Assembly: GCF_000092425.1 (NCBI RefSeq)
Contig: NC_014221.1
Span: 2,671,001 to 2,735,000 of the forward strand
Direction of reading: 5' to 3'
DNA: 64,000 bases
DNA from: Truepera radiovictrix DSM 17093
GTDB lineage: Bacteria > Deinococcota > Deinococci > Deinococcales > Trueperaceae
In this document: positions 1 through 64,000 of the stretch, one piece after another
How positions within the stretch are numbered: the first letter of the stretch is position 1
Layout: each line of letters starts with the position of its first letter
Notes under the pieces: model-generated
Database searches by the model: none
What the model was told of the DNA's origin: nothing
Seen by the model: only the letters and a program-made list of their open reading frames with translations
Translations under genes and position numbers: made by a program

Positions 1-1
1 G

Positions 2-1207
2 CACTTCTGGGGCTCGCCGACGCGGCGCAACGCGCTGCGCCGGGTGTTGGCCATCTGCCAAGAGGCGCTGCCCAACGTCCGCGTCACCGAGGTCTTTAAA
101 CCTTGGGGCGACATCTGGACCGCCAACATCGCCGCCGTCTCAGCCGGTTCGGGGATGCCCGACGTGATCGTCTCCGACCGCCCGCAGCTGCCGCGCGAAG
201 CCGCCGAGGGGATTCAGCAGAGCCTGCAGGCGCTCATCGAGCGCGATGGGCTCTCCGAAGACGCCTTCTGGCCCTTTACCTGGCAGGAGACGCTCTACGA
301 GGGTGAAAGCTACGGCGTCCCCTTCGAGACCGACGTGCGCGTAATGTACTACAACAAAACGCTCTTCGAGCAAGCGGGGCTCGACCCCGAGGACCCGCCG
401 GCCACGTGGGCGGAGCTAGAGGCCGCCGCCGACGCGCTCGACCGCGTCGCCGACAACGGCGCCCTCGAGCGCCTCGCCATCGACCCGCTGCGCGGCAACG
501 GTACGCCCGGTATCTGGGTGCTCAATAACGGCCACCAGTGGGTGCAAGATGGCCGCCCGGTCGTCGACGACCCCGCGGTCGCCGAAACGCTCGAGTGGCT
601 CAAAGGCTGGGTGGAGCGTTACGGCGGTTGGCGGCAGCTGTCGCAGTTTCAAGCGACCGTCGGCGCGCCCCCCAACGACTACTTCATGTCGGGCAAAGTC
701 GCGATGATCGTCGAGACCGCCGGTTACTCGTCGATCCTCAACTTCTACCGCCCGCAGATCGCGCTCGATAACGGCGAGAGCGTGGAGCTCGAGTGGGGCG
801 TCGCGCCGATTCCCCACAACGAGGGTGCGGAATCCGTGTCCGACTCGGGGGGTTTTGCGCTCTCTATCCCGACGGGCGCCGAGAACGTCGAACCGGCGTG
901 GGAGTTGATCAAGTGCGCGACCGGCCCCGAAGCGCAGACCTCCTGGGCGCGCGACACCTACGCCATCCCGACCCGCAGGGACGCCGCGCGCGACCCCGTC
1001 CTCATGGCCGACCCCAACTGGGCGTCGTACATCGAGGCGGTCGAGGCGGTGCGCCCGGAAAACCGCACCTTCGTCCCCGCTTACGCCAACTGGCAGCAGG
1101 AGCTCGACAGGCAGTACGAACGCATCTGGTCCGGTGAGCTCGAGGTCGAGGCGGCCTTGGAGGAGGCGCAGAGGCTTATCGACACCACCCTCGAGCAGAA
1201 CCAGTAA
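2..1207 (+). CDS. Sugar ABC transporter substrate-binding protein (5' end outside window)
   Basis: This is the C-terminal ~400 residues of an extracytoplasmic family-1 solute-binding protein. The frame is open from base 2, so the signal peptide and true start lie upstream. Seen: W-rich segments, a G-W-V-E-R-Y-G-G stretch and a VAMIVETAGY strand, as in maltose/multiple-sugar binding proteins. Two MalF/MalG-type permease genes follow on the same strand, which supports carbohydrate uptake. The substrate cannot be told from sequence. No ATPase gene follows, so a shared ATPase elsewhere is likely (inference). A strong hairpin sits directly after the stop. Confidence 0.9.
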   Translation, partial: HFWGSPTRRNALRRVLAICQEALPNVRVTEVFKPWGDIWTANIAAVSAGSGMPDVIVSDRPQLPREAAEGIQQSLQALIERDGLSEDAFWPFTWQETLYEGESYGVPFETDVRVMYYNKTLFEQAGLDPEDPPATWAELEAAADALDRVADNGALERLAIDPLRGNGTPGIWVLNNGHQWVQDGRPVVDDPAVAETLEWLKGWVERYGGWRQLSQFQATVGAPPNDYFMSGKVAMIVETAGYSSILNFYRPQIALDNGESVELEWGVAPIPHNEGAESVSDSGGFALSIPTGAENVEPAWELIKCATGPEAQTSWARDTYAIPTRRDAARDPVLMADPNWASYIEAVEAVRPENRTFVPAYANWQQELDRQYERIWSGELEVEAALEEAQRLIDTTLEQNQ

Positions 1208-1225
1208 CGCGCCGCCTAAGGGCAG

Positions 1226-1269
1226 CTGCGGGTCGTGGGGGAGGCAGGAGGGCTCCCCACGACCTGCGG
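1226..1269 (+). terminator. Stem-loop between binding-protein and permease genes
   Basis: A perfect 10-bp stem (1231-1240 with 1255-1264) encloses a 14-base loop and can be lengthened outward by about five pairs with wobbles. No T-run follows. Hairpins after binding-protein genes commonly stabilise the upstream mRNA and reduce read-through into permease genes; that role is inferred here. Confidence 0.6.
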
Positions 1270-1382
1270 CGCCTTGAGGGTGTTTACCTTGACGCTCACC
1301 CCGGTTCGGTTGCGGATGCGGTTTGCGCGCCCGCGGCCGGTAACGCTACCCTTAGAACCTCGAGGTGAATGGTGGTGATACG

Positions 1383-2351
1383 ATGACCCGTGCGGAGGTC
1401 TCCGCTTCGCAGCGGCGCCCGCGCCGCAGGTCCAAGCTGGCGCGCCGCGAGGCCCTCGTCGGCTGGCTGTTCGCAGCGCCGTGGCTCATCGGCTTCCTGC
1501 TCTTTACCGCGGGGCCGATGCTGTTCTCCCTATACGCGAGCTTTACCCGCTACAACCTCATCCGCGCCCCCGAATGGGTGGGGTTGCGCAACTACGAGAC
1601 GATCTTCTTGCGCGACCCCTACTTCTGGCAGTCTTTGGAGAACACCTTCTGGATGGTCGGGGTCAGAACGCCCGTGGTCATCCTCTCGGCGCTCGGTATC
1701 GCCCTCTTGCTCAACCTCAACCTGCCGGGGAGCCGCTTTTTTCAGACGGTCATCTACCTGCCGACCGTGCTCTCGGGCGTCGCCGCCATCTTCCTCTGGC
1801 AGTGGATCCTCTCCCCCAACGGCCTCCTCAACAGCGGGCTCGCCGCGCTTGGCGTCCAGGGACCCGCCTGGTTCGTCGACCCGCGCTGGACCAAACCGGG
1901 CTTGGTCGTCATGGGCCTCTGGTGGATCGGCACCAACGTGCTCATCTACCTCGCGAGCCTCCGCGGGGTGCCCAGGTCGCTCTACGAGGCCGCCGAGATC
2001 GACGGCGCCTCGTCGTGGGCCAAGGTGCGCTTTATCACCCTGCCGATGCTCTCGCCGACGACCTTTTTCCTGGTGATCACGAGCATTATCGGCACCTTTC
2101 AGATCTTCGACTCGGCCTTTATCATCGCCGGCAGCGGTGGGCGCGACGTCGCTTTGGGCGGCCCCGGCGGCTCTTTGATGTTCTACGTCCTCTACCTCTA
2201 CAACCGCGCTTTCGGCCGCATCGGCGCGGAGGGGTTGCAGATGGGCTACGCTTCGGCGCTCGCCTGGATCTTGTTCGCCATCATCCTCGTCATCACCCTC
2301 CTCCAGCTCTGGCTCTCTAAGCGCTGGGTGCACTACGAGGCGGAGAGGTAG
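1383..2351 (+). CDS. Sugar ABC transporter permease (MalF/UgpA type)
   Basis: Inner-membrane permease of about 322 residues with six predicted membrane segments. The cytoplasmic EAA loop is clear (EAAEIDGASSWAKVRFITLP), the contact point for the ABC ATPase. It has the basic N-terminal tail and LPTVLSGVAAIFLWQW segment typical of MalF-like subunits. ATG at 1383 is chosen because a GGTGGTGAT stretch lies just upstream; an in-frame GTG at 1365 is the alternative. The stop at 2351 abuts the ATG of the next permease, so the two are translationally coupled and should form a heterodimer. Confidence 0.92.
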   Translation: MTRAEVSASQRRPRRRSKLARREALVGWLFAAPWLIGFLLFTAGPMLFSLYASFTRYNLIRAPEWVGLRNYETIFLRDPYFWQSLENTFWMVGVRTPVVILSALGIALLLNLNLPGSRFFQTVIYLPTVLSGVAAIFLWQWILSPNGLLNSGLAALGVQGPAWFVDPRWTKPGLVVMGLWWIGTNVLIYLASLRGVPRSLYEAAEIDGASSWAKVRFITLPMLSPTTFFLVITSIIGTFQIFDSAFIIAGSGGRDVALGGPGGSLMFYVLYLYNRAFGRIGAEGLQMGYASALAWILFAIILVITLLQLWLSKRWVHYEAER

Positions 2352-3275
2352 ATGGCGCTCTTTCGTCCCGTCGCGCGTCGGGTCGCTGCGGAGCGCGCCC
2401 ACCCCCAACCCCCTCGGCTCCGCTTGTCACTCGGGCGCGCCGTGGCGTGGCTGCTCCTCGCGGGCATCGCGTTTCTCTTTCTCGTACCGCTCCTGTGGAT
2501 GATCTCGACGTCGCTCAAGACCCCCGCCGACCTCGTGGGCAACCGCTGGATCCCCAGCGAGGTAGCCTGGGAAAACTACCGCTACGCCTTCGCCTTTGGC
2601 ATGTGGGTCCGCTGGACGGTCAACACCCTCATCATCACCTTCGTCGGGGTCGTGGGGATGGTGCTCTCGTGCGCGCTCGTCGCCTACGCGTTTGCGCGGC
2701 TGCGTTGGCCGGGGCGCGACCTGATGTTCGGCCTCGTGCTGGCGACCATGATGCTCCCCGGCGTGGTCACGCTCATCCCGCAGTTTATCCTCTTCGCGCA
2801 CCTGCCGGCTTTTGGGCTGCAGGGCTCGAGCAACTGGGTCAACACCTTTTTGCCCCTCGTAGCCCCCCCCATTCTGGCGGGAAGTTCGTTTAACATCTTT
2901 TTGCTGCGGCAGTTTATGCGGGGCGTGCCGATGGAGCTCTCCGAAAGCGCCAAGATCGACGGCGCCTCGGAGCTGCGCATCTTCTGGAGCATCGTCTTGC
3001 CGCTCAGCAAACCGGCGCTCGCCACGGTCGCTATTTTCACCTTTCAGGGTGCCTGGCAAGACTTTCTGCGGCCCCTGCTCTACCTCCAGAGCGAGCGGCT
3101 CTACACCTTGCAGCTCGGCCTTAGGCAGTTCGAGTTCGCCGCGGGCGGGGCGCCCGCGTGGAACTGGATGATGGCGGCGAGCCTGGTCGTGATGCTGCCG
3201 GTCTTGATCGTCTTTCTGGTCTTTCAGCCCTACTTCATGAAGGGTATCTCGATCACCGGGACGGGCGACCGGTAG
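2352..3275 (+). CDS. Sugar ABC transporter permease (MalG type)
   Basis: Second permease of the sugar importer, 307 residues with about six membrane segments. The EAA-type loop reads ESAKIDGASELRIFWSIVLP, and the C-terminal YFMKGISITGTGDR-like ending is typical of MalG/UgpE proteins (established family feature). The ATG follows the previous stop without a gap, and a purine-rich GGCGGAGAGG stretch in the end of the upstream gene serves as ribosome site. It should pair with the MalF-type subunit and the binding protein just upstream. Confidence 0.93.
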   Translation: MALFRPVARRVAAERAHPQPPRLRLSLGRAVAWLLLAGIAFLFLVPLLWMISTSLKTPADLVGNRWIPSEVAWENYRYAFAFGMWVRWTVNTLIITFVGVVGMVLSCALVAYAFARLRWPGRDLMFGLVLATMMLPGVVTLIPQFILFAHLPAFGLQGSSNWVNTFLPLVAPPILAGSSFNIFLLRQFMRGVPMELSESAKIDGASELRIFWSIVLPLSKPALATVAIFTFQGAWQDFLRPLLYLQSERLYTLQLGLRQFEFAAGGAPAWNWMMAASLVVMLPVLIVFLVFQPYFMKGISITGTGDR

Positions 3276-3294
3276 CGCAGCCGCCCCCGACCTA

Positions 3295-3322
3295 GACCCC
3301 GCACCTCCCGGGGCACGGGGTC
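3295..3322 (+). terminator. GC-rich hairpin after the sugar permease operon
   Basis: A 7-bp stem (3295-3301 pairs with 3316-3322) lies 20 bases after the malG-like stop. It has no T-tract, so it may be a weak or factor-assisted terminator or a 3'-end stabiliser. It also lies between the convergent 3' ends of the permease gene and the small minus-strand gene. Confidence 0.45.
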
Positions 3323-3355
3323 ATCACAGGGCGGAGGCCTCACAAGCGACCTAAA

Positions 3356-3616
3356 CTACCGCACCCCCTCGGGGCCGGGGGCGTCGTCTCGCTCGTCGGG
3401 CCGTTCGCGCTCCGGCGACCCCAGCAGGGCGTCGCGGTCGCCGTCTTCGGGCACCTCTAGGGGCACGTCGGGCGGTGGCGCGTCCACCGGGGTGTCTATG
3501 GGCGTCTGGCCTGGGGTACCAACGGGTGGCCGGTCGGGCGTCGGGACGTCCTGCGGCGTCGGTAGATCGGCGCCGGGTAGCCCCGAACCGGGTGTGGTGT
3601 CACTTACGTGCAGCAT
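3356..3616 (-). CDS. Small Pro/Thr/Asp-rich hypothetical protein
   Basis: An 86-residue product of unknown function with very skewed composition. The middle is a run of short proline-centred units (TPxDxP, VPTPDRPP, DTPVDAPPPD), and the C-terminal third is charged (D/E/R). It should be intrinsically disordered. Support for it being real: an ATG at 3616 preceded by a GGGGGAG ribosome site, and a location between two well-defined genes with no better frame. No signal peptide or membrane segment is visible. It is divergent from the DUF4385 gene and shares about 100 bases of upstream region with it. Confidence 0.5.
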   Translation of the reverse strand: MLHVSDTTPGSGLPGADLPTPQDVPTPDRPPVGTPGQTPIDTPVDAPPPDVPLEVPEDGDRDALLGSPERERPDERDDAPGPEGVR

Positions 3617-3713
3617 GCTCCCCCTTTCGCCCCCGATTATGAAAGCGCGCGCAGTCCTCGACTCGGCAGGGCCTTACAGTTCTCTGGAGGGTCTTTCGAG
3701 GGGAGGCGCGCGC

Positions 3714-4211
3714 GTGGCCAAGTTCGACTACAACCAGGACTTTAAGGCGATCGACTTCCGCAAGCACCCGGAGCGCTACCGCATCGGCAAGGGGGAGCAA
3801 GGGGTGCTGCTGGTCGAACCGTACAAGAGCGAGCTCCTCCCCCACTGGCGCTTTAAAACGCCGGAGGTCGCGGAAGCCTCATCGGCGAAACTCTACGAGA
3901 TGTTCGAGGCGTACCTCGCCGCGGGCGACTTTCCGGGCGCCGACATGGCGCGCAAGTTTTTGCAGATGGGTTGGACGCGCGCGCGCCGCTACGCCAACCA
4001 CAAGGGCGGCAAAAAGTACGACGGTCCGGTACCGCGGGACAAAAAGGGGCAGAGTGGGGCGCACGGACGAACGCAGCTCCCCCGCCACGAAGACCCCGTC
4101 AAAGCCGCAGCGGCGGCGATCTTCTACAAGCGCTACGTCCAGGCGAGGGAGCACCCCGAGTACAAACGGCAGCGGGCGGAGCACATCGCCCGCTTTGAAA
4201 GAGGGCGCTAG
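3714..4211 (+). CDS. DUF4385 family protein
   Basis: A 165-residue protein recognisable as DUF4385 from its opening (F-D-Y-N-Q-D-F-K-A-I-D-F-R-K-H-P-E-R-Y) and the conserved blocks GEQGVLLVEPYKSELLPHWR and DMARKFLQMGWTRARRYANH. The family has no known function; the conserved K/R/H/Y clusters suggest nucleic-acid or phosphate binding (inference). The GTG at 3714 is chosen because a GGGGAGG ribosome site lies 8 bases upstream and homologous proteins begin at this point. It converges on the next gene with only 6 bases between stops. Confidence 0.85.
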   Translation: MAKFDYNQDFKAIDFRKHPERYRIGKGEQGVLLVEPYKSELLPHWRFKTPEVAEASSAKLYEMFEAYLAAGDFPGADMARKFLQMGWTRARRYANHKGGKKYDGPVPRDKKGQSGAHGRTQLPRHEDPVKAAAAAIFYKRYVQAREHPEYKRQRAEHIARFERGR

Positions 4212-4217
4212 ACGGCC

Positions 4218-4724
4218 TTAAACGGCGCCTTGCGGTGTGAGGAGCAGCTCCAAACAGGGGCGCGGCCACCGACACGCGTGCGGCGTGGGGAAGAGGGCGC
4301 GGTAGTCCTTGACAAACGGGGCGCTCAGCTGGATGCGAGCGTGGAAGTGGCGCTCAAAGAGGGGGTTTAGAGAGGCGAGCAGAGGGCCGAGTTCGGCGTC
4401 CCCCGGCAGCGTGCCGCACAGCTCGAGGTGCGCTTGCAGACGCTCCCACTGCACGACGTAGAAGAGCTTTTCGGCCTCCTCGAGGGTGAGTTCGGGGAGC
4501 GCTGTGAGCTCTGCGAGCGACAGCTGCCGCAGCTTAGCGAGGTCGGAGCCCGCGCGCGTCAACGCGGCCCTAAACGCCTTCCGGCGCACCCCGAGGGCGC
4601 GCGCGAGCTTGCCGACGAGCCAGGAGCGACGCCACTGCGCCGTGAGCGCGACCCAAGTCGGGCTCGCCGAGGGGTGAGGCACCCACGTTGCAGCGGGGGT
4701 GTCAAGTCGCCGAGAGAAGTGCAT
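4218..4724 (-). CDS. Hypothetical protein
   Basis: A 168-residue soluble protein that I do not recognise. It is Leu/Ala/Arg-rich and mostly helical in appearance, with a central LAELTALPELTLEEAEKLFY segment and an aromatic/proline C-terminus. It has no signal peptide or membrane segment. The ATG at 4724 has no convincing ribosome site, so an internal start is possible. It stands alone, converging with the DUF4385 gene and following the regulator gene upstream by about 75 bases, so it could belong to that gene's transcript. Confidence 0.6.
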   Translation of the reverse strand: MHFSRRLDTPAATWVPHPSASPTWVALTAQWRRSWLVGKLARALGVRRKAFRAALTRAGSDLAKLRQLSLAELTALPELTLEEAEKLFYVVQWERLQAHLELCGTLPGDAELGPLLASLNPLFERHFHARIQLSAPFVKDYRALFPTPHACRWPRPCLELLLTPQGAV

Positions 4725-4800
4725 AAGGCAGTAGAGCGCAGCGCCCTTAAGCCAGACTTAAGGGGTCGCGGCGCTTCTCAGCCGTTTTTCAGCACAGCGG

Positions 4801-5877
4801 TCACAGCTCGCTCATGAGGCTCTCGAAGCGGCCGCGCACCTCCGCGGCTTTGGCGAGGTGGCCGCGCCGCTCCCAGAGGTTAGCGAGCGCCTCCCACGCG
4901 CTCTCGCTATAGGGTTCGTGCAGGGTCGTGGCGCTGTAGAAGCGCGTCGCGGCCTCGTAGTCGCCCGCGCGGTCGGCGAGCTCGGCGGCGGCGACGAGCA
5001 GCGCGAGGTGCTCGGTGTGCAGCGTCAAGCGCGTGGTCTCGGCCCACGCCGAATCGACGCCCAGAAGGAAGTCGGCGCGGTAGAGCTCGGCGCCGCGCGC
5101 GTAGTCGGCCAGCGCGCCGCTGCGCCGCGCGGCGGCGGCGAGCGCGCGGTAGCGCGCGACGTCGTACTCGAGCACCAGGCCGCCCTGCAGGTAGTAGCGG
5201 CGGTTCGCCGAGCGCACGACCTCGCCCCCGATGACCTTGCGCAACCGGTAGAGGGTGGTGTGAAACGAGCTGCTCGCTTTCGCCTCCGTCTTGCCCGGCC
5301 AGAGCGCCTCGGCGACCTCGAAGGTCGACACGCCGCGAGGGTGCTCCAAAAGGTAAAAGAGCAGCTCGAGCGCCTTGAGCGAGTCCCACTCGAGGCGCTC
5401 CGCGTCCCGCTCGACGGTCGGCGAGCCGAAGCCGTAGACCCTTAGCTTGCCCCCCGCGGGGCGGCGGATCTCGGCGAAGCGCGCGAGGCGCCGCTCGACG
5501 GCCTCGACGAGCTCGCGTTTGACAAAGGGTTTGGTAAGGTAGTCGTCTGCCCCCAACAGCATCCCCTGGCGCATCGAGGCGCGTTCATCGAGGGCGGTCA
5601 GGAACAAAAAGGGCACTGCGCGCAGCTCGGCCGTAGCGCGCACCGCCCGGCAGAAGGCGAAACCGTCCATCCCCGGCATGGTGACGTCTGACACGATAAC
5701 GTCCGGGCGCAACCCGCTCTCGAGTTCGCTCAGGGCGTCCTGGGGACGCTCAAAGGTGAGCACCGAAAACCCCGCCGCTGACAGGATGAGGTCGATCAGC
5801 TTGCGCACACTCGGCTCGTCGTCGACGGCGACGACCAGACGATCTGTACGGTGTTCGAGCCCGACCTCGGCCGTCAT
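4801..5877 (-). CDS. Response regulator with receiver, winged-helix and BTAD domains
   Basis: Cytoplasmic transcription regulator of 358 residues. Residues ~13-125 are a receiver domain: acidic pair D19-D20, phospho-acceptor Asp in the VSDVTMPGMDG motif (~64), Thr in LTALDE and Lys in YLTKPF. Residues ~150-215 look like a SARP-type winged helix, and ~225-358 a helical BTAD domain. The ATG at 5877 has a GGAGGCGG ribosome site 4-5 bases upstream. No histidine kinase is adjacent, so it is an orphan. SARP proteins usually lack an N-terminal receiver, making the order REC-wHTH-BTAD less common. The target is unknown. Confidence 0.88.
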   Translation of the reverse strand: MTAEVGLEHRTDRLVVAVDDEPSVRKLIDLILSAAGFSVLTFERPQDALSELESGLRPDVIVSDVTMPGMDGFAFCRAVRATAELRAVPFLFLTALDERASMRQGMLLGADDYLTKPFVKRELVEAVERRLARFAEIRRPAGGKLRVYGFGSPTVERDAERLEWDSLKALELLFYLLEHPRGVSTFEVAEALWPGKTEAKASSSFHTTLYRLRKVIGGEVVRSANRRYYLQGGLVLEYDVARYRALAAAARRSGALADYARGAELYRADFLLGVDSAWAETTRLTLHTEHLALLVAAAELADRAGDYEAATRFYSATTLHEPYSESAWEALANLWERRGHLAKAAEVRGRFESLMSEL

Positions 5878-6113
5878 AGCCGCCTCCAAGGGGTACGAGC
5901 GCGCGCGCCGCGTCGGGGGCGAAAGAGAGCGGGCGTCGGTGCGGTCGTCAGAACGGTCTTGGGCGCGTCCACCAGCGCCAAAGCGGTGGTTATCGGCTCC
6001 ACGGGGCCTCCTCGCAGCGGTCGTCAGGGTCGGCAGCGAGCCTGGCGCCAAAAGGGTGCACCCCAGACGCAGCCGACCCCCGAAACCCCTTCCGGCCCCA
6101 AACGAACGAGCGG
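5878..6113. other. Intergenic region without a recognised gene
   Basis: This 236-base gap separates the start of the receiver-BTAD gene from the end of the GDPD gene. Apart from the ribosome site at its left edge I see no convincing gene, terminator or repeat. The open frames crossing it have no start signals and look like GC-driven shadows. Confidence 0.5.
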
Positions 6114-6911
6114 CTAACGGCTCCCTGCGTGACCTACAGCATCTTGGAGCGCTTCGGGGTCGTCTGCCATAAGACCGTTCACATTAAGCCGCACAAGCTC
6201 CCCGACGCGTTCGGCGACGTTGACCGTCCAGACGTTGAGCGGCACCCTGGCGCGCGCTGCAGCGCGCACCAAGGCCGGGGTGACGAGGCTGTGGTGCGGG
6301 TGCAGCGCGTCGCAGTGAAGGAGCCGCGCCCAAAGCAGCGCCGACGCGTTCGAGCGCAACCCCCTGGGGCCGTCCGGCGCGTAGAGGAGCGCCACGCGCA
6401 GCTCCGGGGCGCGCAGCCGGACGCGCAGCAGCGAGAGCGGGTTAAAGCTCGAGATCAGCGTCTGCCCCGCCAGACCCGAAGCCCGCACCGCGTGGACGGT
6501 GCGCCGCTCGAGCCCCTGCGTGCGCCAGCTTTGGGTTTTGAGCTCGAGGTTGATGAGCACGCCGGGGTAGCGCCGCGCCACCGCGAAAAGCTCCCCCAAG
6601 GTCGCGAGCGTCGGGATAGCCGCTTCGAGGTCATCCGGGTGCAGCTCGGCGACCTTGCGCCCGTCCGGTAGCGCGGTGTCGTGCACGAGGACGATCTCGC
6701 CACCCAAGGCGCACTGCACGTCGGTCTCGAGGCCGTCTAAGCCCGCTTCCAGGGCGCGCTCAAAGGCGGCGACGCTGTTTTCCGGCAAGCCGCCGCGCAC
6801 ACCGCGGTGGCCAATGAGGAGCGGCGGGGCGCGCGTGACCCCGGGGAGGGGGCGGGGAAACCACAAAAGCGCCCACACCGCGAGGGTCATGAGCAGCAGC
6901 GCGGCGTACAC
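6114..6911 (-). CDS. Glycerophosphodiester phosphodiesterase family protein
   Basis: A 265-residue enzyme of the GDPD TIM-barrel family, which hydrolyses glycerophosphodiesters to glycerol-3-phosphate and an alcohol. Catalytic motifs visible: GHRGVRGGLPENS (~34-46), a LETDVQ metal-binding pair, VHDTALPDGR and the ELK strand near residue 123. An N-terminal hydrophobic segment (~3-18) suggests membrane anchoring. The GTG at 6911 is 5 bases after the purS stop, with AAGG overlapping that stop, so translation is probably coupled. Its location at the end of a purine operon is unexpected and may only reflect co-transcription. Confidence 0.9.
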   Translation of the reverse strand: MYAALLLMTLAVWALLWFPRPLPGVTRAPPLLIGHRGVRGGLPENSVAAFERALEAGLDGLETDVQCALGGEIVLVHDTALPDGRKVAELHPDDLEAAIPTLATLGELFAVARRYPGVLINLELKTQSWRTQGLERRTVHAVRASGLAGQTLISSFNPLSLLRVRLRAPELRVALLYAPDGPRGLRSNASALLWARLLHCDALHPHHSLVTPALVRAAARARVPLNVWTVNVAERVGELVRLNVNGLMADDPEALQDAVGHAGSR

Positions 6912-6916
6912 CGACC

Positions 6917-7237
6917 TTACGCCCCGGTCGGCGTCTCTGCGGGCGCGCCCTCACCACCGACTTCGGTCAGGGTGTAGGTCGCTTCCTCCATCACCGGGTT
7001 GCTGAGCACGCGCGCGAGCAGCTCACCCAGCTGCTTTTCGACGGCGCTGCGCTCGCCTGTGAGCGAGAGCTCGATGAGTTTGCCGATGCGCACGTCCTCG
7101 ACGTTGGTCGCCCCCAAACGCTTCAGGGTCGCCTCGACGGCGCGGCCTTGCGGGTCTAGAATGGCGCGCTTTAGGGTCACGCGGACCGTGGCGCGAAAGG
7201 TCGGTTGGACGGGGTTCGGTTGGATGGGGTCGTTCAC
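6917..7237 (-). CDS. purS: Phosphoribosylformylglycinamidine synthase subunit PurS
   Basis: Small subunit of the FGAM synthase complex (with PurQ and PurL), step four of purine synthesis. The core ([38 protein letters not shown]) is typical; at 106 residues it is longer than the usual ~80-85, with a Pro/Gln-rich N-terminus and an Ala/Pro-rich tail. The GTG at 7237 overlaps the purC stop by four bases (GTGA), giving tight coupling. PurQ and PurL are not in this window; if the operon continued normally they would follow, but a GDPD gene follows instead. Confidence 0.93.
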
Positions 7238-7971
7238 GCGTCCTCCAAAACGCGCCGCGCCACCTCTTGGTAGGCCTCTTCGACCCCCCCCAAGTCGCGG
7301 CGGAAGCGGTCCTTGTCGAGGCGCTCGCCGCTTTGGCGGTCCCACAAGCGGCAGGTGTCGGGGCTGATCTCGTCGGCAAGCAGCAGCTCACCGCCCGGGG
7401 CGCGGCCGAACTCGAGCTTGAAGTCGATGAGCTCAAGGCCCCGTGACGCGAAAAAGTCGCCCAGCACCTCGGAGACCTTGAGGGCGAGCCGGCGGAGCGC
7501 TCTTAGTTCGTCGGGCGTCGCCAGCTTGAGCGCTAGCGCGGTGTCGTCGTTTAAAGGTGGGTCGCCCAAGGCGTCGGACTTGTAGCACCACTCGAGCACG
7601 GTGGGCTCGAGCACCTCCCCTTCGGCCACACCGTAGCGCGCGGCGAACGACCCCGCCGCGAAGCGCCGGACGACGACCTCGAGGGGGATGATCTGCACCG
7701 CGCGCACGAGCTGTTCGCGCGGGCTCAGCGTTTTAAGAAAGTGCGTCGGCACCCCGGCGGCCTCGAGGAGCCCAAAGAGGCGCGCCGAGACGGCGCTGTT
7801 GACCTCCCCCTTGCCGGCGATCACCCCGCGCTTTTGGGCGTTAAAGGCGGTGGCGTCGTCTTTAAAGGCGACCACAAGCCGCTCCGGATGCTCGGTGGCG
7901 TAGACCTGTTTGGCTTTGCCCTCGTAAAGGAGCGCCCCGCGCCGCACGCCCTGCACATCGACCTCGTTCAC
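7234..7971 (-). CDS. purC: Phosphoribosylaminoimidazole-succinocarboxamide synthase (SAICAR synthetase)
   Basis: Catalyses ATP-dependent ligation of aspartate to CAIR in purine synthesis. About 245 residues, with the family motifs [11 protein letters not shown] at the N-terminus, [18 protein letters not shown] and [10 protein letters not shown], and [10 protein letters not shown] near the C-terminus. The start chosen is GTG at 7971, giving [12 protein letters not shown] ahead of the first strand. An extended -10 box (TGCTATAGT) ends 6 bases before this codon and no Shine-Dalgarno is present, so the message is probably leaderless. First gene of purC-purS-GDPD. Confidence 0.95.
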
Positions 7972-7977
7972 GCTGCA

Positions 7978-7986
7978 ACTATAGCA
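7978..7986 (-). promoter_or_regulatory. Extended -10 box of purC
   Basis: Read on the minus strand, TGC-TATAGT ends six bases before the purC GTG. The TGn extension compensates for the absence of a clear -35 element. The spacing implies transcription starting at or near the start codon. Confidence 0.7.
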
Positions 7987-8036
7987 AGACGGCTCGTGGC
8001 TCGTGGCCTGCGGTTCACCACCCGCCACCACAACCC

Positions 8037-8503
8037 CTACCGCCCCACCCTAAGCGCCGCGCACACGGCCGCCGGGTTGCGCGACGAAAAGAGCAGCTGC
8101 CGGTCGGCGAGCAGCAGTTGCACCGCGACGCCGCCGTCGCCGGGGACGTTGTAGAGCCGCGCGGGTGGGTTGGGCGGAAAGGTGCGCGACCGCACCCCGT
8201 AACCGCCCCAGGTGCGCGGGTCGTAGCGCACCGCCCCACACCTGAGGATCGCCCCGTGGGGGATGGTCTCCGAAAAGAAGCGGTAGCCGACCCGGAGACC
8301 ACGGTCGTCGACGCGGATGCGCAGCACGCTCATGTCCCACACCAGAGCGGCGAACCCCAACGACACGAGTGCGGTGGCGAGCTGTAGCGGCCCGCTCGAG
8401 CCGCTAAATAGCGGTGGCAGCGCGAACGAGGCGAAGATCAGGCTTAAAAGCCAGCGCGCCGGCGCCGGCCAGGGGAGCTCTTCGGTGTAACGCGCCCGCG
8501 CCA

Positions 8504-8504
<1 letters not shown>
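8037..8504 (-). CDS. Small membrane protein with PH-like C-terminal half
   Basis: A 155-residue protein with two predicted membrane segments (~18-35 and ~40-60) followed by a soluble, beta-rich portion ([23 protein letters not shown]..., [26 protein letters not shown]). The layout resembles bacterial PH-domain membrane proteins, which typically probe or scaffold at the membrane (family inference, not certain). Its ATG overlaps the purB stop by one base (TGATG), so it is translated with purB although no functional link is evident. Confidence 0.7.
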
Positions 8505-9808
<1,304 letters not shown>

Positions 9809-9952
9809 GCCGCTCAGCTTACCGCACGCTCGGCGCGTTCACCTTTGCCGTCATCAGCATAGGAGTGCCCAGCATAAGGAGTGCCGCAGCTCCTAGATCC
9901 CCCTAGCCCTTCATAGCCTCTACTAATACGGACATGTGGGGGGTGCTTTTGG

Positions 9953-9983
9953 CTTTTTGACCAAAAAGTGTAGACTAAAAAGC
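9953..9983 (+). promoter_or_regulatory. Promoter and inverted-repeat operator of the toxin-antitoxin pair
   Basis: CTTTTTG-AC-CAAAAAG (9953-9968) is a perfect 7-bp inverted repeat. A further TAAAAAG half-site lies at 9976-9982. TAGACT (9971-9976) is a plausible -10 box, 7 bases before the antitoxin ATG. Phd/YefM antitoxins repress their own promoters by binding such palindromes, so this is the likely autoregulatory site (inference). Confidence 0.6.
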
Positions 9984-10211
9984 ATGAAGACGCTTCAGCT
10001 CCACGAGGTGAAAGCCCACCTTTCCAAGCTCATCGAGGAGGTGTTGCGCGGCGAGGAGATCATCATTTCGCGGCATGGCAAACCGGTCGCCAAGCTCACA
10101 GGGCTCTCTGCACCTGAAAAGCGCGAGCTGGGCTTCTACCCTATCGTGTTCGAAAACGACCTCCTCGAGCCCACCGACGACGACATCATCGACGTTTTCT
10201 ACAACACCTAA
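9984..10211 (+). CDS. Phd/YefM-type antitoxin
   Basis: A 75-residue antitoxin with the Phd/YefM N-terminal fold: MKTLQLHEVKAHLSKLIEEV followed by GEEIIISRHGKPVAKL. The first half should dimerise and bind the operator; the acidic C-terminal tail (LLEPTDDDIIDVFYNT) should wrap around and inhibit the toxin. ATG at 9984 is chosen by family length and by the -10 box 7 bases upstream. Its stop overlaps the toxin ATG by one base (TAATG), the usual coupled antitoxin-toxin order. Confidence 0.92.
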   Translation: MKTLQLHEVKAHLSKLIEEVLRGEEIIISRHGKPVAKLTGLSAPEKRELGFYPIVFENDLLEPTDDDIIDVFYNT

Positions 10212-10603
10212 TGCGCCTGCTCCTCGATACCCATGCCCTCGCGTGGGCCGTCGGTGCACCGCAGCTACTCAGCCGGCGCGCTTTAGCGCTACTCAGCGAG
10301 CCTCAGCACACCTTGCTCGTGAGCCCTGTGAGCCTGTGGGAGATGAGCATCAAGTACCGTGCCGGCAGGTGGCCAGAGGTAGCCCCGTTCGTAGACGAAC
10401 AACAGTACACGGCGTTCGCCAAACGGCTAGGGCTCGAGGAGCTCCCTATCCGCATCCCGCACGCGCGCCTGGCAGGACAGTTTGACACGGAGCACAAAGA
10501 CCCCTTCGATCGCCTTTTAGCAGCTCAGGCGCTTCTGGAAGGGGTCCCCCTTGTCAGCAAAGATCCAGCGCTGTCCACCTTCCCCGTCGCAATCGAATGG
10601 TGA
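10211..10603 (+). CDS. PIN-domain toxin (VapC-like ribonuclease)
   Basis: A 130-residue PIN-domain protein, the probable toxin and Mg-dependent RNase partner of the upstream antitoxin. Acidic PIN residues are visible: D6 in LLLDTHALAW, E43 in SLWEMSIK, D96 and D99 in HKDPFDRLLAAQA, and D117 in SKDPAL. The MRLLLDTHALAWA opening and SPVSLWEMSIKYRAG block are typical of the Sll0205-like PIN subgroup often paired with Phd antitoxins. It overlaps the antitoxin stop by one base. No cleavage target can be inferred. Confidence 0.93.
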   Translation: MRLLLDTHALAWAVGAPQLLSRRALALLSEPQHTLLVSPVSLWEMSIKYRAGRWPEVAPFVDEQQYTAFAKRLGLEELPIRIPHARLAGQFDTEHKDPFDRLLAAQALLEGVPLVSKDPALSTFPVAIEW

Positions 10604-10676
10604 ACTCCCTTTTCTTCGACCTCAGCTGACAGAAAAGCACAGGTGGCACAAGCGTCGCGACCACGCCTGCACCGCC

Positions 10677-11822
10677 TTACGTTGCGTCTCCGTCGAAAAG
10701 CCCCGCGAACGCCTCGACCACCTGGGGGTCGAACTGCGCCCCGGCCTGCGCCCGAATCTCCGCGAGCGCCGCCTCGTGCGACCAGGCTTTTTTGTAGGGT
10801 CGTTCGGAGGTGAGCGCGTCGTAGACGTCGCAGACTGAAAAGATACGGGCCAACAGGGGGATCTCAGCGCCCTGCAGCCCGTGCGGGTACCCGCGGCCGT
10901 CCCAACGCTCGTGGTGGTGCAAAACCGTCTCGAGCGTCGCGCGGGGCAAAAACTCGAGCTGCGCCGCCACGCGGTACCCCGCGGTGACGTGCTGGCGCAT
11001 CGTCCTCCACTCCTCGTCGGAGAGGCGTCCAGGCTTATGCAAGATCGCGTCGGGCGTCGCGACCTTGCCGAGGTCGTGCAAGTAGGCGCCCCAACGCAGC
11101 GCGTCGCGTTCCTCCGGGGTGAGCGCTAGCGCCTCCCTGACCCTTAGGGCGAGCTCGGTGACGCGGTCGGTGTGGCCCTTGACCTCCGAATCGCGGCTCT
11201 CGACCGCCACGCCGAGCGCTTTGATGGCCCCCTCCTTGGCGCGCAGCGCCCGCTCCTTCTCCAGAAGCGCCTGCTCCTCGGCCACGAGCCGCGCGGCGAG
11301 CGCCGCGAGCGTCCCGGCGACCGCCCCGAAGAGGTCGCACTCGCGCGGGCTCCAGACGTGCGGCTCAAAGGTGTGCATCAAAAAAGCGCCCTTGAGCGCC
11401 CCGTCGCGGCTCAGCACCGGGGCGGCGGCGAGGCTCCTGATACCGAGTTCGGGGAAGCCGGCGGCCTCCGGCGCGGCGCTCGTGTCGTCGAAAAAGAGCG
11501 GCAGCGCGCCCCTTTCGAGCGCCCGCATAAGCGGGGTCTCGGCGGGCAGCCCGTGCGCCAAGATCGCCGCCATCGCCGGACCCTGCGGCATCACCCCGGA
11601 GGCCGAACGCGCCTTGAACAGGCCGCCGTCCACCTGGAAGTAGGCCGAACCCACCGCCCGCGTGCGCGACACGAGCGCCTCTAGCGCGGGCAACACCGCG
11701 CTCGGGATGTCGGGGGCCGAGAGGGCGAGCTGCGTCAGCGCGACGATGAGCTGCGCTCTCGGCTCCTTTTGGTCGGAAGCGGGCGAAGAGTCGGTGGCGA
11801 GGTAAGAGGGCGCTTGGGACAT
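10677..11822 (-). CDS. GAF and HD-GYP domain protein (probable c-di-GMP phosphodiesterase)
   Basis: 381-residue cytoplasmic signalling protein. Residues ~25-180 form a GAF-like sensor, ~180-205 a coiled coil rich in A/E/L/K, and ~205-375 an HD-GYP domain with intact motifs: H249-D250 in YLHDLGK, H280 region, HHHERWDGRGYP (~302-313) and DVYDALTSERPYK. The intact HD and GYP residues predict hydrolysis of cyclic di-GMP. The ATG at 11822 has an excellent AAAGGAGA ribosome site, and a TACAAT -10 box lies at 11856-11861. The GAF ligand is unknown. Confidence 0.92.
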   Translation of the reverse strand: MSQAPSYLATDSSPASDQKEPRAQLIVALTQLALSAPDIPSAVLPALEALVSRTRAVGSAYFQVDGGLFKARSASGVMPQGPAMAAILAHGLPAETPLMRALERGALPLFFDDTSAAPEAAGFPELGIRSLAAAPVLSRDGALKGAFLMHTFEPHVWSPRECDLFGAVAGTLAALAARLVAEEQALLEKERALRAKEGAIKALGVAVESRDSEVKGHTDRVTELALRVREALALTPEERDALRWGAYLHDLGKVATPDAILHKPGRLSDEEWRTMRQHVTAGYRVAAQLEFLPRATLETVLHHHERWDGRGYPHGLQGAEIPLLARIFSVCDVYDALTSERPYKKAWSHEAALAEIRAQAGAQFDPQVVEAFAGLFDGDAT

Positions 11823-11911
11823 CGGTGCGGATCTCCTTTGACCTGAGTTCAAGCCATTGTAGAGGGGTGCGGGGGGATCGACGGCGAATTTTTACCCCCG
11901 CTTCAGCAGCC

Positions 11912-12316
11912 CTACGGCTCGCGAAAGCTTTTGGCGCGGAGTTCGAGCCTACCCCGCGGGTCCTGGCTGAAAAACAGCCCACCTTCACGTACCGAGTCAG
12001 GCGGCACGAAGTCGAAGGTCAGCTCGCTCGTCTCGGCGACCTCGCCCCCGCGCCGCAGCGCCCCTTCGACCACGAGCTCCGCCGCCGTCTCCCCACCGCG
12101 GTTGGCCGCCTCGAGCCGCACCAGGTAGCCCCCCGACGAGGGCTGCACGTCAAGGACGCGCAGCGCGATCTCTGGCGGCGTGTCGGGCGTTAAAAGGGCT
12201 TGGTAGAGCAGAAAGCCGAGCACACCGGCGACGAGCAGCAGCCCCAGCGCGGCCACCCCCCACTCGAGCCTCGAGGGGAGTTGCGGGGTGGGCGCTCCGG
12301 CATCCCTTGCATTCAT
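11912..12316 (-). CDS. TIGR02588-like membrane-anchored protein
   Basis: 134-residue protein with one N-terminal membrane segment (~18-41) and a soluble beta-rich C-terminal domain (EIALRVLDVQPSSGGYLVRL, ANRGGETAAELVVEG) resembling a small extracytoplasmic beta-sandwich. The pattern and its location after a TIGR02587-like gene match the two-gene pair on which TIGR02588 is defined; the assignment is from memory of that family. Function is unknown. ATG at 12316 overlaps the upstream stop by one base (TAATG), so the two are co-translated. Confidence 0.72.
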   Translation of the reverse strand: MNARDAGAPTPQLPSRLEWGVAALGLLLVAGVLGFLLYQALLTPDTPPEIALRVLDVQPSSGGYLVRLEAANRGGETAAELVVEGALRRGGEVAETSELTFDFVPPDSVREGGLFFSQDPRGRLELRAKSFREP

Positions 12317-13152
12317 TACAGGATGAGGCGCGCCGCCGCCGCGCCCACCGCCGCCGGAAAGCCGAGCACCACCGCCGCCATCAAAAGCTGCGCGACCCCC
12401 ATCCCCTCGGCGCGCCCGAAAACCCACAGCACGTAGAGCGACACGAGCAGCGCCACCGCGTAGCCGACCACGGTAAAACGCAGGAACAGGCTCCCCACGG
12501 GGGTCGCCTCGGGGACCGCTTCCTGCCCCCGAAACGCGACCGCGTAGACGAAAGCGTGCATGATCACAAGCGACGCGAGCACGAGCAAAAGCGCGTGCCA
12601 GGGGGTGAACTGGTAGGAGATCAGCACCATCTCGTCGGTCGGCGCGAGGTTAAAGGCCAAAAAGAGCGCCCCGACCACCATGTAGACGAGTTCGGCGCCG
12701 TACCCGCGGTCGCGCGCCCCCTTCTCGGTCTCCTGGATGCCGAGCTGCCGCGCCGCCAGCATCGCCCCGATGCTCGCCGGGACGACCTGCATAGCGACCT
12801 TGCCGACCACCTCGTCCCACGACATACCGCGCTCCAAAACCGAAAAGAGCAACAAAAACGCCCCCGCGGTGACGAAACCGACGGCGAGCGCCACGAAGGT
12901 GTCGAGCAGGTCGTCTAGTAGGCACGACGAATCCCGAAAGCCGATGTAGCGAGAGAGCAGGACCAAAAGCGGCACGTTGAGCCCCACGAGCAGCGCGAGC
13001 CGGAAGCGCTCCAAGTAGAAGCCGAGCCACCACATCTCCATGGTCATGAGCATGGGCAGCGAAAAGATGAGGGCGCCCCCAAAGGCGCGGGCGAGCTCCA
13101 CCGCAAAGGTGCGGCTGCTCTCGCGCGTCCTCGCTAGCGAAAGCGTGTCCAT
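12316..13152 (-). CDS. TIGR02587-like integral membrane protein
   Basis: 278-residue polytopic membrane protein, about seven segments by eye. The opening (SSRTFAVELARAFGGALIFSLP, LPMLMTMEMWWLGF) and GFRDSSCLLDD segment fit the TIGR02587 family of uncharacterised inner-membrane proteins. It is translationally coupled to the TIGR02588-like gene, whose single-TM product probably partners it. No transporter or enzyme motif is recognised. The ATG at 13152 has no strong ribosome site. The long hydrophobic segments rule out a shadow frame. Confidence 0.78.
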   Translation of the reverse strand: MDTLSLARTRESSRTFAVELARAFGGALIFSLPMLMTMEMWWLGFYLERFRLALLVGLNVPLLVLLSRYIGFRDSSCLLDDLLDTFVALAVGFVTAGAFLLLFSVLERGMSWDEVVGKVAMQVVPASIGAMLAARQLGIQETEKGARDRGYGAELVYMVVGALFLAFNLAPTDEMVLISYQFTPWHALLLVLASLVIMHAFVYAVAFRGQEAVPEATPVGSLFLRFTVVGYAVALLVSLYVLWVFGRAEGMGVAQLLMAAVVLGFPAAVGAAAARLIL

Positions 13153-13332
13153 AGGCCCCTAGCCTAAGGCTTCTCGCCGCTTTTGGATACGGGCGCCGCA
13201 GCAGGTGCCGACGCCCCGCACGCGCCACAAACGCACCCGGCTCCGGTAGCGCCGCCCACTCCGCGAGCGATATACTCGCCTGTCGGCGGGAGGTGACATT
13301 ACCGCCTTATATCTTCCAGCGACGCGCCTAGC

Positions 13333-14244
13333 TTGAGCGTCGCCCCGTTGGAGCTCGCCGTGTCACGCCCCCTCCTTCCACTCACCTACCTGCTCATCAC
13401 CCTCACCACCCAAGCCATCTGCGCCGCGCTCCTCTGGGTCGCCAGAACCAGCCAGGGCGTCGCCGCCGCCGAAACGCTGCCGCTCGTCGTCATCCTCTTC
13501 GTGGGGGCGCTTTTTGTCTCGGCGACCTATCACCTCGGGCAGCAGCTGAGGGGTCTCGGCGCGCGCGCGCACCTCGTCACGCTCGGGGCTGCAGCCGCGA
13601 CCAACCTCGCGCTCGCCGTCGCCGCCCCCCTCCCCGCGACCTTCGCGCTCGCCCCCCTCACGGCCATCGTCGCCGGCGAGCTCTACCGCGCGGCGTTTCG
13701 CCTGCACGCCCCTATGCTCGCCTCGATGACGGTGTACGTGGTCTGCACCCTGCTCGCCAACTTCACCTTCGACTCGTTTTTGGAGCTCCCCCTGTACGGC
13801 CAACTCTCGGTCGGCACGCTCTTTTTCGGGGTGACCTTTACCCAGCGCGACCGCGTGCACCGCTTTGGGCGCGTGCACGCCTATCAGATGATCCTGGCAG
13901 CGGCGCTCCTAAACCTCGCGCTCTCGGTGTACATCGGGATCCCGCTGCGCTTTCTGCTCGCGGGGTTTCTCGCCATCTTGATCGCCGAGATCGCCGACAC
14001 CGAGGTCTATCAGCGCTTTATCGAGCGCCGTTGGATCGTCCGCGTCGCGACCTCGAACGCGGTCTCCATCCCGCTCGACTCGGCGGTGTTTACCGCGATC
14101 GCCTTTGCGGGCACCTTTAGCGTTGCGATGATGGCGGAGATCGTGTTCGCCGACATTCTCGCCAAAACGGCCGTCGGGCTGCTCGCTGCCGCGCGCCTTT
14201 TGCGCCAGGAGACCCACGCCCTCGCGCCGCAGCGAGCCCCGTGA
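13333..14244 (+). CDS. VUT family transporter (DUF165/YhhQ-like)
   Basis: 303-residue membrane protein with about eight segments. The diagnostic VUT motifs are IADTEVYQRFIERRWIVRV and SNAVSIPLDSAVFTAIAF. The family includes the queuosine-precursor transporter YhhQ, so uptake of a 7-deazapurine or related vitamin is likely but not proven. The start is uncertain: TTG at 13333 gives the longest sensible N-terminus, and GTG at 13360 is an alternative. A TATACT box lies at 13271-13276. No convincing preQ1 riboswitch was found in the leader, and no queuosine genes are adjacent. Confidence 0.85.
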   Translation: MSVAPLELAVSRPLLPLTYLLITLTTQAICAALLWVARTSQGVAAAETLPLVVILFVGALFVSATYHLGQQLRGLGARAHLVTLGAAAATNLALAVAAPLPATFALAPLTAIVAGELYRAAFRLHAPMLASMTVYVVCTLLANFTFDSFLELPLYGQLSVGTLFFGVTFTQRDRVHRFGRVHAYQMILAAALLNLALSVYIGIPLRFLLAGFLAILIAEIADTEVYQRFIERRWIVRVATSNAVSIPLDSAVFTAIAFAGTFSVAMMAEIVFADILAKTAVGLLAAARLLRQETHALAPQRAP

Positions 14245-14336
14245 GCGAGCGGCCTTACACACCGTTGCTGAGCGAGGTTACGGTCTTTTCGGAGCGCCGT
14301 TTTTATAGTGATGGTGCAGCGGAGAAAGGGTGAAAG

Positions 14337-14585
14337 ATGGCCGACGCACCGAGTGAAGAGAGCCGCATCAAGGAAAACGAGCGCGTTTCGTTTGTCGACC
14401 TGGGGATGGCGCTCTACGAACGCCTCACGGGTCGCGGCGCCGCCATCAACTACGAGTTTAAGGACATGCTCGTCGAGGTGCCGCGCGACACCGGCCCCGA
14501 CGCGCCGCGCGCGACTTGGAAGCTCAACGGCACGTTGCGCATCACCACCGACGAGACGGGGCACCCGCGCAGCGCAGGTAGCTAG
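14337..14585 (+). CDS. Small hypothetical protein
   Basis: An 82-residue soluble protein of unknown function, mixed charged, with the conserved-looking block FKDMLVEVPRDTGP and WKLNGTLRITTDE. It has a good GAAAGGGTGAAAG ribosome site and a TATAGT -10 box at 14304-14309, so expression is well supported. Its stop is three bases before the GTG of the next gene, indicating a two-gene operon that ends in a strong terminator. Confidence 0.75.
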   Translation: MADAPSEESRIKENERVSFVDLGMALYERLTGRGAAINYEFKDMLVEVPRDTGPDAPRATWKLNGTLRITTDETGHPRSAGS

Positions 14586-14588
14586 CGG

Positions 14589-14948
14589 GTGGCGCTCCTC
14601 GTCCACGCCGACCTCGACCTTGTTATCGACGGTTTACCGGCCAAACTGACGGGCTCGGGGCGGGTGCTGCGCTTAGAGCTCTCCGAGGCGCGCATCTTGC
14701 GCTCGCTCCTGCGCGTGTCGCTCCCCCGCTTCCCCATCTTCGGCAGCCGCGCACCCACCCCCGCCCAGCTCCCCGGCCTGTTGGCGGCTCAAGGGTTGAC
14801 CCTCGAGATCACCGACCCCAGCGGCCCGCTCCTCGTCCTCGGCGAGGGGGCCAAGGACAAGATCTATAGGCTTCCCGGCGTCGGGCGCCTCGAGTACGTC
14901 GCCCTCGCTCGCCCGGGCGCGGCGCTGCGGCTGCTCTTTGGCGCCTAA
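14589..14948 (+). CDS. Hypothetical protein
   Basis: 119-residue protein, second gene of a two-gene operon, not recognised. Alternating hydrophobic pattern (VHADLDLVIDGLPAKLTG, GRVLRLELSEARILR) suggests a beta-rich lipid- or hydrophobic-ligand-binding fold; this is a guess. It has no signal peptide or membrane helix. GTG at 14589 follows the previous stop by three bases. An intrinsic terminator starts 20 bases after the stop. Confidence 0.7.
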   Translation: MALLVHADLDLVIDGLPAKLTGSGRVLRLELSEARILRSLLRVSLPRFPIFGSRAPTPAQLPGLLAAQGLTLEITDPSGPLLVLGEGAKDKIYRLPGVGRLEYVALARPGAALRLLFGA

Positions 14949-14968
14949 AACCCGCCGACGGCCAGAGG

Positions 14969-14992
14969 CGGCGCCCACGGGCGCCGTTTTTT
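14969..14992 (+). terminator. Rho-independent terminator
   Basis: A perfect 8-bp stem CGGCGCCC/GGGCGCCG with a two-base loop is followed by six T residues (14987-14992). It ends the two-gene hypothetical operon just before the M24-like gene. Confidence 0.9.
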
Positions 14993-15007
14993 CATATGCT
15001 TAAGCCC

Positions 15008-16102
15008 ATGACTAGACGCGACGACCCCGCCCGTGAACTGAGCGACAAGCTGAGCCGCCTGCGCAAAACGATGGCCGCCGGCGGCTTCGGCGCCGCGCAC
15101 CTCGCCAAACTCGGCAACCTCGCCTGGCTGCTCTGCGGCGGCGACGCGCTCGTGTCGTTTGCCGACCCGCCGGTGGCCGAGGCGGTCGTCACCCCGCAAC
15201 GCGTGGTCGTGCTCATGGCCGAGATCGAGCGCGACCGGCTCGAGCGCGAGGCGTTCCCCCCCGGCGTCGAGGCCCGCTACTACCCGTGGCACGACCCGGG
15301 GGCGAAGCGGGCCGCGTTGGGCGAGCTCATCGGGGGTCGCAAGGTGCTCGCCGACGCCGCCGGGGTAGCGGGCGCCGAGGTGCGCGACTTCTGGACGCTG
15401 CGCACGCCGCTCACCCCCGAGGAGGTCGCGCGCTACCGCGCGCTGGGCCGCGACGCCGCCGAAGCCTTTACGGACGCCCTCACGGGGCTCGAGCCGGGGC
15501 TGCGCGAGCACGACGTCGCCGGGCGCCTCGCCAAGGCGCTGCGCGAGCGCGGCATGCAGCCCGCGCTCATCCTGGTCGCCGCCGACGAACGCCTGAAGCG
15601 CTACCGGCACCCGTTGCCGACGGACAACCGCTTCGCCGAGCGGCTGATGGCGGTCGCCTGCGCGCGGCGGGGGGGGCTCTACGCCAACCTCACCCGCCTC
15701 GTCTCCAGGCGCCCGTTGGGTGAGGACGCGGCGGCCTACCGCGGCCTTCTCGAGGTCGAAGGGGTGCTGCTGCGCTACACCCAGCACGGGGTGCTCGCGC
15801 GCGAACTCTTTCGGGAGGTCCGGGAGGCGTACGCGGCGATCGGCTTCCCCGACGAGTGGCGGCGCCACCACCAAGGGGGCGCGTGCGGCTACGAGACGCG
15901 CGACTTTGTCCTTCAACCGAACGACACGATGCTCGTCGACGGCAGCGCGTACGCCTGGAACCCGTCGCTGCCGGGGCTCAAGGTCGAGGACACGGTGCTG
16001 CTCCTAGAGGACAGGCTCGAGGTCCTCACCGCCGACCCCCGCTGGCCGAGCGTGGAGGTCAGCGGCCGAGCGCGGCCCGACGTATTGGTGCTCGAGCCTT
16101 GA
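15008..16102 (+). CDS. M24 (creatinase/Xaa-Pro peptidase-like) family protein lacking metal ligands
   Basis: About 364 residues with the two-domain layout of M24B proteins: an N-terminal creatinase-like domain (1-~140) and a pita-bread domain. The region that normally carries the DxG...D metal pair reads LMAVACARRGGLYANLTRLV, so both aspartates are missing. HHQGGACGYETRDF and a single late glutamate (KVEDTVLL) remain. The protein is therefore probably a non-metal hydrolase or binding protein, like creatinase. ATG at 15008 is preferred because TATGCT lies 7 bases upstream; ATG at 14996 is the alternative. Confidence 0.82.
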   Translation: MTRRDDPARELSDKLSRLRKTMAAGGFGAAHLAKLGNLAWLLCGGDALVSFADPPVAEAVVTPQRVVVLMAEIERDRLEREAFPPGVEARYYPWHDPGAKRAALGELIGGRKVLADAAGVAGAEVRDFWTLRTPLTPEEVARYRALGRDAAEAFTDALTGLEPGLREHDVAGRLAKALRERGMQPALILVAADERLKRYRHPLPTDNRFAERLMAVACARRGGLYANLTRLVSRRPLGEDAAAYRGLLEVEGVLLRYTQHGVLARELFREVREAYAAIGFPDEWRRHHQGGACGYETRDFVLQPNDTMLVDGSAYAWNPSLPGLKVEDTVLLLEDRLEVLTADPRWPSVEVSGRARPDVLVLEP

Positions 16103-16282
16103 GCCCGTGGCGCGTGGCCGCGGGGTTGCCGCCCACAGGCCACGCGCTACAAACCACCTGCCCGGCCGTAGAGGCACACCCGCTTCGCTGCCTGCGCCGC
16201 GCCCGTTTGCAGCGCTCGCACCAAGCGCGCATCATTCGCGTCGACCGCCCGCCGGAGCGCGCTCGAGCCGAAGAGCAGGTCT

Positions 16283-16462
16283 ATGAAGGGCTTCGTCGGC
16301 TCCTCCGCCGCGGGGACCCACGCGAACTGGGGAGGGCGGCGCGCCGAGCGCGAGGTCGGCCCGTGGCTGCTGTTGCCGGGGCTCATGATCGTGGTCGCGG
16401 TGTTGGCGTTTAACGTCGTCGGGGACGCGCTGCGCGACGCGGCGGACGCGCAGCTCAGGTAG
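16283..16462 (+). pseudogene. Relic of an oligopeptide/dipeptide ABC permease (C-terminal fragment)
   Basis: A 59-codon frame ends in W-L-L-L-P-G-L-M-I-V-V-A-V-L-A-F-N and GDALRDAADAQLR, the hallmark C-terminus of DppC/OppC-type permeases (consensus PGL...LAFNLLGDGLRDALDPRLR). The preceding residues fit the SFLGLG...W segment poorly but collinearly. The N-terminal ~220 residues of a permease are absent; upstream bases show only scattered resemblance. No intact peptide transporter genes are adjacent. It looks like a deletion remnant. The rest of 16103-16485 holds no gene I can support. Confidence 0.6.
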
Positions 16463-16485
16463 CGCCGGGGGTCGCCACCAGACGC

Positions 16486-17313
16486 TTATCGCGTCGGCGG
16501 CACGTAGTCGGGCACCCACGTCTGATGCGCCTTGTCGGGGCGCTCGTAGCCCTCGTCGGCCCCCGCCAGGTCGCGCGGCGGCATCTCCAGGGGCGGCGGG
16601 GTGAGGTCCTCGTACGGGATGAGGCTGAGCAGGTGCGCGATGCAACTTAGGTGCGCGCGGCGCTTGTCCTCGGCGTTCACCACGTACCAGGGGGACGCTT
16701 TGGTGTCGGTGTGGTAGAACATCGCGTCTTTGGCTTTGGAGTACGCCACCCAGCGCGCCCTCGCCTCCAAGTCCATCGGGCTCAGCTTCCAGCGCTTGGC
16801 CGGGTTCTCGTTGCGGCGGCGCATCCGGCGCTCCTGCTCGGCGGCGCTCACCGAAAACCAGTACTTGATGAGGATGATGCCGGCGTCTAACAAGAGGCGC
16901 TCAAAGGTCGGGCAGGCGTGCAGGAACTCGCGGTACTCGGCCTCGGTGCAAAAGCCCATCACCCGCTCGACCCCCGCGCGGTTGTACCAACTGCGGTCGA
17001 AGAGCACCATCTCCCCCGCGGCGGGGAGATGGTGGACGTAACGCTGAAAGTACCACTGGGTGCGCTCGCGCTCGGTCGGGGCGCCGAGCGCCACCACGCG
17101 GCACACGCGCGGGTTGAGGGGCTGGGTAATGCGCGTAATGGTGCTCCCCTTACCCGCCGCGTCGCGCCCCTCGAAGAGCACCACGACCTTGAGCCCCTGC
17201 GCTTTAATCCACCCCTGCAGTTTGACGAGCTCGAGCTGCAGGAGCGCCAGCTCGCGCGCGTAGACCTTTTTGTCGAGTTTGCCGAGCCCTTTCGCCGACC
17301 CCTGGCTCACCAC
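16486..17313 (-). CDS. ppk2: Polyphosphate kinase 2 family protein
   Basis: 275-residue P-loop enzyme that transfers phosphate between polyphosphate and nucleotides. Walker A is FEGRDAAGKGS (~47-57), the arginine-rich lid includes PTERERTQWYFQRY, and Walker B plus catalytic Asp is MVLFDRSWYNRAGVERVMGF (~102-121). Length and motifs fit the single-domain PPK2 group that mainly makes NTP from NDP, but the class cannot be fixed by eye. Tandem GTG codons at 17313/17310 follow a GAAGGGGGC ribosome site. It lies 53 bases downstream of an ANKH-like transporter, probably in one transcript. Confidence 0.93.
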   Translation of the reverse strand: MVSQGSAKGLGKLDKKVYARELALLQLELVKLQGWIKAQGLKVVVLFEGRDAAGKGSTITRITQPLNPRVCRVVALGAPTERERTQWYFQRYVHHLPAAGEMVLFDRSWYNRAGVERVMGFCTEAEYREFLHACPTFERLLLDAGIILIKYWFSVSAAEQERRMRRRNENPAKRWKLSPMDLEARARWVAYSKAKDAMFYHTDTKASPWYVVNAEDKRRAHLSCIAHLLSLIPYEDLTPPPLEMPPRDLAGADEGYERPDKAHQTWVPDYVPPTR

Positions 17314-17365
17314 GCGCCCCCTTCGCCGCTTCGCTTAAGCCGCTAGACCAGTATAGCGCGGCGAC

Positions 17366-18688
17366 CTAATCCGCGCCCTGCGGCGCGAGCGCGGCCTCGG
17401 GCGCCTCGAGCCGCCGCAGCTCGGCGCGGCTGCTAAGAGCTAGCCAAACGACCTGCAGCGCGTTGCCGACGATAAAGGCGAGGGTCGCCACGTAGATGCC
17501 GGGCACGGTCCCCAAAAGCGCCCCGGCGACGAGCAGCGCGGCGCTGACCAACAGCGACCCGACGACCGAGGTGGTGATCGCCCGCGTGTGGCCGCTATAG
17601 ACCAGCACGCCCTGGTAGAGGTTTTGGTAGACGGTGATCGCGGGCCACACCACGGCGAGCAGCAAGGCGTTGCTCGCGAGCAGCACCAAGTCGGGCTCAA
17701 GGCCCATCACCACGGCGAAAAAGAGCCTCGCGAGCGGCGTCAAGGCCACCACTAGGAGCGCCAGGGTCATGGCGAGGCTGAGCTGCAGCGAAAAGCGGCG
17801 CAGCGCCCGCCAGGCGCCGGGGCGCTCCAAAGCCGCCACCACCACCTCGTTGAAAGCCATCCCCAGCCCCCGAAACAAAAACACGAACGCGCTCAGCACC
17901 GGCCAGGCGGCGAGCGAGGCGAGCGCCAGGGGCATGCGGCTCAAGGCAGCGCTCCCCAAGGGCTGCACGGCGAGCAACAGAAAGCTCGTCATAGCCAAGG
18001 GGACGTAAAAGCGCCCGAACGCCCCCCAGCTTAACGGCTCCCCCTCGGGGGGCAAGGCGCGCACGCTCCCCCGCACCTGCCAGCCGATAAAGGCCGCCTC
18101 GGCGAGCACCCCCGCGGCGATCCCCGCGGTGCCGACGAGGATGCCGGGCGCCCCCAACAGGTAGGCCGCGCTCACGCCCGCGAGCATCGCGAGAAGCCGC
18201 ACCGCCGTGCCGACGCTCACCGTCACCGAGCGCCCCTGACGGATCAAGAGCCCCTGGTGAAAGCGGCGGTAGGCGATGCTCCAGGTAAAGGGGAGCATCA
18301 TCATGAGCCCCCAGCGGGCGGGCTCCACCACCTCGGGGGGCGGGCGCAGCGCCCGGACGATGAGCAGATCGAAAAGCGGCGTAAAGGCCAAAAGCGCGTG
18401 CAGCAGGGTCAAGAGCCCGCCGGCGACCATCATAAAGCGGTAGACGAGCCCGTAAGCTTGGCGGTGCTTGCTGAGCGCCGTCGAGGCGGCCAGCAGCATG
18501 ATGATGGGCGCTTCGATCACCAGAGCGAGCGGGAAGACGATGCCGCCCAGGGCCGCCAGGTGCACCGTGGGGTCCGCTAGACGGGCCATGACCGCCCCCA
18601 CGAGCGGCTGCTCGAGCCCCATGAAAAGCCAACTGGCGGCGAGCGGCCACCACGCGCGAAAGATGGAGGGGTGAGGTGAGGGGCGCAT
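17366..18688 (-). CDS. ANKH/MATE-like multispan transporter
   Basis: 440-residue inner-membrane protein with about 12 segments. The opening (WWPLAASWLFMGLEQPLVGA, ARL), LAALGGIVFPLALVIEAPIIMLL and MLPFTWSIAYRRFHQGLLI resemble progressive-ankylosis (ANKH) homologues in the MATE/MVF superfamily. Eukaryotic ANKH exports ATP, citrate and hence pyrophosphate; the bacterial role is unknown. A MATE-type drug/polysaccharide flippase is the alternative. The ATG at 18688 is preceded by a TAGGCT box. It is followed by ppk2 on the same strand, 52 bases apart. Confidence 0.75.
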   Translation of the reverse strand: MRPSPHPSIFRAWWPLAASWLFMGLEQPLVGAVMARLADPTVHLAALGGIVFPLALVIEAPIIMLLAASTALSKHRQAYGLVYRFMMVAGGLLTLLHALLAFTPLFDLLIVRALRPPPEVVEPARWGLMMMLPFTWSIAYRRFHQGLLIRQGRSVTVSVGTAVRLLAMLAGVSAAYLLGAPGILVGTAGIAAGVLAEAAFIGWQVRGSVRALPPEGEPLSWGAFGRFYVPLAMTSFLLLAVQPLGSAALSRMPLALASLAAWPVLSAFVFLFRGLGMAFNEVVVAALERPGAWRALRRFSLQLSLAMTLALLVVALTPLARLFFAVVMGLEPDLVLLASNALLLAVVWPAITVYQNLYQGVLVYSGHTRAITTSVVGSLLVSAALLVAGALLGTVPGIYVATLAFIVGNALQVVWLALSSRAELRRLEAPEAALAPQGAD

Positions 18689-18847
18689 ACCCGCTCAGCC
18701 TACGCGCGCCCCCCTACGCGCGGCGGCGCGTGCGTTACATGTCGCGTAGAACACCCGGCGTCGGCACGCGCGCAACGCGTTCAATGAGCCCCACCCAAAA
18801 GGGTCGGTACGGGTCTGGGTCGCGAGCAGTCGGTTGGTCCTTTGACG

Positions 18848-19810
18848 TCATCTACCCACGTACCGGTCGATCGTCGCCGCACCGATGCGCTTGTAGACCT
18901 GCTGCACCTCCGTCGGCAGGTCACGGGCACCAAGTTGATCGGGCGCGTCCAAACCACCGGGCCAGAGATAGCCGATGAGCGCGATGACGTCAGGGTGATG
19001 GGTGGCGTACGCGAAGTAGCGGTACGCCACCTCCCCCATGCTCCTCGGCGGATACCCCATCTCGCCATACGCCGGCAGCCAAAAGGTCTCCGCGACAAGG
19101 ACGAGCTTCTGATCCTTGCGGGAGAGGGCCGCGCGCACCTTGGCGATGTCCGCCAACCACGCTCGGTCGCGCGCAGGGTCCAACGTGCCGTAACGGTCGA
19201 AACCGACCCAATCGATCGCTTCCGGTACGAACATACGGTCGAGCGCTGAGTAAGCTTCAACCATCATGATAGGTAGGTGGGGTAACGACGCGTTCACGGT
19301 AGCCACCGCGCGACTGAATTCAAGCTGTGAGAGGCCGTTCCACGCCGGTTCGTCCATGAGGTAAAGGGCAGCGACGCGGTCTAACGTGATCAGGTCGCCG
19401 TTAACGCGTAGGAACGTATCCCAGCGTGCCTGAGCGTCCGGGAGCAGCACCGTGCGGGTGCCGGTCGGCGAGGAAGGGTCCTCGAGGTGGTCGAAGAGAA
19501 GGGCTTCTACGTGGAGAATCGCTTTGACCTCGGCTTGCTGGAAGCGGCGTAGGCGGTGTGCCAGCGACGCTTCTGGAATAGAGGCGCTCATCTGCGCGAC
19601 GTTGGTGAAACCGGCGACCTCGTCGAGGTAGTTCGTCTTCACCTCACGGTCGTTGGGCGCGTCCCAAAAAGCGTCGACTGCGGCAAACCCGAAGTAGCTC
19701 GGACGGTGTGGACCCAGAGGTGGGCTTAAAGTGAAGCTCCGCCACTCACCATAACCCAACAGCACCGATACCAGGACGAGGAGAAGAGCCGTTGCGGTCA
19801 ACCTGCACAT
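18848..19810 (-). CDS. Secreted or anchored TIM-barrel-like protein (glycoside hydrolase-like)
   Basis: About 320 residues. The N-terminus (CRLTATALLLVLVSVLLGYGEW) is a signal peptide or anchor. The mature part alternates strands and helices with WVGFDRYG, LYLMDEPAWNG, LVLVAETFWLPAYG and IALIGYLWPGG, as in glycoside hydrolase TIM barrels; Glu in MDEPAWNG and AETFW could be the acid/base and nucleophile (inference). ATG at 19810 is chosen to start just before the signal; earlier in-frame ATGs at 19888 and 19915 exist and none has a clear ribosome site. The G+C is visibly lower than its neighbours, suggesting horizontal transfer. Confidence 0.7.
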   Translation of the reverse strand: MCRLTATALLLVLVSVLLGYGEWRSFTLSPPLGPHRPSYFGFAAVDAFWDAPNDREVKTNYLDEVAGFTNVAQMSASIPEASLAHRLRRFQQAEVKAILHVEALLFDHLEDPSSPTGTRTVLLPDAQARWDTFLRVNGDLITLDRVAALYLMDEPAWNGLSQLEFSRAVATVNASLPHLPIMMVEAYSALDRMFVPEAIDWVGFDRYGTLDPARDRAWLADIAKVRAALSRKDQKLVLVAETFWLPAYGEMGYPPRSMGEVAYRYFAYATHHPDVIALIGYLWPGGLDAPDQLGARDLPTEVQQVYKRIGAATIDRYVGR

Positions 19811-20191
19811 CGCCGATTCGCCGCAGGCGTGCCACGAAACGCGGCTACCGGTGGCCTTTTGGAAGCTGCGTGTAGGGAGGCGTTTCATGTGAGGGCGCAG
19901 CTCATCACACAGCACCCGCTGACGCTCGAGCCGCTCCGCAAAACTAGCGCCGGCGCAACCGAGGGGCTCAGGGTCTGCAGCTCCTTTCGTAACGAGGGCG
20001 GTTTGACGTCTGGACGTCGCTCATGCCATGACCCCTTAGATCTCGAAACCCTTAGAGACCGCCTAAACCCCACGCCGGACTCGGTCCCGCACCCCGCGCG
20101 TCGGCATCGCGCAGCTCCGGAGACCTTATAAGGAATAGGAACCTGTAGGCACACCCGGGCGCGTATGGAGATGCTACCGCCCGGACCAGCG
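19811..20191. other. Intergenic region between TIM-barrel-like gene and potD
   Basis: 381 bases of lower-GC sequence. The left 105 bases could be an N-terminal extension of the minus-strand gene. The remainder has no gene I can support, no T-rich terminator and no repeat, although it receives the 3' end of the potABCD operon. Confidence 0.5.
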
Positions 20192-21208
20192 CTACTGCTT
20201 GAGCCGCGTCCACACCCGGTCCGCGAGGCGGATGTACTCCTCGGGGCAGGTCGGCGAGAAGATGATGTTGGCACCCTCTGGCGGGACGATCTCGGGGGCG
20301 GTGCGCAGGGGCTCGTCCATAAAGGCTTCAGCGCCCGACACGGCGTTTGCGTAGCGCGCGAAGTTCGACTGCAAGGCGGCGTTCTCGGGCTCTAAAAACC
20401 AGTTGATAAAGGTCAAGGCCGCCTCCTTGTTGGGCGCGCCGCGCGCGAGCGCGAGGTTATCCATCCAACCCGAGACACCCTCGACCGGGTAGGCGTAGCG
20501 CACTGTGGGGCGCTCCGCCCGGACGCGCATCGTGGCGCCGTTCCAGTAGGTGTTCATGGCCGTCTCGCCCGCGATCATGTTCTCCAAAATCCCTTCTGAC
20601 GTGTAGACCTTGACGTAGGGCTCTTGCGCCTCTAGAACCTCCAACGCGCGGCGGAACGCCTCGGGGTCGGTCGTGCAGATCTCCGAACCGGTGTAGCGCA
20701 GCGCCATCGGCAGCACCTCGTCCCACGAGTCGAACATGCCGATCCTCCCCCTAAAGACCTCTGGCGGGTTAAAGAGCACCTCGTAGGTGTCGATGTCGCC
20801 GTCGTAGAGGGCCGTGTCGACCGCAAAGGAGGTCGTCCCCCACTGCCAGGGCACGGTGTAGACGTTGCCGGGGTCCCAGTCGGGGTTACGCCAACGCTCG
20901 TCGATGTTGCTGTAGTTCGCCATCTCAGAGGCGTGGATGGGTTCTAACAGCCCCTCGCTGACAAAGATCTGCACGAAGTTGTGTGACGGCACCACGATGT
21001 CGTAGCCCGTCGCCCCCGACTTGAGTTTGGCCAACAGCGTCTCGTTGGAGTCGTAGGTGTCGAGGCTCACACGGATACCGGTTTCGGCCTCGAACTTTTG
21101 CAGGAGCTCTTGTGAGGTGTAGCCGGTCCAGTTGTAGAGGCGCAGCTCCCCCTGCGCGAGCGCGGCGCTTAGCAGCAGCGCGGTAAACAGGGATAAGGCA
21201 ACTTTCAT
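20192..21208 (-). CDS. potD: Spermidine/putrescine ABC transporter substrate-binding protein
   Basis: 338-residue periplasmic-type polyamine binder. Residues 1-19 are a classical signal peptide (KVALSLFTALLLSAALAQG). The mature start ELRLYNWTGYTSQELLQKF is characteristic of PotD/PotF, as are YDIVVPSHNFVQI and PWQWGTTSFAVD. Acidic and aromatic residues (W and D/E around the WGTTS and GWMDN segments) should clamp the polyamine. ATG at 21208 follows a perfect AAGGAGG site. It is the last gene of potA-potB-potC-potD, 73 bases after potC. Confidence 0.95.
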   Translation of the reverse strand: MKVALSLFTALLLSAALAQGELRLYNWTGYTSQELLQKFEAETGIRVSLDTYDSNETLLAKLKSGATGYDIVVPSHNFVQIFVSEGLLEPIHASEMANYSNIDERWRNPDWDPGNVYTVPWQWGTTSFAVDTALYDGDIDTYEVLFNPPEVFRGRIGMFDSWDEVLPMALRYTGSEICTTDPEAFRRALEVLEAQEPYVKVYTSEGILENMIAGETAMNTYWNGATMRVRAERPTVRYAYPVEGVSGWMDNLALARGAPNKEAALTFINWFLEPENAALQSNFARYANAVSGAEAFMDEPLRTAPEIVPPEGANIIFSPTCPEEYIRLADRVWTRLKQ

Positions 21209-21281
21209 GGTGAACCTCCTTGAGACGTGCGGGCTTGGACGGTGAGGGCTTGAAAGCGCGGACGCCACATGTGCCGACGGC

Positions 21282-22118
21282 TTAACGCCGCTGCAAAAGG
21301 AGCGACAGCGTCACGACGAGGATGGACAACGCCAGCATGGCGCTCGAGACCGCGTTCACCTCCGGCGTCACCCCCAAGCGCACGAGCCCGTAGATGTAGA
21401 GAGGGAGCGTGGTCGTACCGGGTTCGGCGACCATGAGCGTGATGACGAAGTCGTCTAACGAGATGATAAAGGCGAGGAGCGCACCCGCGGCGATACCGGG
21501 GGCTAGAAGCGGCAGCGTGACGCGGCGAAAGACCCGCCACGGGGGGGCGTAGAGGTCCTGCGCGGCCGCCTCGAGGCTCCGGTCGAGGCTCCGCAACCGC
21601 GCCTGAATCGGCAGAAAGGCGAAGGGGATGCAGAAGGCGCAGTGCGCCAGCACCACCCGACAGACCCCGAGCGACACCCCGAGGAGCGCGAAGAGGGCGA
21701 GCGTCGCGACCGCCGTGACGATCTCGGGGATCATCAGCGGCGAGAGCAAAAGCGCCCCCACCGCCCGTTGCCCCCGAAAGGCCCCACCGCGCACGAGTAC
21801 AAGCGCGGCGAGCGTGGCGACCACGGTAGCGACTACCGTGGCGACCGCCGCGACGCCGAGGCTCGTCAGGGCGGCGCGGCGCAGCTCGGCGTTACCCAAA
21901 AGCGTCCCGTACCACTCGAGGGTAAAGCCTCGCCACACCGTCACCGCGCGGTTGTCGTTAAACGAAAACGCCACCAGGATGACCAGGGGCGCGTAGAGGT
22001 AGAGGAAAACCAAGGCCGTCCAGAGGCCGAACCCCGGCAGGTGGCCGACCCGAAAGGCGCGCGGGCGTTTCGGCCGGACGCTGGGGGCCGCGGGGCGCGG
22101 AAGTGCCCCCTGGCTCAC
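21282..22118 (-). CDS. potC: Spermidine/putrescine ABC transporter permease PotC
   Basis: 278-residue inner-membrane permease with about six segments. Motifs include YAPLVILVAFSFNDN near the N-terminus and the EAA-type loop EAAAQDLYAPPWRVFRRVTLP that docks on PotA. The SLDDFVITLMVAEPGTTTLP block is diagnostic for PotC/PotI. The N-terminal ~30 residues are an unusual Pro/Arg-rich cytoplasmic extension. The GTG at 22118 overlaps the potB stop by four bases (GTGA), so the pair is coupled. Confidence 0.95.
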   Translation of the reverse strand: MSQGALPRPAAPSVRPKRPRAFRVGHLPGFGLWTALVFLYLYAPLVILVAFSFNDNRAVTVWRGFTLEWYGTLLGNAELRRAALTSLGVAAVATVVATVVATLAALVLVRGGAFRGQRAVGALLLSPLMIPEIVTAVATLALFALLGVSLGVCRVVLAHCAFCIPFAFLPIQARLRSLDRSLEAAAQDLYAPPWRVFRRVTLPLLAPGIAAGALLAFIISLDDFVITLMVAEPGTTTLPLYIYGLVRLGVTPEVNAVSSAMLALSILVVTLSLLLQRR

Positions 22119-23004
22119 GAGAGCGCCTCCTCAGCGCGCGGGCCGGCGGCGCGGCTCTGCGCGCGCGCGTAGAGGAGCAGCGCGAGCAGCACGAAAGCGA
22201 GCAGCAGCAGTGCGAGCGCCGCCCCGAAGGGCCAGTTGCGCGAAGCGGCGAACTGCATCTGGATGAGCGAGCCGAGCATCAGGTTTTTGCCACCTCCCAG
22301 GAGCTGCGGCGTGACAAAAGCGCCGAGGCTGGGGACAAAGACGAGCACCGACCCCGCCACGAGGCCGGGGAGCGCCAGCGGCAGGGTGACGCGCCGAAAC
22401 ACCTGCCAGCGCCCCGCGTAGAGGTCGTGGGCGGCCTCTAAAAGGCGCGTATCGAGGCGTTCCAGGGTCGCGTAGAGCGGCAACACCATAAAGGGCAAGT
22501 AGGCGTAGACGAGCCCCAAAAGCACCGCCCCGTTCGTGTAGAGCAGGGTCAGGGGCGCTTCGATGAGACCGAGGCGCAGCAGCAGGGTGTTGACGAGCCC
22601 CGTGTCGCGCAGGATGAGGATCCAGCAGTAGGTGCGAATGAGGAGGTTCGTCCAGAAGGGGATGGTGACGAGCAAAAGCAGCGCACTGCGGCGCGCCGGC
22701 GGCTGCCGCGCGATGGTGTAGGCCACCGGCAGGGCGCACCCGAGGCTGAGCAGCGTGGTTGCGAGCGCCAGCGCCAGGGAGCGCCCGAAGATGCGCAGCA
22801 CCACGGGGCTAAAAAAGAGCGTGTCGTCGAAGTCGCGCTCATAGAGCAAGCGTACGTAAGCGTCGGTGGACAACTGCGGCAGGACGCCCCCGTAGGGGTC
22901 GGGCGCCATAAAGGAGTACGCCACGATGATGCCTAAAGGCGCCACCATGAGGGCGCCGAGGAGCAGGAGCGCGGGCGCGAGGCCCAAAAGGCGCACGAGC
23001 GGCG

Positions 23005-23008
<4 letters not shown>
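22115..23008 (-). CDS. potB: Spermidine/putrescine ABC transporter permease PotB
   Basis: 297-residue permease partner of PotC with six predicted segments. Typical features are APLGIIVAYSFMAPDPYGGV, PFWTNLLIRTYCWILILRD and the EAA loop EAAHDLYAGRWQVFRRVTLP. The SLGAFVTPQLLGGGKNLMLG segment is a strong PotB/PotH signature. The GTG start at 23008 overlaps the potA stop by four bases, giving a tightly coupled A-B-C cassette. Confidence 0.95.
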
Positions 23009-24141
<1,133 letters not shown>

Positions 24142-24145
24142 GATA

Positions 24146-24159
24146 CGTAGTGTACTACG
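24146..24159 (-). promoter_or_regulatory. Palindromic operator over the potA -10 box
   Basis: CGTAGT-AC-ACTACG (minus strand) is a perfect 6+6 inverted repeat. It contains the -10 element TACACT (24149-24154), 7 bases before the ATG. A protein bound here would block RNA polymerase, so repression of polyamine uptake is likely (inference). The repressor is not identifiable in the window. Confidence 0.6.
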
Positions 24160-24218
24160 CCGCGTACGGCGTCATGGGCTGCGCTTTGGCCACGCCTTAA
24201 GCGCGCCCATGGGGTCCG

Positions 24219-24896
24219 TTAGTTGCTGATGGTGTTCCCCCCCGACCGCCGACTCCCCTTGTGGGTCAGCTTGGCGGCGAGCTGCTCCGTCCGCGTCACC
24301 GCCTCCTCATAATCGAGGTCGTAGTCTTCGGACATCGACATCTGCCGCAGCGTGTACATCCCCTTGGCCCGGACCGCGTAGGAGAAGCGGTGCTTGACGA
24401 GCAGCTGGTTCCCCTCGGGCAGCAGGCGCACCTGAAACAGGCGCCGTTTGGTGTCGTCGACGGTGACCGTCGACATCATCAGCACCCGCTCACCGCGCCC
24501 CTCGATGGGGGCAACCTCCCTCAAGGCACCCCCGAAAAAGTCGGCGGCGCGTTCGTGCGGCACCTCGATGGAAAACCGAAAGGTAAAGTGAAACCCCGTC
24601 ACCGGCGTCTGCGGCAGGAGGTCGTCGAAAGTCTTCAGGGCGACGTTGAGGATGCGCGTGCGCGCCTCGCGCGAGACGGTGCGGATCTCCCAACGCTCGC
24701 GTTTGCACCGCAGCGCAAACGCGGGCACGCGAAAGGTGCTCACGCTCGGCGTGACGAGCAGGTGCCGCCCCGCCGTCGCAAACGCGGTGTCCTCCCACGA
24801 CAGGAGGCCGATCAGCTGATACCACGTGGGGTGGTGGATCGTCGGGTTCATCGTCCCGTCGATAGCGATCACCGCAGCGCTCAGGTCACTCAACAT
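24219..24896 (-). CDS. Hypothetical protein
   Basis: 225-residue soluble protein, not recognised. The N-terminus (IAIDGTMNPTIHHPTWYQLIGLL) and paired beta segments (VTGFHFTFRFSIEVP, LFQVRLLPEGNQLLVKHRFSY) suggest an alpha+beta fold with two related halves. It resembles nothing in the neighbouring pot operon; its ATG is about 290 bases from the end of hsp20. An AGGTAAGG stretch just before the ATG may be the ribosome site. Function unknown. Confidence 0.7.
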   Translation of the reverse strand: MLSDLSAAVIAIDGTMNPTIHHPTWYQLIGLLSWEDTAFATAGRHLLVTPSVSTFRVPAFALRCKRERWEIRTVSREARTRILNVALKTFDDLLPQTPVTGFHFTFRFSIEVPHERAADFFGGALREVAPIEGRGERVLMMSTVTVDDTKRRLFQVRLLPEGNQLLVKHRFSYAVRAKGMYTLRQMSMSEDYDLDYEEAVTRTEQLAAKLTHKGSRRSGGNTISN

Positions 24897-25126
24897 CGCC
24901 TTACCTAAAAGGCGTAGGCGAGGCTCAGGGACACCTCAACGCGGAGCGACGTGAGCACTTTCATCTCTCTCATTCTAGCTTGGCGGGCTCCAGCGGACGC
25001 TGGAGGTTTCACACCGACCGCGTGATCTTTTTCAAACTTGCCAAGAGCGTTTGTACTAAAGTTTTCTTTTTGCTAAGCGTCGCCGAAGCGCGGCCGTCGC
25101 ACCGCTGCATCCGGCACGCCAAAGAG

Positions 25127-25151
25127 GAGGGCCGGGGAACCCCCGACCCTC
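25127..25151 (-). terminator. Hairpin terminator of hsp20
   Basis: An 11-bp stem with one mismatch (25127-25137 with 25141-25151) and a three-base loop lies 39 bases past the hsp20 stop. On the minus strand it is followed by CTCTTTGG, a weak T-rich tract. The rest of 24897-25189 contains no supported gene. Confidence 0.6.
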
Positions 25152-25171
25152 GTGCTGACTGCGGCCGCGCT

Positions 25172-25197
25172 CGGTCTTACTGGCCGGTCTTACTGGC
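25172..25197. repeat. Tandem 13-bp duplication at the hsp20 stop codon
   Basis: CGGTCTTACTGGC occurs twice head to tail (25172-25184 and 25185-25197). The second copy contains the hsp20 stop, and the first carries a second stop-like trinucleotide just downstream. Probably a replication-slippage product. Confidence 0.8.
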
Positions 25198-25654
25198 CGC
25201 TTTGAGCGTCCTGGGTGACGGCTTGGTGACCCTGGTGCGTGCGACCGGTCGACACCTCGATCTTGCGGGGTTTCGTGCTCTCCGAACGCGGGATGAGGAG
25301 CGTCAAGACCCCGTTGTCGTACGAGGCTTTGACCTTGGTGAGGTCGAAGCTCGAGGGGATGTTAAACGAGCGCGCAAACTCCCCTTTGGGGCGGCCCTGG
25401 TAGTGCACCGTCTGCGACTCGCTCTTTTGATAGGTGCGCGTCGCTTTGACGCTCAGGCTGTTTTGCTCGCTGCTCACCTCGAGGCTACCGTCGTCAACGT
25501 CGGGCAAGTCCATGTAGATGTAGAGGCCTTCGTTGTCCTCGACGATGTCGGTCGCCGGCGCCCAGCTCGTCGCACCCTCGTCGGCGCGCACAAGGCGGTT
25601 GAGGCGGCGCTGCATCTCCTCGAGCTCCTGCCAGGGGTTCCAAGACTGTAACAT
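25190..25654 (-). CDS. Hsp20/alpha-crystallin small heat-shock protein
   Basis: 154-residue ATP-independent chaperone that holds unfolding proteins. N-terminal WNPWQELEEMQRRLNRL is typical of bacterial sHsps. The alpha-crystallin domain spans ~38-135, with DNEGLYIYMDLPDVD, FARSFNIPSSFDL and the closing NGVLTLLIPR. The C-terminal tail is Q/T/S-rich; the usual I-x-I/V anchor may be KIEVS. The ATG at 25654 has an AAGGAGA site. It has the best housekeeping promoter in the window and an inverted repeat just after the -10, suggesting repressor control. Confidence 0.95.
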   Translation of the reverse strand: MLQSWNPWQELEEMQRRLNRLVRADEGATSWAPATDIVEDNEGLYIYMDLPDVDDGSLEVSSEQNSLSVKATRTYQKSESQTVHYQGRPKGEFARSFNIPSSFDLTKVKASYDNGVLTLLIPRSESTKPRKIEVSTGRTHQGHQAVTQDAQSGQ

Positions 25655-25672
25655 CGGTGCTCTCCTTATCTT

Positions 25673-25685
25673 CTCTCCACGAGAG
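25673..25685 (-). promoter_or_regulatory. Inverted repeat at the hsp20 transcription start
   Basis: CTCTC-GTG-GAGAG (5+3+5, perfect) overlaps the last bases of the -10 box and the expected +1. It is not a CIRCE element. Its placement suits a repressor binding site; an RNA hairpin at the mRNA 5' end is the alternative. Confidence 0.5.
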
Positions 25686-25712
25686 TATAAAACTTGGGCG
25701 AGCTTATGTCAA
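25684..25712 (-). promoter_or_regulatory. Sigma-70 promoter of hsp20
   Basis: TTGACA (25707-25712), exactly 17 bases, then TATACT (25684-25689), read on the minus strand. The -35 is perfect and the -10 is five of six. Unlike most genes here, a 5' leader of about 25-30 bases with a Shine-Dalgarno follows. Confidence 0.9.
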
Positions 25713-25956
25713 GTATCTTGTGCCTGCACGTAACGCCCCGCCGGTAGCGTCACGCAGCGCGTGCGTGAACCGCCGCGGCGCAACCCCGGAGCGCTCCCCC
25801 GACAAAAACATGAAAGGACGCGACAAGGCCATGGCGACAACCCCAAACACCGCCCAACGTAGCGCTGCCGAGCCCGTGCAACTGCGCCGCGGCACGCAAT
25901 GCCGCCTCAGACGCTGCGGCCGCGAAGCTCTGGGGGCGCTAAGGTACGATAGCTTT

Positions 25957-26877
25957 ATGAGGCCGCCCAACCCATCGCCCGCGACGTCGCGGCTCGTGCT
26001 CGTGCTCCTCGCCGGTATCTTCGCCGTGAGCCTCTCCGCCATCTTTATCCGGCTCGCCGACGCCCCCGGCGTGGTCGTCGCCCTCTACCGGATGCTGCTC
26101 GCCTCGCTCTTGCTCGCCCCGCTCAGCGTCCGCGCGCTGCGCAAAACGCCGCTAAGCTCCCACACTTTTCGCTACGCGGGGCTCGCCGGGGTCTTTTTGG
26201 GGCTGCATTTTGCCACCTGGATCACCTCGCTCTCGTACACCACCGTCGCCGCGAGCACCACCCTCGTCGCCACCACCCCGATCTGGGTCGCGCTTTTTAG
26301 CTGGATCTTCCTCAAGCTCTCCCCCCCCTTCACCGTGCTTTTGGGGGTGCTGCTCGCCGTTTTGGGCGCCGCGCTGATCGGCTTCGGCGACCTCGGTAGT
26401 GACGCTGGCAGCGCGCCGCTAATCGGCTACGCCCTAGCGCTCGCGGGCGCCCTCTCGGCCGCCGCCTACTTTCTCTTGGGCCGCTCCGCGCAGCGGCAGG
26501 GGCTGGGCCTGCAAGCCTATATCGGCGTGGCCTACGGGGTCGCCGCGGCGGTCTTGGTACCGCTCCCCCTCCTTTTCGGGCTCTCTTATACCGCCTACAG
26601 CACCGAAACGTTTCTCTGGATCCTCGGCCTCGCCCTCGTACCGCAGCTCGTCGGGCACACCGCCTACAACTACGCCATGAAGCACCTCGACCCCACGCTC
26701 GTCGCCACGGCGATTTTGCTCGAGCCCGTCGGGGCGAGCTTGCTCGCGCTGGCGATCTTCGGTGAGGTGCCCACCGCGCTCACGCTCGTAGGCGCGCTTA
26801 TCCTCCTTGTCGGCGTCGCCATCACCACCCGCAACAGCCGCGCGGTGGCGCCCCAGAGCGCGAGCCAGGCCCCTTGA
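25957..26877 (+). CDS. DMT superfamily transporter (two EamA domains)
   Basis: 306-residue inner-membrane protein with about ten segments in two EamA repeats. SLSAIFIRLADAPGVVVALYRMLLA (split by a helix break) and LSYTTVAASTTLVATTPIW in the first half, and HTAYNYAMKHLDPTLVATAILLEPV in the second, are diagnostic of drug/metabolite exporters. The substrate is unknown. ATG at 25957 is chosen because TACGAT (25945-25950) lies 6 bases upstream, a leaderless arrangement; the open frame reaching to 25657 lacks coding character. It diverges from hsp20 with ~300 bases between starts. Confidence 0.9.
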   Translation: MRPPNPSPATSRLVLVLLAGIFAVSLSAIFIRLADAPGVVVALYRMLLASLLLAPLSVRALRKTPLSSHTFRYAGLAGVFLGLHFATWITSLSYTTVAASTTLVATTPIWVALFSWIFLKLSPPFTVLLGVLLAVLGAALIGFGDLGSDAGSAPLIGYALALAGALSAAAYFLLGRSAQRQGLGLQAYIGVAYGVAAAVLVPLPLLFGLSYTAYSTETFLWILGLALVPQLVGHTAYNYAMKHLDPTLVATAILLEPVGASLLALAIFGEVPTALTLVGALILLVGVAITTRNSRAVAPQSASQAP

Positions 26878-26924
26878 GCGCTCACGCTTTGTCACCGGGG
26901 GGGCTAGAAAAACGCGCCAAAATT

Positions 26925-26933
26925 TGTTATGAT
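26925..26933 (+). promoter_or_regulatory. Extended -10 promoter of the CarD gene
   Basis: TGT-TATGAT, an extended -10 element, sits about 140 bases before the CarD start and is the most AT-rich point of the intergenic region. No convincing -35 is visible. The implied leader of ~130 bases shows no known riboswitch pattern to me. Confidence 0.6.
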
Positions 26934-27075
26934 TTAGAGCGTGCTTGCGTTCGCGACGCCCCTACTGACCTCGCGAACCCAATCAACCCTCCCTAGAAAA
27001 GCGCACCTTGCTCCGCACCCGTGAGGCGAAGCCTCGAGGGTTTGGACGCGCGCTGAGACCTTAAGGAGTGCCGCG

Positions 27076-27582
27076 TTGAAAGAAGCCCAAAAGACGTACA
27101 AGCACGGTGACCAAGTTGTTCTCCCGCCCTACGGCGTCGGCGTGGTCGCCGGGACGACCGTCCGCACGGTTGCCGGCACCGACCACCACTACTACGAAGT
27201 CGAGTTTCCCAACGGCACCTCCAAAGCCTTCGTACCGGTAGCAGCGCCCCAAGCGGCGGGGTTGCGGCCGGCGCTCACCAAAGCCGAGGTGCACAAGGTG
27301 TTGGAGCGGCTGAGTAACGGCCGCATCAATCTGCCCAAGCAGTGGGCGGCGCGCCACCGCCGCGTGACCGAGATCCTCTCCTCGGGCGACCCCTACCAGA
27401 TCGCCACCCTGGGCAGCGAGCTCCGCCGCTGGGACCTCGAGCGCGGTCTACCCGACCTCGACCGCCAAGCGTACCGCCGCGCCCTGCGCCTTTTGGCGGG
27501 TGAAATCAGCGCGGTGCTCGGTATCACGCCCAAAGAGGCCCGTGAGATGATGGACGCGGGCGAGGACGACGAGCTCAACTAG
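27076..27582 (+). CDS. carD: CarD/CdnL family transcription regulator
   Basis: 168-residue RNA polymerase-binding factor. Residues ~6-65 form the Tudor-like RNAP-interacting domain (YKHGDQVVLPPYGVGVVAG... YYEVEFPNG), which contacts the RpoB beta1 region; ~68-160 is the helical DNA-contacting domain. In Thermus, Myxococcus and Mycobacterium it stabilises open complexes at rRNA and other promoters (known). The TTG start at 27076 is fixed by a strong AAGGAG site 8 bases upstream. A 12-bp terminator follows. rpoB and rpoC lie a few kilobases away. Confidence 0.93.
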   Translation: MKEAQKTYKHGDQVVLPPYGVGVVAGTTVRTVAGTDHHYYEVEFPNGTSKAFVPVAAPQAAGLRPALTKAEVHKVLERLSNGRINLPKQWAARHRRVTEILSSGDPYQIATLGSELRRWDLERGLPDLDRQAYRRALRLLAGEISAVLGITPKEAREMMDAGEDDELN

Positions 27583-27615
27583 CGCTCAACTCACATACAG
27601 CTTCATACAGCTGCA

Positions 27616-27647
27616 GCGCTCGAGGCAGGTGCCTCGAGCGCCTTTTT
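27616..27647 (+). terminator. Rho-independent terminator of the CarD gene
   Basis: A perfect 12-bp stem (27616-27627 with 27630-27641), a two-base loop, then C and five T residues. Confidence 0.92.
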
Positions 27648-27684
27648 GTACCTACACCCGTTATACCCGCGTCAGCTCGCACCC

Positions 27685-28077
27685 CTACGTCACCGGCTGC
27701 GCCGCTCCTTGCTGCAACCTCAAGTAGCGCAGCGCCAGCGCGTAGGCGGCGTAGTCGTCGATCAGCCTGGGGGGCACGCGCAACCCCTTGGGCAGCAGCC
27801 GCCACACCCCCCGCGGGGGGTGGTCGCGGAAGTAGAGCGCGCGCGCCTCGAGACTCGTCCCCGTCTCATCGACGAGCGCAAAGCTCAGGGCGCGCGCGCG
27901 CAGCACGCGCTGCACCGCCTCGCTCCCCGTACCGTCGCCCACCACGACCGTCGTCCCGGCGGGGATCAGCAGCGTTTCAAGGTCACCCAACGTGATGATG
28001 GTGCGGTAGACGAGCCTTCCCAGAGGGTTGACGAAGGCGACACCGATGTTTCTGCCGGGGTCGAGGGCAACGATCAC
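27685..28077 (-). CDS. YqgF/RuvC-like RNase H-fold protein (putative resolvase)
   Basis: 130-residue protein with the small RNase H-fold pattern of YqgF/RuvX. Catalytic acids are plausible at D6 in IVALDPGRNIGVAF, the Glu of LVDETGTSLEAR and the Asp pair of LIDDYAAYALA. The central GxP loop of canonical RuvX is altered (VVVGDGTGSEA), so it may be a divergent branch rather than the pre-16S rRNA processing enzyme. GTG at 28077 has an AGGTCAGGT stretch and a TAGACT box 9 bases upstream. It converges with the CarD gene. Confidence 0.75.
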   Translation of the reverse strand: MIVALDPGRNIGVAFVNPLGRLVYRTIITLGDLETLLIPAGTTVVVGDGTGSEAVQRVLRARALSFALVDETGTSLEARALYFRDHPPRGVWRLLPKGLRVPPRLIDDYAAYALALRYLRLQQGAAQPVT

Positions 28078-28259
28078 ACCTGACCTAGTCTATCCCGGTT
28101 CGCCCTGAAAAGACCCGTTCACCCGGCACGCCGTGAGCGGGAGCCAGTCCCTTACCTCGGCTGTGGGCCACGACGGTGCTTCGTGGTCTATCATGTCGGT
28201 GGGACAGACTCTAGAAAGTTAGGTTTTTGTACGTCGTTCGTGAGCCCGGGGAGGTAGCG

Positions 28260-28581
28260 ATGGTGGCCTGGTTTTTATGCGTGCTCGGGAGCGGAATTGC
28301 TGTAGGGCCGAGTATGATCGACCGCCCCCTAGGCTACAGGTGAGACTTTACCCCGGATGCAACGGGGTTCCTTGTTCTGATTGGCATCAGCCTATTTCTT
28401 CATGGGCGTACGGCTGGCGAGAGAGGAAGCACCACGAGGCTCGAGCCTCGCCGTTGTAGGTTACATCCTGCTCACCCTAGGGTTCTGGCGGCTCGGGTGC
28501 TTCTACCCCGCTGCGGTAGCGATACTCCTGCTGGCAGGAGCGTTCTGGTGGCTCGAGCGCAAGGCTCGAGCACGCGCTTAG
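28260..28581 (+). pseudogene. Disrupted small membrane-protein gene
   Basis: An ATG at 28260 with a strong GGGGAGGT site begins MVAWFLCVLGSGIAVGPSMI, a membrane segment, but an in-frame TGA stops it at codon 28 (28341-28343). The same frame continues with DATGFLVLIGISLFLHG, another hydrophobic run, then a one-base shift near 28400-28420 leads into a frame encoding VVGYILLTLGFWRLG and AAVAILLLAGAFWWLERKA, ending at 28581. Together this looks like one three- or four-segment membrane protein broken by a stop and a frameshift. A short intact ORF from ATG 28408 is the alternative. Confidence 0.5.
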
Positions 28582-28668
28582 AGGCGGGGTGCGTCGGCTT
28601 TTTCACAATGACTCGCCACGCTTCGAGACCCGAGGCGCAAACCTCCCTACGCCCTCTTTGCAAGGCAC

Positions 28669-28699
28669 AAAAAAAGAAGGGCCACAACCTGGCCCTTCT
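28669..28699 (-). terminator. Rho-independent terminator of rpoBC
   Basis: A perfect 10-bp stem AGAAGGGCCA/TGGCCCTTCT with a five-base loop is followed on the minus strand by seven T residues. It lies about 40 bases past the rpoC stop. Confidence 0.95.
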
Positions 28700-28740
28700 C
28701 TTTGTCAGTTTTGACGAGGATAGGTTGACGAATACGTCGC

Positions 28741-31700
28741 CTAAGCCTCCGGGCGCCGCTCGCGCTCGCTGCGGTCGCTCGCGGGGCGCGCGGGGGCCGC
28801 TTCGCGCGCGGCGGGCGCACCCTTGACGCGGCTCAGCAACCGCTCGTCGGCCACGCGGGTCTCGCGGATGACGTCTAGGCCCGTACCGGCCGGGATGAGG
28901 CGGCCCAGGATGACGTTCTCCTTAAGGCCAACCAGGTCGTCGGCTTTACCGGACACCGCCGCTTCGGTGAGCACGTGCGTGGTGTGTTGGAACGACGCCG
29001 CCGAGAGCCACGACTTGGTCGACAGGCTCGCTTTGGTGATACCCAGCAGCACCGGTTTCCACGACGCCGGCTGTTTGCCCTCGGCGAGCAGGCGGTCGTT
29101 GACCTCCTCGACGTCGAAGCGTTCGACGGTCTGCCCCTCCAAAAACTCCGAGTCGCCGGGCTCTAACACCTCGACGAACTTGAGCATCTGCCGGACGATC
29201 ACCTCGATGTGCTTGTCGTGCACCGACACACCCTGGCCGCGGTAGACGCGCTGGATCTCGTCGACGAGGTAGCGCTGCACGTCCTCGGGGCCGCGCGACT
29301 CCAGCAGGTCATGCGGGTTTACCGCGCCGCGGGTGAGCTGCGCCCCCGCCTCGACCTCGTCGCCGTCGCGAACCAAGAGGCGGGCGTTCTTGTCGACCTT
29401 GTAGACCTTGCTAAATTCGCCGTCTTGGCTCGTCACCGTGAGGCGGACCTTGTCCTCCTCCTCGGCGATGCTCACAACGCCGTCGAGGTCGGAGATGAGC
29501 GCTTTGAGCTTGGGTTTACGCGCCTCGACGAGTTCGATGACGCGCGGCAGACCCTGGGTGATGTCGCCCCCTGTCGCCACCCCACCCGTGTGGAAGGTGC
29601 GCATGGTGAGCTGCGTGCCGGGCTCCCCGATGGACTCGGCGGCGATCACCCCGACCGCTTCGCCCAAGGAGACGGGGCGCATCAAGGACATGTCGAGACC
29701 GTAGCACTTCTGGCACACCCCCGCGCGCGTCTGGCACACGACCGGCGAGCGGAGCGCGATGCTGCGCACGTCACTGTTGTCGCGCAAGCGGGTGTAGATC
29801 TCGGTGATGTGCTCGGGCATGAGGATCTCGCCCTGCGCCACGCGGAAGTCGCCGATCTCGAAGTCGAGCGCGACGTAGCGGCCGTAGAGGCTCATGTCGA
29901 TCTGCCCTTTGGTGCGCATCCGGCCGTCGGCGGCGTAGAAGGGCACCTCCAAAAAGTCGGCCGTACCACAGTCGATCTCGCGCACCACGATCTCGTGGGC
30001 GACGTCGACCAGCTTGCGGGTCAAGTAGCCCGAGTCGGCGGTGCGCAGCGCCGTGTCGGCGCCCCCTTTGCGGGCCCCGTGGGTCGAGAAGAAGTACTCC
30101 AAGACCGACAACCCCTCGCGGAAGTTCGCGCGGATCGGCAGCTCGATGGTGTCCCCCGAAGGCTTCGCCATGAGCCCGCGCATCCCGGCGAGCTGCCGCA
30201 CCTGCTGCGGGTTCCCGCGCGCCCCCGACTGCGCCATCACGAAAAGCGGGTTAAAGGGCATGTTGTCGCGGAAGTTGTCGAACACCGCCTGCTTGACCTG
30301 TTCGGTGGTGTCGTTCCAGAGGCGGATCACCTGTTGGTGGCGTTCGGTATCGGTGACAAAACCGCGCTCGTAGGCGTCCATCACCCGCTCGAACTTCGCC
30401 TCGGCTTCGGCGATCAGCTCGCGCTTTTTGGGCGGGATCGCGACGTCGTCGATGCCGATGGTGATCCCCGAGGTGGTCGAGAGCTTAAAGCCCTCGTCTT
30501 TAAGCGCGTCGAGCAGCTTGGCGGTGCGCTCGATACCGAGAAGTTTAAACGAGTCGGTCACGAGGTCGCGCAGGGCGTTTTTCTCGTAGGCGGTGTCGTA
30601 GCGGATGAGCGAAGCGGGCACCTCGCCGCCGTCTTCGGACAGGGTCTCCTCGACCATGCGGGCGAAGTAGAGGCGGCCGGGGCTGGTCTCCAAGAGCTCC
30701 CCTTTGACCTTGACGCTCACGACGTCTTGCATGTCGATCTCGCCCCGCTCGACGGCCAAAAGCGCCTCGTCGACGTTGCTAAAGCGGTACTTGAGGCGGC
30801 CGACCGAGGTCTCTTTACCGGCTACGGTGATCGCCGAGTTGAGGTCGAGCTCACCGCGCGCAAAGGCCGCGAGCGCCTCGTCGACGGAGTCGAAGCGGCT
30901 CCCCACCCCGCGGCTCCCCGTGTGCACCTGCGTGAGCACGAAAAGCCCCAGGATGATGTCGCGGCTCGCCCCGACGTTCGGGTTGCCGTGCGCTGGCGAG
31001 AGCAGGTTGTGCGACGCGAGCATCTGCAAGCGCGCTTCGGCCTGGGCGTACACCGATAGGGGCACGTGGATCGCCATCTGGTCGCCGTCGAAGTCGGCGT
31101 TAAAGGCCTCGCAGACCAGGGGGTGAAGCTGGATCGCCTGCCCCTCGACCAACACCGGTTCAAACGCCTGGATGCCGAGGCGGTGCAGCGTCGGAGCGCG
31201 GTTAAGGAGCACCACGCGGTCCTGGATAACCTCTTCGAGGGCGTCCCAGATCTCGTCGCGGGTGTCGCGGTAGCGCTCTAAAAGCTTGCGGGCGCTTTTG
31301 ATATTCGAGACCACCCCGCGCTCCTCTAGGACCTTAAAGAGAAAGGGCTTAAAGAGCTCCAACGCCATCCGCTTGGGCACCCCGCACTGGTGCAGCTTGA
31401 GCTGCGGCCCGACGACGATCACGCTGCGGCCGGAGTAGTCGACGCGTTTACCCAGGAGGTTCTGGCGGAAGCGGCCCTGCTTGCCCCCCAAGAGGTCGGT
31501 GAGGCTCCGCAGCGGGCGATCCGAACCGGGGTGCACCACGGCGGCGCCGCGGCGGCCGTTGTCGATAAGCGCGTCGACCGCCTCTTGCAGCATGCGCTTC
31601 TCGTTGCGCACGATCATCTCGGGGGCGCCCTGAGCCATGAGTTTTTTCAGGCGGTTGTTGCGGTTGATCAACCGGCGGTAGAGGTCGTTAAGGTCCGAGG

Positions 31701-33321
31701 TGGCGAAGCGGCCCCCCTCGACCTGCACCATCGGGCGCAGCGCGGGCGGCATGATGGGCACCGCCTCGAGGATCATCCACGCGGGGTTGTTGCCCGAACG
31801 GATAAAAGCGCGGGTGATCTCGAGCCGTTTGCGCGCCTTTGCGCGTTTGTGGCGCGAGGGCGAGTGCATCTCCTCGACGAGCTCGGCCTCGAGCTTGTGC
31901 AGGTCGATGCGCTCCAAAAGCTCGCGGATCGCCTCGGCGCCCATCTTGGCCTCGAAATCGTACGACTCGATGAGCCGCACCTGACGCCGCACGAGGTCGA
32001 TCTCGACGCGGCCCGAGATGTCGGCCTTGACGCGCCCGCCGTCGGCGAGCGCATCGCCGGGGACGACGCGGTCGCCGTTGACCACGATGGGTTCGTCGCT
32101 GTACGGGTAGAGCTTCGCCCGCGACACGATGATGCTGGCGGGCTCAGCAAGCCACACCGTGCCGTCGGCTTCGGCGTAGATCTCCTGCGCTTGGTCGATC
32201 GCACCGACCACCTTGTCGCCCTCGGAGACGCGCGCGCCGTCGCTGACGAGCACGTGCATGGTGGGGTTGATCGCCTGCTCGTCGCGGCGGGCCCACTTGA
32301 CGAGCAGCGTCAGCTCGGTTTCAGGACCGCGTTTGCGGCTTCTGACGAGGCTCGCCTCCCCGTCGCGGGGGATGCGCAGCGTCGTCCCCGCAGCGGCGCG
32401 CGCCAACTCGTTCCCCGCCTCGACGTACTCGCCGTCGCCGGTGACGAGTTCGATCCCCGCGGGCAGCACGTAGGCGGCCGTGACCTCGTCGTCGTCGGGG
32501 TTGCGCAGGTTGAGTAGCGCCCCCTCGGTACCGATGGGTAAGAGCTCGACGACGCCCTCGGCTTTGGCCTGCAAGCTCCAGTCGCTCGTCAGCTCGGCGA
32601 GCGGTTGCCCGCCGCTATAGCGCTCCTCTTCGATCCACGCTTTTGTCGGCACGGTCAAGCTCGCCTCGCGCGCCTCCTCATAGTCGAAGATGATGCGGCG
32701 CGGAAAGCGGTACTGCGCCAGCCCCGTGAGCTTCGACTTGACGCCCTTGGCGAGGCTCTGGCCCGCTTCGACGTACTCGCCGTCGCGCACCAGCGCGTCT
32801 TCGCCCATCGGGATCGAATAGGTCTCCTGGTGGCCGTAACGCAGCTGGCGGTACTCGTCGTCGGTGAGCAGGTCACCGACGCGCAAGGGCCGCCCGTCGC
32901 GCAGCGCGTCCATGGGGTCCGTGACGACGTACTTAGCGAAGTACAGGACCTGCTCGAGCTGGCTCGTCGAGAGGTTCAACAGCGCGCCGATCTTGCTCGG
33001 CACGTCCTTGACGTACCAGATGTGGGTGCACGGGGTGGCGAGCTCGATGTGCCCCATGCGGTAGCGGCGCACGGTGGCCTTGGTGACCTCGACGCCGCAG
33101 CGCTCACAGGTCTTGCCCTCGTAACGCTGCCGTTTGTACTTGCCGCAGGCGCACTCGTAGTCCTTTTCGGGACCGAAGATGCGCTCGTCAAAGAGCCCGT
33201 CGCGCTCGGGCTTTAAGGTGCGGTAGTTGATCGTCTCGGGCTTGGTGACCTCGCCGTAGCTCCACGAGCGGATCTGCTCCGGCGAGGCGATCTTGATCTG
33301 AACCCGGTTAAAGTCTCGCAT
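28741..33321 (-). CDS. rpoC: RNA polymerase beta' subunit
   Basis: Catalytic subunit of RNA polymerase, 1526 residues, close to the Thermus length. The N-terminal zinc ribbon is C57, C59, C72, C75. The active-site loop [12 protein letters not shown] is at ~740 with all three Mg-binding aspartates. A second zinc site with VCQKCYG lies near 1200. Between ~150 and ~450 an insertion carries repeated barrel-sandwich motifs ([54 protein letters not shown]), as in Thermus/Deinococcus beta'. ATG at 33321 follows an AGAGGAG site 9 bases after rpoB. Confidence 0.98.
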
Positions 33322-33330
33322 AAACTCCTC

Positions 33331-36732
<3,402 letters not shown>

Positions 36733-36812
36733 CGTCACCCTTTCACCGTCTCAGCCAGCCCGTTTGTCCCTGGCTGCCATCGCTCGTATGGCGGCTTAAC
36801 TATGTATTGCAG

Positions 36813-36841
36813 ATTATTAAGGCGCTTTATAAGGTCCCCAA
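36813..36841 (-). promoter_or_regulatory. Candidate rpoBC promoter
   Basis: TTGGGG (36836-36841), 17 bases, AATAAT (36813-36818) on the minus strand. The -10 matches five of six and the spacing is ideal, but the -35 is only fair. It lies about 80 bases before rpoB. Confidence 0.5.
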
Positions 36842-37191
36842 TGTGATGTCTGTGTTGTAAAGGGCTCGCGTCCGGCGCGCCCCGGAGGCCCCGCACGGCT
36901 TTTTGTGGAATGTGCTATGCTTCGTGGCGGGCTTTTGGCGTTCGCTAGACCTCCCTACACGCGCGTGTGAAGGCAAGGGACAGCAAAGCGCGCCCAGCCC
37001 CGTGGGGCTCGGCTTCACCGGGTCGATGTTGTGATCACCTCTAGCAGCGTTTTGGGTCCGTATCCTCTATCGGGGTAGCGCTAGGCACGTTGACGGCGCG
37101 TATAAACCGGCTCTGCACGTTCGGGTCACCTCCGTGGCGTGTTGCGTCCTCGAGCCAGCCTTACTACCATACCGCCCGCTTGAAAAGGGGA
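36842..37191. other. rplL-rpoB intergenic region
   Basis: About 350 bases with no gene on either strand that I can support. It separates the ribosomal stalk genes from rpoB, where many bacteria place attenuators or processing sites. I see AT-rich -10-like patches (for example near 37098-37103) but no feature I can name with confidence. Confidence 0.5.
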
Positions 37192-37216
37192 GGGTAAGCC
37201 ACCTTACGGCCTACCC
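37192..37216 (-). terminator. Hairpin after rplL (terminator or attenuator)
   Basis: A 9-bp stem with one G-U pair (37208-37216 with 37192-37200 read on the minus strand) and a seven-base loop is followed by CCCCTTTTC. The T-tract is short, so partial read-through into rpoB is likely. Confidence 0.6.
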
Positions 37217-37242
37217 CAACCCTGCATCCGGCGCCTTTAGCC

Positions 37243-37626
37243 CTACTTGACTTCGACGGTCGCGCCCGCTGCTTCGAGCTTGCTCTTGATCTCCTCGGCC
37301 TCCTCTTTGCCGACCCCCTCTTTCACGACGCCGCCGCTTTCGACGAGGTCTTTGGCCTCTTTGAGGCCGAGCGAGGTGATCGCGCGCACCTCTTTAATCA
37401 CGTTGAGCTTCTTGTCACCCGCCGACTTGATGCTGACGGTGAACTCGGTCTGCTCTTCGGCCGCTTCGGGGGCAGCCGCGCCCGCTGCGGGCATCATCAT
37501 CCCGGCGGGCATCGCGGCGGCAGCCTCGACGCCCCACTTCTCCTTCAGACCCTCGACCAGATCCACGAGCTCAAGCACCGTCAGGCCGCTCAGCTGCTCG
37601 ATCATCGCCTCTTTATCAAACGCCAT
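37243..37626 (-). CDS. rplL: 50S ribosomal protein L7/L12
   Basis: 127-residue ribosomal stalk protein that recruits translational GTPases. N-terminal dimerisation domain ([20 protein letters not shown]), an Ala/Pro/Gly/Met-rich hinge (~35-55), and a C-terminal domain with [20 protein letters not shown], the factor-binding helix. ATG at 37626 has an AAGGAGG site and overlaps the end of rplJ by 11 bases. Its several-fold excess over L10 is set translationally in other bacteria. Confidence 0.98.
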
Positions 37627-38155
37627 GTTCTTCCTCCTTGAGTTTTTCCGAGTAGTTCGTCATGACAGACACCAGGTTCCGCGGGGCGGCGTCGAGAACC
37701 CCCACGAGTTGCTGCAAGGGCGCCTGCAAAACCCCGACGAGCTCACTAAGGAGCTGGTCGCGCGCGGGCAGCTTGGCGATCTTGGAGAGCGCGTCGCTCC
37801 CGATCACCGCCCCCTGGAGCAGGCCGCCTTTGGCGACCGGCAGGTCGTTCGGGTGGTCTTTGGAAAAGTCGGTGACCGCTTTGGCTGGCGTGACGGGATC
37901 GTCGCCGACCAACACGAGCGCCGTCGGACCCTTGAGCTGGTCCTCTAATCCGGTGACCCCCTGCTCTTTAAGGACCACGTTGACGAGGGTGTTTTTGGCG
38001 ACGAGCAGCCGCCCACCCGCGTCGCGCAGTTTGCGCCTTAAAGCGCCGATCTGCTCGGCGGAAAGCCCCTGGTAGTCCACCAAGAAGAAGGTCTTGACGT
38101 CGCCGAGCAGCTCGCGCAGCTCGGCAACCGACGCCTCATTCCTTGGGTTGGCCAT
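37616..38155 (-). CDS. rplJ: 50S ribosomal protein L10
   Basis: 179-residue base of the ribosomal stalk; binds 23S rRNA and L12 dimers. The N-terminal globular domain includes [25 protein letters not shown] and [13 protein letters not shown], and the C-terminal helix that binds L12 dimers follows ([20 protein letters not shown]). ATG at 38155 follows an AAAGGACG site. The ~190-base leader carries an L10 binding structure, so L10 or the L10-L12 complex should repress its own translation. Confidence 0.97.
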
Positions 38156-38225
38156 CTTCGTCCTTTACTGAAAGCGAGCGTAAAACCGCGAAGCGTAGCC
38201 TAGAACGGGCTGAAACCCGCCTAGC

Positions 38226-38275
38226 GCCTCGGCAGGATCTTTAAGCCTGGCTGGGCCCCTGCTGTCTTTAACGCC
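38226..38275 (-). ncRNA. L10 leader (autoregulatory mRNA structure)
   Basis: On the minus strand the leader holds AAAGACAGCAGG at ~38260-38271, then CTTAA, then CCTGCCGAGGC at ~38226-38236. AGCAGG pairs with CCTGC, and the AAAGACAGCAGG...CTTAA...CCTGCCGAGG series is the core of the Rfam L10 leader family as I recall it. The L10-L12 complex binds this kink-turn structure and represses rplJL. Confidence 0.8.
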
Positions 38276-38309
38276 AAAAAGGTGCTACGCACCGGAATGC
38301 CTGTCGGTG
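38276..38309 (-). terminator. Competing hairpins in the rplA-rplJ spacer (possible attenuator)
   Basis: On the minus strand GGTGC-GTA-GCACC (38281-38293) followed by five T residues (38276-38280) forms a terminator-like hairpin. An alternative stem, CACCG/CGGTG (38290-38294 with 38305-38309), shares bases with it, so the two exclude each other. Such an arrangement is typical of attenuation, upstream of the L10 leader. Confidence 0.55.
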
Positions 38310-38335
38310 CCCCGCGCGGCTCTAGCCGCGCGGGG
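38310..38335 (-). other. Strong hairpin just after rplA
   Basis: An 11-bp perfect stem CCCCGCGCGGC/GCCGCGCGGGG with a four-base loop begins 8 bases after the rplA stop. No T-run follows, so it is more likely a processing or stability element than a terminator. Confidence 0.7.
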
Positions 38336-38343
38336 CGAGCGCG

Positions 38344-39019
38344 CTAGAGCTCGAGCGGGATGCTCGGCCCCATCGTCGAGCTTAAGTACGCCGTGCGGAT
38401 AAAGACCCCACGCGCCGCGTCGGGTTTGGCCGCTTCGACCGCCCGGCGGAAGGCCTCGAGGTTTTCGGCCAGCTTTTCGGGCTCAAAGCTTGCTTTCCCG
38501 ATGGGGGCGTGCACCACCCCCGTCTTGTCGTTGCGGAACTCGATCTGCCCCGCTTTAAGCGCGCGCACGAGCTCGCCGATGTTGGGCCCGACCGTCCCCG
38601 AGCGGGGGTTGGGTAAGAGCCCCCGCGGGCCGAGGATCCGCCCCAGCTTCGACCCGACCGCTGCCATCATATCGGGCGTCGCCACGACGGCGTCGAAGTC
38701 CAACCAGCCCTCCTGGATCCGAGCGATGAGCTCGTCGCCGCCGACGTAGTCGGCCCCGGCCGCTTCGGCCTCGGCGACCCGCTCCCCTTGCGTCAACGCG
38801 AGCACGCGTACGCTGCGCCCCGTGCCGTGGGGCAGCGCGACCGTCCCGCGGACGTTCTGGTCGGACTTGCGCGGGTCGATGCCGAGGCGCAGGTGCGCTT
38901 CAACGGTCTCGTCGAACTTAGCGGTCGCGAGCTCTTTAACGAGCGCCGCCGCTTCAGCGCTCGAGTAGCGCTTCGTGGGGTCGACCCTCTCGCGGAGGCT
39001 GCGGTAACGCTTGCCGTGC

Positions 39020-39027
<8 letters not shown>
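38344..39027 (-). CDS. rplA: 50S ribosomal protein L1
   Basis: 227-residue protein of the L1 stalk, which handles E-site tRNA release. Family blocks visible: [52 protein letters not shown] and [19 protein letters not shown] at the C-terminus. ATG at 39027 overlaps the rplK stop by 8 bases, so L11 and L1 are coupled. In E. coli L1 represses this mRNA; no clear L1 site was identified here. Confidence 0.98.
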
Positions 39028-39457
<430 letters not shown>

Positions 39458-39538
39458 ACTTCCTCCTTAAGCTCCCCCACAGCCGGGCGCGCTGCGGGGT
39501 CCAAACGCTCGCGGGAGCCTCCGCTCCCAGCACTCGGT

Positions 39539-40087
39539 TTAGGTTTTGATGACCTGCGAGAAGTCGAGCTCGACGGGGGTCTCACGGCCGAAGATCGAGA
39601 CGAGCACCTTGACCTTGCCGCGCTCCGGATTCAGCTCCGAGACCACCCCGGTAAAGTCGGCGAAGGGGCCGGAGGTCACCTGCACAATGTTGCCGACGCT
39701 GAAGTTGACCTTGACCTTGGGCGTCTCCTTCGCCCCGGTGATCCCGAGCATGCGCGCCTCCTCCTCCGGCGTCAGCGGCACCGCGCGCGTCGCCGTGCCG
39801 ACAAACCCCGTGACGCCCGGGGTGTTGCGCACGACCTCCCAGGCTTCGTTCGGCTCGTCGGGGTTGTCGCCCAGGTCCATCTGCACAAAGACGTAGCCGG
39901 GGAAGAGCTTGCGCCGAACGACCTCCTTTTTGCCGCCGCCCGTATGCTCGACCGTCTCCTCAGAGGGCACGACGACCTGATAGATCTTGTCGGCGATCCC
40001 GAGGGAGCGGGCGCGCTGCATCATGTTGCTACGCACCTTCTCCTCGTGCCCGACATAGGTGTGAACGGCGTACCATTCGATGCTCAC
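39539..40087 (-). CDS. nusG: Transcription termination/antitermination protein NusG
   Basis: 182 residues. The NGN domain ([31 protein letters not shown]) binds the RNAP clamp helices, and the C-terminal KOW domain ([19 protein letters not shown]) binds Rho or S10. Between them is a short linker with the TPEEEARML motif. The GTG at 40087 is chosen because a GGAGGT site precedes it and NusG proteins typically begin at this point; an ATG six codons upstream is the alternative. It follows secE. Confidence 0.96.
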
Positions 40088-40168
40088 GCCCGAACCTCCA
40101 GGCACATGCAGCGTCCGCAGCTCTTGTAACGTCCCATGAAACGTCTCGACTCCTAGGGGGAACCCCCC

Positions 40169-40348
40169 TTACAAAAACAGGTTGATCAGGTTGCCCAGCA
40201 CCGTATCGGTCGCGAGCAGGAAAAGCGAGGTGATCAGCACAAAGATCAGCGTCGCTTGGGTAGACTGAACGACCTCCTGGCGCGTGGGCCAGGTGACGCG
40301 GCCGAGCTCTGCGCGCGAGTTGCGCAGGTAGCGCAGCAAACCCCGCAC
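40169..40348 (-). CDS. secE: Preprotein translocase subunit SecE
   Basis: 59-residue minimal SecE with a single membrane segment (~33-55, LIFVLITSLFLLATDTVLG) preceded by the conserved amphipathic helix ELGRVTWPTRQEVVQST. It stabilises SecY in the translocon. GTG at 40348 lies five bases after the rpmG stop, with AAGGTG overlapping the end of rpmG as ribosome site. Position between rpmG and nusG is the conserved bacterial order. Confidence 0.95.
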   Translation of the reverse strand: MRGLLRYLRNSRAELGRVTWPTRQEVVQSTQATLIFVLITSLFLLATDTVLGNLINLFL

Positions 40349-40353
40349 GCCGC

Positions 40354-40518
40354 TTACACCTTGACTTCGCGGTGCGTGGTGTGCCGGCGATCCCAGGGGC
40401 AGAACTTGCGCAGCTCGAGCTTGCCCTGCGTGTTGCGCCGGTTTTTGTGAGTGGTGTAGTTGCGGCGCTTGCACTCGGTGCACTCGAGCAGCAGCTTGAT
40501 CCTTACATCGCTTGCCAT
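40354..40518 (-). CDS. rpmG: 50S ribosomal protein L33
   Basis: 54-residue ribosomal protein ([20 protein letters not shown], then [19 protein letters not shown]). It is a zinc-ribbon type with C13 and C16, but the second pair is C40-P-W-D43: the fourth cysteine is aspartate. As I recall, Thermus L33 has CPWC here. Zinc binding may use a nearby His (46 or 49) or be lost. ATG at 40518 has an AGAGGAG site. Upstream is tuf, downstream secE. Confidence 0.93.
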
Positions 40519-40602
40519 AACGCTCCTCTACTCTAGGTACTCCCAAGCGCGCTGCGGCCCAGCCCGGGCTGGTATCATCCAGCCGTCGCCGTCAAACCGC
40601 AC

Positions 40603-40633
40603 GGGGCGCCGTAGGGGGAACCCTACGCGCCCC
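40603..40633 (-). other. Stem-loop between tuf and rpmG
   Basis: Thirteen base pairs (six plus seven, separated by one bulged C at 40609) and a GGAA/TTCC loop lie 22 bases past the tuf stop. No T-run follows. It probably protects or punctuates the highly expressed tuf message while allowing read-through. Confidence 0.6.
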
Positions 40634-40654
40634 AAGCACGCGGACGACCTAAAG

Positions 40655-41872
<1,218 letters not shown>

Positions 41873-41967
41873 CTTCTGGCCTCCTTAACGTGGCCTCACG
41901 GGGCCAAGCAGCCAAAATCGGCCAGCCCGCTCACGGGTCTGACCTCATCCGGCTTCGGGTTCTAAGT

Positions 41968-42042
<75 letters not shown>

Positions 42043-42115
42043 CTACTTGAACCGCAACCCAACGCCCCAAGCGGTCCCCGGACGGGAGCTCCCTCCGGGG
42101 TACGCTCGGCTCGGT

Positions 42116-42191
<76 letters not shown>

Positions 42192-42266
42192 ACACACTGC
42201 GCTTACAGATCGCGCACCCGATTCGGCACCCTAGGCGGCTTTACGCCCGCACGTCGTGCTAGGGAT

Positions 42267-42351
42267 TGGTGGGCCGGGATGGATTCGAACCATCGTAGGC
42301 AAAGCCAACGGATTTACAGTCCGTCCCCTTTAACCACTCGGGCACCGACCC
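42267..42351 (-). tRNA. tRNA-Tyr (GTA)
   Basis: 85-base class II tRNA with a long variable arm and encoded CCA. Acceptor GGGTCGG/CCGGCCC has one G-U pair. The anticodon loop CTGTAAA gives GTA. Confidence 0.97.
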
Positions 42352-42367
42352 ACGGGCAACCTGCGTC

Positions 42368-42443
<76 letters not shown>

Positions 42444-42484
42444 CCAACCGCGCTCGGGCAGCTTTGAAGCGTGCCCGAATATGA

Positions 42485-42513
42485 AGCGTAGCATGCTCTT
42501 CAAGGGGTGTCAA
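42485..42513 (-). promoter_or_regulatory. Promoter of the tRNA-tuf operon
   Basis: TTGACA (42508-42513), exactly 17 bases, then TGC-TACGCT (-10 at 42485-42490) on the minus strand. The -35 is perfect and the -10 is extended. It lies about 40 bases before tRNA-Thr(TGT), directly after the polX stop. Confidence 0.85.
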
Positions 42514-42523
42514 CAGCCCCCCG

Positions 42524-44275
42524 TCAGCCCCCGACCGGCGCGCGAGAGGGCTTCAGGCGCGCGAGAAAGGCGCCGGCGTCGGGAGCGGTGTTGACAACGT
42601 CAATCGCGCTGAGACCGGCCTTGCGGGCCATCAGGACGCCGTAGCGGAGGTCGTGGTAGCCGTCGACGTGGTGGGCGTCGGGGTCGATTGCAAAGCGGCA
42701 GCCGAGCGCTTTGGCGCGCGCGACGAGGCGCCAGTCGAGGTCCAAACGGCGGGGGTTAGCGTTGATCTCGACGACGGTGCCGGCTTCGGCGCACGCCGCT
42801 AGCACCGCCATGACGTCGACCTCGTAGGGGGGGCGACGCAGGAGGAGGCGGCCGGTTAGGTGCCCCAAAATGCTCGCGTAAGGGTGCTGCACCGCGCGCA
42901 CCAAGCGCTCGGTCTGCTTGACTTTGTCGAGCGTGAAGTGCTGATGCACGCTGATCACGGTGTAGTCGAGCTTGGCCAAGACCTCGTCGGGGTAGTCGAG
43001 CGAGCCGTCGGGGAGGATGTCTACCTCGAGCCCGTGCAGCACCTTAAAGTCCGCGCCGTCGCGGTCGAGCGCCTCGCGGAGGCGCGCGACCGCTCTGGCC
43101 TGCTCGAAGACGCGCTCCACGCTTAAGCCGTTGGCGTAGTACGAGGTGCGGGAGTGATCGGCCAGGGCCAGGTAGCGGTAGCCGAGGGCGCGCGCCGCCG
43201 CCACCATCTCGTCGAGCGAACAGGCGCCGTCGGACCAGGTCGTGTGGTTGTGGACGAGCCCGCGGATGTCCGTCAGCGTGACGAGCGCCTCGTCGCCCAC
43301 CAGCCCCCCCTCGCGCCGCTCGGGGGGGACCATCGGGAGACCTAGCTGGGTCCAGAGCGCCGCTTCGGTGGGGGTCGGCAGCAGCGTCTCACCCCGCAGC
43401 AGCCCCGCGGGGGTGAGCCGCAATCCCTTGGCGGCGGCGTGCGCCGCGAGCGCCGCGACGAACGCCTCGCTGCCGGTGCGGCAGGCGAGCGCGGCACCTA
43501 GAGCCTCCGCGTCGGCGCACCACAGCTCAAGGGGCCGCCCCTCAAAGCTCAGGTGCAGCTCTCCCCCCTCGCTCGGGGTGGCCCCGAGCGAAGCGAGGCG
43601 CTCTGCGAGCACCGTCACAGGGAGCCCAGTCACCACGAACGAAAGCGCCCCGACGGTCTCGAGCGCACGCCGCAGCTCCCCGGCGCGCTCGAGCGTCGCT
43701 TCCGGTGCGAGCGTTTTGCAAAGCGCCTCGAAACGCGCGGCGCGCACCTCGGCCTCGTCGAGGCGCTCGCGCTCGCGCGCTTCGAGCGCGAAGCGGGCGG
43801 CCGCCGTGACGGCGGCGGCGCTCTTGGCGCCAAAGCCGCGCACCTTGGCCAGGCGACCGTCCCCCGCCGCCGCGAGGAGCGCGTCGAGGTCGGCAATCCC
43901 CGCCTGCCAGAGCGCCCGCACCTTTTTGGGGCCCAACCCCGCGACCCGCAGGAGTCCGAGCACCCCCTCCGGCACCTCCGCGTAGAGCGCCTCCAAGAGG
44001 GGGAGCTGCGGCGCACCGCGCCCCCTCAAAGCCTCTACGGCGGCCGCGACCCCCGGTCCGACGCCGCGCACCTCGGTCAGGCGCCCCGCTTCGAGCAGGG
44101 GTGTGAGGTCGCCCTCGTACGCCTCGAGCCGCCGCGCCGCCCCCGCGTAGGCCGCGGCGCGGTAGGGCTCGGCGCCGAGCACCTCGAGGAGGCGCGAGAC
44201 CTCCAAAAGCTGCCGTACGAGCGACTTTTTATCGGGCCAGAGGGTGGCCGCGGGGGGTGAGGGGGGCTCGGTCAT
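42524..44275 (-). CDS. polX: PolX-family protein with degenerate polymerase domain and intact PHP domain
   Basis: 583 residues with PolX architecture: helix-hairpin-helix region (~1-160), polymerase palm (~180-320), PHP phosphoesterase (~335-575). The palm motif aligned to GSLRR...DLD reads GELRRALETVGALSF, so both metal-binding aspartates are A210 and S212; the third position is E250 and the TGSKxHN motif is TGSEAFV. Polymerase activity should be absent. The PHP metal ligands are intact (HNHTTWSDG, ADHS, GLEVD, ISVHQH, DPDAHH), so nuclease or phosphoesterase activity in DNA repair is expected. Confidence 0.92.
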   Translation of the reverse strand: MTEPPSPPAATLWPDKKSLVRQLLEVSRLLEVLGAEPYRAAAYAGAARRLEAYEGDLTPLLEAGRLTEVRGVGPGVAAAVEALRGRGAPQLPLLEALYAEVPEGVLGLLRVAGLGPKKVRALWQAGIADLDALLAAAGDGRLAKVRGFGAKSAAAVTAAARFALEARERERLDEAEVRAARFEALCKTLAPEATLERAGELRRALETVGALSFVVTGLPVTVLAERLASLGATPSEGGELHLSFEGRPLELWCADAEALGAALACRTGSEAFVAALAAHAAAKGLRLTPAGLLRGETLLPTPTEAALWTQLGLPMVPPERREGGLVGDEALVTLTDIRGLVHNHTTWSDGACSLDEMVAAARALGYRYLALADHSRTSYYANGLSVERVFEQARAVARLREALDRDGADFKVLHGLEVDILPDGSLDYPDEVLAKLDYTVISVHQHFTLDKVKQTERLVRAVQHPYASILGHLTGRLLLRRPPYEVDVMAVLAACAEAGTVVEINANPRRLDLDWRLVARAKALGCRFAIDPDAHHVDGYHDLRYGVLMARKAGLSAIDVVNTAPDAGAFLARLKPSRAPVGG

Positions 44276-44309
44276 GAGGGTAGTCTATCGCCCCTGTCGC
44301 GGGGCGCGG

Positions 44310-44315
44310 TACACT
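44310..44315 (+). promoter_or_regulatory. -10 box of the barrel-like protein gene
   Basis: TACACT lies 7 bases before the GTG at 44323, with no ribosome site between; a leaderless start. Confidence 0.6.
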
Positions 44316-44322
44316 GGCGTCC

Positions 44323-44874
44323 GTGTGTTCTCTCCTTACCCTCTCCGCAGGGGTGTGGCGGGGCGTTCGTGTAGGGCTCCTCACAGCCCTGGCGTTGGGG
44401 ACCGCTGCGGCGCAGGGCACCCCGGCAGCGGCCGACACACCCGCCGAACGCGTCACCCCGCTCCCTCCGCCCCCCTCGGTGTGGCTCGAGGCGGGTCTCG
44501 GCTACCGCCCTACCGAGACGGGGCTAGCGCCCGCCCCCCGCTTCGGGGTACGCGGCGTGCAGCCCCTTTCGGAGACCACCGGGTTCTACGGCGCGTTCAG
44601 CCTGCCGGACGCGCCAACCCTCGACCTCGGCGGTTGGTTCAGCTTTTTGCCGGGTCCAGAAGACCTCTTCGGCTTCCGCAGCTTTGCCGGCGCCGGCCTC
44701 ACCTACGCTGCGGGCTCGTTCGGGTTCGCCCTAAGCGCCGCGGTCGCCTACGAGGTGGCGCCGGGGACGGCGCTCACGTTCGTCTACACCCACCGCCCGC
44801 TCCTCTTGCCAGCGCTCGGGCAGTCGTTCGACCTCTCGCTCGGCGTCCGCTTCGACCTACCGGGGGCGGAGTAA
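44323..44874 (+). CDS. Exported hypothetical protein, possible small outer-membrane barrel
   Basis: 183 residues. An N-terminal signal peptide ([18 protein letters not shown]) is followed by a low-complexity Ala/Pro/Thr linker and a domain of alternating hydrophobic strands rich in Gly/aromatics ([47 protein letters not shown]), consistent with a small beta-barrel. The last strand ends near the C-terminus, as in outer-membrane proteins. GTG at 44323 is set by TACACT 7 bases upstream. Function unknown. Confidence 0.72.
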
Positions 44875-44941
44875 CCGGCGTGGCGCACACGGCCCTTCAC
44901 GGTGGGCGCTCATAGGAGGCGTTCACGGTAGACTGCGGGGC

Positions 44942-45490
44942 ATGAGCATCAAACCGGACTGGTGGATTCGGGAGCGCGCGCGCGCGGGGATGATCGAACC
45001 CTTCGAGGACCGGCTCGTGCGGCAAGGGGTCATCTCGTACGGGCTCTCGTCGTTCGGCTACGACCTGCGCGCCGCCCCCGAATGGCGGGTTTTCGTCAAC
45101 GCCTTTAACACCGTCGTCGACCCCAAAAACTTCGACCTGCGCGGGCTTGTCGAGACGAGCGGCGACACCTGCATCATCCCCCCCAACTCGTTCGTGCTGA
45201 CCCGGAGCGTCGAGTACCTGCGCGTCCCCGACGACGTGATGGTCGTCGCCCTCGGCAAGTCGAGCTACGCGCGCTGCGGCATCGTCGCCAACGTCACGCC
45301 GCTCGAGCCCGGTTGGGAGGGGCACGTCACCCTCGAGCTCTCCAACACCACCCCGCTCCCCGCCAAGGTCTACGCGGGTGAGGGCATCGTGCAGCTCCTC
45401 TTTTTCCAGGGGGAGCGGCCGGAGGTCACCTACGCCGAACGCAAGGGCAAGTATCAGGGGCAGCGCGGGGTGACGCTCCCGAAGCTGTGA
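44942..45490 (+). CDS. dcd: dCTP deaminase
   Basis: 182-residue trimeric enzyme producing dUTP (or dUMP in the bifunctional form) from dCTP for dTTP synthesis. Motifs: [14 protein letters not shown] near 32-45, [10 protein letters not shown], and [17 protein letters not shown] with the catalytic Glu (~128). [12 protein letters not shown] and the C-terminal GKYQGQRG, which closes over the triphosphate, are intact. ATG at 44942 is 7 bases after TAGACT (44929-44934), so the mRNA is probably leaderless. It stands alone. Confidence 0.96.
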
Positions 45491-45625
45491 CGCGTCGCCC
45501 GGTCATCTGGCTACGCACGCCAGAAGAGGCCGCTTTGCACGCACCTTCCGAGCTACGGGTAGCCACGCACCCCGAGCGTCCCCCAAGCGGAACGTGGGAT
45601 TCTGGTGCGGCCGCGCCGAACCTCG

Positions 45626-47083
45626 TCAGCGCTCGCTCACGACCGGCCGTCCCGCGTTGCCCTCAACGCCCCCAGGCAGCTCGTCGAACTCCTCGGAAAA
45701 GGCCGGCAGGGTGACCCGGAAGGTCGTCCCACGCCCCTGGACGCTCTCGACCTCGATCATCCCGCCGTGGACGTCGGTGATCTGCTTGGCGATCGCGAGC
45801 CCCAACCCCGCACCCCCGCCGGCACCCTTGTAGAACTTTTCGAAGATGTGCGGCAGCACCTCCTCGGGGATACCGGGGCCGCGGTCGCGCACGATCAGCA
45901 CGACGTGTTCGTCGGTCGTCACGAGCCCCAGGGTGACTTTGCGCGGGTTGCCGGTCGCTTTGACGGCGTTGGCGGTCAGGTTGCGCACGAGCTGTTTGAG
46001 CCGCTCCGGGTCGCCGAGCAACAGCCCCCCCGGGCGCGACTCGAGCCGCACCCCCGGAAACTCTTCAGCCACGGGTTTGAGGATGTCGGTGTGCGGGTCT
46101 AGAAGGTGCGGGACGTACTCGCGCACGAGCTGACCGCGCGTGAGCTGCAAAAGGTCGGCGACAAGCCGCGACATCGAACGGGCGATGCGCTGCGCGTCCT
46201 CGAGCTCGGCCCGCACCGAGGGGGGGGCGCGCCGCACCGAACGGTCCAAAAACCCCTGCAAGCTGGTTAAGGGCGTGCGCAGCTCGTGGCTCGTCTCGGC
46301 GAGAAAGGCGCGCTGCGCGTCCATCGAGGCTTTGAGGCGCAGGATAAGGTCGTTGAGCACGCTGCTCAGCTTGCCGACCTCGTCGTCGGGGCCGCGGTAC
46401 GTGATCGTCACGAGGTTGCTCGGGTCGAGCTGGGCGGCGGCGTTCGCGAGCTGCGTCACGGGGCGCGCGGCGGCAGCGGCCACGAGGTAACCGAGCAACA
46501 GGCTGAGGAGCACGAGAACGCCCGCCACGACCACGAGCATGCGGGCGAGCTGCTCGAGCGCCGCCCCGATGTACCCCGAGGGCGAGATCACGGCGGCCAC
46601 CCCGAACGACACGGGTGCGAGCGCCGCGCTCACGGGTTCACCGGCGAACACACCGTTCCAGGTCAGCGGACCCTCGCGCGCGGCGAGCACCACCTCGGTA
46701 GGAATAAGCAGCGTGCCGCGCCCCGCGGCCGCCTCATCCGCCTCGTTGGAGGCGGCGATGCGCGCCCCCGAGCTGCTGTAGAGGTGGATGATGACCCCGC
46801 CGGTGGCCGCGCTGCTCAGCCGCGGCGCTTCGGCGGCCTCACCCTCGAGCGGGTCCTCGGCGTCGGCAGCGTCGGCGGCATCGGCGTCGTACTCGCGGGC
46901 GACCCGCGCGACGTCCTCCTCGAGCGCTCGCCGCAGGTCCCCGATCAGGCTCGCCCGCACCACCGCGAAGGCCGCGAGCGACGCTAGCGCCGTAAAGCAG
47001 GCGATCGCCAGACCCGTAAAGAGGGTGATGCGCCAGCGCAGGGCGATACCGCGGCGAGAGATCATCGACCGAGTCTGCCGCAT
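45626..47083 (-). CDS. Sensor histidine kinase
   Basis: 485-residue membrane kinase. Two membrane segments (~20-42 and ~185-207) flank a periplasmic sensor of ~140 residues containing an acidic Ala/Asp stretch (DADAADAADAEDP). HAMP (~208-260), HisKA with FLAETSHELRTPL (phospho-His), and HATPase_c with an N-box NLTANAVKA, DRGPGIP and GAGLGLAIAK follow. All catalytic boxes are intact. It follows its response regulator by 43 bases in one operon. Start ATG at 47083, or 47065 (MISRRG). Stimulus unknown. Confidence 0.93.
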   Translation of the reverse strand: MRQTRSMISRRGIALRWRITLFTGLAIACFTALASLAAFAVVRASLIGDLRRALEEDVARVAREYDADAADAADAEDPLEGEAAEAPRLSSAATGGVIIHLYSSSGARIAASNEADEAAAGRGTLLIPTEVVLAAREGPLTWNGVFAGEPVSAALAPVSFGVAAVISPSGYIGAALEQLARMLVVVAGVLVLLSLLLGYLVAAAAARPVTQLANAAAQLDPSNLVTITYRGPDDEVGKLSSVLNDLILRLKASMDAQRAFLAETSHELRTPLTSLQGFLDRSVRRAPPSVRAELEDAQRIARSMSRLVADLLQLTRGQLVREYVPHLLDPHTDILKPVAEEFPGVRLESRPGGLLLGDPERLKQLVRNLTANAVKATGNPRKVTLGLVTTDEHVVLIVRDRGPGIPEEVLPHIFEKFYKGAGGGAGLGLAIAKQITDVHGGMIEVESVQGRGTTFRVTLPAFSEEFDELPGGVEGNAGRPVVSER

Positions 47084-47126
47084 CTAGCTTAAGGCGCGCT
47101 TAACGGCGCTCTCACCGTGACCCCGC

Positions 47127-47798
47127 TCAACTCTTGATGGCGTAGCCGATCCCGCGCACCGTCCGGATAAGGCCGTAACCGCCCGCGTCGCGCAGCTTGG
47201 CACGGATATTCGCGATGTGGACGTCCACGACGTTCGACGAGGGCGGTAACTCTTCGCCCCAGACGTTCTGCTCGATCTCCTGGCGGGTGTAGACGCGCCC
47301 CGGCGAACCGCAGAGGTAGACCAAGAGGTCGAACTCGCGCGGCGAGAGGCGGATCTCCTGCTTGTCCCAGTAGAGCTGCCGCCGGTTGATGTCGATGACC
47401 ATATCGCCGACAGTCTGCGCCGAACCCGCGTTCTGGTGGCGGAGCTGCACGCGGATCCGGGCCAGCAGCTCCTCGGTGTGAAAGGGCTTGGCGAGGTAGT
47501 CGTCGGCGCCGGCATTGAGCATCTCCACCTTCGTCGCGACGTCGTCGGCCGCGGTCAGGATGATGATCGGCGTGCTGCTCGTTTTGCGCACGCGGCGCGC
47601 GATCTCGGCGCCGCTAAGGTCGGGCAACCCCAGGTCGAGCACGATCAGGTCGGGGTTTAGCTCGCGCACGGCGGCGAGCCCGCGCATCCCCGTTTCGCAC
47701 GCCGTCACCCGGAACCCCGCCTCCTCGAGCTCGAGGGTTAGGAGGCGGCTGATATCTAGATCATCCTCCACGATTAAGATGTGCTTGCTTTGGCTCAT
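47127..47798 (-). CDS. OmpR-family response regulator
   Basis: 223 residues. Receiver domain ~1-120: acidic pocket E11-D12-D13, phospho-acceptor D55 in LIVLDLGLPD, Thr in ILTAADD and Lys in YLAKPF. Winged-helix DNA-binding domain ~128-222, with LSPREFDLLVYLC and VDVHIANIRAKLRD (recognition helix). ATG at 47798 follows AAGGGGAG. It is the first gene of the two-component operon with the downstream kinase, so the two should act together; the target genes are not evident. Confidence 0.95.
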   Translation of the reverse strand: MSQSKHILIVEDDLDISRLLTLELEEAGFRVTACETGMRGLAAVRELNPDLIVLDLGLPDLSGAEIARRVRKTSSTPIIILTAADDVATKVEMLNAGADDYLAKPFHTEELLARIRVQLRHQNAGSAQTVGDMVIDINRRQLYWDKQEIRLSPREFDLLVYLCGSPGRVYTRQEIEQNVWGEELPPSSNVVDVHIANIRAKLRDAGGYGLIRTVRGIGYAIKS

Positions 47799-47913
47799 CG
47801 TGATGTGCTCCCCTTGGTCAAACGGACTTTACGCGCACGAACTGTAGCGCAACAGCGGCGTCAACCCGAGCGCCGCCACGGGTCTCCAGGTGCGGCGCCA
47901 CGCCCTTGGGCCC

Positions 47914-48291
47914 CTAAGGCCCCGCGAGCGGCGCGAAGTGCAGCTCGATACCGTAAGCGTCCAGCAGCCACTTTTTCAGCGATACCGCCCGCTCGGCCCC
48001 CTCGAAGCGGACGAAGATGTCGTCGCCCGTGGGGCCGATGCGCCCGTACGGCGCCTCCGCTACCGCGGCCGCCGCCTCGCGCTCGCTGGCATCGGGGGGC
48101 AAGATCAAGAGCCGCACCTCGGTTTCGGGCTCGAGGGCGTGCGGAAACGTGAGCTCTTTCCCCTCGACGACCCCCGAGGTGTAGACGGGGATAAGGTCCG
48201 GATGGACGAGCTTTACGACCGTCCCTGGCAAAAACGCGTGGCCGGCGATGAACGCCTGGCCGAGCGCGAGCCAGAGCAAAAGCGCCTTCAT
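47914..48291 (-). CDS. Exported hypothetical protein
   Basis: 125 residues. A signal peptide (KALLLWLALGQAFIAGHAF) is followed by a small alpha+beta domain (VVKLVHPDLIPVYTSGVV, EVRLLILPPDASE, IFVRFEGAERAVSLKKWLL). Family not recognised. ATG at 48291 has an AGAGGCGA site. It is upstream of the two-component genes on the same strand (115 bases from the regulator's start), so co-transcription is possible. Confidence 0.7.
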   Translation of the reverse strand: MKALLLWLALGQAFIAGHAFLPGTVVKLVHPDLIPVYTSGVVEGKELTFPHALEPETEVRLLILPPDASEREAAAAVAEAPYGRIGPTGDDIFVRFEGAERAVSLKKWLLDAYGIELHFAPLAGP

Positions 48292-48552
48292 GGTCGCCTC
48301 TGTCGGGGGGGGAGAAAACGCAAACTCGGAGCGAGGCCGTACGTCATGGAGGGCATCCTAACAGGGGGCACGCTAAGCGGGGCATAGGGTTGCGTAAAGG
48401 AACCTTCATCCTTGATGGCTTCTCGTGCGTTAACGTGCCCATTATACGACACGCGCGGCGCGCAGCCTCCGGGCGAAGCGACGCAAAAGGCCACAAGCAC
48501 CCCCCCAAGGCACGGGTCGTACGAACCCACCAGCACCTGCTAGCCTAGGGGG
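48292..48552. other. Intergenic region with a TATAAT box
   Basis: The 261 bases between divergent genes contain a TATAAT (minus strand, ~48444-48449) that could drive the 47914-48291 gene with a ~150-base leader. No gene was supported here. Confidence 0.4.
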
Positions 48553-48930
48553 GTGCAGCGCGACCCGCAACGAGCCGCTCCTGAAGCGTTTTACCTCGAC
48601 GGCCCCCTCTACTACCTCGGCCGCGAGCTTCCTCACCAGCTCGACGTCACCTTGCTGCGCACCGAAGCGGGTCGCGCCGCGCTCCTCTTTCGCACCGAAA
48701 CCGGGGCGCGGGCGCACCTCGCCGCGCTCCCCCATGCGCTGCGCGTCAGGGTCGCGCCGGCGAACGATTGGCGCGCGAAAGAGGAGCTTCTGCTGGCCGC
48801 TGGGGCGCGCGGCGCGACTGCCGTGTGGCTCGACGTCGCCGTCGGCACCCTCGAGCCCACCTTGCGCGCCCCGCTCGCCGCAGCGCTCGCCTACGTGCGG
48901 TCGTTTCGACGCCAGAGCGCCTGCTTGTAG
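48553..48930 (+). CDS. Hypothetical protein
   Basis: 125-residue soluble protein, not recognised. Sequence suggests alpha+beta structure (FYLDGPLYYLGRELPHQLDVTLL, AALLFRTETGARAHLAALP), with a C-terminal helix. GTG at 48553 follows a G-rich run and a TAGCCT -10-like box ~7 bases upstream. It converges with the large protease gene, 21 bases between stops. Confidence 0.65.
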   Translation: MQRDPQRAAPEAFYLDGPLYYLGRELPHQLDVTLLRTEAGRAALLFRTETGARAHLAALPHALRVRVAPANDWRAKEELLLAAGARGATAVWLDVAVGTLEPTLRAPLAAALAYVRSFRRQSACL

Positions 48931-48951
48931 CCCTGGGCGCAGCCAAGGGTG

Positions 48952-51618
48952 CTAAAAGGCGGCGCGCGGCCCCACCCCCAACCACACCCCGCCAGCGTAG
49001 CCGAGCGTCACCCCGAAGCTGACTGGCGTCCCGTAGCCGAGCACGGCGTCGAGCGAGGCCGTGAGGTCGGCCCCGACGTGCAGCGCGCCGTCCAGCCAGA
49101 GCCGCAACCGCGGCTCTAGGGTGACGCGCTCGGCGGCGTAGAGGCCGTCGCCGTAGCGGAGCGCGAGGGGAAGCGAGCGCCGCAACCCGAGCGTGCTGAG
49201 CACGGCGACGTCGGTCGCTGGCGCGGCGGGTAACGGCCAACGCGGGCGAAACCCCGCCAACCACGCCGCCTCCACCCCCCACCCCGCTTCGGTGCGCGCC
49301 ACCACCCCCTCCCCCCAGAGGCTTAACCCCCGCGCGGCGCTCCAGACCCCGTGGAGCGCCGCGCGCCCCCCCCGCACGCGGTACCCCCAGGGGTCGGTGC
49401 GCTCCTCGGCGAGCGCGGCGTGGGCGCTCGCCTCGAGAGCGCCGCGCGCAAGGGTGGGGTCCAGCAGCCTGAGCGCCGCCCCCTCGGCGCGGAGCGAGGC
49501 GGTGTAGCGGTCGAGGGGCAGGTACGCCCCCACATGGGCCCGCACCCCGAAGGCGGTCTCGCGGCGCCCCCCGCCCCCCGCGTAGGGCCAAGCGCCCGCC
49601 TGCACCCCGAAGCGCAGGGGGCGCGGCACCGCCCGCAGCACCTCGTACGCCCCGTAGTCGTAGCGCACGTAGCCGTAGAGGCCACTCGTGGCCGTCAGCG
49701 CGGTGTCGAAGCCGAGCACTGCGGCGTAGCTGTGCGCGGCGGAGTCGTCAAGGCCGAGCACGCTCACCTCGGCGGCGGCGCCGAAGGGCGCCACGCGCAG
49801 CTCCCCGGCGCTCGGCAGCCAACCGAAGGGGGCGAGGCTCGGCAGCGGCGTGTAGGGGCGCACGGGGAAGGGGCCGCGTTCGGGAGGCGCTGCCGGCGGC
49901 GTCTTTAGCGGCGGTGCGGCCGGCGCGAGAGCGTGCGGCGTGCGCTCTTGCAAGGCGTCGGCGGCGGATAAAAACGCCACGTCGTAACCGCCGCCACCTA
50001 GCGCTACGTACCAGACCCCCGTTCCCTCCGGGGAGGCCGCCGGGGCGAAGGCCCCCCCCAGGGTACGCGTCTGCTGCACGAGGCGCCCATCCGTGAGGGA
50101 GAGCTCGAAGAGCTCGGCGACCCCCTGCGGCCCCACCGCCCGAAAGAGGAGCGCCCTTTCGCCGCGCCACGCGGGCTCGAGCGCCTGCAGCTCGGGCGGG
50201 GTGAGCCAGCGCACCCCCCCCTCGGGGTCTAGCAGGGCGAGCCGCACCGCACCCCGCTGCCAGAGGCTCAGCGCCACCTGCCCCGCGGGGCTCACCGCCA
50301 CCCCCACCGGATGCACCCCCGGGGGCGCTGTCCAACGCGTGCGCACGTCGCCCTCACACCACGCGTCCAGGCGCGCCCGCTCGGGGGGAGCGTCGCGCAC
50401 GAAGAGCACGCACCCCTCGGGGGTAACCGCGGGGAGCTTGGCGCGCGCCCCGTTCGTGAGCTGCCGCTCGACCCCCGTGTGCACGTCGAGGGCGAAGAGC
50501 TCCGACAAGGTGCGGCCGGGCCGTGGGGCGACGCGCGCGTAGACGAGCGTGCGCGCGTCGAGCCAGGCGAGCGCCGTCGGCAACCGCCCCTCGAGGAGCG
50601 TGCGTTCGTCCTCGAGCGTGCCGCCGGGGCCGACCTCGGCGAGCTTGATCGCGGCCGGCCAGCTCACCCAAGCGAGCCTCCGGCCGTCCGGGCTCGGCGT
50701 CGGCGCGCGGGTATACCACCCCGTCGCGGTGCGCCGCGCCCCCACGCCGCGCACCTCGTGAAGCGCAGCGGCGCGCGTTCGGGCGCGCGCCAGCACCTCC
50801 GCGCGCCACGTCGCCCACTCGGCCTCTAGGTCCGTCCCGACCGCCTCGCGCCACGCCGCCGCAAAGGGGCGCAGCACCCCCCCGGCGTTAAAGGCGCGCA
50901 GGCTCGCCAGCACGGCCCCGAAGCCGTGTCGGGTGATCAGGGCGTCCGTAAAGGCGCCGCCGAAGAGGTACTGCGCCTGCGCCCCCGGCCACCCGCTAAA
51001 GGTCGCGAGGCTCACCTCGGGCAACGTCGGCCACCTTCCGGCGAGGGCAACGCTCTCCAAAAGCCCGCGGGTCAGGGCGGCGTCGCGGCGCCCCCCCGCG
51101 GTAAAGGTGCTCTCGGCCCACACCGCTAGCCCCTCGATAAGCCACGCCGGGGGCGGGGTCGCCGCCGTCTCCCCCACCAGGCCCAGGCGCGGCGCGCCGC
51201 GGCCCTCCAAAAAGGCGAACTGCAGCACGTGCGTGAGCTCGTGCACCAGGAGCAGCGCAAGGTCGCTCTCGGCGCCGTAGCCGAGCGCCGTGTCGGTCGG
51301 AAACAGCGCCCGCAGCCCCACGTTGGGTCGCGGCAGCGCGGAGGCGAGGCCGTTGTAGACGTCCGTCTCCCCCTCGACGCGGAGCGTCACGGGTGGGGCG
51401 GAGCCGAACAGGGGTTCCAGCACGTCGAGCGCTGCTTCGGCTTCGCGCGCCACGCGCTGGGCGTAGGCTAAGAGCGCCGGGTCCTCAAAAAGCACCCGCA
51501 CGCGCGGCGCGGCGACCTCGTAAGCGGCGTGACGGGAGGGCGCTTCGGGGGTGTGACCGCCCGCCCAACCGACCAACAGGGCGCTCGCGGTGAGGAGCGT
51601 TACAGCAAGGGGGCGCAC
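48952..51618 (-). CDS. Exported zinc metalloprotease with propeller-like and outer-membrane barrel regions
   Basis: 888 residues. Signal peptide ~1-21. Residues ~35-280 resemble the gluzincin peptidase-MA/M1-like fold: zinc motif H126-E-L-T-H130 and third ligand E162 in WLIEGLAVWAES. Residues ~290-570 hold repeated TolB-like strands (SPDGRRLAWVS, LFALDVHTGVERQLTNG, ASPEGTGVWYVA), a likely beta-propeller. Residues ~610-888 look like an outer-membrane barrel, ending in aromatic F (VGPRAAF). GTG at 51618. It follows a GT2 gene by 16 bases. The substrate is unknown; the fusion suggests a cell-surface protease. Confidence 0.82.
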   Translation of the reverse strand: MRPLAVTLLTASALLVGWAGGHTPEAPSRHAAYEVAAPRVRVLFEDPALLAYAQRVAREAEAALDVLEPLFGSAPPVTLRVEGETDVYNGLASALPRPNVGLRALFPTDTALGYGAESDLALLLVHELTHVLQFAFLEGRGAPRLGLVGETAATPPPAWLIEGLAVWAESTFTAGGRRDAALTRGLLESVALAGRWPTLPEVSLATFSGWPGAQAQYLFGGAFTDALITRHGFGAVLASLRAFNAGGVLRPFAAAWREAVGTDLEAEWATWRAEVLARARTRAAALHEVRGVGARRTATGWYTRAPTPSPDGRRLAWVSWPAAIKLAEVGPGGTLEDERTLLEGRLPTALAWLDARTLVYARVAPRPGRTLSELFALDVHTGVERQLTNGARAKLPAVTPEGCVLFVRDAPPERARLDAWCEGDVRTRWTAPPGVHPVGVAVSPAGQVALSLWQRGAVRLALLDPEGGVRWLTPPELQALEPAWRGERALLFRAVGPQGVAELFELSLTDGRLVQQTRTLGGAFAPAASPEGTGVWYVALGGGGYDVAFLSAADALQERTPHALAPAAPPLKTPPAAPPERGPFPVRPYTPLPSLAPFGWLPSAGELRVAPFGAAAEVSVLGLDDSAAHSYAAVLGFDTALTATSGLYGYVRYDYGAYEVLRAVPRPLRFGVQAGAWPYAGGGGRRETAFGVRAHVGAYLPLDRYTASLRAEGAALRLLDPTLARGALEASAHAALAEERTDPWGYRVRGGRAALHGVWSAARGLSLWGEGVVARTEAGWGVEAAWLAGFRPRWPLPAAPATDVAVLSTLGLRRSLPLALRYGDGLYAAERVTLEPRLRLWLDGALHVGADLTASLDAVLGYGTPVSFGVTLGYAGGVWLGVGPRAAF

Positions 51619-51634
51619 GTACCTCGGGGGCCCC

Positions 51635-52771
51635 TCACACCCGGTTGCGCTTGAGCTGCTCGAGCGGGTAAAAGGTCCCGCGCCAGGTGATCCCCCCGTA
51701 GCGCAGCGCCCGCAGCATCGACGCCAGCGCCGCGTAGCTCAGCACGGCGACCCCAAAAGGGTGCAGCAGGGCGTACCACGCCGGCAGCTTGCAGAGGCGG
51801 GCGTTGTAGCGGTAGACGAGCGCGATGTTGAGCAGGACCAGCGCGTAAAGCAGCCGCGTCAGCCCCGAGGTCATCAGCACCGCGGCGAAGGGGAGGATGT
51901 GGGTCACCAGGAGCCCCGCGAGCGCCAGCAGCAGCCAGGCGGGGGAGTACGCAAAACCCGCGAAGGCGTTTTTGCGCAGGCCGCGGATCGCCTCACCTAC
52001 GCTCCCGTACCACGCGACCCGCATGAGCTCGGGGGCCAGCACCACCCCCTGGCGAAAGCCCGCGCGCTTGACGAGTTTGCCGAGCATCATGTCGTCATCG
52101 GGCCGCAGCGCGATGGGGCGGTGCCCGCCGATGGCGCCATACACCGAGCGCTTGAGGAGGTTAAAGGCGCCGATGCCGACAAAACGCTTTGAGCGCGGCC
52201 GCGCGACCCGCCAGAGGCCGCTATAGAAACCGAACAGGAGCGTGAACACGGCGACGAACGACCCCAGCCAGGGGCTTTTCGCGACCATCCGTGGGAGCGC
52301 CGCGAGGTGGTCTAGGCCCGCGTCCTGGGCGAACGCCACCGCCGCGCGCAGCGCCCCCGGCGCGAACTGCACGTCGGCGTCGGTGAAAAGCAGCCACTCG
52401 CCGCGCGCCACCTGCGCCCCGCGCCACAGGGCGTGATTTTTACCGAGCCACCCTTCGGGGAGCCGCGACACGTGGAGCACCCGGAGCTGCGGGTGCTGCG
52501 CGCGCAGCGCCTCTAAGATCTCCCCCGTGCGGTCGGTTGAACGGTCGTTGAGGGCGACGACCTCGAGCCCCGGATAGTCTTGCTCGAGCACCGAGGTGAG
52601 CCCCGCGCGAATCGTCGCCTCTTCGTTGAGCGCGGGGACGACGACCGTCAGGGTGGGGAGCGCCCGGGTCTGGGGGTGCGCGCGCAGGTGCGGCACGCGG
52701 CGCATGCCCCAGAACCAGTCGAGGCTCAGGGCGACCCACAGCAGCAGGGTGATCGCGGCGAGCGGGAGCAC
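51635..52771 (-). CDS. Family 2 glycosyltransferase
   Basis: 378 residues. One N-terminal membrane segment (~3-20) precedes a GT-A domain: VVPALNEEATI, nucleotide-binding LNDRSTDRTGEIL, DxD-type LLFTDADVQF, and PDDDMMLGKLVKRAG. Three C-terminal membrane helices follow (~275-365). The WLGKNHALWRGA block matches GT2 enzymes of carotenoid or lipid glycosylation, so a lipid acceptor is plausible. GTG at 52771 lies 6-7 bases after a TATGCT box. Probably co-transcribed with the downstream protease gene. Confidence 0.9.
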   Translation of the reverse strand: MLPLAAITLLLWVALSLDWFWGMRRVPHLRAHPQTRALPTLTVVVPALNEEATIRAGLTSVLEQDYPGLEVVALNDRSTDRTGEILEALRAQHPQLRVLHVSRLPEGWLGKNHALWRGAQVARGEWLLFTDADVQFAPGALRAAVAFAQDAGLDHLAALPRMVAKSPWLGSFVAVFTLLFGFYSGLWRVARPRSKRFVGIGAFNLLKRSVYGAIGGHRPIALRPDDDMMLGKLVKRAGFRQGVVLAPELMRVAWYGSVGEAIRGLRKNAFAGFAYSPAWLLLALAGLLVTHILPFAAVLMTSGLTRLLYALVLLNIALVYRYNARLCKLPAWYALLHPFGVAVLSYAALASMLRALRYGGITWRGTFYPLEQLKRNRV

Positions 52772-52832
52772 CCCCCCAGCATAATCGCCCCGCGAGGGTC
52801 GCGCGGGGCGGGGGCTACGGAGTGCACGTGGG

Positions 52833-53303
52833 TTAGGGGGCGGGCTCGAAGGGCACGTCGGGCTCGAGCCAGCAGAGCACCGCTGCGGGCAGCGTCGTTA
52901 CGAACAGCCAGACGCCCCAGAAGACGGCCTGCCGTTCGCTCGAGGTTTGCGGCAGCCAAAACAGCCCACTATCCGCGGCGAGGTAGCCGTAAAGCGCTGC
53001 AAACAAGACGCTCGCGCTAAGCACCCAGAACGAGACGCGAAACGCGCGGTCTCTTACGGCGAGCTGCCGCTCGTCGAGCATCCCCCCCGGTTGCGGCCAA
53101 AGCAGGACGAGCTGAAACACGCAGATCAGCACGTAACCGAGTACCGTCAGTAGGCCGAGCAGCAAAAGAAGGGCGAACCCCGCGCCACCGAGCGCTTTGC
53201 TGGGCTCCCAGAGGAGCACGAGTAGAAGGTAGGAAACGTATGTACCCACGACGCTGATGCGGCGAACGAAACGGGATGTCCAGAGGTGAACACCACGATG
53301 CAT
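52833..53303 (-). CDS. LDERQ-motif membrane protein (copy 3)
   Basis: 156 residues with four predicted membrane segments. Between the second and third is the cytoplasmic-looking motif LDERQLAVRDRAFRVSFW (~76-93), and the protein ends CWLEPDVPFEPAP. Both features are shared with the next two upstream genes, so these are paralogues. The family resembles the small DUF2178-like membrane proteins with a D-E-R loop that sit next to XRE regulators. Function unknown. It is separated from copy 2 by about 130 bases, unlike the tight copy 1-copy 2 overlap. Confidence 0.75.
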   Translation of the reverse strand: MHRGVHLWTSRFVRRISVVGTYVSYLLLVLLWEPSKALGGAGFALLLLLGLLTVLGYVLICVFQLVLLWPQPGGMLDERQLAVRDRAFRVSFWVLSASVLFAALYGYLAADSGLFWLPQTSSERQAVFWGVWLFVTTLPAAVLCWLEPDVPFEPAP

Positions 53304-53432
53304 AGGCGCACACTCCTTCGGCGCGGACGCGCAGACGTTACCGCGTCACAGCGGGCTCGAGATCCAGGCTTCCGGCGCGGCGCGCTGCAGCCCCGAGAGG
53401 TGAGGGCTAGGGAAGCTTTCGGTAGCATGGAT

Positions 53433-53882
53433 CTACGCCTTTGACGGACGAGAAAGCTCCTCAGTGGGCGGGTCGGGCTCGAGCCAGGCGGTTAGCGACA
53501 GCGGCAACCAACCAGCGGCGAAGAGCAGAAAGACAAAAGCAGCCCTGTACACCTCCGTAGACGTTGGCGGAGTCGCTGGTTCAAAAAGGAGACAGATGGC
53601 GACAAGCGCGGCGATCACCAAACAGAGCGCCCGGTACGCCCGAAAGTAGACATGCGCCTTAAAGGCGCGCTGGCGCTCATCGAGGCGCGCGTGACCGAGA
53701 TGGACGACGCGTCCCGTCGCGCGGTCGAGCCACACGCTGAGCAGCAGGGAGAGTGCAAGACCCCCCATCCAGAGCCAAGTGGGCAGACCGAAGAGTAGCG
53801 CCCATAAAACTAGCGGCAGCGACACGAGCCACTGCGCGAGTACGACGAGGCGGCGCAGCGCACGGGGTAAAAAGAGCGTCAC
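53433..53882 (-). CDS. LDERQ-motif membrane protein (copy 2)
   Basis: 149 residues with four predicted membrane segments and the loop motif ARLDERQRAFKAHVYFRAYR (~65-84). C-terminus reads TAWLEPDPPTEELSRPSKA. Paralogous to the flanking copies by motif, topology and length, with otherwise diverged sequence. GTG at 53882 overlaps the end of copy 1 by four bases (GTGA), indicating translational coupling. Confidence 0.78.
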   Translation of the reverse strand: MTLFLPRALRRLVVLAQWLVSLPLVLWALLFGLPTWLWMGGLALSLLLSVWLDRATGRVVHLGHARLDERQRAFKAHVYFRAYRALCLVIAALVAICLLFEPATPPTSTEVYRAAFVFLLFAAGWLPLSLTAWLEPDPPTEELSRPSKA

Positions 53883-54343
53883 GAAGTCCGCTCCGCACTC
53901 AAGGCGTCCGGCTCATCCGGGGTGGGGTCGGGCTCGAGCCAAGCGACGATCCACGTCGGGAGCATCAGGGCGGCGAGCCCCGCGGCGGCGACGAGCATCC
54001 GCCAAGGGCCCGTAAAGGCCGCCGGGTAGCCCCCCAGGAGCGCAAGCAGCGCGAGCACGTACCAGCTCACGGCGGGGTAGGCGGCGCGGTGGGCGCGGTC
54101 GCGCACCGCCTGCTGGCGCTCGTCGAGCGCGCGGTCGGGGAGCGCATCGACGAAACCGACGCTCCAGCTGAGCCCCGCGCTGCCGAGCGCGTAGCACCCG
54201 ATGAGCGCCCAGAGCGCCAGCCCGCTCACCCCTGCGAGCGCGACGAGCACCCCGGCGGCGAGCACGGCGGCGGAGGCGAGTACGAGCGCGCGCCGCTGGC
54301 GGCGTGAGAGCGCTCGGTAGGCGGTCGTGCGTGGTGAGGTCAT
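53879..54343 (-). CDS. LDERQ-motif membrane protein (copy 1)
   Basis: 154 residues with four predicted membrane segments. Loop motif RALDERQQAVRDRAHRAAYP (~72-91) and tail VAWLEPDPTPDEPDAL match the two downstream copies. ATG at 54343 follows AAAGGAGAG and lies 34 bases after the XRE regulator's stop, so regulator and membrane protein probably share a transcript. No enzymatic motif is visible; the invariant D-E-R-Q loop is the likely functional site (inference). Confidence 0.8.
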   Translation of the reverse strand: MTSPRTTAYRALSRRQRRALVLASAAVLAAGVLVALAGVSGLALWALIGCYALGSAGLSWSVGFVDALPDRALDERQQAVRDRAHRAAYPAVSWYVLALLALLGGYPAAFTGPWRMLVAAAGLAALMLPTWIVAWLEPDPTPDEPDALSAERTS

Positions 54344-54377
54344 CTCTCTCCTTTGGGGTAGCTGCGGCGGTGCCGGG

Positions 54378-54659
54378 TCAGCGGTCGGGGTCGTCGCTGG
54401 CCTCGCCGTTGCGGTGGGCGTAGAGCGATTCGCTCAAAGGTTTCAGCGGCTCCGTCGAAAAAATCGCCTCGATCGGCAGCCCGAAAAGCTTGGCGAAGCG
54501 AAAGGCGAGCTCGAGGCTGGGGTTGTAGTCGCCGCGCTCCAAGTAACCGATGGTTTGGTAGTTCACCCCCACGGCGTCCGCGAGCGCTTGCCGCGAGAGC
54601 CCCCGCTCGGCGCGCAACACGGCCAGGCGGTTGTAGATGGTGGTTTTCTGGGTCGGCAC
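54378..54659 (-). CDS. XRE-family helix-turn-helix regulator
   Basis: 93 residues. The HTH domain (~10-62: RLAVLRAERGLSRQALADAV, NYQTIGYLERGDYNPSLELA) is typical of the short YozG-like XRE proteins, followed by an LFGLPIEAIFSTEP segment and a charged tail. The start is GTG at 54659, four bases after a full AAGGAGGTGAT anti-SD match. Its promoter contains a perfect inverted repeat between -35 and -10, so it probably represses itself and the following LDERQ genes. Confidence 0.9.
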   Translation of the reverse strand: MPTQKTTIYNRLAVLRAERGLSRQALADAVGVNYQTIGYLERGDYNPSLELAFRFAKLFGLPIEAIFSTEPLKPLSESLYAHRNGEASDDPDR

Positions 54660-54685
54660 ATCACCTCCTTATTTGCTTGATACGT

Positions 54686-54714
54686 ATTGTTGTACATCTA
54701 CAACAGAATGTCAA
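54686..54714 (-). promoter_or_regulatory. Promoter and embedded operator of the XRE-LDERQ operon
   Basis: On the minus strand TTGACA (54709-54714), 17 bases, AACAAT (54686-54691). The spacer holds TGTTGTA-GATG-TACAACA (54688-54705), a perfect 7-bp inverted repeat that reaches the -10 box. A bound regulator would block polymerase. Confidence 0.75.
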
Positions 54715-54740
54715 GTCCAACCGAAAGTGTCGCGGGTCGG

Positions 54741-54746
54741 TACAAT
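54741..54746 (+). promoter_or_regulatory. -10 box of truB
   Basis: TACAAT lies five bases before the truB ATG, with no ribosome site; a leaderless start. The surrounding 15 bases are nearly identical to those before the gene at 63674. Confidence 0.7.
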
Positions 54747-54751
54747 GCGCC

Positions 54752-55657
54752 ATGCCCGTCTACATCGTCGATAAACCCTTGGGGCTCACCTCGCACGACG
54801 TGGTCGCGCACGCGCGCAAGGCGCTTAGGACGCGTCAGGTCGGCCACGCGGGGACGCTCGACCCGCTCGCGACGGGGGTGCTCGTGCTGCTCACCCACGA
54901 GGCGACCAAGCTCTCCCCCTTTCTGAGCGGCTCGGACAAGGCGTACCTGGCGTGGGTCGCGTTCGGCGCGAGCACCCCGACCTTGGACACCGAGGGGCCC
55001 ATCAGCGAGACGGGCGACGCCTCGCAGCTCACGGCCGAACGCGTCGCGGCGGCGCTGCCGCCCTTTTTAGCGCTCACCGAGCAGAGGCCGCCGCAGTACT
55101 CGGCGGTCAAGCGGGGCGGGGTCAAGGGGTATGAAGCGGCGCGACGCGGGGAGGCGCTCGAGCTCGGCGCGCGGCCGGCGGGGTACCGGCGGCTCGAGCT
55201 GCTCGGCTTCGCCCCCACCCGCGACGCCCTGCCTAGCCCCGTCCCCGCGACCCTACCCGAACCGCTCGGCGCTCTCCCCACAGCGCTCCTTAAGCTCGAG
55301 GTGCGAGCCGGCACCTACGTCCGCGCCTTCGCCAGGGATCTCGGCGCCGCGCTCGGCGTCCCCGCCCACCTCGCCGGCCTCGTCCGGACGCGCGCGGGGC
55401 GGTTTTCCCTCGCCGACGCGCTCCCCCTAACCGCGCTCGGCGAGGCCGCGGGTCGCCCCCTCGCCGACGCGCTCCCCTACCCCTTGCTCACGCTCAGCCA
55501 ACAGGAGGCGCTGCGGGTGCGGCAGGGCCAACCCCCCGCGCTGCGTGAGGCGCTCGACGTCGGTGCCCGCGTCGGCCTCGTCGACCCCGAGGGCCAGCTC
55601 GTCGCCGTCGCCGAACGCCAGGAAGGCCGGCTTAAACTGCTGCGGGTGTGGGTGTAA
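54752..55657 (+). CDS. truB: tRNA pseudouridine(55) synthase
   Basis: About 301 residues. Makes the universal pseudouridine 55 in the tRNA T loop. The catalytic Asp is in HAGTLDPLATGVL (~D36-41 region), preceded by DKPLGLTSHDVV; KAYLAWVAFGASTPTLDTEG, QRPPQYSAVKRGGVKGYEAAR and the EVRAGTYVRAFARDLG strand are all typical. The C-terminal part (LSQQEALRVRQGQP... LVAVAERQEG) is a PUA-like domain. ATG at 54752 is set by the TACAAT box five bases upstream. It diverges from the XRE operon. Confidence 0.95.
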   Translation: MPVYIVDKPLGLTSHDVVAHARKALRTRQVGHAGTLDPLATGVLVLLTHEATKLSPFLSGSDKAYLAWVAFGASTPTLDTEGPISETGDASQLTAERVAAALPPFLALTEQRPPQYSAVKRGGVKGYEAARRGEALELGARPAGYRRLELLGFAPTRDALPSPVPATLPEPLGALPTALLKLEVRAGTYVRAFARDLGAALGVPAHLAGLVRTRAGRFSLADALPLTALGEAAGRPLADALPYPLLTLSQQEALRVRQGQPPALREALDVGARVGLVDPEGQLVAVAERQEGRLKLLRVWV

Positions 55658-55716
55658 CGGCGCGTCGCCGTCAACCCCACAGGGGCGTTGTCTGGCAACC
55701 CAATGCGGGGCGTATA

Positions 55717-55760
55717 CAGGCGCGCGCGCCTGACATAAACTGGGGCTAGTTCCGTATACA
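55717..55760 (+). promoter_or_regulatory. Palindrome and candidate promoter upstream of ald
   Basis: CAGGCGCGCGCGCCTG (55717-55732) is a perfect 16-bp palindrome. It overlaps CTGACA (55730-55735), a -35-like box; TATACA (55755-55760) is the likely -10 with a 19-base spacer. CGTATACAGG occurs twice (55711-55720 and 55753-55762), flanking the element. Probably a regulated promoter, for example by an Lrp/AsnC-type protein (inference). Confidence 0.5.
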
Positions 55761-55771
55761 GGAGTGTAGCT

Positions 55772-56899
55772 ATGAATATCGGTATCCCCAAAGAGGTCAA
55801 ACGGCACGAGTACCGCGTCTCGGCCACCCCCGGCATCGTGGGGGCGCTCGTCAAGCGCGGGCACACGGTCGTGGTCGAGAGCGGCGCGGGCGAGGGCAGC
55901 TCGTTCGAGGACGCCGCCTACGAAGCGGCGGGCGCGCGCATCGTCGGGAGCGCGGCGGAGGCGTGGGCGCAGGAGATGGTCCTCAAGGTCAAAGAGCCCG
56001 TGGCGCAGGAGTACGGCTTTTTACGCGACGACCTGCTGCTCTTTACCTACCTCCACCTCGCCGCCGACAGACCTCTCACCGAGGCGCTCTTGGCCGCCGG
56101 AACGACCGCCATCGCCTACGAGACGGTGCAGCTCCCCAACGGGACGCTGCCGCTGCTCACGCCCATGAGCGAGGTCGCCGGGCGCATGGCCCCGCAGGTC
56201 GGCGCGTACCACTTGGAGCGCTTTCTGGGGGGTCGCGGGGTCCTCTTGGGGGGTGTACCGGGGGTCCAAGCGGGTGAGGTCGTCATCTTGGGGGGCGGCG
56301 TCGTCGGGACAAACGCCGCGAAGATCGCTCTCGGTCTGGGCGCGCGGGTGAGCATCATGGACATCTCGCACGCGCGGCTGCAGTACCTCGACGACGTCTT
56401 CGGCGGGCGCGTGCAGACCCTGGCCAGCAACCCGGGCAACATCGCCGAGGCCGTGCAGCGCGCCGACTTGCTGATCGGGGCGGTGCTCATCCCCGGCGCC
56501 AAAGCGCCGCACCTCGTCACCCGCGAGATGCTCGCGACCATGAAGCGCGGGAGCGTCATCGTCGACGTCGCCGTCGATCAGGGGGGGTGCATCGAGACGA
56601 TCCGCCCGACCACCCACGACGAACCCACCTACGTGGTCGACGGGGTGGTTCACTACGGCGTCGCCAACATGCCGGGGGCGGTACCCAACACGAGCACGGT
56701 CGCGCTCTCCAACCAGACGCTGCCCTACACCCTCGCGCTCGCCGAAAAGGGCCTAGGGGCGCTTCACGAGGACCGCGCCCTGCTGCAGGGGCTCAACACC
56801 CACAAGGGGCAGCTGACCTACAAAGCCGTCGGGGAAGCGTTCGGCATCGCGACCGTGGCGCCGGAGACCGCGCTCGCCGAGGCGCCGCTGCTGGCCTGA
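55772..56899 (+). CDS. ald: Alanine dehydrogenase
   Basis: 375 residues. NAD-dependent interconversion of alanine and pyruvate plus ammonia. Opening IGIPKEVKRHEYRVSATP with catalytic/substrate Arg and Lys, MVLKVKEP (Lys ~75), LFTYLHLAADRPLTEAL with the catalytic His (~96), and the Rossmann motif VVILGGGVVGTNAAKIA (~168-184) are intact; so is VVDVAVDQGGC with Asp (~270). ATG at 55772 follows an AGGAGT site. It is monocistronic between truB and a hairpin. Confidence 0.97.
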   Translation: MNIGIPKEVKRHEYRVSATPGIVGALVKRGHTVVVESGAGEGSSFEDAAYEAAGARIVGSAAEAWAQEMVLKVKEPVAQEYGFLRDDLLLFTYLHLAADRPLTEALLAAGTTAIAYETVQLPNGTLPLLTPMSEVAGRMAPQVGAYHLERFLGGRGVLLGGVPGVQAGEVVILGGGVVGTNAAKIALGLGARVSIMDISHARLQYLDDVFGGRVQTLASNPGNIAEAVQRADLLIGAVLIPGAKAPHLVTREMLATMKRGSVIVDVAVDQGGCIETIRPTTHDEPTYVVDGVVHYGVANMPGAVPNTSTVALSNQTLPYTLALAEKGLGALHEDRALLQGLNTHKGQLTYKAVGEAFGIATVAPETALAEAPLLA

Positions 56900-56969
56900 C
56901 GCGGGCCCCGACCCGGTGTTACCCAAAGCTCACCCAGAGCTCTCCCAAAGCTTTTAAGGTGGTGGCTTT

Positions 56970-56999
56970 AAGGTGGTGCGGTTTGGGCCGCACCACCTT
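56970..56999. terminator. Hairpin between ald and the DD-peptidase gene
   Basis: A perfect 12-bp stem AAGGTGGTGCGG/CCGCACCACCTT with a six-base loop lies between convergent genes, about 70 bases after ald. TTTAAGGTGGTG is directly repeated just upstream (~56954 and ~56968). T-runs on either side are weak, but it could act on both strands. Confidence 0.65.
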
Positions 57000-57039
57000 A
57001 TGTGGTTTCCTGATCTGGTTTGTACCTTTGGCGGCCACC

Positions 57040-58050
57040 CTACCGCGGCCAGGCGCAGTGCACGTGGCCCCAGTGCCCCGCGTCCCCCGGCCCCAACACC
57101 TCGTCGGCGCCGAGCTCACGGCAGAGCCGCATAAACCCAGCGACCACCGCGTCACGCCCACGCGCCCCGACGCTGACGCCGTTGATGACGTCCGTGTCGT
57201 ACGCCAGCCCCGCGTAGTGGCGCGACGTCGCCGAGTGCGACCCTCCGGCGATGGAGGTCACGCGGAAGCGGTAGGTCTCAGCCGCTCTCAGCATCCCGCT
57301 AAGCATCCGCGGGTCCAAGTAGACGCTGCCGCCCGGCGCGGTCCCGTACGACGAGCGCCGCGCTGGGCCGCCGCTCGCGGTGTCACGGATGTTGCTGCGC
57401 GCGTCCGCCCCGTCGCTCGAGCTGCTGCTCACCGGGCTGTAGGGCCACAGCGTGATGTTGCCGCTCGCTAAAATGCGCTGCGCGAGACCGGCGCGGTCCG
57501 TCCCCCCGCCCACGTTGGTCACCAGGGCGTTCCACGTGCTCGGCCCCACCACGCCGTCTTGGGCCAGCCCCCATGACGCTTGAAAGCTCTTGACCGCAGC
57601 CTCGGTCGCCGGCCCGAAGACCCCGTCGACGGCGAGCGCGTAGCCGTAACGGTTGGCGAGCTGGTCTTGCACCGCCCGCACGGCGTTGTTGTTGTCGCCG
57701 CGGCGCACCACGGTGATGAGCGCGCCCCACGTGCTCGGCCCGACGACGCCGTCCACCGTAAGGTTGCGAGCGCTCTGAAAGCTCCTCACGGCGCTCTCGG
57801 TAGCGCTCCCGAAGCTGCCGTCGACGCTGAGGTTGCCCCCGTGGTGACGCAGCAGGTACTGCACCGTGACCACGGTGCGGCCCGCGTCGCCACGCCGCAC
57901 CGTCGGCCAGGTCGCCTGGGGGCCGAGCTCCCCCCCACGCAGGTCGGCGCACCCGCCCAGGAGCGCCACGAGGGTGATGAGGACGCCTCCCCACACCCTC
58001 ACACGCAGGGCCCTTACGCGTAACGACAAAGGGTCGATGGTTTGTCGCAC
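57040..58050 (-). CDS. Lipoprotein with two peptidoglycan-binding domains and a D-Ala-D-Ala peptidase-like domain
   Basis: 336 residues. Lipobox LVALLGGC near residue 35 marks a lipid-anchored envelope protein. Two PG_binding_1 repeats follow, each ending SFQ...DGVVGPSTW (~60-115 and ~120-185). The C-terminal region (~195-336) resembles M15/VanY-like peptidases: SHSATSRHYAGLAYDTDV (metal His and Asp) and HWGHVHCAWPR (second His pair). Likely trims peptidoglycan peptides. GTG at 58050 is set by an AAGGAGG site 7 bases upstream. Confidence 0.87.
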   Translation of the reverse strand: MRQTIDPLSLRVRALRVRVWGGVLITLVALLGGCADLRGGELGPQATWPTVRRGDAGRTVVTVQYLLRHHGGNLSVDGSFGSATESAVRSFQSARNLTVDGVVGPSTWGALITVVRRGDNNNAVRAVQDQLANRYGYALAVDGVFGPATEAAVKSFQASWGLAQDGVVGPSTWNALVTNVGGGTDRAGLAQRILASGNITLWPYSPVSSSSSDGADARSNIRDTASGGPARRSSYGTAPGGSVYLDPRMLSGMLRAAETYRFRVTSIAGGSHSATSRHYAGLAYDTDVINGVSVGARGRDAVVAGFMRLCRELGADEVLGPGDAGHWGHVHCAWPR

Positions 58051-58246
58051 AGCTTTCCTCCTTAGACCATTTTGGGGTAGCCAGCAGCACCCGCACCCTC
58101 TTTGGCCCAGCTGGAACGCCCGGCACAAGGATAGCAAACGTTAACAAAAAGCCGTCAGCCGCTCGTCACGCCCGGCCGTGTAGGGCCGCAGGCCCAGTCG
58201 TAGCGTCGGGCGCGGAGACCCCTTTCGCCTTCGCGACGCGCCGGGC
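58051..58246. other. Intergenic region between the lipoprotein and ruvA genes
   Basis: 196 bases containing the lipoprotein ribosome site and, upstream of it, no clear -35/-10 pair. No gene or repeat is supported. Confidence 0.4.
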
Positions 58247-58840
58247 TTACCGCAGCTGCGCGAGCGCCTTGCGAATGAGGGTCTCCGCGCCCGCCTCGGG
58301 CTCTTTGAGGGCGAGCTGCGCCACGACCCCTTTGACCTGCGTCTCGCGGTAGCCGAGCGCCAAAAGCGCCCCTACGGCGTCCTCGGCGGCCGGTGAGGAG
58401 AGGGTCGTCACCTTGCCGCGCGCGCCGGGGGCCAAAAGCTCCTCGGGTAGCTTGTTTTTGAGGTCCAAGATGATGCGCTCGGCCATCTTTTTGCCCACCC
58501 CCGGGGTGCTCGCCAACAGCCCCGCATCCCCTTGCAAGATCGCTCCGGCAAGTAGTGGCGTCTGCATCGATGACAGGAGCGCCAGGGCGAGCTTGGGCCC
58601 CACCCCCGAGACGCCGATCAGGTGGGTAAAGAGGGTGTGCAGGTCCCGGTCGTGAAAGCCGTAGAGCGCCAGAAGCTCCTCTTTGACCAGAAAGTAGGTG
58701 TGCAGCCGCACCGCCGAGCCCACGCGGCAGACCATCAGCGTGGGCTTGGGGGCGAAGACCTCGAGCCCAAAGGCGCCCGCTTGCACGATCAGGCTCCCCG
58801 CCCGGATCTCGGCGACGACTCCGTCTAGGTAGGCGATCAC
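58247..58840 (-). CDS. ruvA: Holliday junction branch migration protein RuvA
   Basis: About 197 residues. Tetrameric junction-binding subunit of RuvAB. N-terminal OB fold (VIAYLDGVVAEIRAGSLIV, YFLVKEELLALYGF), then two HhH motifs (LIGVSGVGPKLALALLS and LASTPGVGKKMAERIILDLK), and the C-terminal RuvB-contacting domain (EDAVGALLALGYRETQV). The GTG at 58840 is chosen because TACACT (58847-58852) lies six bases upstream and homologues start with M/V-I-A-Y-L-x-G. It diverges from mutS2; ruvB is not in the window. Confidence 0.95.
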   Translation of the reverse strand: MIAYLDGVVAEIRAGSLIVQAGAFGLEVFAPKPTLMVCRVGSAVRLHTYFLVKEELLALYGFHDRDLHTLFTHLIGVSGVGPKLALALLSSMQTPLLAGAILQGDAGLLASTPGVGKKMAERIILDLKNKLPEELLAPGARGKVTTLSSPAAEDAVGALLALGYRETQVKGVVAQLALKEPEAGAETLIRKALAQLR

Positions 58841-58846
58841 CTTATT

Positions 58847-58852
58847 AGTGTA
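58847..58852 (-). promoter_or_regulatory. -10 box of ruvA
   Basis: TACACT (minus strand) sits six bases before the GTG; leaderless start. Confidence 0.65.
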
Positions 58853-58965
58853 GCCCTCCAAGGACTCCGCCAACGCCCCCTCCCCGACGTGCTGGGCGCG
58901 CGTGCAGCCCTTTTGCCCTCGCCGGTCTGGGTAAGCCTAAGCGCCAAAACGCCCCTCCAAACCCG

Positions 58966-58971
58966 TATAAT
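58966..58971 (+). promoter_or_regulatory. -10 box of mutS2
   Basis: A perfect TATAAT lies eight bases before the mutS2 GTG, in the shared 139-base region with ruvA. No ribosome site follows. Confidence 0.75.
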
Positions 58972-58979
58972 CCCTCCTC

Positions 58980-61277
58980 GTGAACGTCACGGCCACCACG
59001 CTCCACAAGCTCGACTTCCCCCGCGTCCAGGGGGCGCTCGCCGCGCGCGCCGCCTCACCCTTGGGGGTCGAGCGCGCCCTCGCCGTCTCCCCCACGCTCG
59101 AGCCCGCCGCGGCCGAGCGGGCGTGGGCGCGGGTGTCCGAGGCGCTCTCGGGCCCCGAGCTCTCCTTGGGCGGGGTAAGCGACATCCGGCCCCTCATCGC
59201 GCGCATCAAGGAGGGGCAGGTGCTAGAGGGGCTCGAGCTCTTGGAGATCGCCTACACCATGGACGCCGCCGGCACCATCAAGCGCGCGGTCCTCGCTTCG
59301 GAACGCCCGGCGCTCGCCGAGCTCGCCGCACGGCTCGGCAGCTTTAGCGGCGCGCTTCGGCTCGTGCGCGAACAGCTCGACCCGGACGGCCGGGTGCGCG
59401 ACGACGCGACGCCCAAGCTGCGCGAGATCCGCAGGCGGCTAAACCCACTGCGCGGCCGCATCCGCGAGCGCCTGCAGGAGCTCTTGGGGCGCTACGCCGA
59501 TTACGTCCAGGAGGGGCTCATCACCCTGCGGCGCGACCGCTACGTGATCCCGGTGCGCGCTTCGGCGCAGTCGCGGGTGCCGGGCATCGTCCTCGACACC
59601 TCCGACTCGGGGGCGACGGTCTTTATCGAACCGCAGTCGGTGGTCCCCTTGAATAACGAGCTGGCGCTTTTGGAGTTCGAGGAGCGCGACGAGGTGCGGC
59701 GCATCCTGGTGGCGCTCGGGCAGCGCCTGGCGTTTGAACCGGCGCTCGAGGGGACGCTCGAGGCGCTCGCCGAGCTCGACGTGGTCGCGGCGAGCGCGCG
59801 GCTCGCCAAGGACTGGCGGCTCACCAAGCCAAGCTTCGACACCTCGGGCGCCGTGCGGCTCACCCGCGCCCGTCACCCCCTGGTCGACGGGTGCGTGCCG
59901 AACACCCTCGAGCTGGACGCCGAGCGGCGCCTGCTCATCGTCACCGGCCCCAACGCCGGCGGGAAGACGGTGCTCCTCAAGACCCTCGGGCTCGCCGCCG
60001 TGATGGCACGCAGCGGGCTCTTCGTCGCCGCCGAAACGGCCACGCTCCCCCCTTTCCGGGCGCTTTTGACCGACATCGGCGACGAACAGAGCATCGAGGC
60101 GAGCCTCAGCACCTACGCCGGGCACCTTAGAAACCTGAGAGCCATCGTCGAAGCGGCGGCGCCGGACGTGCTCGTGCTGGTCGACGAACTCGGCTCCGGC
60201 ACCGACCCCGACGAGGGGGCGGCGCTCTCGCAAGCTATTGTGGAGCGGCTTTTGGAGAGCGGGGCGCGCGGCCTCATCAACACCCACCTCGCGCCCCTCA
60301 AGGTCTTCGCGTCGCAGACCCCGGGGGTGCAAAACGCCGCCATGAGCTTTGACGTCGGGGCGCTCTCGCCGCGCTTCGAGCTCATGGTCGGGCAACCGGG
60401 CCGGAGCTACGCGCTCGCCATCGCCGAGCGCTTGGGGCTGCCCGAAGCGCTCCTCGCGCGCGCTCACGACATCCTCGGGCCCGAGGGGGCGGCGCTGGAG
60501 ACGCTCTTGCAGACCCTCGAGCGCCAGCGCGAGGCGCTTCAGGCCGAGCGCGACGAGCTCGCCGCCGCGCGCGAGGTCGCCGCGCGCGAGGCCGCGGTGC
60601 TGCGCGAGCAGATCGAGCGCCTACGCGAGCGCGAGGGGGAGGTTTTGGCCGCCGCCGCCGCGCGGGCCGACGAACTTTTGCAGGAGACGTTGCAGCGCGC
60701 CAAGGAGCTCAAGCGCACCGCCACCACCGACCCCGAAGCGAGGCCGCGCGCGCTCAGCGAGCTTCAGAGGCTGCGCAAGGAGGTGCAGGCGCGCACCCCG
60801 CACCGCACCCCGAAGGCCAAAGGCCCCGCCCCGAAACCGGCGCTAGCGCCGGGCGCGACGGTCTTCGTCGAGGCGTACGGCGCCAAGGGCCAGGTGCTGG
60901 AGCTGCGCGGCGACGACGTCGTGGTGCAGCTCGGCCTCCTCAAGGTGACGGTGCCCAAAAGCGGCGTAAGGCTCGACAGAGCGCCCAAACCCCAGCGCGG
61001 CGCGGGGGGTGGCTACAGCGCGCCGGCGCGCTTCGAGAGCGAGCTCAATATCCGCGGCGAACGGGTCGAGGCGGCGCTCGACAAGCTGCGCGACTTTTTG
61101 CTCGAGGCGCACGCGCTTAAGGCCGAGCGCGTCCGCATCCTCCACGGCAAGGGCACCGGTACCCTGCGCGACGTGGTGCGGAGCTTTCTTAAAGACGACA
61201 AACGGGTCGAGCGCTTCGAGGACGCCCCCCCCTACGAGGGGGGCCACGGGGTGACGGTCGCGCACCTGCGGCGCTGA
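58980..61277 (+). CDS. mutS2: MutS2 family ATPase/endonuclease
   Basis: 765 residues. Homologous recombination suppressor and/or collided-ribosome rescue factor (RqcU) in other bacteria. Core and clamp domains ~1-300, ATPase with Walker A VTGPNAGGKTVLLKT (~323-337) and Walker B VLVLVDELGSGTDPDEG (~395-411), a long coiled coil (~500-600, E/A/R-rich), a KOW-like segment (~620-660) and a C-terminal Smr domain (~685-765: LNIRGERVEAALDKL, HGKGTGTLRDVV). GTG at 58980 follows TATAAT by 8 bases. It diverges from ruvA. Confidence 0.96.
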   Translation: MNVTATTLHKLDFPRVQGALAARAASPLGVERALAVSPTLEPAAAERAWARVSEALSGPELSLGGVSDIRPLIARIKEGQVLEGLELLEIAYTMDAAGTIKRAVLASERPALAELAARLGSFSGALRLVREQLDPDGRVRDDATPKLREIRRRLNPLRGRIRERLQELLGRYADYVQEGLITLRRDRYVIPVRASAQSRVPGIVLDTSDSGATVFIEPQSVVPLNNELALLEFEERDEVRRILVALGQRLAFEPALEGTLEALAELDVVAASARLAKDWRLTKPSFDTSGAVRLTRARHPLVDGCVPNTLELDAERRLLIVTGPNAGGKTVLLKTLGLAAVMARSGLFVAAETATLPPFRALLTDIGDEQSIEASLSTYAGHLRNLRAIVEAAAPDVLVLVDELGSGTDPDEGAALSQAIVERLLESGARGLINTHLAPLKVFASQTPGVQNAAMSFDVGALSPRFELMVGQPGRSYALAIAERLGLPEALLARAHDILGPEGAALETLLQTLERQREALQAERDELAAAREVAAREAAVLREQIERLREREGEVLAAAAARADELLQETLQRAKELKRTATTDPEARPRALSELQRLRKEVQARTPHRTPKAKGPAPKPALAPGATVFVEAYGAKGQVLELRGDDVVVQLGLLKVTVPKSGVRLDRAPKPQRGAGGGYSAPARFESELNIRGERVEAALDKLRDFLLEAHALKAERVRILHGKGTGTLRDVVRSFLKDDKRVERFEDAPPYEGGHGVTVAHLRR

Positions 61278-61327
61278 GTCGCTCCTGGCACCGGCCTTTA
61301 CGTTCACCTACAAAGTCGCTTGGAACG

Positions 61328-62044
61328 TCAGAAAGCGACGCCTAGCGCGGGCACGAGCCAGAAGCCGATGGGCTGCACCCCCTCGCGTGGCCCGAACCCG
61401 TTGAAGGTGGCCCCCTGCAGCGTGAGCTCGGCGAACACGCGCTGCGCGTCCGACACGGGGACCTGCACGCCGAGCGTGAGGGTACCGGCGCCGGCGAGCC
61501 CGGGTTCGCCCAACCAGGAGAGGGTGCCGAGGCCGCGCAGCGCGCCGTAGAGCTCGGCCGCCCCGAGGGGCGTCGCCGCCGAGACCCCGAGGTCTAGCGC
61601 GGCGTTCGACACGAAAAGGGCGGCGCCGTAGTCGAGCGCGAAAGGCCCCGCGCCGAGCCGCTCGGTCGCCCCGTAGCGGAGGCCCGGGGCGGGGAACGAC
61701 GCGTAGGGAACGAGCAGCGCGGTGAGGTTGGTGGTGCGGCCCTCGGCGACGCCGCGCGCGAGGTTGAGCTGCACCGGCGTCGCTACCGGCCAGTACCCCG
61801 GGGCGACGATACCGGTAGCGCAGTCGGGGTTGGGCGGCATCCCCGTGCACGGCGCGACCGCCGTCAGCGGCGTGGGGTAGCCCAGCGCGACACGCGTCTC
61901 GCGCTGACCGGGCTCGAGCGGTTGGGGCGCGCGCCCCCAGATGACCGGCGCACACGCGCTCAGGGCGACGAGCAGGCTGGCCAAGATGATGACCCGCGCG
62001 TTTCGGCGAAGGTTTCGGTACGTGTCTCGGCAGGTATCGCGCAC
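61328..62044 (-). CDS. Lipoprotein, possible outer-membrane barrel
   Basis: 238 residues, not recognised. A signal with lipobox LVALSAC (Cys ~31) is followed by a Gly/Ala-rich sequence of alternating strands (QRETRVALGYPTPLTAV, ALDYGAALFVSNAALDLGVS, AELTLQGATF) ending in F, consistent with a small beta-barrel. GTG at 62044 follows GAGGGGG. It converges with mutS2. Confidence 0.72.
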   Translation of the reverse strand: MRDTCRDTYRNLRRNARVIILASLLVALSACAPVIWGRAPQPLEPGQRETRVALGYPTPLTAVAPCTGMPPNPDCATGIVAPGYWPVATPVQLNLARGVAEGRTTNLTALLVPYASFPAPGLRYGATERLGAGPFALDYGAALFVSNAALDLGVSAATPLGAAELYGALRGLGTLSWLGEPGLAGAGTLTLGVQVPVSDAQRVFAELTLQGATFNGFGPREGVQPIGFWLVPALGVAF

Positions 62045-62132
62045 CAGCTACCCCCTCGTGCACCCCAACACCACCCCGTGGGGCGTGCGCTTAGCCTACC
62101 CCCGTAGGGTACTGCCGGGCTTCACCAAACCT

Positions 62133-62561
62133 TCACCCTTCCGCCGAGACCCCGAACGCCTCTAGGATCGCCGCCGGCGCCCGCGTCGGTCGCCCGCGCG
62201 CGGCGCTCACCCACACCCAGTCGGTCTCGACCTCGGCAAGGAGAGCGCGGTCGCGCTCGCGGTAGATGCGGGTGTGGCGGCCCGCGCGCGCCCCCGAAAA
62301 CGCCTGTACCCGCGTCTCGACGCTGAGCGCGTCCCCCAAGACGGCCGATTGGAAGTAGGTGATGCGGTGCTGCCGCACCACCGGCACCACCCCGAGCGCC
62401 TGATAGGCGGCGAGCGAGAGCCCCTGCCGCTCGGAGTGCGCCCGCGCCACCTCCTCGGCGTAGCGCAAGTAGACGGTGTTGTTGACGTGGCCGAGCTCGT
62501 CGATGTCGGCGGGCGCTACGCTGACGGTGTGTGCGAAGCGGTTTTTGACGTTGCCTTCCAT
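62133..62561 (-). CDS. Acyl-CoA thioesterase (hotdog fold)
   Basis: 142 residues of the 4HBT/YbgC-like group, hydrolysing acyl-CoA thioesters. Characteristic VAPADIDELGHVNNTVYLRYAEE with the catalytic Asp (~18-20), HRITYFQSAVLGDALSVETRV and a final TDWVWVSAARGRPTRAP strand. ATG at 62561 has a GGGGGAG run before it and TAGAGT 7 bases upstream. It diverges from the DUF2270 gene. Confidence 0.92.
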   Translation of the reverse strand: MEGNVKNRFAHTVSVAPADIDELGHVNNTVYLRYAEEVARAHSERQGLSLAAYQALGVVPVVRQHRITYFQSAVLGDALSVETRVQAFSGARAGRHTRIYRERDRALLAEVETDWVWVSAARGRPTRAPAAILEAFGVSAEG

Positions 62562-62683
62562 CTCCCCCACTCTACGTTCTGGCGGTCGCCAAGCGCGTGT
62601 CACGCGGCCGCGTGCCATACTACCCCTGTGGCGACCCGCTGCCGCATGGGCCGGCCCCACCCCGCTTAGTCCCCGCACCCGCT

Positions 62684-63325
62684 ATGACGCCTACCAAACC
62701 CCCCAACCTCAGAGACACGAACACGGTCAACAGCCTTATCCACCTCTACCGCGGCGAGCTGGGCCGCATGGCGCTCTACCGCGTCCGCCTCGACACCACG
62801 ACGAACTGGGCGATCGTGACAAACGCGGGCATCGTCACCTTCGTGCTCGGCAACGGCGCCTTATCGCACGCCGCCCTCCTTTTCGCGATGCTGCTGACGC
62901 TCTTTTTCCTCACCCTGGAGGCGCGCCGCTTTCGCGTCTACGAGGTGTCGCACCAACGCGTGCGGCTCTTTGAACGGGGCTTTTTCGCCGAGCAGCTGGG
63001 CGCCACGTGGGTTACCGATTGGCCCACGCGGCTTCTGCAGAGCCTTGAAGAGCCGCAACCCCCGATCTCCTGGGCGAGCGCCCTCGGTTGGCGGCTGCGG
63101 CGCAACTACCTCTGGCTCTACGCGGCGCTCGTCGCCGCTTGGGTCGGCAAGTTGGCGATCACCTCGGGCGAGGCGGTGACGGGCGCTTTACAACCGCTTC
63201 TCGCCGCCGCGCGGGTTGGACCCCTCCCTGGGGGTGCGGTCTGGGCGGCGGTCGGAGCGTTCTACGTGGGCCTCGTGCTCCTCGCCCTGTTCGGCAGCCA
63301 GACCTACCCGCTCGAGGCGGACTAA
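62684..63325 (+). CDS. DUF2270 membrane protein
   Basis: 213 residues with about four membrane segments. The DUF2270 signature is clear: LIHLYRGELGRMALYRVRLDTTTNW, then LFFLTLEARRFRVYEVSHQRVRLFE. Function unknown. ATG at 62684 gives a start shortly before the conserved domain; the upstream open frame has no coding character. It diverges from the thioesterase gene. Confidence 0.88.
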   Translation: MTPTKPPNLRDTNTVNSLIHLYRGELGRMALYRVRLDTTTNWAIVTNAGIVTFVLGNGALSHAALLFAMLLTLFFLTLEARRFRVYEVSHQRVRLFERGFFAEQLGATWVTDWPTRLLQSLEEPQPPISWASALGWRLRRNYLWLYAALVAAWVGKLAITSGEAVTGALQPLLAAARVGPLPGGAVWAAVGAFYVGLVLLALFGSQTYPLEAD

Positions 63326-63342
63326 AAGCGAGCGCGGGGGCG

Positions 63343-63591
63343 CTAGGCTTGTAACCCCGGCCCGGCAGCGCCGCTCTCTCGGGCGATGAGCCGCAGCAGC
63401 TCCGCCATGTCAAAAGCGTCTAGCGCGTCTTGCACCCCTTGGAGATACGCGTAGGTGAGCACGTCTGCCGCCTGGCCCTTGAGGGCGTCGCCCCGAAACG
63501 CCCGGAGACGTTCGGGGAGCCTGTCGCGCAACCGGTCAAAGAGGCGGAGCTTGTAGGCGTCTGCCAGTTCGACGATGTCTCGAGCGTCCAC
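63343..63591 (-). CDS. Small hypothetical protein
   Basis: 82 residues, mostly helical and charged (LADAYKLRLFDRLRDRLPERL, GQAADVLTYAYLQGVQDALDAF), not recognised. GTG at 63591 has AGGGTGAAGT just upstream, acting as ribosome site or -10 (TAGGGT). It converges with the DUF2270 gene and diverges from the LOG-family gene. Confidence 0.6.
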   Translation of the reverse strand: MDARDIVELADAYKLRLFDRLRDRLPERLRAFRGDALKGQAADVLTYAYLQGVQDALDAFDMAELLRLIARESGAAGPGLQA

Positions 63592-63662
63592 ACTTCACCC
63601 TAGCGCGCCCTCTAACTGCGAGCAACGGCGGAGGCTACCGCACGCGCGTCCACGGCGTGCGG

Positions 63663-63668
63663 TACGAT
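63663..63668 (+). promoter_or_regulatory. -10 box of the LOG-family gene
   Basis: TACGAT lies five bases before the ATG at 63674. The sequence from here to the ATG differs from the truB promoter region by one base. Confidence 0.65.
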
Positions 63669-63673
63669 GCGCC

Positions 63674-64000
63674 ATGGACCGCATCGAGCAGGAGCGAGGC
63701 AAACCGGAGCAGCAGTACGTCATCGACGCGCTCGCGGCCGAATCGTGGCGCCTCTTTCGCATCATGGGGGAGTTTGTCCAGGGCTTTGAAGAGATGAGCG
63801 GGGTGCAAAAAGCCGTCACCATCTTCGGTTCGGCGCGGCTGGGACCCGAACACCCCTACTACCGCCAAGCCGAAAGCCTGGGGCGCGACCTCGCGCGCGC
63901 AGGGTACACGGTGATTACGGGGGGCGGCCCCGGCATCATGGAAGCGGGCAACAAAGGGGCCTTCGAGGCGCAGGGCAAGAGCGTCGGGCTCAATATCGAC
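63674..64000 (+). CDS. LOG family nucleotide-binding protein (3' end outside window)
   Basis: First 109 residues of a TIGR00730/LOG protein, which cleaves nucleoside 5'-monophosphates to base and ribose phosphate (cytokinin activation in plants and some bacteria). The Rossmann motif AVTIFGSARLGPEHPYY and the phosphoribohydrolase motif VITGGGPGIMEAGNKGA are present. The N-terminal ~45 residues (ESWRLFRIMGEFVQGFEEM) match the longer bacterial subgroup. ATG at 63674 is set by TACGAT five bases upstream. Confidence 0.93.
   Translation, partial: MDRIEQERGKPEQQYVIDALAAESWRLFRIMGEFVQGFEEMSGVQKAVTIFGSARLGPEHPYYRQAESLGRDLARAGYTVITGGGPGIMEAGNKGAFEAQGKSVGLNID

Follow-up and report, generated by a model that had tools for sequence, protein, structure and literature searches.

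What does a single exported chain do in the bacterial envelope when it appears to join a zinc-peptidase motif, a propeller, and an outer-membrane barrel? Such a chain is encoded in the window, the 64,000-nucleotide stretch of Truepera radiovictrix DSM 17093 DNA that was analyzed. An initial annotation correctly placed it at 48952-51618 with 888 residues; the strand, absent from that annotation, is the minus strand. The features of the gene and its product, in window positions, are as follows.

48952-51618, minus strand: whole open reading frame (ORF), 888 amino acids, with a GTG start at 51618, a stop at 48952-48954, and near-full-length homologues.
51622-51625, minus strand: GAGG, a candidate ribosome-binding site at -7 to -4 of the GTG, read from the sequence.
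51556-51618, minus strand: putative signal peptide, residues 1 to about 21, a hydrophobic stretch seen by eye with similar starts in relatives.
50758-51528, minus strand: zinc-peptidase domain, residues 31-287, from a conserved-domain alignment, weak Peptidase_MA_2 matches in family members, and a mixed fold in the model.
51229-51243, minus strand: HELTH, residues 126-130, with two predicted His ligands and the general base Glu127.
51133-51135, minus strand: Glu162 in a P-x-W-x-x-E-G motif, the predicted third zinc ligand, E in 38/38 and 39/39 aligned sequences.
50968-50970, minus strand: Tyr217, a candidate transition-state residue, Y in 38/38 and 39/39 aligned sequences.
49948-50757, minus strand: six-bladed TolB-type beta-propeller, residues 288-557, from structural and profile matches to TolB.
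50410-50412, minus strand: Cys403, which with Cys421 (50356-50358) makes up the sole two cysteines of the protein, both in the propeller.
49810-49947, minus strand: linker and conserved lead-in (Y-x-P-x-x-S-L-x-P), residues 558-603, with low pLDDT at 559-580 and 592-602.
48964-49809, minus strand: predicted 16-stranded Omp85-type outer-membrane barrel, residues 604-885, from both models, the fold search, and hydropathy.
49186-49254, minus strand: shortened loop L6 region, residues 789-811, from the alignment, with the RG[FY] signature absent.

The GC contents at codon positions 1, 2, and 3 of the ORF were 0.78, 0.59, and 0.91, as in a genuine GC-rich gene. As read from the sequence, no start codon other than GTG occurs downstream of the in-frame stop and ahead of the signal-like stretch. 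The protein matched 23 of 61 genomes, the window's own genome counted among the 61, and homologues of 41 to 57% identity, nearly full length and without internal stops, were present in eight related genomes. Eight named homologue loci, found by pattern, belong to Trueperaceae, Truepera, and Thermaceae assemblies. An artefact of a GC-rich antisense frame was ruled out by this conservation among relatives. The signal peptide proposed in the initial annotation is supported by the hydrophobic N-terminal stretch and by the relatives that start similarly. A genome of the same genus carries two copies of the family (G001:C90 and G001:C63), which share 57% and 53% identity with the window protein. Searched as a single sequence against Pfam and NCBIfam, the protein gave nothing beyond one weak propeller repeat, and a PDB sequence search with it alone returned a single chance-level match (E 0.2). 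A plasmid search gave no match.

AlphaFold2 models were built from nine sequences. The full-length model had a pLDDT of 78.4 and a pTM of 0.76, and the barrel-only model, with 16 strands, had a pLDDT of 78.4 and a pTM of 0.69; in the fold search with the full model, the match list was filled by the propeller. Model confidence was lowest in the peptidase domain (pLDDT <50 at residues 89-96, 110-112, and 141-151). Predicted helices 119-135 and 158-172 of the full model carry HELTH and Glu162, respectively. His126, Glu127, His130, Glu162, Tyr217, and Gly220 were identical in all 38 aligned sequences; 18 of these, the window protein among them, come from the order, and the other 20 come from genomes whose only label is "same domain." In a set of 39 rows, which includes the window and partly overlaps the first alignment, the H, E, H, and E positions, Gly163, and Tyr217 were identical throughout and Gly220 was identical in 37. 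The window protein has the HEXXH motif and the downstream Glu that mark gluzincins of the MA clan, conserved in both sets, so that the reading of a HELTH...E site in the initial annotation is upheld. Weak matches to Peptidase_MA_2 (PF13485) were found in 10 of 27 members (best, 2.4e-4); matches above the Pfam cut-off were found in 0 of 21 genomes, and the window's own peptidase domain had no Pfam match at E 1 or better, Peptidase_MA_2 included. Because these scores lie under the cut-off, the domain is assigned to the gluzincin motif class and not to that Pfam family. The peptidase-domain profile gave only weak matches in the PDB, the best being to the aminopeptidase 3cia (E 0.0087) and to collagenases.

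The best structural match of the propeller was TolB, with a Z score of 24.5, an rmsd of 2.3, and 232 residues aligned to 9a2l, an integrative model; the TolB crystal structure 3iax gave a Z score of 24.4, and the propeller profile matched TolB at E 7.1e-11. The "about six TolB-like repeats" seen earlier are therefore a six-bladed TolB-type propeller by both fold and profile. TolB itself has a six-bladed propeller like that of the window protein and is soluble, with a separate N-terminal domain. The NCBIfam model of TolB did not match the window protein at E 1 or better, and a TolB above the family cut-off was absent from the genome (best score, 31.1 bits versus 343.15). Cys403 and Cys421 were invariant in a nine-row alignment and are a possible disulphide pair. 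The lead-in before the barrel was also present in distant homologues. In the predicted secondary structure, the stretch that links propeller to barrel showed no apparent POTRA domain, and none was found by Pfam.

We examined the C-terminal third for its fold and ancestry. Both the full and the barrel-only models predicted 16 strands at residues 604-885. The hydropathy of these strands alternated, a pattern equaled in 0 of 2,000 within-strand shuffles, whereas the propeller strands showed no such alternation (1,061 of 2,000 shuffles equaled the observed pattern). In a Foldseek search with the barrel, all six matches at E 0.001 or better were Omp85-type chains (BamA, Sam50, and FhaC). After re-alignment, the top solved match was Deinococcus radiodurans BamA (Z 17.6, rmsd 4.4, 278 residues, 14% identity), followed by other BamA, Sam50, and TamA chains from Z 16.3 downward. 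The best non-Omp85 barrel, 4y25, had a Z score of 15.5 and ties with many Omp85 chains; non-Omp85 barrels starting at this score thus overlap with the lower Omp85 rows. A soluble C-terminal sandwich, the result named earlier as speaking against a barrel, was not seen in the models or the fold search and is unlikely, because the strands are 16, long, and alternating and the best structural matches are Omp85 barrels. The outer-membrane barrel of the initial annotation is borne out by the same evidence. Its description as amphipathic strands ending in Phe stands for the strands but not for the terminal Phe, which was not conserved among relatives.

The C-terminal profile of distant homologues matched Deinococcota BamA with a probability of 97.7 and an E value of 1.6e-12 (reversed control, 0.56), and 7 of 20 distant homologues matched Pfam Omp85 (best, 7e-15). 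The window protein gave no match to Pfam Omp85 even at E 10, and barrel profiles of its branch did not detect BamA (E 0.14 with 12 rows, reversed control 0.59; E 0.038 with 18 rows, reversed control 0.33). These branch profiles matched the distant C terminus over a short stretch, at E 1.9e-4 and probability 47 with 12 rows (reversed control, 0.15) and at E 8.9e-5 and probability 60 with 18 rows (reversed control, 0.14). A barrel-only alignment matched the distant homologues over 59 columns covering the lead-in and the opening strands (probability 88, E 3.2e-6). Three proteins of the same order, L071, L072, and L073, matched the distant C-terminal profile at 3e-16, 1e-34, and 2e-32 and the window-side C-terminal profile at 1e-4, 2e-7, and 5e-7, respectively, and they retain the loop-6 motif as VRGL, VRGY, and LRGY. 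By these profile scores, the three proteins bridge the barrel of the window branch and the distant Omp85-like barrels. Altogether, the window barrel is strongly predicted to descend from an Omp85 barrel.

The loop-6 stretch was missing from the alignment in all 18 window-side rows, and RG[YFL] occupied the aligned loop-6 position in 15 of 20 distant rows. Because loop L6 and its RG[FY] signature are absent, we call the window protein a derived Omp85 offshoot, not a canonical member. In a tree of 64 proteins, 21 members from the order, including the window protein, formed one branch with an SH-aLRT support of 100, and L071 to L073 fell outside it; the tree was a quick build with SH-aLRT support alone and gave long-branch and uneven-composition warnings. 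The RG label on the tree is crude, as it flagged the window protein and L018 through motifs elsewhere in their sequences. If the proposed reading of the protein is right, the window branch offers a natural test of the role of loop L6, as a barrel of the same ancestry that lacks it.

Next, we examined how widely the three parts occur together. With E values of 1e-5 or better, the peptidase-domain profile found matches in 204 genomes out of 390; 48 of these belong to the order, and the other 156 are labelled "same domain." The search is partly circular for the 27 rows behind the profile, which match by construction. Among the matches listed, most were in ORFs of 800 to 1,200 residues. Presence was patchy: 12 genomes of the window's family matched the peptidase-domain profile, and others listed did not. 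The loci examined were hand-picked from match lists rather than drawn at random. In the first 20, all distant, HEXXH was found in 20, PD40 in 16, Pfam Omp85 in 7, and Peptidase_MA_2 in 3; in a further 20, HEXXH was found in all, and an Omp85-like C terminus (1e-3 or better) was found in 18, the exceptions being L132 and L134. A search with a barrel profile, which is partly circular because the profile was made from family members, added 11 loci, 9 of which had the peptidase profile, HEXXH, and barrel in one ORF; the exceptions were L141, without HEXXH, and L150, whose barrel ORF is truncated on its N-terminal side by the region edge. On these matches, the three-part chain is a widespread, poorly studied family and not a one-off. 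The view that the architecture is unusual was not sustained, since numerous genomes from outside the phylum encode the same chain, and fusions of a propeller with Omp85 have been on record since 2014 (PMC4104836). The homologue L141 (G214:C185) has a truncated peptidase domain and keeps its propeller and barrel matches, indicating that the enzyme part can be lost in the family.

We compared the chain with known systems. In the WD40-Omp85 subfamily, a TolB-like propeller precedes the Omp85 barrel, a non-POTRA architecture, and the survey section that describes the subfamily does not require POTRA domains for non-POTRA subfamilies (Heinz et al. 2014, PMC4104836). The propeller-before-barrel layout, as given in that section, is common to this subfamily and the window protein. 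In contrast to that subfamily, the window protein carries a peptidase ahead of the propeller, which the survey section leaves unmentioned, and its branch lacks L6 and RG[FY]. In the same section, a separate "Metallo" Omp85 subfamily carries PF00149, which is presented there as a metalloprotease domain joined to an Omp85 barrel (PMC4104836). So described, that fusion likens the "Metallo" subfamily to the window protein. PF00149 is a calcineurin-type phosphoesterase family and not a HEXXH peptidase. In PlpD, according to an excerpt of its description, an enzyme domain lies N-terminal to a 16-stranded Omp85 barrel, as in the window protein, and was found only in the periplasm (PMC11116518). PlpD has a lipase-like domain and POTRA domains, whereas the window protein has a zinc peptidase and a propeller; no patatin domain was matched in it by Pfam at E 1 or better, and a HEXXH domain is present instead. 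BepA, an M48 peptidase at BAM, is described in an excerpt as a periplasmic zinc peptidase acting in the fate of outer-membrane proteins (PMC8423444). The window protein, as proposed below, would be similar in both respects. Unlike the window peptidase, which shares its chain with a barrel, BepA is soluble, has TPR repeats, and exists as a separate protein. Judged by titles and the starts of abstracts in the open-licence literature, no peptidase-propeller-Omp85 fusion was found among the matches listed, apart from PMC4104836. As far as these searches show, the apparent novelties are the conserved HEXXH domain before the propeller and the loss of loop 6 in the window branch.

The chain is strongly predicted to be secreted and to combine an intact gluzincin motif, a TolB-type propeller, and a 16-stranded Omp85-derived barrel. 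With moderate confidence, we propose that it is an outer-membrane-anchored, periplasm-facing zinc peptidase on a repurposed Omp85 barrel that would act in the quality control or maturation of envelope proteins. The chain would be exported by Sec, and its barrel would be inserted by the cell's own BamA, taken to be the one separate Omp85 gene in the genome above the Pfam cut-off. Because both ends of Omp85 barrels are in the periplasm, the propeller and peptidase would lie beneath the outer membrane, a placement for which the enzyme domain of PlpD is a precedent (PMC11116518). The propeller, between the peptidase and the barrel, may be a docking part that recognizes or positions substrates or partners and could in this sense be the adaptor of the protease that the initial annotation supposed. 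The peptidase would cut envelope proteins that reach the inner face of the outer membrane, a quality-control or maturation role such as BepA has for LptD. In the window branch, the loss of loop L6 and RG[FY] indicates that the barrel is probably an anchor or gate rather than a BamA-type insertase. Zinc binding, proteolysis, and topology are predicted for the window protein, and its substrate and quality-control role are suggested by analogy with such systems.

The barrel could alternatively still insert or escort outer-membrane proteins, with a BamB-like propeller and a peptidase that removes failed clients. The RG[YFL] motif kept in many of the distant homologues is consistent with such an all-in-one insertase, but the missing L6 of the window branch, the other Omp85 gene already in the genome, and the lack of an apparent POTRA-like stretch between propeller and barrel in the model make it unlikely. 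It appears distinctly improbable that the barrel serves, in a type V-like manner, to carry the other two domains out to the cell surface, as the N-terminal domains of Omp85 proteins are generally known to be periplasmic. The PlpD family was long read as such a surface system according to the survey section (PMC4104836), but the excerpted later work finds its enzyme domain only in the periplasm (PMC11116518). It is highly improbable that the protein is a sensor or regulator, a peptidase devoted to processing a single envelope signal and perhaps linked to the neighboring two-component system. Genes for a small secreted-looking protein, a sensor kinase, and a response regulator do adjoin the protease gene in the window and at the loci of four relatives, but no such neighbors turned up at the remaining order loci under comparison, some with short flanks. 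In addition, the family is far wider than Trueperaceae, and a small opposite-strand ORF separates the protease gene from the two-component genes in the window.

Extended to the family, the proposal of an anchored periplasmic peptidase leads to a more tentative one. An Omp85 class reaching well beyond the phylum, whose single chain unites an intact zinc peptidase with a TolB propeller, might form a self-contained station for client processing or quality control at the outer membrane, and one Deinococcota branch, stripped of L6, might have turned an insertase barrel into a protease anchor. If so, many bacteria would have proteolysis as an integral part of an Omp85 protein. This would also point to a possible function for a large set of proteins whose propeller is mainly what sequence libraries recognize.

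The gene neighborhood was compared across 27 loci of the order, two of them the same place. A family-2 glycosyltransferase gene (window 51635-52771, minus strand), resembling HpnB below the curated cut-off, lies 16 bases upstream of the protease gene in the same direction; it was rejected as an operon partner, with no match in the 27 loci, some of which have short flanks. Downstream of the protease gene, at 45626-48291 on the minus strand, are genes for a 125-amino-acid secreted-looking protein without a Pfam match, the response regulator, and the sensor kinase. This three-gene order was kept in four Trueperaceae-side loci (L022, L024, L028, and L058), where the regulator was 73 to 90% identical. 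The small ORF at 48553-48930 on the plus strand encodes 125 amino acids with a sub-threshold DUF3234 match and stands tail to tail with the protease gene, 21 bases apart; its relatives adjoin the protease in L022, L028, and L058.
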